This document shows, piece after piece, positions 1-34,017 of a DNA stretch of 34,017 bases. This DNA is from Rubidibacter lacunae KORDI 51-2 (lineage in GTDB: Bacteria; Cyanobacteriota; Cyanobacteriia; Cyanobacteriales; Rubidibacteraceae). Location of the stretch: NCBI RefSeq assembly GCF_000473895.1, contig NZ_ASSJ01000046.1, positions 1-34,017 on the forward strand, in the 5' to 3' direction. Made by a program: the position numbers and the translations under genes. Within the stretch, counting starts at the first letter, position 1; each line of letters starts with the position of its first letter. The notes beneath the pieces were generated by a model that worked only from the letters and a program-made list of their open reading frames with translations, was not told the DNA's origin and ran no database searches.

Positions 1-182
1 CCCATACTCCTGGGTCGTCCACAACGCGTGGGAAGCCCCAGATATTGCCTTGGTTGCGCGTGCGAGTTTTGGTCATTGCAGGCGAGGGGGAGTAGATCGC
101 TGACAGGCCTCCGCCACGTCTGGGCTTGCAACCAGCGCTCCCGTAATTAACTTAGGAGCACCTCATCAGGGATCGTCGTGTC

Positions 183-1097
183 TCACAGCCTATCCGAGGA
201 GTCTACGAATGCCGATATCGAATTCCATATCCGATCTAGGAGATCGCTTGCTTCTGCGTCGAACCAGGTAATTGTCTTGTCTGCTCCGAACCAGGTGCGC
301 TGTCGCTTGGCAAACTGGCAGGTATGTAACGCGATCGCATCGCGCGCAGCTCCCAGCGTCATCTTGCCTGCTAGATAACCTTTGATTTCCCGGTAGCCTA
401 GCGTATCGAGTAGCGGCAATTCCCAGCCGTAGCGTGCCACCAATCCGCGGACTTCGTCTACCAAGCCAGCCGCCAACATCGCCTCAGTGCGGTGGTGAAT
501 GCGTTTAGCGACCGCTTCGGCATTACAATGCAGCCCAATTTGCAGGATCGGATAGTCTGGCGGGCGCGCGCCTTGCTGTGCTGACAGCGGTCGTCCGGTT
601 GCGTAATACACCTCCAATGCCCGTAGCATCCGGACGCGATCGTTGCCGTGAATACGCTGCGCCGCGGCTGAGTCGACCTGCTGCAAGTAAAAGTGCAACT
701 GTTGCGGGCCAAACGTGGCGAGTTGCTCTCGTAACTCTGGCTGCGGCGGCACGCGAGGCATCTTTAGCCCCCGGGCGATTGCTTTAATATATAGTCCCGT
801 CCCACCAACGAGCAGCGGCACCGGCACGATGGACATCGCCGCTTGTGCCCGTTCTTGATACTGGGCTAGCGTCAGAGTTTCCGTCGGATTGCAAATATCT
901 ATTAAGTAGTGCCGAACGCGATCGCGTTCGGCCAGCGTCGGCTTAGCCGTTCCAATATCGAACTCTCGATACACCTGCCGCGAATCGGCACTGACAATCA
1001 CTGTGTCCAACCGCTCGGCGATCGCCAACGCCAGCGCCGACTTCCCCGTTGCCGTTGCTCCGCAAATCGCGATCGCCCCCCGTGGCAGGTCTGTCAT
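183..1097 (-). CDS. miaA: tRNA dimethylallyltransferase MiaA
   Basis: This enzyme transfers a dimethylallyl group from DMAPP to N6 of A37 in tRNAs that read UNN codons; it acts in the cytoplasm. The 304-residue length is normal for the family. A P-loop, GATATGKS, lies at residues 13-20, followed by the family motif DSRQVYREFDIGTAKP near residues 38-53 and GGTGLYIKA around 97-105. The C-terminal FAKRQRTWF segment is also typical. The ATG at 1095-1097 leaves the N-terminus only a few residues ahead of the first beta strand, as expected. The gene is divergent from gyrB, with about 200 bases between the two starts. Identification is by recalled family motifs and is firm. Confidence 0.95.
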   Translation of the reverse strand: MTDLPRGAIAICGATATGKSALALAIAERLDTVIVSADSRQVYREFDIGTAKPTLAERDRVRHYLIDICNPTETLTLAQYQERAQAAMSIVPVPLLVGGTGLYIKAIARGLKMPRVPPQPELREQLATFGPQQLHFYLQQVDSAAAQRIHGNDRVRMLRALEVYYATGRPLSAQQGARPPDYPILQIGLHCNAEAVAKRIHHRTEAMLAAGLVDEVRGLVARYGWELPLLDTLGYREIKGYLAGKMTLGAARDAIALHTCQFAKRQRTWFGADKTITWFDAEASDLLDRIWNSISAFVDSSDRL

Positions 1098-1221
1098 GTC
1101 ATTACATATTCGGTCATGTCACAACAGAGAAAAAGGGTTGCAAGAACCAATCCTTTTCAAGGGACGATCCCCTTGGCGAAACCGCCCAGAAACCCTCCAA
1201 AAGCCGCCCACAAGCTATTTG

Positions 1222-1230
1222 TGCTAGAAT
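1222..1230 (+). promoter_or_regulatory. Putative extended -10 promoter of gyrB
   Basis: TGCTAGAAT matches an extended -10 element (TGn followed by a TATAAT-like hexamer, one mismatch). It would start transcription about 58 bases before the gyrB ATG. I see no good -35 box, which extended -10 promoters can lack. Confidence 0.4.
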
Positions 1231-1289
1231 TTTTGAGGATTTTGACCTTATCGAGTCTCAGGGCGGGCTGCTGCCTTGATTGGGAGTAA

Positions 1290-3221
<1,932 letters not shown>

Positions 3222-3755
3222 GCGAGCACACACAGAATCTTTTTGCGTTCGAGTAGTGTTGGGAAACTACCTTGCGAGGTGGTTGAACCCTGTTAATCGA
3301 TGCGGTTCTTCGCGCCACCTCATCTCACGAGCTTCTCATCGCATCGGTTGGCGCTATTGAAATTCTCAGGGCCGGTCGTCGGCCGGACTCGACGTTTGGG
3401 TGGGGCCAAATCTCTTGCTTAAAACGAAATGCGAGCGGGCCCGATGCTCTACCTCGCCTGCCAGTTAGCCGTATACCTTGTCGCTCAAACAGCACCCCAG
3501 GTCGAGACTGCGGACTTGCTGGGCACCTACTGTGGCAGAACCGCTTACTGATGTTTTTTCTGGCTACCCCCAGGATAGTCGCGCGATCGCCCTTCGAGAT
3601 CGACGCGATGCCCTCCCCTACAACGTTCGAGATCGTGACATGACGTTCGGCTACATTTACCAGCAAGATACGAGCACCTTCAACGGCGACGCAATCGCGC
3701 CTGGTACTCCTCCTCTGATGCGATCGGGCTATCAGATCGCGCGGTTGACTTCGGA
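3222..3755. other. Intergenic stretch after gyrB, no supported gene
   Basis: The 534 bases between gyrB and the next plausible ORF hold a hairpin at 3261-3290. They also hold open frames on both strands whose translations look random (biased to Arg, Ser and Pro, with no recognisable motif). I see no RNA gene. Confidence 0.5.
3261..3290 (+). terminator. Stem-loop downstream of gyrB
   Basis: AACTACCT (3265-3272) pairs with AGGTGGTT (3277-3284) around a TGCG loop, with one G-T wobble. Flanking GGG and CCC could extend the stem. It lies 40 bases after the gyrB stop. No T-run follows, so it is only a weak terminator candidate and might instead protect the 3' end. Confidence 0.35.
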
Positions 3756-4055
3756 ATGATGCTCGCTTGCAAGGAGGTCGGGGAGAAGTATTGCCTTCAG
3801 ATACGCGATTTCGACCCGAATCTCGACAGCATGTTCGATCGCATCGACGGCATGCCTATGCGCTTATCGAGCAAAGCGATCGCGGAAATCCTTCCCCAGA
3901 CCCCTAGAATCCTCGGGCCCGAACATCAGGCAAACTGGCTTTTCTTAGGCGAGGTCCTTCAAGCAATGGCTAGCCAAAAAAAACGCACGACCGTGGAGTG
4001 GGCAAAAGCGCTATTAGCGCGGACAATTGGGTCAGATATGGGCTTGCTCGTATGA
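3756..4055 (+). CDS. Uncertain 99-residue ORF coupled to the DUF3038 gene
   Basis: I do not recognise this 99-residue frame. What supports it is structural. Its TGA stop overlaps the ATG of the downstream DUF3038 gene in an ATGA (4052-4055), a common arrangement for translational coupling, and its codon use resembles the neighbours (a HIP1 site is read as Ala-Ile-Ala). The predicted protein is mixed and soluble, with a helical-looking C-terminal half containing LFLGEVLQAMA. Against it, no clear ribosome site precedes the ATG at 3756, and a perfect AAGGAGGT at 3771-3778 lies inside the frame without serving any useful start. It may be chance or the remnant of a longer gene. Confidence 0.3.
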   Translation: MMLACKEVGEKYCLQIRDFDPNLDSMFDRIDGMPMRLSSKAIAEILPQTPRILGPEHQANWLFLGEVLQAMASQKKRTTVEWAKALLARTIGSDMGLLV

Positions 4056-4621
4056 TTCGCTTGCGTCCGATTGCAGCACCCCCAGCCCGTGACGAGGCAT
4101 TGCTCGCTCGTTCTCCAGCTGAAGAACGTCTTGAAAACATCAAGTCGCACCTGGACTTGCTGCTGCTTGCCCTAGAGGCGATCGCCGGACTTAGCTCCGA
4201 GGCTATGCTTGATGCTGCACGCGAGTTAGGAGTGGAGGCGATTGCCGATCGCGTCGGGCTCTGGAGGTTGCGACAGTCTAATCCTTTGCGCAAAAGCTCC
4301 GGCGGACGCAAGAAGCTCGACGTGGAGGAGGCAAGATCGCTGGTTCTTGTTATCTGCCACCTTGCCCGGCAACAACGCGACATCCTACGCCAGGCGATCG
4401 CAGTGCTGGAACAGGTTGCCATGCAGGATCGACCGCCCCACAGACATCCGCTTCTCGGCGACTACCTCGACGCCTTTGCCAACTTCTACCAAGAGCGAAT
4501 GCAAGACGATACGGCACCTAAAGATGCCCTTGAAGACCTTGCGCTTAAATTGCTTGTTGACTTGCTGTTCTATAGCGCGCCACACGGTCGCCGGCGCCTT
4601 TGGACGGCATTGATCGATTGA
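4052..4621 (+). CDS. DUF3038 domain protein
   Basis: This is a conserved cyanobacterial protein of unknown function, 189 residues from the chosen ATG. It is predicted to be soluble and helical. Family-typical stretches recalled from other cyanobacteria are visible: the LDLLLLALEAI helix near the start, then LWRLRQSNPLRK, KKLDVEEARSLVL, LGDYLDAFANFYQERM and the closing LALKLLVDLLFYSAP. The frame is also open upstream to a GTG at 3998, but the ATG at 4052 overlaps the preceding ORF's stop as ATGA and puts the first conserved helix near residue 30. The next gene encodes a DUF4335 protein, the usual partner in cyanobacterial genomes as I recall. That pairing strengthens the assignment and suggests the two act together. 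Confidence 0.85.
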   Translation: MIRLRPIAAPPARDEALLARSPAEERLENIKSHLDLLLLALEAIAGLSSEAMLDAARELGVEAIADRVGLWRLRQSNPLRKSSGGRKKLDVEEARSLVLVICHLARQQRDILRQAIAVLEQVAMQDRPPHRHPLLGDYLDAFANFYQERMQDDTAPKDALEDLALKLLVDLLFYSAPHGRRRLWTALID

Positions 4622-4629
4622 GCTAACTG

Positions 4630-4679
4630 ATTGAGTCGACCGAATGTGCGATCGCGCGGTTTTACGCGATTGACTCAAT
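4630..4679 (+). promoter_or_regulatory. Nested stem-loop between the DUF3038 and DUF4335 genes
   Basis: ATTGAGTC (4630-4637) is perfectly complementary to GACTCAAT (4672-4679). Inside it, ATCGCG (4651-4656) pairs with CGCGAT (4665-4670). The structure starts nine bases after the DUF3038 stop and ends 57 bases before the DUF4335 ATG. No T-run follows. Attenuation, an RNA processing site, or a terminator that separates expression of the two genes are all possible. Confidence 0.5.
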
Positions 4680-4736
4680 TGCACTCAAGTTCTCCCCGAC
4701 CAAACTACTGCACGCTACCGCCCCTTGCCACTTGCC

Positions 4737-6209
4737 ATGGGTCTGCCCTCGCTCCTGCGCTGCTACGACTATCCCACTTGCACTCTCGAAGTTCGCGGCC
4801 GGCAATCGCCCCTGTCGCGCTGGACCGGACGCCCCAGCGTCCGAAATCTGCACTTTACCCTCACCCTTGACGACCCGCGCCACACCGACCGCGAACCCCT
4901 GTCGCTGGCAGGAGATAGCGATCGCTTGCTGGTACTTGAGGATATTGTGACTGCTGCTGTTGGCGCGCTGCTCGCCCCGGTATCCGTTTCTACAGGATCT
5001 TCCACCCCGTCAGCGATCGCCACCCACACCTTACCTCTGGGCGAACTAGCGACAGAAAATACGGGTCCAGCTCTGAAACTCGGGACGTTGCAGCTATTTG
5101 ACCTTGCAAATGCTATCGATGACTGTACTGCAGATGTCAATTTCGTACTCGCGACCGCAGCTCCCAGGAGTCTGACAACGGTGCCAACCTGGACAGCCGC
5201 TGCTGCCACGTTTATAGCCGTTGTTGGCTTATCAGCAATCGCGTTACGCTTCGACCAGTTTGCTGCGCAAACTGCAGGCGAACAGAGCGATGCCGAAACC
5301 GAGGTAGCCGTTGGGCTCGAGCGCTTACCTCAACCGCGCAACGACATCGAACTCGACCGCGAGTTTGTAGAACCCTTAGCGGAGGTCGATCGCCTACCGC
5401 CACCCCCGGCTTTGCGATCGCCGCGCCCGTCCTTGCCCGATGCTTCGCCAGACCTCGTTGCCCCGCCGCCCACTGTCAGCACTGCCACCCCCAGCGTCGA
5501 AGACGAACCCAACGAAGCAGTGGCGATCGAAGCTCCCGCATCGACCCCACAACTGCCAGCCGATCCTCCAACACTACCGTCCGAGTTGCCCGAACTCTCC
5601 GCAACCAACGAAGCAGCCGATGGTGCAACGGCCCCCGGAAAGAATGCGGGCGCACCCAGTACTGCAGCCGAGTCAGGTGTGGCGATCGCTTCCGAACCCG
5701 GTGTTGCTGTCGCACCCGAACAGGCAGCTTCCCTGCGACTGCGAGAAGAAGGTTCTGCGTTAAGCGATCGCTTTGACAGACGCGCAAATGCTCCTGGGTT
5801 TGCGACTGGCGACGCCCGACCCCAAACTGACGAACAACGTCGGTCTGCCATTGCGGTCGTGCCATATGGCCCTGCACCTGAAGCTAGCGAGCCGACAACT
5901 GAGTCTCTACCAGCCGCCGCATCTGAATCTATCGCAACTGCTGGTGAGGTGCGGGCGTACTTTCAATCTCGCTGGCAGCCGCCGAACGATCTCAACAGTA
6001 CGCTCGAATATCGACTGATCCTGGATGCAAATGGAGCACTAGAGCGGGCGATCGCGCTCGGCACTGACTCCCAAGCGTTCCAGTCGGCCGCACAACTGCC
6101 GCCGGTTGGCACGCAGTTTGCATCGCCGACGCCCGGTCAACGCGCCACAGTGCGCCTCGTACTCACTCCCGATGGCTCGGTGCGGACATTCCTGGAGTCG
6201 CCGGAGTAG
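4737..6209 (+). CDS. DUF4335 domain protein, single membrane span, Pro/Ala-rich linker
   Basis: Function unknown. The 490-residue protein has three parts. An N-terminal domain (about 1-145) has the family-like opening TCTLEVRG and SPLSRWTG. One hydrophobic span (about 151-171) follows. Then a long low-complexity region rich in Pro, Ala, Glu and Ser (about 175-395) leads to a compact C-terminal module (about 400-490) containing FQSRWQPP, YRLILDANG and VRLVLTPDGSV. That tail resembles the small alpha/beta domain at the end of TonB-like proteins. The topology suggests a cytoplasmic domain anchored in the membrane with an extended periplasmic or lumenal arm; this is inference. A TTG at 4725 would add four residues, and I prefer the ATG at 4737. 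It follows the DUF3038 gene after a 115-base gap holding a stem-loop. Confidence 0.8.
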   Translation: MGLPSLLRCYDYPTCTLEVRGRQSPLSRWTGRPSVRNLHFTLTLDDPRHTDREPLSLAGDSDRLLVLEDIVTAAVGALLAPVSVSTGSSTPSAIATHTLPLGELATENTGPALKLGTLQLFDLANAIDDCTADVNFVLATAAPRSLTTVPTWTAAAATFIAVVGLSAIALRFDQFAAQTAGEQSDAETEVAVGLERLPQPRNDIELDREFVEPLAEVDRLPPPPALRSPRPSLPDASPDLVAPPPTVSTATPSVEDEPNEAVAIEAPASTPQLPADPPTLPSELPELSATNEAADGATAPGKNAGAPSTAAESGVAIASEPGVAVAPEQAASLRLREEGSALSDRFDRRANAPGFATGDARPQTDEQRRSAIAVVPYGPAPEASEPTTESLPAAASESIATAGEVRAYFQSRWQPPNDLNSTLEYRLILDANGALERAIALGTDSQAFQSAAQLPPVGTQFASPTPGQRATVRLVLTPDGSVRTFLESPE

Positions 6210-6256
6210 CCATACGTGCCGTCGCGATCGAATGCAGCCGCGCGTGCTGAGAGTGC

Positions 6257-6490
6257 CTACCAAACTGGATCGGCAAACAGGTTGACCGTCAGCTCCGACT
6301 TCCCTGGCGGTAAAGAGCTAATGCACGCACAGAGTTCCGTGCCGTCATCGAGCTGTATTTCGCATGCGTGGCAAGAACCCATCAAGCAACCTGTGGGCAC
6401 GAAGACACCAGCGCGTTCGGCAACTTGCAAATACGGCTCGCCCGGCTGAGCTTCAACCGTCACGTCATCGGGCAGAAAGCGAACATTCAT
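6257..6490 (-). CDS. Small 2Fe-2S ferredoxin-like protein
   Basis: A 77-residue electron-transfer protein of the plant-type [2Fe-2S] fold. The cluster motif is C-x4-C-x2-C within GCLMGSCHACEI, and the fourth ligand comes from the CAC of ELCACISSLP. The gap between third and fourth cysteines is shorter than in photosynthetic ferredoxin PetF, so this is a divergent ferredoxin. A longer frame reaches back to 6649, but the ATG at 6488-6490 is clearly the start: GAGGAAGG lies about five bases upstream, and the first residues (MNVRFLPD) form the opening beta strand. It lies 83 bases downstream of ubiD on the same strand and is probably co-transcribed. The partner enzyme is unknown; UbiD or another quinone-pathway enzyme is a reasonable guess. 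Confidence 0.85.
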   Translation of the reverse strand: MNVRFLPDDVTVEAQPGEPYLQVAERAGVFVPTGCLMGSCHACEIQLDDGTELCACISSLPPGKSELTVNLFADPVW

Positions 6491-6573
6491 GATGGCCTTC
6501 CTCGGGATAACTGTGCTCTCACGCGGGGCATTCGTTCGGTCCAGACCGATCGCAAGGCGCGGTCGTATGGGCA

Positions 6574-8082
6574 TCACTTGATGTCGTATCCAAACGCATT
6601 GGCATCCACTGCTCCGAGATCGAGATCGGCGAATCCGTACTCCTCCCATCGGCGGTCGACCGTGGCGGCCGTGTCTGGATCCGATATCAGCGGCTCGCCC
6701 CAGGCATGATTGGTTTCCGGTGGGATCTTAGTCGTCGCGTCGATCGCCATGCGCCCGCCCAACCCGATCTTCTGGCTGGCGAAATCGAGGCTGTCAAACG
6801 GCGTTTCCGGCAACACGAAAGCGTCGCGCGACGGGTCGACCTTAGAGGCGATCGCCCACACCACCTGACGCGGGTCGCGAATGTTGATGTCCTTGTCAAC
6901 GACGATGACGAACTTCGTGTAAGTAAATTGAGGCAGTGCAGTCCAGAACGCCATGGCTGCTCGCTTGGCCTGACCGGGATATGCCTTGTCGATGGAGATA
7001 ATTGCCAGCTTGTAGCTGAGCGCTTCCATCGGCAAGAAGAAATCGACGATTTCCGACACCTGCTGGCGCAGGATTGGCGTGTAAATGCGGTTGAGGGCGA
7101 TCGCAATTGCGGCTTCCTCCTTGGGCGGGCGGCCGCTGAAGGTAGTGAGATAAATCGGGTCGCGGCGGTGGGTCATGCACTGGAAGCGAATTAGCGGTGA
7201 ATCCTCCACACCGCCGTAGTAGCCCATGTGGTCGCCAAAGGGTCCGTCGGGAAGGACTTCACCGGGCGCAATCGTGCCTTCGAGCACGAACTCCGAGTCG
7301 GCTGGCACTTGCAAATCCACCGTCTTGCATTGAGCGAGCGGTACCCCACCGCCACCGTAGAGTCCCGCAAATAGCCACTCCGACAAATCCACTGGAATCG
7401 GAGTCGCTGCTGCCATGATGATGAGCGGATCGACGCCGAGAGCGATCGCAACTTCTAGCTTCTTGCCCGCCTCGGCAGCCTTGCGCAAGTGCCGCGCGCC
7501 GCCACGCACCGATAGCCAGTGCACGGTCATGGTGTTGCGAGATTGCAGCTGCAAGCGATAGACCCCGACGTTGGGCGTACCGGTTTCGACATCTTTGGTG
7601 ATAACAAGCCCGAGGGTGACAATTTTGCCTGCATCGCCCGGATAAGGACGGATCAGCGGCAACTGTTCGAGATCGACCTCGGGATCTTTCAGAACGACCT
7701 GCTGGCAGGGCGGAAAGAAATCGCGTCCGGGTTTGGCTTTGACGACATCGAAGAGCACTTTGCCGAACTCGATCGCCTGGGCGATTTTCTTTGGCGGTTT
7801 CGGTTGCTGTAACATCGCCAATCGTTTGCCCAGTGCTTCGAGGTCTTCCGGGCAATCGCGATTCAGCCCCCACACAACGCGCTCGACCGTACCCAGCGTG
7901 TTAATCGCGACAGGGTAAGAGGTGCCTCGTACATTCTCGAAAAGCAATGCCGGTCCGCCAGCTTGCAACATGCGATTGGCGATCTCGGCAATTTCCAAAT
8001 CCGGATCGACCGGTGCTTTAATGCGGCGGAGTTGCCCGCGCTCTTCCAGGAGCTTGAGGAATCCGCGTAAGTCTCTTGCCAC
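6574..8082 (-). CDS. ubiD: UbiD-family prenylated-FMN decarboxylase (4-hydroxy-3-polyprenylbenzoate decarboxylase)
   Basis: UbiD enzymes use prenylated FMN made by UbiX to remove the carboxyl group of 4-hydroxy-3-polyprenylbenzoate. In cyanobacteria this step belongs to plastoquinone synthesis, shown genetically in Synechocystis. The 502-residue length is normal. Visible landmarks are the opening RDLRGFLKLLEERGQL, the cofactor-site motif NVGVYR at 171-176 with RHL at 197-199, and the active-site segment DGPFGDHMGYYGG at 279-291. Translation begins at a GTG (8080-8082); no earlier in-frame start is better. The small ferredoxin gene follows on the same strand. The family also contains aromatic-acid decarboxylases, but length and context favour the quinone role. 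Confidence 0.92.
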   Translation of the reverse strand: MARDLRGFLKLLEERGQLRRIKAPVDPDLEIAEIANRMLQAGGPALLFENVRGTSYPVAINTLGTVERVVWGLNRDCPEDLEALGKRLAMLQQPKPPKKIAQAIEFGKVLFDVVKAKPGRDFFPPCQQVVLKDPEVDLEQLPLIRPYPGDAGKIVTLGLVITKDVETGTPNVGVYRLQLQSRNTMTVHWLSVRGGARHLRKAAEAGKKLEVAIALGVDPLIIMAAATPIPVDLSEWLFAGLYGGGGVPLAQCKTVDLQVPADSEFVLEGTIAPGEVLPDGPFGDHMGYYGGVEDSPLIRFQCMTHRRDPIYLTTFSGRPPKEEAAIAIALNRIYTPILRQQVSEIVDFFLPMEALSYKLAIISIDKAYPGQAKRAAMAFWTALPQFTYTKFVIVVDKDINIRDPRQVVWAIASKVDPSRDAFVLPETPFDSLDFASQKIGLGGRMAIDATTKIPPETNHAWGEPLISDPDTAATVDRRWEEYGFADLDLGAVDANAFGYDIK

Positions 8083-8850
8083 GATCGTGTTCCGTACTGA
8101 AGTTTTGAATGGATAAGGGGTGCACCGCAGGGATCGCTAGTCTCCCGACCGCTCTCATTTTCCGTGCATTTCCATGGTAAAAGGGGTGTCGAGCGCGCGC
8201 CCACATGTGTTGTTCGCTGCTGGCAATTACTCCAGCGATCGGTGCATCGAGTAATCCGCACGGTTGCTTGCACGATCCAACCAGCTACCTAACATCAGGG
8301 TTCCCATTCTGGAAGTGTTGGGACTCTCCTTTCTATTGTTATGTCGGCTCCATCAAGTGGGTCTGGCGGCACAGCCGCTTGGGGGACCCCGTCAGACCGG
8401 GAAACGGGACGGATGGACCGAGCCTAGACATTACTGGACATTCGACCATCCCACACTTCTGAAAGTCGACCGCATCAACATGACGGCAATGGGCAAAAAG
8501 CAAGAGGTTTTTGAGTGACAGCCGCGGCGAAGGTTAGCGGCAAGAACCTTTGCTTGGGTGGGGAAACTGGGTCTACTCTATTAGGAGGGAGTTCTGGAGT
8601 GTGATATTGATGCAGGCTGAGAGGCAGGGTTCGCAAGGATTCTGCACCTGCACACCTCTCACTTGGCAGGAATAAGCGGCAAGGACTACTACGGTTACTG
8701 GCTGAGAGCGAAGCAGCGATTTAATTTGCGATGTTGCCGTTGATGGTGACCTAGCTGGAGGCTGTACCCTCTTTTAGAGATACACTCTATTTTTTACTGA
8801 CACACCCTAGGGGTCAGGTTCAGCCAAGACTTAAAGAAAGATTTAGAAAG
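8083..8850. other. 768-base intergenic region, no supported gene, some RNA-like structure
   Basis: Between ubiD and tRNA-Gly, the frames that stay open (for example 8264-8518 on the plus strand) give no recognisable protein. The part from about 8525 to 8660 carries complementary segments: AAGGTT with AACCTT (8532-8553) and TGAGAGG with CCTCTCA (about 8618-8661), the latter enclosing CAGG and CCTG. A structured RNA is possible, but I cannot match it to a named family such as 6S, tmRNA, RNase P or SRP RNA. Confidence 0.4.
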
Positions 8851-8921
8851 AGCGGGCACGCGGAATCGAACCCCGATCATTAGCTTGGAAGGCTAAGGTT
8901 TTACCACTAAACTATGCCCGC
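8851..8921 (-). tRNA. tRNA-Gly, anticodon UCC
   Basis: A complete cloverleaf reads on the minus strand: perfect seven-pair acceptor stem (GCGGGCA with TGCCCGC), D-stem GTTT/AAAC, five-pair anticodon stem TTAGC/GCTAA around loop CTTCCAA (anticodon TCC), TTCGATT T-loop and discriminator T. CCA is not encoded. The T-stem (CGGGG against CCGCG) has an internal G-G mismatch, whereas the cyanobacterial tRNA-Gly I remember has a perfect GCGGG/CCCGC there. Confidence 0.93.
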
Positions 8922-9329
8922 ATCAGGCACCAACGTAGCACAGTCAACCATACATCCGCAATCACTTGTAGCTTTCAGATGAGCTGTCTTTCGTCTTTAA
9001 TTATCTGAGAAGCTCCTCCATCCACACTTGCTAACATGCAGAGCTCATAGCACAGCCAATACCCAAGACTAACTCTGCATACGGTGATGCTAGTCAAGCC
9101 CCGCCCCTGGAGGTACTTTCGATCCCTGGTAGTCCCCATATATATTGGATTAGTGGTTTTAGCCCTACAAGGTATATCCATAAAGTTCATTGCCAAACCA
9201 CGCCTGCTCCACCCGCTAGCTCGCTAGCAAACGTGGTTGTAATTGCGGCGGCGGGGGCGGTTAAGCCAAGTAGATTGGCGATCGGCGATAGAATACGGCG
9301 GTAATTTGCTGGCGGTCGGGACACGGCGT
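8922..9329. other. 408-base region upstream of mtnP
   Basis: No credible ORF is present; the 73-residue minus-strand frame at 8975-9196 looks like chance. The region is more AT-rich than its surroundings and ends in a stem-loop at 9196-9238, listed separately. Confidence 0.5.
9196..9238 (+). promoter_or_regulatory. Two-tier stem-loop upstream of mtnP
   Basis: AACCACG (9196-9202) pairs perfectly with CGTGGTT (9232-9238). Inside, GCTAG and CTAGC (9215-9228) close a CTCG tetraloop. It ends 91 bases before the mtnP ATG, where a leader structure or an upstream terminator could lie. I cannot match it to a known SAM or SAH riboswitch. Confidence 0.4.
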
Positions 9330-10205
9330 ATGACAGCACGAGCAACCATTGGGATTATTGGCGGTAGCGGACTCTACCAGATGGAGGCGCTAACTGATTT
9401 TGAAGAAGTCCGTCTCGAGACACCGTTTGGCAATCCCTCCGATGCCTTTATCCTTGGCAAACTTGATGGCGTGTCCGTAGCGTTCTTAGCTCGGCACGGT
9501 CGCGGTCACCACCTGCTGCCGAGCGAGCTGCCGTTTCGAGCCAATATCCACGGATTCAAGCAGCTCGGCGTGAAGTATTTATTGTCGGCATCTGCAGTCG
9601 GTTCGCTGAAGGAGTCGGTGAAGCCGCTCGACATAGTAGTGCCAGATCAATTCATCGATCGCACGCGCTCGCGCGTCTCCACCTTTTTTGGCGGCGGCAT
9701 TGTGGCCCACATTGGATTTGCCGATCCGGTCTGCGGCAAAGTTGCAGAAATCCTCGCTCATGCAGCTCAGTCGCTAAATCTGCGCGACGTGGATGTCCAT
9801 CGCGGCGGCACATACGTGTGCATGGAAGGACCGGCATTTTCGACCAAAGCCGAGTCTGATTTATACCGCAGTTGGGGGGCAACGGCGATCGGGATGACTA
9901 ACCTACCTGAGGCAAAACTCGCACGCGAAGCCGAGATCGCCTACGCAACCCTAGCATTGGTCACCGATTACGATTGCTGGCATCCCGATCACGACAGCGT
10001 GACTGTTGAAATGATAATCGGAAATTTGCAGCGCAATGCCACCAACGCACAGAAGGTCATCCGCGCCGCCGTCAGCCGACTTGCTGCCGAGCAACCAGTC
10101 TCGGAGGCACATTCAGCGTTGCAGTTTGCCATCCTAACCCCACTCGAACGCATACCGGAAACCGTAAAGGAAAATTTGCAGCCATTGCTGGCGAAGTATT
10201 TGTAA
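9330..10205 (+). CDS. mtnP: S-methyl-5'-thioadenosine phosphorylase
   Basis: MtnP cleaves methylthioadenosine, a by-product of polyamine and related reactions, into adenine and methylthioribose-1-phosphate, the first step of methionine salvage. The 291-residue protein opens with [12 protein letters not shown], has the phosphate-binding RHGRGH, and carries the purine-site stretch [15 protein letters not shown] followed by [16 protein letters not shown] and TDYDCW. These match the MTAP/PNP class-2 family, and the methionine before TN is typical of MTA rather than guanosine specificity. The frame extends upstream to a TTG at 9243, but the ATG at 9330 directly precedes the first conserved strand. 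It stands alone on this strand and converges on the peptidase gene. Confidence 0.95.
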
Positions 10206-10262
10206 GCCTGGGTAGGTGAGATCGCCGCACTCATTACCCACAAGGGTGTAGGGAGACGCGTC

Positions 10263-10305
10263 AGATGTAAGGGACTGCTGGCACTGCTTGCCCTTCCTTG
10301 CATCT
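10263..10305 (+). terminator. Stem-loop between convergent mtnP and the M15 peptidase gene
   Basis: AGATGTAAGG (10263-10272) pairs with CCTTGCATCT (10296-10305), ten pairs with one wobble, around a 23-base loop that can itself pair. The site lies between two convergent stops, so it could serve either strand. The downstream plus strand is only moderately T-rich. Confidence 0.45.
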
Positions 10306-10336
10306 AGTCATTGGTTGTTGATTATTGTCATTGCCC

Positions 10337-11125
10337 CTATTGCCGGTCGAGCTGACGGGCTTTGTAGAATGCTTCGAGGCTGTCGCGATCGCCGACGTAA
10401 CGCCAGTGCCATGGTTCGTAGCTGATACCTTGGGAGTTGTTGCGTGGGAACGACAGCTCGAAATGAAAGCGACTGGCATTCGCTTGCAACCAGTCAAATG
10501 CCGCCGTGTCCTCGAAGGTCTCTTCAACGTGAGTTGCAGGAACCCTCCCATCGCCAATATCGACGGCGTAGCCGGTGTGATGTTCGCTATAACCGGGCGG
10601 CGCACTGACGTTGGCTCGATCGCTGGGGTTTTGCGAGCGCTGAGCGGCTATTCCGAAGAACAAGTAATCCTGCTCGGATAGCGTCCGGAACCCCGAAAGT
10701 GGCTCCAGCAAAATGCCGTCGGCACGGGCAGCAGCTTGCATCTCAATAAAGTCCGCAGCAGCAATTGCGTGCAGGCGTATGCGTCCGTCTGCAGTTAGTG
10801 CGACCAAGTCGGAGGCCTGGGCTTCATCGTACGGCAAGTGTCCGAGAACGCCATCGTCTGGAGCGCGAGCTTCTTCGGAACTGAGTGCGGGTTTGTCTGT
10901 CGGTTCGGGGGCGGCTGTCGGAACGTTCGGTTCGAGAACAGAGGCATCAGGTGCTGGGACCATTCGCGTCAGTAGCCACGTGGCGACTGTGGCTGCAACC
11001 ACAGCAGCTCCGGCACCTATAACCAGAGCGAGGTTGCTGCCAGTTGAGGATCTTTTCGGCTGCGGGCGATCGCGTCTGGCTTCAGGAATATCATCGCCAT
11101 AGGTGCGGAAAGTGGGCTTCGGCAT
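10337..11125 (-). CDS. M15-family D-alanyl-D-alanine carboxypeptidase (VanY-like), membrane anchored
   Basis: A zinc peptidase expected to trim the terminal D-Ala of peptidoglycan stem peptides. Residues 1-30 are charged and cytoplasmic, a single membrane span follows at about 31-54, then a Pro/Ala/Glu-rich linker to about residue 95, so the catalytic domain should face the periplasm. The M15B signature S-x-H-x2-G-x-A-x-D is at 180-189 (zinc ligands His182 and Asp189), and EPWHWRYVG at 237-245 supplies Glu237 and the third ligand His240. SGFRT at 144-148 is also typical. The length of 262 residues fits the family. A GAGGT sits immediately before the ATG, closer than usual. It lies 200 bases downstream of thiO-thiG on the same strand. 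Confidence 0.9.
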   Translation of the reverse strand: MPKPTFRTYGDDIPEARRDRPQPKRSSTGSNLALVIGAGAAVVAATVATWLLTRMVPAPDASVLEPNVPTAAPEPTDKPALSSEEARAPDDGVLGHLPYDEAQASDLVALTADGRIRLHAIAAADFIEMQAAARADGILLEPLSGFRTLSEQDYLFFGIAAQRSQNPSDRANVSAPPGYSEHHTGYAVDIGDGRVPATHVEETFEDTAAFDWLQANASRFHFELSFPRNNSQGISYEPWHWRYVGDRDSLEAFYKARQLDRQ

Positions 11126-11325
11126 ACCTCGTGTGTTCGCGTTCGACCGGACTGCACTGCGTTCACCTTAGCGAATAACAAGTCAGGAATTTGCAGCGCA
11201 TCTAGTGCGATCTGACGGGCGCAAAATGCGCAAGTGCCACCGAGGCGAACTAGTACAGTCGCCACCGCAGAGCATTCAAAACAAGCAGCGCGTTGCGAGT
11301 TGGCTGTCGGCACGCCGATCGATCG

Positions 11326-13329
11326 CTAGCTGCCGACCTTACCCGTCAGCGGCGAACTGGCAATTGCTTCGTGCTTGACCGGAATGCGACCGGCGTGGCG
11401 GGCGAGGTAGCCCGACTCCGTTGCTTGGCCCATTGCACGTGCCATGGCAACCGGGTTCTCGGCCAGGGCGATCGCGCTGTTAACCAGCAAGCCATCTGCA
11501 CCGAGTTCCATCGCGTAGGCGGCCTCGCTGGGCGTCCCGATACCGGCATCGACAATAACGGGAACTTCGGACTCGGCCGCGATGATTTCGATGTTGGCAG
11601 CGTTCCGGATGCCCTGCCCAGAACCGATGGGCGACCCTAGCGGCATGACCGTCGCGCAGCCGATGGCTTCGAGGCGCTTGGCCAGTTGCGGGTCGGCATT
11701 GATGTATGGCAGTACTGCAAACCCCTCTTTGACCAACTGCTCGGCAGCTTGCAGCGTTCCGATCGGATCTGGCAGCAAATACTTCAGATCGGCGATCACC
11801 TCGAGCTTGACGAAATTGTTGTCTTCCTGCCCGAGGAGTTTGGCCATCTCGCGTCCGAGTCGCGCCACGCGCACGGCTTCCTCGGCCGATTGGCAACCGG
11901 CGGTATTCGGCAACATCCACAAGCGCGACCAGTCCAGGGCCTCGGCCAACCCTTCGTGACCGGGAGCTTTGGCCTGAACGCGCCGGACCGCTACGGTAAC
12001 GATCTCGCAGCCGCTGGCGACAATACTCTGTCGCATGAGCTTTAGGGTGGGATATTTCCCCGAACCGGTCATCAGTCGCGATCGAAAGGCTCGCCCCGCG
12101 ATCGTCAGCGGTTTCTCCTGGGGTAGGGGCGCGATCGCCTGCGGAACGGCGAGCGGAGCCGCTGGCGTAGCACTCGATAGAACTTTGCGCGTCCCGTTGC
12201 CATTTTGATGGCCGTTCTTGGTGTTGGCAGTTCCGCGACCGACCACGAGCTGAAATTGCGCTGCTGACTGGAAGCGGTCCCACCGAAACGGTTCCAAAAG
12301 TGGATGGGTGTGTTGGCGGACGATTAAGTCGGCGATCGCCCCAGCCGTGACTGGCGCGAGCAGAATGCCGTTGCGGTGGTGCCCGGTAGCGAGGATCAGA
12401 TTCTGGCAGGGACCGACGCCGAGGATCGGCAACTCGTCAGGGGTCGTCGGGCGATACCCCCACCACATCTGCTCGAGTCCCCAATTGCTGATGCCGGGAT
12501 AAAGCTGTTCGGCCCGATCTAACAGGCATCGAACGCCCGTCGGCGTAATGTTCGGCTGCCAGCCGACGTCCTCAACGGTTGCGCCGACGACCAAGCGACC
12601 GTCGCAACGAGGCACCAAGTAAGCACTATCCGGTCCGAACAACACCCGCTGGATCGGGAGCTGCTCGACACGCGGCATCCGCAGCGCCAGCATCTGTCCT
12701 TTCACCGGACGGACGGGAACCGGTAACATCTCATGCGACCACGCCCCAGCAGCAAGCACGTAATACTCGGCTGCAAAATCGCCAGCAGAGGTCCGGACGC
12801 CGACGACCTTGCCCTGGCGGCGAAGGAAGCCCAATGCCCGAATGCCTTCGCGGATTTCAACGCCTTTGGCGCGAGCTGCTTGCTGGAGTGTTGCGAACAG
12901 TTTGGCAGCATCAACCTGAGCGTCCTCGGGATACCACCAGCCGCCAACTACGTCCGGTCCGAGTCCGGGTTGATAGAGATCCAGCGTCGGGCGATCGAGC
13001 CAGGTTGCCGTATCGGTCGATCGCGGTTCGTGCGGAGCCTCTAACACGGGAGCGAGTATGCCGCAGGGCCAGTAACCGGTTTCCGAGCCGGCGATCGATT
13101 CGAGATTGCGGATCCATTCGGGGTAGCGCGCGCGCGACTCCAAACACAGATCGAGTAAGGGACTCGGCGGGATCTTTTCGGCTTGGGGCGCGATCATTCC
13201 TGCCGCCGCCCGCGTTGCTGCTTGTTGTGGGTTGCGACTGAGTACGACGGCGCGCGCGCCGCGCAAGCGCAGCTCTAGCGCGATCGCGACTCCCATGATG
13301 CCGCCGCCAATGATGATTGCGTCGCTCAT
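11326..13329 (-). CDS. thiO/thiG: Bifunctional glycine oxidase / thiazole synthase (ThiO-ThiG fusion)
   Basis: One 667-residue polypeptide joins two successive enzymes of thiamine thiazole synthesis. Residues 1 to about 365 are the FAD-dependent glycine oxidase ThiO: dinucleotide-binding GGGIMG at 8-13, AAGAWS at 193-198 and the C-terminal [11 protein letters not shown] at 316-326. A linker of about 40 residues, rich in Asn, Gly, Ala and Pro, leads to ThiG from about residue 406. ThiG shows [12 protein letters not shown] at 417-428 and VKLEV with the Schiff-base lysine at 508, then the phosphate-binding loops near the end. ThiO makes dehydroglycine, which ThiG condenses with DXP and thiocarboxylated ThiS. 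The fusion is known in cyanobacteria. AGGTAGG precedes the ATG. Other thi genes are not in the window. Confidence 0.95.
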
Positions 13330-13372
13330 AACCTACCTGTTTGACTTTTCCTCATGTTGCTCGTGTCATCCT

Positions 13373-13392
13373 CATTGCCCGCGCTGGCAATG
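13373..13392 (-). promoter_or_regulatory. Perfect hairpin between the DUF4079 gene and thiO-thiG
   Basis: CATTGCC (13373-13379) pairs with GGCAATG (13386-13392) around a six-base loop. It is 44 bases before the thiO-thiG start on the transcribed strand. It could terminate the upstream gene or lie in the thi leader; it lacks the conserved parts of a TPP riboswitch and no T-run follows. Confidence 0.4.
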
Positions 13393-13476
13393 GTCCGAGC
13401 CAATTACGCCGAGTATCGTTGTAGCTCTCTTCCGCAGTTCCCGACATCGTTGCGGACGCACCTTACTAACAAATAC

Positions 13477-13935
13477 TTATAAATACTTTTGCACGACGGT
13501 CCAGCCGGTCAAACCCACCCAAGTAAAACCAAGTAGTAATAGGATGTTGATGCCGACGTGCAGCGATCGCGCCCGGGGATGTTTGGGACCGATCTGCGTA
13601 GCGCTACCTGCCGAAACTAGCACTAGTACCACTGCCGTCAGTCCGGCTGCCAGGTGCAGCGAGTGTCCGAGAGTGCCGAAGTGTCCGAGCGTCCCAACAA
13701 CGCCGATGCTTAGCAGCAGCAGCACTAATGCCACCATTGTTCCGCCGATACCGTAGTGCAGGGGGCGCAGCCAGCGCGGTCGCGGGCGTTTGGCTTTGCG
13801 CGCGAGTGCTATCGACATGCCCGTCGCTGCCAAAGCAACATAGGCAGTAAGGACCAGGCCCATCGACCAAGCTGCAATCTTCCACAGCCACAAAAAAGAC
13901 GGTAAGTCCAAAACAGATTGCGGAGCTGGTTCCAA
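13477..13935 (-). CDS. DUF4079-family four-helix membrane protein
   Basis: An integral membrane protein of 152 residues with four predicted spans, at about 14-43, 62-84, 92-111 and 124-146. The second to fourth spans contain regularly placed histidines (LHYGIGG, GHFGTLGHSLHLAAG, LHVGIN), a pattern like cytochrome b561-type haem-binding bundles. I recognise it as a DUF4079 protein, a family found in cyanobacteria and plastids, from the LHYGIGG and LTGWTVVQKYL stretches. Haem binding is inference. It lies 147 bases upstream of thiO-thiG on the same strand, with a hairpin in between, so co-transcription is uncertain. Confidence 0.75.
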   Translation of the reverse strand: MEPAPQSVLDLPSFLWLWKIAAWSMGLVLTAYVALAATGMSIALARKAKRPRPRWLRPLHYGIGGTMVALVLLLLSIGVVGTLGHFGTLGHSLHLAAGLTAVVLVLVSAGSATQIGPKHPRARSLHVGINILLLLGFTWVGLTGWTVVQKYL

Positions 13936-14318
13936 CGCCGCGCAGCTTCACAAACCATCTTAGGCAATTGCGGTCACCCTGCCGCCCGGTGAGCGATCGT
14001 TGCAGCACATCTTGGGAGGTTGAGGCAGCGATCGCCAACACCGGCATCACAGTTGAACGTCTCCAACCAAAGGCTTCGCAGAACTTTCTGCCTGAGTTGT
14101 GGTTCTGCCCGATTCCTTACTAAGCTCAGGACCCAGGCTGCTCGAGCGCGACTCGGACGGCTTAGCCATCCGCCTCGTCGAACCAGAACCCCATTCCTCG
14201 TTTTCGATCGCCGCTCGCAGGGGCGCGATCGCGCCGACCCAGCACCAAACTTGCCAATCGCGTCCGCTGCCACTCAACTCGCCCACATTGCATACCCCCT
14301 TCCAAGGAGACCTTCGCC
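13936..14318. other. Divergent intergenic region between the DUF4079 and GH63 genes
   Basis: About 380 bases containing several GCGATC-type HIP1 relatives. Overlapping open frames exist on both strands, but their Arg/Ser/Pro-rich translations look like GC-rich shadows. The promoters of both flanking genes should be here, though I cannot place them. AAGGAGA at 14304-14310 is the ribosome site of the GH63 gene. Confidence 0.5.
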
Positions 14319-16997
14319 GTGACTCAGCAAGCCCCAACCCCCGAACACCTGCGACTCATCGCCGCCCGCGACGGTCGCGAGCCTTGGAAACTCTGGGGTC
14401 CGTATCTCAGCGAACGGCAATGGGGCACCGTCCGCGAAGACTACAGTGCAGGTGGCGAGGCGTGGGATTACTTCTCCCATGCCCAATCCCATGCGCGAGC
14501 TTACCGCTGGGGCGAAGATGGGTTGCTCGGCATCAGCGACGAGCAACAGCTTCTGTGCTTCGCGATCGCCCTGTGGAACGGCCGCGATCCGGTACTGAAA
14601 GAGCGCCTGTTCGGACTCACCGGCAACCAGGGCAACCACGGGGAAGACGTCAAGGAATACTATTTTTACCTGGACAGCACCCCGACGCACACCTACATGA
14701 AGGGGCTCTACAAATATCCCCAGGCCGAATACCCCTACGGCTGGCTGGTGGAAGAAAACCAGCGGCGCGGGCGCGAGGGACTGGAATTCGAACTATTAGA
14801 GACCGGCGTCTTCAACCAAAACCGCTACTTCGACGTGTTCGTGGAGTACGCCAAGGCCGGTCCGGACGACATTCTGGTCCAAATCTCCGCCGTCAATCGC
14901 GGTCCCGAAGCCCATCCCTTGCACATGCTCCCGACGCTCTGGTTCCGCAACACCTGGTCCTGGGGCGACGAGGTCGAGAAACCCCAACTCCGCAAAGCCG
15001 AGGGCAACGGCGGAGCGGCGATCGCGATCGATCATCCGGAACTCGGAAGCTACTGGTTTTACTCCGAGTCCGGCGGCGAATTGCTCTTCACAGAAAACGA
15101 AACCAACTACCAACGCCTATTTGGCACTGACAACGCCATGCCCTACGTGAAGGACGCTTTCCACAGCTACATCACCGAAGGCGCAACCAGGGCGGTCAAT
15201 CCCGAACGCGTCGGCACGAAAGCCGCCGCTCACTACGTTATGGAGGTTGCCCCAGGAGCCACGCAAGTGGTGAAGCTGCGCCTCAGCCGCACCCGGCACG
15301 CGATGCCCTTCGGGACCGACTTCGACAGCGTGCTAACAACCCGCCGACAGGAAGCCGATGCGTTCTATCAACAGGTGACGCCCTTCGAGATGTCCTATGA
15401 CCTACGCTCGGTTCAGCGCCAAGCGTTTGCTGGATTGTTGTGGACCAAGCAGTACTATCGCTTCGATGTCACGCGCTGGTTGCGCGGCGACCCAAGCATG
15501 CCCCCGCCGCCGTCAGAACGCAGCCGCAACCGCCACTGGCAGCACCTCGACAGCGGCGATATCATCTCGATGCCTGATAAGTGGGAATATCCTTGGTTTG
15601 CAGCTTGGGATCTGGCATTTCATTGCTTGCCCCTGGCAATGGTCGATCCGGAGTTCGCCAAACACCAGATCGATACCATCACCCGCGAGTGGTACATGCA
15701 TCCGAACGGCCAGCTCCCGGCCTACGAATGGGCGTTTGGCGACGTCAACCCGCCGGTTCACGCGTGGGCCGCCTGGCGCGTGTACAAAATCGAGCAGAAA
15801 GTCTGCGGGAAAGGCGATCGCGCCTTCCTAGAGCGGGTCTTCCAGAAGTTGCTGATCAACTTCACCTGGTGGGTCAACCGCAAAGACAACGACGGGAGCA
15901 ATGTCTTCGAAGGGGGCTTCCTGGGGCTTGATAATATCGGCGTCTTCGATCGCAGCGCGCCGTTACCGACGGGCGGCCATCTGGAGCAGTCAGATAGCAC
16001 TAGCTGGATGGCAATGTATTGCCTCAACCTGCTGGAAATTTCCCTGGAACTCGCCCGCGAGAACCCGGTGTACGAGGACATGGCAACTAAGTTCTTCGAG
16101 CACTTCCTATATATCGCCGACGCGATGAACCACATTGGCGGCGATGCCGTCCAGCTTTGGGACGACGAGGACGGCTTTTTCTACGACGTGTTGCTATTTC
16201 CCCACGGCGATCGCGAGCGGTTGAAGGTGCGATCGATGGTCGGCTTGATCCCGCTGTTTGCAGTGATGACCCTAGAACCGGAGCTCATGCAGGCGGTCCC
16301 TCAGTTCAAGCAACGGCTGGAGTGGTTTGTGGAGCACCGCCCGGACCTCAAGCGCAACGTTGCCTGTATGGAAACTGAGGGCGTCGGCGCGCGGCGGATG
16401 CTGGCGCTGTGCTATGCCACCCTCGGACGCATCGAGCCTACCGACAAACTGCGACGCATTTTAGAAAAACTCCTGGATGAAAGCGAATTTTTCGGTCCCT
16501 GCGGCATCCGCGCGCTCTCGCGATACCATGCCGAGCATCCCTACTGTTTCTCCGCCGACGGCAAGGAGTACTGCGTCAACTACGAGCCTGCCGAGTCGAG
16601 CAGCGGACTATTCGGCGGCAACTCCAACTGGCGCGGACCGGTGTGGTTCCCAGTCAACTACCTGCTGATCGAATCGTTGCAGAAGTTCCATCACTACCTG
16701 GGCGATGACTTCAAAATCGAGTGCCCGACCGGTTCCGGCATCTGGATGAATTTGTGGGAGGTCGCAACGGAGATCTCGCGGCGGTTGCTGCAGATTTTCC
16801 TGCAAGACGATCGCGGAGATCGCCCGGTCTATGGCGGTAACGAAACTTTCCAGCGCGACCCGCACTGGCAAAACTACCTGCTTTTCTACGAATACTTTCA
16901 CGGCGACATCGGTGCGGGCATCGGTGCCAGCCACCAAACGGGGTGGACCGGGCTGATCGCGAAGCTCGCGCAGCAGTTCTGCGAGTACGGTGGCTAA
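14319..16997 (+). CDS. Glycoside hydrolase family 63-like glucosidase
   Basis: A large 892-residue soluble protein of the GH63/MGH1-like class, which in bacteria includes alpha-glucosidases and mannosylglycerate or glucosylglycerate hydrolases. The first 370 or so residues look like the beta-rich N-terminal domain. From there the helical (alpha/alpha)6 barrel begins, with [19 protein letters not shown] around 421-440 and the very characteristic [16 protein letters not shown] around 767-782. There is no signal peptide, so it acts in the cytoplasm. The GTG at 14319 is chosen because AAGGAGA lies eight bases upstream. Substrate is not evident; glucosylglycerol-type solutes or glycogen-derived oligosaccharides are possibilities. 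I could not assign both catalytic acids by eye. Confidence 0.85.
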
Positions 16998-17121
16998 TGT
17001 CGCTCGAATCCGGACCCTGGCGGCGCGAGTGATGCTGGAGCGGGTTTGTAAAAGCTAAGCTCCGGCTGCAGTGCGCTCGCCACTTCCAAGTCACGACTGC
17101 TCGATTCACAACCGCCGATTC

Positions 17122-17487
17122 ATGACCGCTTACGAACGCATCTATGCCGTCACTCGCCAGATCCCGCGCGGACGCGTCGCCACCTACGGACAAGTTGCCG
17201 AACTCTCAGGTTTGCCGGGACAGGCGCGATTAGTTGGCTATGCCCTCTACCGCGTAGTCGACCCGATTGGTGGCGACATTCCCTGGCAGCGTGTCGTGAA
17301 TGCTAAAGGCAAGATCTCTTACGCCACGCGCCGCGAAGGCAGCGACGACCTGCAGCGATCGCTCCTCGTCGCCGAAGGGATCGACTTTTCACCCGACGAC
17401 CGGATCGACCTGAAGCGCTATCGCTGGCAACCCACTGCACCAGTGGCCCTCCCCGATGGCGACCCTAGCGACGCTTCTTGCGGGTAA
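17122..17487 (+). CDS. Alkyltransferase-like protein (MGMT-fold, no catalytic Cys)
   Basis: A 121-residue protein with the DNA-binding domain of O6-alkylguanine-DNA alkyltransferase. RGRVATYGQVAELSG at 16-30 is the classic start of the helix-turn-helix region, and Arg36 is a candidate arginine finger. The alkyl-acceptor site, PCHR in active enzymes, reads PWQR at 54-57. Trp55 in place of cysteine marks the ATL group. Known ATL proteins flip and flag O6-alkylguanine and hand it to nucleotide excision repair instead of repairing it directly. The ATG at 17122 is preferred over one at 17071 because the domain begins immediately (MTAYERIY). The last 23 bases overlap a small ORF on the other strand. 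Confidence 0.9.
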   Translation: MTAYERIYAVTRQIPRGRVATYGQVAELSGLPGQARLVGYALYRVVDPIGGDIPWQRVVNAKGKISYATRREGSDDLQRSLLVAEGIDFSPDDRIDLKRYRWQPTAPVALPDGDPSDASCG

Positions 17488-17584
17488 AGACATCGGTAAA
17501 CATCATCAACATGCCGCCGATGCCGATACAGGCTGCCAAGCCGATCGCGATCGCGTCCATCATTTGGGTCGATTCCAAGTCCAT
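17465..17584 (-). CDS. Candidate 39-residue single-span membrane protein
   Basis: This small frame runs from an ATG at 17582-17584 to a TAG at 17465-17467. The product has a short acidic N-terminus (MDLEST), one hydrophobic span of about 22 residues rich in Met, Gly, Ala and Ile (about 8-29), and a strongly basic tail ending RKKRR, consistent with a membrane protein whose C-terminus stays in the cytoplasm. It resembles the small single-span proteins of cyanobacterial photosynthetic complexes in plan, but I cannot match it to a named Psb, Psa, Pet or Ndh subunit. No good ribosome site is visible. It converges with the alkyltransferase-like gene, overlapping it by 23 bases. It could be chance. 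Confidence 0.45.
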   Translation of the reverse strand: MDLESTQMMDAIAIGLAACIGIGGMLMMFTDVFTRKKRR

Positions 17585-17757
17585 AACGCTGTCTGCGTGC
17601 AACGGTTTCCAGGGTAGCGATCGCGACGCGGACTTGCAGGCGGGTTGCGTTTGCGCGCGACTCGATCGACACTACGATCTGAAGTCATTTCTGAAGAACG
17701 CGTGCGACCCACCGCCACCGCCCGCGGCTTTATCACCTCAAGTCTCGGGAGACGCTC

Positions 17758-18561
17758 ATGGCGAGCAAGTACCTATCCGATCCGCAGAAGCGCGCGCTTG
17801 CGGCCGATACGCTGACAGTATTTTGGGGCGAATGGTTGGACCTGCGCGCCCGGATCGCGCAAATCCTGGCCACAGGGCTGGTATCGCCGCTGATTTACAT
17901 CCTGGCCTTTGGATTGGGTCTGGGCGGCGCGATCGACCGCGCGATCGACTTGCCAGCTGGCAACAGCTACCTAGAATTTATTTTGCCGGGCATGGTAGCG
18001 CTGTCGTCGATGACGATCGGCTTCGGCGGGACGACGTTTTCAATTTGCGGCGAGCGGCTGTTTGCGAAAACCTTCGAGGAACTGTTGCTGCTCCCAGTGC
18101 ATCCCTTGGCACTGTTTCTCGGTAAGGTCGGTGCAGGGATCGCACGCGGTCTGATGACAGCATCATCGGTAATTGTCGTAGCGTTGCTAGCCACCGGGAA
18201 CCTCGGTTTCCTCAGCCCGTTGTTTTTATTGGTTTTGGTTCTAAACTGTGCGGTCTTTGCGGGTTTGGGAACGATTGTCGGATTGAGCGTGAACTCCCTA
18301 GAAAGCGTGGGGTTGTACAACAACTTTCTAATCGTGCCCATGGCATTTCTCGGCGCGACCTTCTTCGACCCGCAAACGCTGCCGCTTGCCTTAAAGGCGA
18401 TCGTCTACTTCCTACCGCTGACCTATGCAACTATAGGTCTGCGAGCCGCAGTCTATCTGCCGCTTTCGGAGTTTCCCTGGTATTCAATTCCGGTTTTGCT
18501 ATCGTTCGCGATCGCGCTGTCCTGGGTTGGGATGTATAAGTTTGCGCATCAACAAGACTGA
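17758..18561 (+). CDS. ABC-2 type transporter permease
   Basis: The membrane subunit of an ABC-2 (NodJ/DrrB-like) exporter, 267 residues with about six predicted spans. Features include a first span around LVSPLIYILAFGLGLG, the block YLEFILPGMVALSSM and the conserved segment EELLLLPVHPLALFLGK, which contains the coupling-helix region. Such permeases export polysaccharides, lipids or drugs, or act in membrane assembly. CGGGAGA lies seven bases before the ATG. No ATP-binding partner is adjacent: ppc follows on the other strand, and the only ABC ATPase in the window is of the soluble ABC-F type. The ATPase must be encoded elsewhere, and the substrate is unknown. Confidence 0.9.
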   Translation: MASKYLSDPQKRALAADTLTVFWGEWLDLRARIAQILATGLVSPLIYILAFGLGLGGAIDRAIDLPAGNSYLEFILPGMVALSSMTIGFGGTTFSICGERLFAKTFEELLLLPVHPLALFLGKVGAGIARGLMTASSVIVVALLATGNLGFLSPLFLLVLVLNCAVFAGLGTIVGLSVNSLESVGLYNNFLIVPMAFLGATFFDPQTLPLALKAIVYFLPLTYATIGLRAAVYLPLSEFPWYSIPVLLSFAIALSWVGMYKFAHQQD

Positions 18562-18612
18562 CCCCTAAATCCTCACGATGCCTCCCCTATCTTGCCCGGC
18601 AGCCGTTCGACA

Positions 18613-21600
18613 TTAACCCGTATTCCGCATCCCAGCCGCAATACCGTTGATCGTTAGCATCGCACCGCGCAACAGTTCTTCCTTGCTATAACGAAAATGA
18701 ATGGCTCCCGCTGCCGCTTGCTGGGTGTACTGTCGCAGGCGCTTGAGCAGCGAAACCTGCAAGAAGCCCAAGGGCACGATCGACGCATTCCGCAACTGCA
18801 CCGAGCGCTGCAACTCCGGGTCGCCGTCGAGGAGATGTTCATACCCAGTGATCTGCAGGATCAGGTCGCGGGTCAGGTGGTACTCGCCGGCAATCTGGGC
18901 GAATAGGCGCTCGAAACGTTCTAGGTCGCCTGGAGCTGCTAGTTCGCGCACGTAGTGTTCTGCAACCTGTAAATCCACTTTTGCCAGAGTCATTTCTACC
19001 TTAGACATGGCTACTTTGAAAAACGGCCACTTCAAGTAGAAGTAACGCAATAGCTTGAGGTTCTCTTCCGACTCCTGCCGCAAAAAACCCTGAAGCGCAG
19101 TCCCCACGCCGTACCATGCCGGCAGCAACACGCGCATCTGCGTCCAGCTAAACACCCAGGGAATCGCGCGCAAACTGCTCAGATCTTTCTTGCCGCTCTT
19201 GCGTCGAGCCGGACGCGAGCTGATCTGCAGCTGACCGATCTCCTGAATGGGCGTTACCGACAAGAAGAAATCGAGGAAGTCGGGGTTCTCGTAAATCAGG
19301 GCGCGGTAGTGCTGGCGCGATCGCACCGCCAGCTCTTCCATGATTTCGTTCCACGGCTGAATGTCGTCGAAGCCGCTGCCGAGCAAGCTTGCCTGTACCA
19401 CGGCCGTCGTTGCCGTCTCCAAGTGGTAAAGTGCCAGATCCGGGAGCGAATACTTCGACGCCAGCACTTCGCCCTGCTCCGTGATTTTGATGCGACCGCC
19501 GACCGTCCGATTCGGCTGCGCCACGATCGCCTCATAGGCCGGACCGCCGCCGCGACCGACCGAGCCGCCGCGACCGTGGAAAATTCGCAGCGACACCCCA
19601 TATTGTTGGGCCGCGCTCTGCAGTGCCTTTTGAGCTTTGTGAATCTCCCAGTTGCTGCTGAGGAAACCGGAATCCTTGTTGCTGTCCGAGTAACCCAGCA
19701 TGACTTCTTGCAGGTTCGTTGGCGCCGGCTGTAGCACCTCGTTTTCCGAAGGTTGTGGCTCCGCGAAGCCGCCAGCCAGGCAAGCTCGGTACAAGGTTAA
19801 GTCGAACAAATCGCTCATCACCTGCGGAGCCTTTTTCAAGTCGTCCACCGTCTCAAACAGCGGAACGATCTGAACGCTGGAGATGCCCGTTGCCGGGTCG
19901 TACAACCCGGCTTCTTTGGCCAGCAATAGCACTTCGAGGATATCGCTTGCCTCGTGGCTCATGCTGATAATGTACGTGCGACAGACCTGCTGCCCGAATT
20001 CCTGCTGCAAGCGACGCAGGCAGCGGAACGTCTCGATCGCTTCCCGTGCCTTATCCGAAAACGGCAGCTCGCCCGGAATCAGCGGCCGGCGTGTCTTCAA
20101 CTCGGCGGTCAGCCAAGCCGCGCGCTCGGCAGGCAACAGCTCCTTATAAGGACGATCGAGCAGTTGCAAGTAGCTGACGATCTCCTCGATCGTGTCGGCA
20201 TGGCGCGTGGATTCCTGGCGCATGTCCAACTCTGCCAAGTTGAATCCATACACCTCCACTTGGCACACCAATGCATCGAGGTCCCCACAGCTCAACCCCG
20301 TTTCCGACAAGCTGCGTTGGATCAACCGCAATTCGGCCAAAAAGCTCTCGCCCGTGGGGTAGTAGGCCCGCGGGTCCATTTGCACCGGTACGCCCGCCGC
20401 ACCATCGCGTCGCGACAGTTGAGCGTTGCGTTCGCGCGTATTTTCCAGTCGCCGCTGAATGTAAGCGAGCTTGAGGCGATAGGGTTCCTGGCGATACCGA
20501 ATCGCCAAGCGCTCGTAGAGGGATGGCATTTGCAATCGGTCCTGCTCCAAAGCATCGAGCAACTCTGGTAGGACGTCGCTCCAGTGCAGCGACAAGCTGA
20601 GCAAATCCGATAACTTCTTCAGCGCGCGTAAGTACTGTTCGATGACGAGATTGCGCTGGTAACAGGCCGTTTCCCAGGTGACGTCCGGCGTCACCGACGG
20701 ATTGCCGTCGCGATCCGAGCCAACCCAGGACCCGAAACGGCAGAAGAAATTACGCGGCGGTTTCAGTCCCGGAAAAGCTGATTGCAAAGACTGCCGCAGG
20801 CGTAGGGAAAGTTGGGGAACTGCATCAAACAGAACTTCTCGGAAGTAGTGCAGCGTATTTTCTACTTCGTCCAAAACCGAAGGTTTGAACTGGTGCAGTT
20901 CGTCAGTCCGCCACCACAAACGAATTTCCTCGGTCAATTGCTGGACCGCTTCTGTTTCCCAGGCCGCCGCAGCACCAAGCATTGGATAGGCCGCCTCAAT
21001 CCGATCCAGTTGGTGCAGAATGCGCGAGATGCGCCGCTGCTTCTGGCGAATCGTCTGGCGCACGATTTCGGTTGGGTGCGCAGTGAACACTAACCGAATT
21101 TCGAGTCGGTCGAGCAGCTGCTGAATCTGGCGCGGCGGTACGTTCAACTGCTGCATATGCGGGAACAGCCAGTCGAAGGTTCCTGCTGCTCGCTCGGTTG
21201 CGGTGTCCTCCTGCTGCCAACTGCGCTCGAGGTAGTTTGCTCCCGGAACGCTCGTACTGTTGTGGATGCCGTCCGTTCCGTTCGTGCCAACAGCTGAGTC
21301 TGCGAGATCGGCGTTTTCTAGAGGGCGATTGATGCGACGGGTAGACTGGCGGTCGCGCTGCTCGTAGTGCTGCTCGACGATGTTGATTAATTGAAAATAG
21401 AGTGCAAATGCCCGTGCGGCCCGCACGGCATCGTCCAAGTCGAATTCCTCAATCGAACGAGATACAGTTTCCGACGCCAGCGCAGCTTGTTCTGGCTCTG
21501 ACTCCGTAGAACGCATCCGCTTGAGCATATCGACGAGTGGCTGACCGCATTCGTCGTACAGGACAGCCCCCCATAAGTCTTCAACCAATCGCAGTCTGTG

Positions 21601-21672
21601 TTGTAAAAGCAGACCGATAGCGGAGGCGACTGGCTTCAGTTCCGTCCGATTGGATTGGAGGCGTGACATCAT
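18613..21672 (-). CDS. ppc: Phosphoenolpyruvate carboxylase
   Basis: PEPC fixes bicarbonate onto PEP to give oxaloacetate, the main anaplerotic reaction in cyanobacteria. The 1019-residue length matches cyanobacterial enzymes. The catalytic histidine is His199 in VFTAHPTE, and the bicarbonate/PEP region [12 protein letters not shown] follows. The signature [16 protein letters not shown] and the phosphate loop [14 protein letters not shown] are intact. The conserved C-terminus reads MRNTG. A segment at about 105-165 rich in Asn, Thr and Ser is a divergent insertion in the N-terminal third, common in this group. Two adjacent ATG codons (21667-21672) could both serve as start. It converges with the ABC-2 permease, leaving 51 bases between stops. 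Confidence 0.97.
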
Positions 21673-21730
21673 AAGCTGCTGGGGCGATCGCTGCGCCGGG
21701 ATGCGTTCTGGCTGAAAAGCTCACCACCAG

Positions 21731-21738
21731 ATTGTATA
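21731..21738 (-). promoter_or_regulatory. Possible -10 element of ppc
   Basis: Read on the minus strand this is TATACAAT, a good -10 match about 60 bases before the ppc start. The -35 region is poor, so this is a weak call. Confidence 0.3.
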
Positions 21739-21900
21739 GGCTAATTCGAAGAAGCGTAGGAGCTGCCGCATAGGGCTCGCTTCGCTACTGCATGGGATGT
21801 TAGCGCTTGGCACGTCTAGCTAATAGCACCGGTTGGCGGGGGAGATAGCTCAAACCACAGAAGACTTCGACATCACTACTCCACTTAAGCCGGGAGCGCA

Positions 21901-22107
21901 TCAGGAATCGGATGTCATCTCAGACTCATCATCCTGGGAGAAATGCAGTACTGGCAAGCGATCGCCTCGTAACAACTCCTCACATGCCTCGCCGAATCCA
22001 ACGCATGCTTGCCCGACCGACCGACCGACCGTCAACCCCACCAAAACTGGGGCTGTCATCAAGCCAAGCAAGATTTCAGTTGGGAGTGGCGGACGTCGTA
22101 AGCTCAT
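21901..22107 (-). CDS. Small conserved-looking membrane protein, 68 residues
   Basis: From the ATG at 22105-22107 the product has a short basic N-terminus (MSLRRPP), one hydrophobic span (about 11-29, ILLGLMTAPVLVGLTVG), then an amphipathic segment GFGEACEELLRGDRLPVLHF and an acidic tail. The block EELLRGDRLPVLHF resembles small uncharacterised cyanobacterial proteins I remember, so I think this is a real gene; I know no function. A TTG at 22119 would add four residues. On the plus strand a longer frame (21833-22147) covers the same bases, but its Ser/Thr/Pro-rich translation looks like a shadow. The gene stands alone upstream of ppc on the same strand. Confidence 0.6.
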   Translation of the reverse strand: MSLRRPPLPTEILLGLMTAPVLVGLTVGRSVGQACVGFGEACEELLRGDRLPVLHFSQDDESEMTSDS

Positions 22108-22513
22108 AGATTTAAACAATATGCACCGAAAATTAAATAGAGCCTGACAATTACCCGTTCGTCAATGATAATAACAAGCCTGACTCGGCAAACGGCCTGA
22201 AAACAGTAATTAGTTTGTTGAAAATCACAATAAACTTTCACCCCCCCAATGTTGGCTAAGGAGTTGCTTTAGGTCGTGGAGCATGACATGACATCAACGG
22301 ATTTGCGATTGCTGCCGGCACTAAAGAATTTAATTCGTAGCAAGAGTTTGCGAAACCGCGAATTCAGATCGACCGGAGTACCGGCTTTGAGGTGGAGTTG
22401 GTATCGTTGGCTCTCGACCGGCAAGTGAAGAGCTGGCTTGCGAGCTGAGGGAAAACGCCCTTAAGAGGTGGATTTCGCCACGCGGACGCAATCGAGTCCG
22501 CGCGGCGTCCGTT
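22108..22513. other. Intergenic region, 406 bases, no supported gene
   Basis: The part near 22140-22260 is AT-rich and may hold the promoter of the small membrane-protein gene. A minus-strand frame at 22330-22683 overlaps the secreted-protein gene and looks like a shadow. A GC-rich hairpin at 22481-22502 is listed separately. Confidence 0.5.
22481..22502 (-). terminator. GC-rich hairpin after the secreted-protein gene
   Basis: CGCGGAC (22481-22487) pairs with GTCCGCG (22496-22502) around eight bases, 11 bases past the stop of the gene at 22514. A competing seven-base stem, CGGACGC (22483-22489) with GCGTCCG (22505-22511), overlaps it. There is no T-run, so termination is uncertain. Confidence 0.4.
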
Positions 22514-23068
22514 TCAAATGTGCTTGACGATTGTCTTCTGCCATACATCTTGCTGGTGTTCGCCGATGCAAGTGTCGAGCATCCGGCGGTCGTTGACGCT
22601 GAGGCTGCTGAGACGATGGTAGCCTTCCAAACCGATCGCTGCTGCGTCCTCTCCCGCGGCCAACGCAACGGGAGCAAATGCAATCGCGTAGGGATGGGAT
22701 TCGTTGCTATATGGGTCGATTACCGTCAGCGAGAGTTGGCGCGTGCCAACCCGACCGTAGAAGCAACTGAACTCCGAACGCGGATAATAGAAAGTACCGA
22801 GGAGATAGTTATTACGCGCCTCAAATACGAAATACTCCTGCCCGATCTCGTCAGGTTGCTCGACACTCCCGTATATGTAGGTACCGTTGGGGATTCCCGG
22901 TGTCGGAATCGTCTCCGGCCGGGCATTGGCGACGGCTGAGGGCAGCATCGCGAGTGTTGCAAGCACCAACCGCAGCCCCCAGCCTTGCGCGGCCGCTTGC
23001 CATGAGCGCGCCGAATTCCATGTCAGTTGCTTTGCTGTTTGCTGTTGGGTTGCTCGTGCAATTGCCAT
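22514..23068 (-). CDS. Secreted protein of unknown function
   Basis: A 184-residue protein with an N-terminal export signal: basic and polar residues, then the hydrophobic stretch GLRLVLATLAMLPSAVANA ending in a typical Ala-x-Ala cleavage site. The mature part starts at about residue 50 and contains IPNGTYIYGSV, then QEYFVFEARNNYLLGTFYYP, SCFYG, and near the end LEGYHRLSSLSVNDRRMLDTC. These stretches recall uncharacterised cyanobacterial exported proteins. The two cysteines of the mature protein could form a disulfide. The frame extends to 23137, but the ATG at 23068 places the signal sensibly and has AAGGG upstream. No function can be given. Confidence 0.75.
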   Translation of the reverse strand: MAIARATQQQTAKQLTWNSARSWQAAAQGWGLRLVLATLAMLPSAVANARPETIPTPGIPNGTYIYGSVEQPDEIGQEYFVFEARNNYLLGTFYYPRSEFSCFYGRVGTRQLSLTVIDPYSNESHPYAIAFAPVALAAGEDAAAIGLEGYHRLSSLSVNDRRMLDTCIGEHQQDVWQKTIVKHI

Positions 23069-23918
23069 GGACCCTTGTCTCCCGATGCGCCGCACATTAA
23101 CAGTCACTACGCATATGTTCTTAACGCGCAATATCATTCCAGCGAGTCCGACGAACGGACTAATTTGCCTTCTGCTAATTGGAATAATTGCGACTGGCGC
23201 AGCACCGATCTCTCTTTCTTTTACATTAAGGCCGTGCCGAGCGCCTTGCTACTATCTGTGACAGTTCTTTGTTTGATATGGCGCACATCTTGCATCGATC
23301 GCGACTGCCAGCGTGCCTGTCCCAGCTCGCTGCATCACTGCGCCATACCTCTCAAATTAAGGACGCGATCGCCAGCTGGCAATTGATTCACCAACATAAC
23401 TGAATTTTTCTCAAGTTTGCATCCCTCTGGCCAGGGCTCGGATGCGGTGCGGGCAACAATTTAAGAAGTGTATTTTTCGAACAGTTACGACAGTCAACCC
23501 GTACTGCACCCAAATGCCCGCAGGGCTCTTAATAGTTCGGGCAGAGACGGTTGCAATTATGAACCAAAATTGTAAAAAAACATAAACATGCTTGATATCG
23601 GATTTGCGTAAATCTTGCTGTACCTGAATCTTCACTTCAGATGAGGATGCTGCAGGAATTGCTGCAATCCGACTCGGATCGCGAGCTGGGGGATTTGGTA
23701 CGAGAAATTTATCGCGATTATCGACGTAACTGGCAGGATCGGTTCTGCACTGGCACGGCGACTGGCCTCGACTGCCGCGCGTCTGTCACCGATTTCCAGG
23801 ACCAGCGATCGCTTCACTGCTCAAAAAATTGAGTTTTTCGGCTCGAAAAGCCCAACTTTGCCTCCCGACCGACATCACCTACCCCGAGCAAGCGGCACCT
23901 CGATCGAGTGATACCGAA
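23069..23918. other. 850-base gene-poor region
   Basis: No convincing gene. A 63-residue plus-strand frame at 23641-23832 (starting MRMLQELLQSDSDREL) has a plausible helical, acidic first half, but its second half looks random and no ribosome site precedes it. The stretch is more AT-rich than the neighbours and borders a transposase remnant, so it may be decayed inserted DNA. Confidence 0.45.
23820..23838 (+). terminator. Weak terminator-like hairpin
   Basis: CTCAA and TTGAG (23820-23833) flank AAAA and are followed by TTTTTC. The stem is only five pairs, so this is a weak intrinsic terminator candidate for any plus-strand transcript ending here. Confidence 0.25.
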
Positions 23919-24230
23919 TCAAAGAAGTTTCGCGACAGATAGAGCGTCGAGAATGAAGTCATAGCCTGTGAGCGCAGCCACAACCTCTGGGGTGAGTTCC
24001 TCGAGTAGCTGCACGAGCTTGCTCTCCAGTTGCTCCAAGTCCTCAAACACCTCCCAGCGCAAGTCTCGCTTCAGGTGCTGCCACACCCGCTCGGTGGGAT
24101 TAAGTTCCGGACAGTACGGCGGCTGGAATAACAGCATCACGTTCTCTGGGAGCTCCAGACTCTTAACCGTATGCAGGCGACCGTTGTCCACGTGTAGGAA
24201 GAGAAAGTAATCTGGATAAGTTTTCGACCT
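23919..24230 (-). pseudogene. 3' remnant of an IS630-family transposase
   Basis: Only the C-terminal part of a DDE transposase remains. The frame, open from a stop at 24231-24233, reads DYFLFLHVDNGRLH (the second catalytic Asp block), then PPYCPELNPTERVWQHLK (with the last catalytic Glu) and a helical tail ending at 23919. The first catalytic Asp and the helix-turn-helix domain are missing, and upstream bases (24231-24362) show no continuation in any frame that I recognise. The longest ORF from a start codon would begin at a GTG (24189-24191) and give 90 residues. I found no clear terminal inverted repeats. It is a dead fragment, marking a past insertion between the secreted-protein gene and glgA. 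Confidence 0.85.
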
Positions 24231-24324
24231 TCAAGCAGGTAAGCCGCCTTAGCTGCCGGCAAAGTTGTTACCAAACGCCCTCTTGGAGCACTTGACCGAA
24301 GCTGACTCGATTATTGCCAGGCAA

Positions 24325-24351
24325 GAGCGCGCCAACGCATCGCGCGCGCTC
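24325..24351 (-). terminator. Strong hairpin downstream of glgA
   Basis: GAGCGCGC (24325-24332) pairs perfectly with GCGCGCTC (24344-24351) around 11 bases, beginning 11 bases after the glgA stop. The stem is very stable, but the following bases on the minus strand are not a T-run. Confidence 0.5.
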
Positions 24352-24362
24352 GTCAGCCGATA

Positions 24363-25838
24363 CTATTTGGTTGCTGCAGGCTTGTCAGTCGAAGGCTGAG
24401 TTGCTACGGGAGGGGCTACTGCAAGCTCATCTGCCGCGGTTACCACGGGCTCGTCCAGCGGCAGCCCGAGGACTTCCTTGTACATGCGCACATACTCTAC
24501 TGCCGACTTTTCCCAGCTGAAGTTTTGGCGCATACCGCGTTGTTGCAGCCGCTGCCATTTATCGGGGAAGCGATAAGCTTCGGACGCGCGGACCATTGCC
24601 GTGTAGAAATCCAGCGGCTCGTAGCGATCGAAGCAATAACCAGTTCCCGAATCCGTTGCCGGATTATTATGCGAGACAGTATCGACCAAACCGCCCGTCT
24701 GGCGAACGATCGGCACGCAGCCATAGCGCATAGCCATCATCTGCGAGATCCCGCAGGGCTCGAAGCGCGAGGGCATCAAGAAAGCATCGCAACCCGCATA
24801 AACCCGTCGCGAAAGCGCATCGTTATACAGCAGCTGTACCGACATGCGACCGGGGAAACGCCCGGCCATCTCCCACAACTGGGTCTCGTAGTAGCGATCG
24901 CCCGTTCCGAGCACGATCAGCTGCGAGTTGGTGAAGCCCAAGAACTGTGGAAGCATCTGCACGATGAGATCGAGTCCTTTCTGTTCGACTAAGCGCGAGA
25001 CGATTCCCATCAAAAATGCGCCGCGGTTGATTTCCAGACCGACCTCTTCTTGAAGGGCAATCTTATTGGGCGCGCGCCGCTCGATCGTATCGACCCCGAA
25101 GGGCTCCATGATGTATCGGTCTTTTTCGGGGTTGTAGCGTTCGGTGTCGATCCCGTTAACTATGCCGCGCATCTTCCCGCTAATAAATGAAAGTAACCCT
25201 TCTAAGGTTTCACCGTAGGCAGGCGTTTTAATCTGTTCGGCATAGGTGGGCGAGACCGTGTTCACGAGATCGGCGAATTGCACGGCTGCAGCCATCGTGT
25301 TGTGCCCTTGCATATACCACGGACACCAGGTCATCTGTTCCAGGCGCCAGCGCCAGGGTCCTTGGTAGGCGAGGTTGTGGATGGTGTAGATCGTGGAAAT
25401 ATCTGGAGATTGGTGCATCCACACCGGCAGCATACCGGTGTGCCAATCGTGGCAGTGCAAGATGTCGGGCTTCCATTCGTAATTCCAAACGAACTCCGCC
25501 GCGCCGTTGGCAAAAAGGGTAAACCGCCAGTCTTCATCTTCCCCGTAGTAAACGCGGCGTTGGGAAAAAGACGGATGCCCGAAGAGATAAAGCGGGACGT
25601 CTGTACCGGGTAAAACCGCCTGGAAGACCTGGAAGGTTTGGAACATGGCGTTGCCGACCCAAACTGGCTTGTCCGGAACCTCCATCTTGTCCGGCAAAAA
25701 GCCGTAATAGGGCATGAAGATGCGAACGTCGTATCCGAGTTTGCGGAGGACCTTCGGCAATGCACCGACAACATCGCCCATACCGCCGACCTTGGCGAGG
25801 GGTGCGGCTTCGGCCGCAACGAAGAGAATGCGCACCAT
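24363..25838 (-). CDS. glgA: Glycogen synthase (ADP-glucose type)
   Basis: GlgA adds glucose from ADP-glucose to glycogen, the carbon and energy store of cyanobacteria; it is a cytoplasmic GT5 enzyme with two Rossmann domains. The 491-residue protein carries the ADP-glucose motif KVGGMGD at 16-22, [19 protein letters not shown] and GIVNGID. The GT-B C-domain signature [16 protein letters not shown] is followed by TGGLVDTV. The last 25 residues are an Ala/Thr/Pro-rich tail beyond the catalytic core. Cyanobacteria often have two isoforms, and I do not decide which this is. Translation starts at ATG 25836-25838. A perfect 12-base palindrome lies 42 bases upstream. The glycosyltransferase gene 263 bases upstream is on the same strand. 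Confidence 0.96.
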
Positions 25839-25879
25839 AATGCTTTTTTTGGCTGACTGGCTGAACCGACAACTATGAA

Positions 25880-25891
25880 GGGAACGTTCCC
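25880..25891 (-). promoter_or_regulatory. Perfect palindrome upstream of glgA
   Basis: GGGAACGTTCCC is a perfect 12-base palindrome centred about 48 bases before the glgA ATG, a position fit for an operator or a core promoter element. I cannot assign it to a known regulator; it does not fit the NtcA consensus GTA-N8-TAC. Confidence 0.35.
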
Positions 25892-26101
25892 CTACCTTTA
25901 GCAGAGTCTATACGGCGACCGGCCCGTTCGTATACCAAAGGGCGATCGCAAATGCGATCCCGAGCAAGTTCGACTTGGATGAAAGTACCTCAAACCGGAG
26001 CGGTCCCTGCTACTCAGCCGCGTCGCATGGCAAACCCGACCGGTCTAAATTTCTTAACGGGAGCCTGACCGCGCCAGATCAAATAGGGACGATCGCGATG
26101 T

Positions 26102-26944
26102 CTAACGCTCGATAATGGACTTGAAGGCAAAGTGCGGCAGTACGAGCATCCGCCGCCAGCGCCACGGCTCGCGGTAGAGACGGTAGAGCCATTCGAGATG
26201 AATGTTGCTCATCCACCCAGGCGCACGCGACTTCGCCCCTGCCCAGATATCGAAGCTGCCACCAACGCCGATCCAGGTCGCGGACGGACAAAGGTGTCGG
26301 TGGCGAACGATCCAGGATTCCTGACGCGGCACGCCAAGCCCGACCAAAATCAGGCGCGGTTGGCGAGCGCGGAGGTCCTCCAGAAACTCGGCTTGCCGCT
26401 CGGAAGCGATGTAACCGTGTTGGACGCCGATCTCGAGTTGCGGGTACTGTTGCTGCCAGTAGCGCGCTGCTGCCGCTGCCCGACCGGGCATTCCGCCGTA
26501 AAAGAAGACAGAATGAGGTGCAGGTAAACGCGCCAATCGCGCGACAGCTTCGGCAGCCAGCTCGATGCCGGCGCAGCGCGCTTGCAGAATGCCGCGCAAG
26601 CGCAAGTAGAACACCACGCCCGAACCGTCGGGAATGACAAGATCCGCTTGCCGAATTGCCGCTGCTAGCTCGGAATTCTGTCGAGCGAGCATTGCCATCT
26701 CGGAGTTCAGCGTCACTACGTGGGTGCCGGCACTGGCTTCCATCCGCTCTTGTAGCCACCCAGCAAAATCGTCGCACAGGTGGATTGGAAGCCCTAGGAC
26801 CGAAGCCTGGACTGGCTCAACCGTATCGGTCAACTCCGGGAGCGATTGTTTTGATTGTTTCTGAGCGCGTACCACTCTTACGTCATTCCTAAATATATTT
26901 AAAGTCTGCAATTGTTTACTCGATCCAGCGACGGACAGTCCCAC
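26102..26944 (-). CDS. WecG/TagA/CpsF family glycosyltransferase (GT26)
   Basis: This family transfers N-acetylmannosamine(uronate) or related sugars to lipid-linked intermediates for surface polysaccharides. Recognisable blocks are VVTLNSEMAMLARQN, the acidic catalytic-site segment ADLVIPDGSGVVFY, FFYGGMPG, GYIASERQ, and VGLGVPRQESWI followed by GVGGSFDIWAGAKSRAP. The arginine- and tryptophan-rich C-terminus (EWLYRLYREPWRWRRM) is the membrane-associating tail typical of TagA-like enzymes. The frame starts at a GTG (26944), but the first 45 or so residues are not family-like; a GTG at 26875 is an alternative, and the start stays uncertain. The acceptor is unknown. No other polysaccharide genes are adjacent apart from glgA. 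Confidence 0.88.
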   Translation of the reverse strand: MGLSVAGSSKQLQTLNIFRNDVRVVRAQKQSKQSLPELTDTVEPVQASVLGLPIHLCDDFAGWLQERMEASAGTHVVTLNSEMAMLARQNSELAAAIRQADLVIPDGSGVVFYLRLRGILQARCAGIELAAEAVARLARLPAPHSVFFYGGMPGRAAAAARYWQQQYPQLEIGVQHGYIASERQAEFLEDLRARQPRLILVGLGVPRQESWIVRHRHLCPSATWIGVGGSFDIWAGAKSRAPGWMSNIHLEWLYRLYREPWRWRRMLVLPHFAFKSIIER

Positions 26945-27430
26945 ACAAAGGTTGCAGTAGTCGCTCCAATTGCCCGCACGGATAGTATGTTATTTCCAAT
27001 TCCGACAATAACCACAGTATCAGACTTTTCCGTAGCCGAGCCAACTGAAACAAAGACACACGAAAGACGCTTCGCAGTTGCCACCAAGAAACCTAAATTT
27101 TATCGGTATGGTTTATCCAAACTTTTGGGTGGTTCGATTCAGTGCCTCTAGGCATTCTGAGGCAGTTGCGTTCGGACAAACTTAGCTTGCACCACTCGCG
27201 CTCAACCGGATTGGACGCGATCCATGTTGGCGTGCTGGCACGGGCAAGACAATTTCGCTAGTCGGAGTGCTCGCGATCGCAGTTGAGGGTGTCAAAATAG
27301 AAGGCGATTGCGCACGGGCTGCTCGAACTCACCATAGTGAAAGCAGCAGCACCTGTCAGAATCTTCTCTTCTTCAAAACCATTGACAACCGATCGGTAAA
27401 TAATACCCTTAGTACGCGATTGCGTTATAC
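26945..27430. other. Divergent intergenic region between the GT26 and copper ATPase genes
   Basis: About 490 bases without a credible gene; a plus-strand frame at 26912-27151 overlaps the GT26 5' end and looks like chance. TGCCTC (27144-27149) and GAGGCA (27160-27165) form an inverted repeat. The promoter candidate for the ATPase is listed separately. Confidence 0.5.
27382..27409 (+). promoter_or_regulatory. Putative promoter with palindromic spacer before the copper ATPase
   Basis: A consensus -35 box TTGACA (27382-27387) is followed after 16 bases by TACCCT (27404-27409), a poor -10. The spacer holds a perfect ten-base palindrome, ACCGATCGGT (27388-27397), which could be an operator. With this promoter the ATG at 27455 would have a normal leader, whereas the ATG at 27431 would have almost none. 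Confidence 0.35.
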
Positions 27431-29809
27431 ATGCAAGTTCCTTCTCCAAGCGTCATGTCAGAAGTACAGATAACCGCCGCCGAGGTGTCCGGACTCGCAC
27501 CGACTTTGACAGTTGCAACCTTCGAAGTAAGAGGTATGAAGTGTGCGGGGTGCGTCAGTGCTGTCGAGCGACAAATTGCGCAGCAACCTGGGGTCGTATC
27601 GGCAGCCGTCAATTTGGTGACAGCTTCGGCTGTGGTTCAGTACGATTCCCATCTCGGCAATCCGCAACAAATTGCCGACAAGCTGACTGCGACCGGATTT
27701 ACAACACAGCCGCGAAGGAGTGACGGTTCGGACGAGCGCACCGATCCAGCAGTGCGTCGCGCTGCCGAACGACGCCAGCAGGCACGTCAGCTCGCGATCG
27801 CGGCAGCGCTGATCGGACTGTCGGCGATCGGCCACCTCAAGCATTGGGGCGGTCCAGAAATTCCCGTGTTGAGCAATATCTGGGCTCATTGGGGCTTGGC
27901 GACGCTAGCATTCCTCGGTCCCGGTCGCGCGATCGTGGTCGACGGCGCGCGCAGTCTCTGGCACGGATTGCCGAATATGAACGCGCTGGTGGGCTTGGGG
28001 ACGACGAGTGCGTATTTGGCCAGCTGCGTGGCACTGGTGCTGCCCGGGCTCGGTTGGGACTGTTTTTTCGACGAACCCGTGATGCTGCTGGGCTTCATTT
28101 TGCTGGGACGCACCTTAGAAAGTCGAGCGCGCGGGCGGGCGTCGGCAGCACTGGAGGCGCTGCTATCGCTCCAGCCACCGGCCGCACAACTGGTCAACCA
28201 GCCCGATCCAAGCGTGCCGGCACTGCCGGTGCCGGTAGGACAAGTGCGGGCCGGCGACTGGGTCCGCATCTTGCCCGGCGAGAAGATTCCTGTCGATGGC
28301 GATCTTGCCTCCGGGCAAACAACCGTCGATGAGTCGATGCTGACGGGCGAGCCGATGCCGATCGCTAAGGGGCCGGGCGATCGCCTGGCAGCCGGGACAC
28401 TGAATCAATCGGGGGCGATCGTCGTGCGGGCGACGCAGGTCGGAGGCGACACGACGCTGGCGAAGATCGTCGCGGCCGTGGAAGACGCGCAGGTGCGCAA
28501 AGCGCCGGTTCAGCAACTTGCCGACGCGGTTGCAGGGTATTTTGCCTACGGTGTCATGGCAATCGCTGCCCTGACATTCGGATTTTGGTATCTCTTCGGC
28601 ACGCGCGTGTGGAGCGATGCGATCGCTGCCGGGCCGTTGGCAGACGTTGCTTCGCCGTTGCTGCTGAGTTTGCGGTTGGCGATCGCGGTGTTGGTGGTGG
28701 CGTGTCCCTGTGCGTTGGGACTGGCAACGCCGACGGCGATCTTGGTCGGCACGAGCTTGGGAGCCCAGCGCGGATTGTTGATCAAAGGCGGCGACGTGTT
28801 GGAGCGCGTGCGGCACCTCAACTCAATTGCTTTCGATAAAACCGGCACGCTGACGGAAGGGCGACCGACGGTAACGGACGTCGTCGTTGATGGCATGGAG
28901 ATCGGCGACAATGCAGAGCGCGATCGGGTGCTGCAGCTGGCAGCAATCGCTGAAAGTGGGACGCATCATCCACTGGCCGCCGCGATCGTGGCAGCAGCGA
29001 CCGAACGCAACCTCAAAATCTCCGGCGGTGCGGAGTTTTATACAGAAGCCGGCGCGGGGGTCGCGGCCACCGCGAGTGACCAGCGCGCTTGCGTCGGCAC
29101 GGCAGATTGGCTGCAGTCCAGGGGCATCCCGATCGCACCTCACCTAGAGGCACGGGTGCGAGAGCTGGCGGCAGCTGGCAAGACGATCGCCTACGTAGCA
29201 GCAGACGGCGAAGCCATTGGCGCCATTGCTTTAGAAGATCGCTTGCGTCCCGATGCCAAGGCAACGATCGCGCGGTTGCAAGCGGCAGGACTGAAAACGC
29301 TTTTGCTGACTGGCGATACACCTGCAGCTGCCCGAATGATCGCCGCACAAGCCGGCATCGACCCCGAAAACACGATTGCGGGTCTGCGTCCGGCAGAGAA
29401 AGCCGAGCACATCCGAAACTGGCAAGCCGATGGCACGACCGTTGCGATGGTAGGCGACGGCATCAACGACGCTCCTGCACTGGCGCAAGCCGAGATCGGC
29501 ATTGCCCTCAAAAATGGCACGGACGTTGCTATCGAAACAGCTGCAATCGTGTTGATGCGCGATCGCTTAACGGACGTAGTAGCAGCAATAGAACTGAGTC
29601 GGGCAACTCTAGGCAAGATCCGGCAAAACCTGTTTTGGGCGCTCGGCTATAACGCCATTGCCATTCCAGCAGCAGCAGGTGTTTTCCTCCCTCAATTCCA
29701 TATCGCCCTGGGTCCGGCAGCAGCAGGCGGCTTTATGGCGTTCAGCTCTGTCATGGTCGTGACGAACTCCCTGTTGTTGAGGCGTTGGCGTCCGAACTCG
29801 AAGGATTGA
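27431..29809 (+). CDS. ctaA: Copper-translocating P1B-type ATPase, CtaA-like
   Basis: A heavy-metal P-type ATPase of 792 residues. The N-terminal metal-binding domain has GMKCAGC at 35-41. Eight membrane spans are predicted, and the copper-selective CPC motif is at 425-427 ([14 protein letters not shown]). The phosphatase TGEP is at 305-308, the phosphorylated DKTGTLT at 469-475, the HP dipeptide in GTHHPLA around 508-514, and [12 protein letters not shown] near the end. CPC with a single CxxC domain fits Cu(I) transport. The N-terminal domain ([15 protein letters not shown] with [12 protein letters not shown]) looks more like CtaA, which moves copper across the plasma membrane, than PacS of the thylakoid; the symbol is my best guess. 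An internal ATG at 27455 may be the true start. Confidence 0.85.
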
Positions 29810-29821
29810 TTTAACTTCGTA

Positions 29822-29840
29822 ACGATCGCGTGGCGATTGT
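29822..29840 (+). terminator. Hairpin downstream of the copper ATPase gene
   Basis: ACGATCGC pairs with GCGATTGT (one wobble) around GTG, beginning 13 bases after the stop codon. It is followed by a moderately T-rich stretch (ATTGCAGTTT). Confidence 0.4.
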
Positions 29841-29969
29841 ATTGCAGTTTACGGTAATGGAGTCCGTCCAAAATAGCAGGGAATTGCAAACTTTTGCCCC
29901 TAGTCGCGATTCCTAGATGTTCGTTAGAGTCTGCTTAGTTAGATCGCACGACCTAGGAGTTTTTGCCCG

Positions 29970-30776
29970 ATGTCTATTGCAAACCGCTTCATTGCTAGCA
30001 CGACAGCGCTGGCCTTCTCTGCAGGCGCAGCGGCGATCGCGCTGACTCCACAACCGGCTAACGCGCACCCTTTCCGCAACCAAACTCGCTCAACCTACAA
30101 CACGGGTTACGACTCGAATCCCTTCGGACAAGCGACATATCGCCAGCCGGCTTACACAAACGTTCCGAATACGAATGACACGCGCTACGATTCGGGTTAC
30201 GTCACCTTCGGCTCTCGGGATAACACTGCGTTTACCAACTCCCGCGCGCGCAACGCGACGATTCCTGCTGGCGTTACGATCCCCGTCCGCTACGCCGAAG
30301 CCGAGAAGATCCTCGTCACGCCCGAAGAAACCCTGCCGCTGACGCTGAGCGTTGCCGCGAACATTCGCGATCGCCGCGGTTCGGTACTAATTCCTGCGGG
30401 CAGCAGCATCGTCGGGGAAATCGTACCGGCTGGTGGCGGATCGCAATTTGTCGCCCGCGAGCTGATCTTTGCCGACACCGGTCGCGCGCAGGCAATCTAC
30501 GGCAGTTCCCAAATCGTCACGCGTACAGAAACCATTCGCGAGGGCGCGAAAACTGCTGAAATTTTAGGCGGGGCAGCGGCTGGAGCAGCTGCGGCAGCAA
30601 TTATTGCCGGCGTGACCGGCAACAGCAATGCGGGTGTCTTTGAAGTATTGGGCGGTGCAGGCGGTGGTGCGCTAACCGGTTGGCTGATCGGTCGCGATCG
30701 CGCCGAGCTGATCTCGATCGACCCCAACCGCGACTTAGACGTGATCTTGCAGTCGCGCCTATCTTTGAGTCGCTAG
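29970..30776 (+). CDS. Exported glycine-zipper protein of unknown function
   Basis: A 268-residue protein with a clear signal peptide (about 1-32, ending ANA). A Tyr/Asn/Thr-rich segment follows (about 35-95). Residues about 97-190 form a beta-rich domain: IPAGVTIPVRY, then ANIRDRRGSVLIPAGSSIVGEI. That layout (IPAG-x-IPVR, later LIPAGS-x-x-GE) recalls the VirB10/TrbI C-terminal beta barrel, though I regard this as remote and unproven. Residues about 196-240 are a glycine zipper (AEILGGAAAGAAAAAI, then LGGAGGGALTGWLIG), likely inserting in or lying against a membrane. TAGGAG lies upstream of the ATG at a normal distance. The SDR gene follows on the same strand. Confidence 0.8.
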   Translation: MSIANRFIASTTALAFSAGAAAIALTPQPANAHPFRNQTRSTYNTGYDSNPFGQATYRQPAYTNVPNTNDTRYDSGYVTFGSRDNTAFTNSRARNATIPAGVTIPVRYAEAEKILVTPEETLPLTLSVAANIRDRRGSVLIPAGSSIVGEIVPAGGGSQFVARELIFADTGRAQAIYGSSQIVTRTETIREGAKTAEILGGAAAGAAAAAIIAGVTGNSNAGVFEVLGGAGGGALTGWLIGRDRAELISIDPNRDLDVILQSRLSLSR

Positions 30777-30839
30777 GTCGAGTTGCGATCGCAAGACATC
30801 TCGATAAACTTGATGGGATGTCTCTGCCCCTTACCCTCC

Positions 30840-31640
30840 ATGTCCGTTGCTTTGATTACAGGTGCTTCCTCTGGGATCGGTATGGCGTTTGCTCGCGCGC
30901 TCGCGCAACGCCAAACCGATCTCGTTTTATTAGCGCGGCGTAAAGAACGCTTGCAGTCCCTCGCAATGGAACTGCGCGATCGCTACTCGATCCGCGTCGA
31001 GTTCCTCGTTCAAGATCTAACAGCTCCCGATGCCGTCGATTGTGTCGAACGCGGGATCGCGACCCTGGACTTACCCATCGATCTACTCGTTAACAACGCG
31101 GGATTTGGCGACTACAGTCCATTCGAGCAGGGCGATCGCGCCAAGCTCTTGCAAATGATTCAACTCAACGTGATGGCGCTGACGGATCTAACCTACCGCT
31201 TTCTACCATCGATGCTGGCGCGGCATTCTGGAGGCATCATCAACGTCGGGTCCACCGCGAGCTACGTCCCGCTGCCGTATATGGCTGTTTATTCAGCAAC
31301 TAAATCCTTCGTACTCAGCTTTAGCGAGGCACTTTGGGCGGAAACCCACGATCGCGGGGTCAAGGTTCTGGCATTGTGTCCGGGCCCAACAGCAACGGAT
31401 TTTTTCAAAATAGCGGGTATGCCAACTGATGGCGATATGGTTAAACCTTTGAGTTTTGCCACCCCCGAACAGGTCGTTGAAGAAGCTCTGCGAGCTTACG
31501 ATCGCGGTCGCGCGGCGATCGTCGCGGGCGGCATTGGCAACCAAATGCTCTGTGCCGCACCGCGCTTTGTGCCGAACGAATTTCTGCTCAAGGGCGTTGC
31601 CGGGTTGTTCCGACCCCCCGAGGTATCCGAACGAACCTAG
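30840..31640 (+). CDS. Short-chain dehydrogenase/reductase
   Basis: A classical SDR oxidoreductase of 266 residues. The cofactor motif TGASSGIG is at 7-14, and Arg residues after the second strand (LLARRKERL) suggest NADPH preference. NNAG lies around residue 84, and the catalytic YSATK around residues 150-154, with a serine in NVGSTAS ahead of it. PGPTATDF is the usual loop after the active site. The substrate cannot be told from sequence; this subgroup (DltE/YqjQ-like, with unspecific carbonyl reductase activity) is widespread. A longer frame begins at 30783, but the ATG at 30840 starts right at the first beta strand. It lies 63 bases after the glycine-zipper gene and converges with the ABC-F gene. 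Confidence 0.92.
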   Translation: MSVALITGASSGIGMAFARALAQRQTDLVLLARRKERLQSLAMELRDRYSIRVEFLVQDLTAPDAVDCVERGIATLDLPIDLLVNNAGFGDYSPFEQGDRAKLLQMIQLNVMALTDLTYRFLPSMLARHSGGIINVGSTASYVPLPYMAVYSATKSFVLSFSEALWAETHDRGVKVLALCPGPTATDFFKIAGMPTDGDMVKPLSFATPEQVVEEALRAYDRGRAAIVAGGIGNQMLCAAPRFVPNEFLLKGVAGLFRPPEVSERT

Positions 31641-31705
31641 CAAGCGGTTAGCGATCGAGATCGGGACGTACGCCGACAGTAAGGTCGGATCTTATTTGGA
31701 ATAGC

Positions 31706-31731
31706 GCGATCGCGTTTCCACAGGCGATCGC
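31706..31731. terminator. Paired HIP1 octamers forming a hairpin between convergent genes
   Basis: Two GCGATCGC copies, at 31706-31713 and 31724-31731, are ten bases apart. Because the octamer is its own reverse complement, they form a perfect eight-pair stem. On the plus strand TTACTTTTTC follows shortly after, giving a terminator-like layout for the SDR transcript. The ABC-F stop is four bases beyond. Confidence 0.5.
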
Positions 31732-31735
31732 ACTG

Positions 31736-33463
31736 TTACTTTTTCTTTTTGGCGGTCTTGCGGGTCTTTGCTTTTTCCTTCTGTTTGGCCAGTTTCTCAG
31801 TTCGCTTAGCAGCATCGGCTTTGCGCTTTGCCTCTAGTCGGGCTTGCTCTTTTTCCTGTTCGACTTTTTCGAGATAGTAGTGGTAGTCGCCTTTGTAGAC
31901 GACGAGTTCGCCGTCGCGGATCTCGACGATTTTGTTCGCCACCTTCGAGATAAAGTAGCGATCGTGGGAGACGATCAGCGCCGTACCTTCATACATCTGA
32001 AGTGCGTTTTCTAGTGTCTCTTTCGCTGGGATGTCTAAGTGGTTCGTCGGCTCGTCGAGAACGAGCAAATTAACTGGAGTCAGCAGCATTTTTGCAAGCG
32101 CCAACCGTGCTTTTTCACCGCCACTGAGGGCAGCAACGGGTTTGGCAACCGTATCGCCGCTAAACAAAAACTTGCCCAGCATCGCCCGAAGGTCCTCGTA
32201 TTTCCAATCGGGAGCAGCGTCCTGCAGCGTTTGGAGAACGGTGAGATCGAGGTCGAGGGCCTCGGATTGGTTTTGTTCGAAATAACCGGGAATGACAGTG
32301 TGGGCTCCCAAGGCAACCGTGCCGTCCGTTGGCTGCTCGATGCCGACGATCAGACGTAAAAGTGTCGATTTGCCAGCACCATTCGGTCCGAGGAAGGCAA
32401 TGCGATCGCCGCGCTCGACGAACAAGTTTGCCCCGAGGAACAACACCTTATCGCCGATCTCATAGGTCAGATCCTCAACCTTCACGACCTCCAATCCACT
32501 GCGCGGAGCGGGTGGAAATCGGAAATTCAGTACCTTCACGTCACCGTCTGGTGCCTCAATCCGCTCGATCTTTTCAAGCTGTTTCTCGCGGCTTTTCGCT
32601 TGGGTACTGCGCGTGGCACTGGCCCGGAAACGCTCGACAAACGCTTGTTGCTTGGCAATTTCGGACTGTTGGCGTTCGTAGGCGCTTAACTGGGCTTCGC
32701 GATTGAGCTGCTTCTGTTCCAAATAGCTCGAATAGTTACCCAAATACGTTGTTGACACGCCGCGCTCGGTTTCGACGATCTGCGTGCAGATCCGGTCGAG
32801 AAACTCTCGATCGTGCGAGACAATGACCATAGGCAACGACAACTGCTTGAGATACCCTTCCAGCCACTCAATGGTTTCGAGGTCGAGGTGGTTGGTCGGC
32901 TCGTCCAACAGCAAGACGTCCGGCGCTTGTAGAATCGTCTTGCCCAAGCACATGCGCATTTGCCAGCCACCGCTAAAACTGCTGACCAATGCTTGGCTGT
33001 CGTCGGGCTCGAAGCCGATATCGGCAAGCAACCGACTAACCCGCGCGTCAAGACCGTAGCCGTCTAGGGACTCAAACTGATGCTGTAAGCGATCGAGTTC
33101 GTGGATGAGCCGTTCGAGTTCGTCAGGGGCGGCAGATGCCATTGCACCTTGCACCCGCGCGAGTTCGTGTTGTACGCGATTGGCTTCGGTAAATACCGTC
33201 CACAATTCTTCGTGTGTCGTACGTCCTGGCTCTACATCGAATTCTTGGTTGAGGTGAGCAATCCGCAGTGATGCCGGTCGCACGACCTGTCCGGTAGTCG
33301 GTTCTTCAACGCCCATTACGATCTTCAGTTGCGTTGTTTTCCCGGCACCATTGACGCCGACGAGTCCTACGCGATCGCCTGCTTTTACCTCCCAATTAAC
33401 GTCGCGCAAGACTTCCCCTGTAGGGTAAATCTTGCTAACATTTTCGAGCCTGATTACCGTCAC
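31736..33463 (-). CDS. ABC-F family ATPase
   Basis: A soluble protein with two ABC domains and no membrane spans, 575 residues from the chosen start. The N-terminal domain has Walker A GVNGAGKT, signature SGGWQMR and Walker B LLLDEPTNHLD. The second has GPNGAGKS, SGGEKAR and LVLDEPTNHLD. The linker between them is long, helical and charged, as in ABC-F translation factors, which bind the ribosomal E site and relieve stalling or confer antibiotic protection. The C-terminus is a lysine-rich coiled tail. The frame reaches a GTG at 33484, but the GTG at 33463 gives the usual opening (TVIRLENVSKIYP) and has TGGAG about ten bases upstream. It is closest in style to the Uup/YdiF-like members; the exact subfamily is not assigned. 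Confidence 0.93.
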   Translation of the reverse strand: MTVIRLENVSKIYPTGEVLRDVNWEVKAGDRVGLVGVNGAGKTTQLKIVMGVEEPTTGQVVRPASLRIAHLNQEFDVEPGRTTHEELWTVFTEANRVQHELARVQGAMASAAPDELERLIHELDRLQHQFESLDGYGLDARVSRLLADIGFEPDDSQALVSSFSGGWQMRMCLGKTILQAPDVLLLDEPTNHLDLETIEWLEGYLKQLSLPMVIVSHDREFLDRICTQIVETERGVSTTYLGNYSSYLEQKQLNREAQLSAYERQQSEIAKQQAFVERFRASATRSTQAKSREKQLEKIERIEAPDGDVKVLNFRFPPAPRSGLEVVKVEDLTYEIGDKVLFLGANLFVERGDRIAFLGPNGAGKSTLLRLIVGIEQPTDGTVALGAHTVIPGYFEQNQSEALDLDLTVLQTLQDAAPDWKYEDLRAMLGKFLFSGDTVAKPVAALSGGEKARLALAKMLLTPVNLLVLDEPTNHLDIPAKETLENALQMYEGTALIVSHDRYFISKVANKIVEIRDGELVVYKGDYHYYLEKVEQEKEQARLEAKRKADAAKRTEKLAKQKEKAKTRKTAKKKK

Positions 33464-34017
33464 GTTCGATCGCTCCAGCCGCACACCACGTTCATCTTAG
33501 GACCTCAATCGAACTTCAGTAAGGTTCACTCGCCAGCGATCGCGTCATGCTTTCAGCCGACCCTTCGCAATCGGATCCGATGCATTGACTCGTGGGGCAG
33601 GCGATCCGGCGGTCATTCGCCTGACTATCAATCGACATTGACATCCCATCGCTCTGATGTGTGGCGATTACTCGCGCTGGAATCTGACGCCAAACAACGC
33701 GCTCATGACTAACTACACACCCGTTCCAAGAGGGGATTGCGCGGTCTCTTCGGGGGCCGGGTTTGTTCTGCCGCCGCCAGGATTTGCAGGGCTGCAGTGG
33801 GTTCAACCGTACGATGCCGATCCACGAAAATGCCGACCTGTGCTTGTGACTCGCACGCCGCGGGCGCACCAGCAAATTCACCGCACCATCCCCACCTCCG
33901 ATCGCCCCCTCGGTAATTTCTGCACGACGCTGGTGAACGCACTCGTCGGTTTCGATCGGGCGACTGGCGAAGCGGCAAGCAATCAAGCAGTTGTGACATC
34001 CTCTCGACGCTGATGCT
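33464..34017. other. Terminal 554 bases, no supported gene
   Basis: Open frames exist on both strands (for example 33657-34013 plus and 33516-33986 minus), but none shows a recognisable domain, a ribosome site or convincing composition. The ABC-F promoter should lie near 33465-33530. A gene may begin beyond the window edge. Confidence 0.45.

Follow-up and report, generated by a model that had tools for sequence, protein, structure and literature searches.

Within the window, the whole 34,017-nucleotide stretch of Rubidibacter lacunae KORDI 51-2 analysed here, two Pfam families of the DUF series stand in tandem on the plus strand, as the earlier note had claimed. The upstream gene, DUF3038-B (4052–4621, + strand), encodes 189 residues and matches PF11237 (E 2.2e-59, 200.7 bits against a curated cut-off of 25), and the downstream gene, DUF4335-B (4737–6209, + strand), encodes 490 residues and matches PF14233 (E 1.7e-21, 77.5 bits against a curated cut-off of 27), so that both exceed their cut-offs. 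ATG 4737 aligns with the starts of relatives and is therefore preferred over the listed TTG 4725, which is probably not used; likewise, the DUF3038-B start at ATG 4052 matches relatives better than GTG 3998. The model of DUF3038-B is all-helical (mean pLDDT 82.9) and does not clearly resemble any known fold (Foldseek best E 0.19, VIA best Z 3.9), which does not by itself show a new fold, while the DUF3038 profile returned one match among solved structures, at E 0.52.

The orphan frame and the inverted repeat

Directly upstream lies ORF99 (3756–4055, + strand), a 99-residue orphan frame whose stop (TGA, 4053–4055) shares an ATGA with the DUF3038 start at ATG 4052, so the reported overlap (4052–4055, + strand) is indeed there. 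In 830 nt, chance alone readily yields an open frame of 99 or more residues (P 0.62), but the codon use of ORF99 is coding-like when set against open frames under two random models (P 0.002 and 0.0013). Its proposed part in the locus did not withstand a homology search, as no credible match was found in 39 other relatives, the one at E 0.017 carrying an internal stop. ORF99 may thus be a real orphan gene, and by comparison across relatives it is placed outside the conserved DUF3038-DUF4335 unit. Membership in an ancestral operon was also considered and rejected, because DUF3038-B comes straight after a mutS2 gene in G159, a genome of the same family.

Between the two genes, an imperfect inverted repeat (4630–4679, + strand) has 13-nt arms (4630–4642 and 4667–4679) that are 85% complementary, with no evidence of function. 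The internal stem-loop described previously is therefore present as a repeat, but its stability is not clearly above that of shuffled sequences: 20 of 200 shuffles of a 63-nt stretch fold equally well (z -1.24), and with the 122-nt spacer stretch the number rises to 120 of 200 (z 0.33). On this shuffle folding, and with no terminator-like site found at 4630–4679, the idea that the hairpin regulates expression or ends transcription was rejected. Rfam, applied at the gathering threshold to the whole window, found only a tRNA.

Distribution and duplication of the two-gene unit

DUF3038 occurs in 113 of the 114 genomes of the class, including those of 1.6 million bases. The DUF3038-DUF4335 pair is absent from all 130 more distant members of the phylum, presumably non-photosynthetic and most of them carrying ExbD, a pattern that points to photosynthetic cells rather than to envelopes at large. 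Gene order is similarly regular: among the best 80 of 352 loci by B alignment, 77 have a DUF3038 gene ahead of DUF4335 in the same orientation, contig ends cutting off the upstream region in the other three, and a separate set of B loci gives the same arrangement in 33 of 34. Copy numbers of the two families match in 107 of 113 genomes, as compared by eye in genome tables for DUF3038, DUF4335 and ExbD that hold every genome with a match. When matches are taken irrespective of A or B type, the best DUF3038 lies apart from the best DUF4335 in five genomes of family f8.

In both gene trees a single branch separates A from B types (SH-aLRT 99 and 100), which indicates that the two-gene cassette was duplicated once, the window holding pair B. 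The trees were made with a quick method that flags long branches, the window's DUF4335 among them; that of DUF3038 holds 88 rows (of 141 distinct listed, plus the window) and that of DUF4335 80 rows, with one G159 gene entered twice, and proteins of the sister genus g2 and another 80 DUF4335 rows were left out. The unit, present in nearly all genomes of the class, is uncharacterised. Within a collection of open-licence papers, the only one found to mention DUF3038 or DUF4335 deals with plant ANU10, and PF11237 and PF14233 were absent among the matches listed.

Predicted domain plan of DUF4335-B and its link to DUF3038

The predicted structure of DUF4335-B matches the plan proposed for it previously: an N-terminal folded domain (4743–5153, + strand; model residues 5–141) with a weak match to a PUR-like fold, one predicted membrane helix (5187–5270, + strand; residues 153–180), a disordered Ala/Pro-rich arm (5271–5909, + strand; residues 181–393) and a folded C-terminal module resembling TolA-III/TonB (5913–6200, + strand; residues 395–490). 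The Pfam DUF4335 model takes in N-domain and helix, up to residue 174, and stops short of arm and TolA-like tail. In the window protein the disordered arm measures about 215 residues; the whole linker from helix to tail has 221 (17.6% Ala, 14.9% Pro), would lie in the periplasm, and spans 136–265 residues among 33 B proteins. An N-terminus inside the cell is suggested by the charge bias around the helix in relatives, whose 15 flanking residues average 2.2 K/R before and 1.45 after it, with one on each side and hence no bias in the window protein. Additionally, a second hydrophobic stretch in the window's N-domain, from model residue 66, equals the predicted span in hydrophobicity (1.99 against 1.94).

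For the tail, the 18 highest VIA rows are all TolA, TonB or FusB, among them TolA 2x9a_B (Z 7.5, 2.9 Å over 83 residues, under the Z >8 that the tool calls safe), with E. coli TonB 1xx3 at Z 5.5. Foldseek values all exceed E 0.06 (0.083 to TonB 1xx3, 0.11 to TolA 3qdr). A TolA-III/TonB fold is accordingly a prediction from the model, with marginal sequence support through A-type homologues: the B-tail profile recovers A-type tails at E 2.2e-10 (at E 10 it detects none in those of G000, G054, G121 and G036), and one A-type protein reaches 22.1 bits with TonB_2 against a cut-off of 22, the same gene scoring 16.6 in the genome scan. The A-type protein of the window's own genome has no TonB_2 match, and among the 33 B proteins there is a single one, at E 0.068. 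Against solved structures, the tail profile gave no match at E 10 and the full DUF4335-B profile gave four (best E 0.93), none of them TolA, TonB or PUR. Arm and tail are, judging by length, dispensable in the A type, since 8 of 45 A-type rows fall below 240 residues. The envelope-spanning role put forward earlier is thus favoured by the model, the tail fold, the marginal A-type TonB_2 match and the relatives' average charge bias, and is not favoured by the window's even K/R.

Sequence distances link DUF3038 to the predicted cytosolic N-domain. Across 109 of 115 B loci (an adjacent DUF3038 within 1 kb and a frame of >380 residues), DUF3038 distances gave a partial r of 0.66 with the N-domain vs 0.14 with the tail, a type of correlation that cannot prove contact; 39 thinned pairs gave 0.64 vs 0.07, and the N-domain trimmed to 60 columns kept a stronger correlation with DUF3038 than the tail in 99 of 100 runs. 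The sister genus g2 offers a second view. Each of six genomes has a single DUF3038 over the cut-off, with its type observed in G054 and G121 alone. In the three genomes whose B-type proteins retain the N-domain, identity to the remaining Bs is 28% in this domain (40% for the window protein) and 40% in the tail (39% for the window protein). G121 has a truncated B frame with 30 aligned N-domain residues and a tail at 36%, and the B-tail profile found no match in G054 and G248. In g2, these identities indicate, the cytosolic N-domain is eroded and the tail is not, in what counts as one evolutionary event. DUF3038, linked to the N-domain rather than the tail, may dock there. Support for a partnership of the two proteins thus comes from their linked and jointly duplicated genes, from equal copy numbers, from the correlated distances and from the single lineage in which one DUF3038 goes with a decayed N-domain.

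A candidate tether and its alternatives

The computed linkage, shared duplication, predicted domain plan, tail fold match and DUF3038–N-domain link are brought together in a model that we hold tentatively, short of even confidence: a membrane-anchored DUF3038-DUF4335-B complex with a passive, TolA-like periplasmic tether. The two proteins would work as one unit, with DUF4335-B in the plasma membrane, its N-domain in the cytosol and DUF3038 docked on that domain, from where it would control or position DUF4335-B from inside. The disordered Ala/Pro arm would cross the periplasm, and the C-terminal domain would bind a partner in the outer membrane or wall, most probably through beta-strand addition in the manner of TolA and TonB. 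DUF4335-B would act as a tether or scaffold and not be proton-driven. Orientation, membrane identity, docking, partner and passivity are the parts of this model that we infer.

TolA and TonB, which operate with TolQ-TolR or ExbB-ExbD, share with DUF4335-B a single membrane helix, a long flexible region and the predicted C-terminal fold. Unlike them, DUF4335-B has a folded domain of ~140 residues before the helix and an adjacent gene for a helical partner, and the window protein lacks the SHLS motif and any match to TonB_C or TonB_2 at E 10. Compared by description, the four Anabaena proteins TonB1–TonB4 (SjdR/Alr0248, All3585, All5036 and Alr5329) resemble DUF4335-B in having a cytosolic part and a membrane helix, and TonB2–TonB4 have a linker and a TonB-box binding region. 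An identity of A-type DUF4335 with TonB2 was considered: in G273 some 12 kb separate the A-type gene from a psbA gene that we take to be more likely alr4592 than all3572, so the A type is probably not All3585. The term 'DUF' is absent from the main text of the two Anabaena TonB papers; a TolA-like function has been proposed for TonB2 (PMC8597729).

The same domain plan and tail fold would suit a proton-driven force transducer of TonB/TolA type, powered by ExbB-ExbD and regulated from the cytosol by DUF3038. Compared by eye, all but one of the 80 genomes that have two DUF4335 matches also have ExbD (the exception being G165 of family f25), against 10 of the 28 with one. The 24 genomes of the class without ExbD are two from g2, G054 and G121, and 22 of the 23 in family f25, where G175 matches ExbD weakly; G163 aside, each has a single DUF3038 match. 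This pattern nevertheless rests on two lineages, and G121 retains a B-type tail without ExbD, although its N-domain is truncated. Moreover, the SHLS motif (as given in PMC12204202) is absent by eye from all 33 B helix stretches, the two that contain His having it after the hydrophobic core, and the genome itself encodes another three proteins of TonB type that match TonB_C or TonB_2 over the cut-off. We consider such a transducer improbable, and favour the passive tether because the SHLS motor motif is absent.

A thylakoid setting, in which the unit would work within or beside that membrane and extend arm and tail into the lumen, would fit the near-universal presence of DUF3038 in the class and its absence from the distant members. 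It would make real a link to plant ANU10, a thylakoid membrane protein of unknown molecular function that is needed for thylakoid biogenesis and had a low-significance DUF4335 match, according to its 2014 paper (PMC4036511). That match is weak, however, the tail resembles periplasmic proteins in fold, and an arm of 136–265 residues probably suits the periplasm better than a narrow lumen; we regard the thylakoid placement as unlikely. Least probable of all, in our estimate, is that the N-domain is a nucleic-acid-binding PUR domain anchoring DNA, RNA or DUF3038-bound cargo to the membrane. Its five highest VIA rows are all PUR-alpha (Z 7.9–8.8, rmsd 3.2–4.7 Å over 106–113 residues), and 65 of 115 pair-B loci are preceded by a mutS2-like gene, with MutS2 domains recognised by Pfam in one member of this cluster and in G159. 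Yet Z values near 8 are common by the tool's own account, Foldseek gave no E <0.001, Pfam PUR had no match in the proteins scanned, and the nearness of mutS2 may reflect no more than gene order.

The wider setting is the Tol-Pal system, whose curated examples fall within Gracilicutes only according to PMC12204202, and which, according to PMC8871954, is largely reduced in a diderm group including Cyanobacteria, pal and tolB never being found there. A TolA-like pair is of interest because Cyanobacteria are reported to lack both genes. More speculatively, and in our view rather unlikely in full, the duplicated cassette would serve cyanobacteria as a trans-envelope system of their own. Its near-universal part would be a cytosolic complex of DUF3038 and DUF4335 at a membrane; the B copy would supply an arm across the periplasm and a head like that of TolA, coupling events inside the cell to the outer membrane. 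For cyanobacteria, which must hold and constrict this membrane with less than a full Tol-Pal system, a conserved, putatively TolA-like protein with a dedicated partner gene would be a named candidate for knockout.

Gene order around the DUF3038-DUF4335 pair

The two DUF genes adjoin on the + strand of the window, as the earlier note had described: DUF3038 runs from its ATG at 4052 to 4621, and DUF4335 from 4737 to 6209, with ATG 4737 as the best start (in register with the starts of relatives) and TTG 4725 as a less likely one. Upstream lies a + strand frame at 1296-3221, presumably gyrB, preceded by an IPP transferase gene on the - strand, presumably miaA; downstream, a Fer2 protein and a frame that we take to be UbiD-like follow on the - strand. 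The window additionally holds a VanY-type D-Ala-D-Ala carboxypeptidase (10340-11125) and an FAD-dependent oxidoreductase-ThiG fusion (11329-13329), both on the - strand.

The 99-residue frame (ORF99, 3756-4055, + strand) does meet DUF3038 through the proposed ATGA overlap at 4052-4055. The homologue expected in related genomes did not appear: among 40 genomes, its own included, the sole other match (E 0.017) carried an internal stop, and at E 1 in 168 records the window's own stretch was the sole match. In 830 nt, chance is expected to yield an open frame of 99 or more residues (P 0.62); the codons of ORF99, however, are used as in coding sequence (P 0.002 and 0.0013, compared with open frames from two random models). 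ORF99 is possibly an orphan gene, and we take it to lie outside the conserved DUF3038-DUF4335 unit. In another genome of the window's family (G159), a mutS2 gene stands directly 5' of DUF3038-B. The stem-loop proposed as a feature between the DUF genes fared less well. An imperfect 13-nt inverted repeat is present (4630-4642/4667-4679), with its stability matched by 20 of 200 shuffles of the 63-nt stretch and by 120 of 200 for the surrounding 122 nt, and the spacer yielded no terminator-like site.

A co-duplicated two-gene cassette

Of 244 genomes of the phylum, 108 carry DUF4335 and 113 carry DUF3038; all carriers fall within the 114 genomes that share the window's class or are closer to it, its own genome counted, and neither family was found in the 130 more distant genomes. 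Copy numbers are equal in 107 of 113 genomes, the six mismatches all belonging to one family, f25 (G107, G161, G163, G165, G219, G243). One genome of family f6 (G051) has neither family above cut-off; its congener G233 matches each of them twice. A single branch separates types A and B in each gene tree (SH-aLRT 99 and 100), in trees built by a quick method with long branches flagged by the program. The window carries pair B, and its genome's pair A lies on another contig.

Of the named loci, taken as the best 80 of 352 found, 77 have DUF3038 on the same strand and upstream, and contig ends cut off the remaining three. The arrangement recurs in 33/34 unnamed B loci and 30/31 A loci (L001, L003-L032); the exceptional A locus, L019, has a DUF3038 about 1.8 kb upstream. 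In five f8 genomes (G056, G109, G119, G145, G151) the best DUF3038 is far from the best DUF4335, and in G105 the second DUF3038 and DUF4335-B occupy different contigs; the operon is therefore not obligatory. Across 115 B loci, many with only 3 kb of flank and with one representative per kind of neighbour confirmed by Pfam, a mutS2-like gene lies upstream in 65, and ferredoxin (49), DUF1257 (43) and DUF2997 (27) frames lie downstream, mostly on the opposite strand. The window pair sits outside this neighbourhood. In G159, on the upstream side of mutS2 and pair B, L252:394-2099 holds repeats that look CRISPR-array-like by eye; in translation, the peptides HNTFLIEVK and SQHLLNRGQT recur in different + frames.

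Among the open-licence papers searched, the two families surfaced in a single one, on plant ANU10, which reports a low-significance DUF4335 match for that protein (PMC4036511); its molecular function is still called unknown in a 2025 review (PMC12427647).

A TolA/TonB-like tail, powered or passive

AlphaFold modelling of DUF4335-B (33 B sequences; mean pLDDT 66.7, pTM 0.37) gives N-terminal and C-terminal domains with high confidence, places a helix at 153-180 and predicts disorder in between. The likeness to TolA and TonB lies in the predicted tail fold, which matches TolA domain III (2x9a_B; Z 7.5, 2.9 A, 83 residues, 19% identity) and TonB (1xx3; Z 5.5), although Z below 8, by the tool's own note, may reflect no more than a common arrangement. 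The 18 top rows for the tail are TolA, TonB or FusB throughout, and Foldseek returns weak E-values for FusB (0.066), TonB 1xx3 (0.083) and TolA 3qdr (0.11). A B-tail profile detects A-type tails (E 2.2e-10), with none found in the A-type proteins of the window's genome, G054, G121 and G036. One A-type protein reaches Pfam TonB_2 with 22.1 bits against a cut-off of 22, though scanning the genome gave its gene 16.6 bits, and one of the 33 B proteins matches at E 0.068. A-type proteins with two TolA/TonB-like tails in tandem occur in 7 of 13 genomes of G042's genus (E 0.001), L213:1474-2949 being one of the loci concerned. The N-domain resembles PUR-alpha with a Z of 8.8, which is close to noise for this tool, and the all-helical DUF3038 model has no clear fold match. 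Mean K/R counts before versus after the helix (B 2.2 vs 1.45, A 2.8 vs 2.0) fit an N-in orientation; the window's protein has one on each side, and its N-domain contains a second stretch as hydrophobic as the predicted membrane helix.

We tentatively place first a passive tether, in which DUF4335-B would link the membrane to an outer partner without proton drive. The rival reading, an energised, ExbD-linked protein, draws on the presence of ExbD in 79 of the 80 genomes that have two DUF4335 matches and in 10 of the 28 that have one, but this co-occurrence rests on two lineages, f25 and the genus g2 of the window's family. Two findings count against the rival. The SHLS motif, which binds the motor in TolA and TonB (PMC12204202), is absent from the 33 B helices, where His occurs in two stretches, past the core; and the window's genome has three separate TonB-like genes (TonB_C/TonB_2 above cut-off; G000:C49:162560-162811, G000:C4:163972-164190, G000:C86:2835-3011). 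The same genome has three ExbD matches. In G273, an ExbB/TolQ-like frame, named by eye (L227:10063-10713), lies about 6 kb from pair A, with no ExbD-like frame noticed beside it. Curated Tol-Pal systems have been found within Gracilicutes only (PMC12204202), the group including Cyanobacteria is reported to have a largely reduced Tol-Pal set in which pal and tolB were never found (PMC8871954), and a TolA-like function has been proposed for Anabaena TonB2 (PMC8597729; PMC8262864).

DUF3038 and the N-domain as a proposed core module

Across 109 B pairs, DUF3038 distances correlate with those of the N-domain (partial r 0.66) far more than with those of the same protein's tail (0.14). The contrast persists in a thinned set of 39 pairs (0.64 vs 0.07), where it also survives trimming of the N-domain to 60 columns (in 99 of 100 runs) or to 40 (in 95 of 100).

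Each of the six g2 genomes has a single DUF3038 above cut-off, of type A in the two where the type was seen (G054 and G121), and the B-type tail is still detected in four of the six. Three g2 B proteins retain an N-domain of 110 aligned residues (window 133) with 28% mean identity to other Bs (window 40%), and their tails stand at 40% (window 39%); G121 has lost almost all of the N-domain, and its tail is at 36%. PF14233 falls below cut-off or is unmatched in g2 B-type proteins. The G121 frame (L212:976-1845), lacking most of the N-domain, is preceded by an antiporter-like frame, named by eye; congeners G245, G246 and G247 keep a shortened domain. These patterns, read from sequence, fit a scheme in which DUF3038 would dock on the N-domain and the tail would have a separate job, with the g2 decay a single event.

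Eight of 45 A-type rows (one gene counted twice) are shorter than 240 residues and end shortly past the helix. Because of these, what is near-universal would seem to be a core complex of DUF3038 with DUF4335 at the cytosolic face of a membrane, and the arm and tail look like an addition to it, retained in the aligned B proteins.
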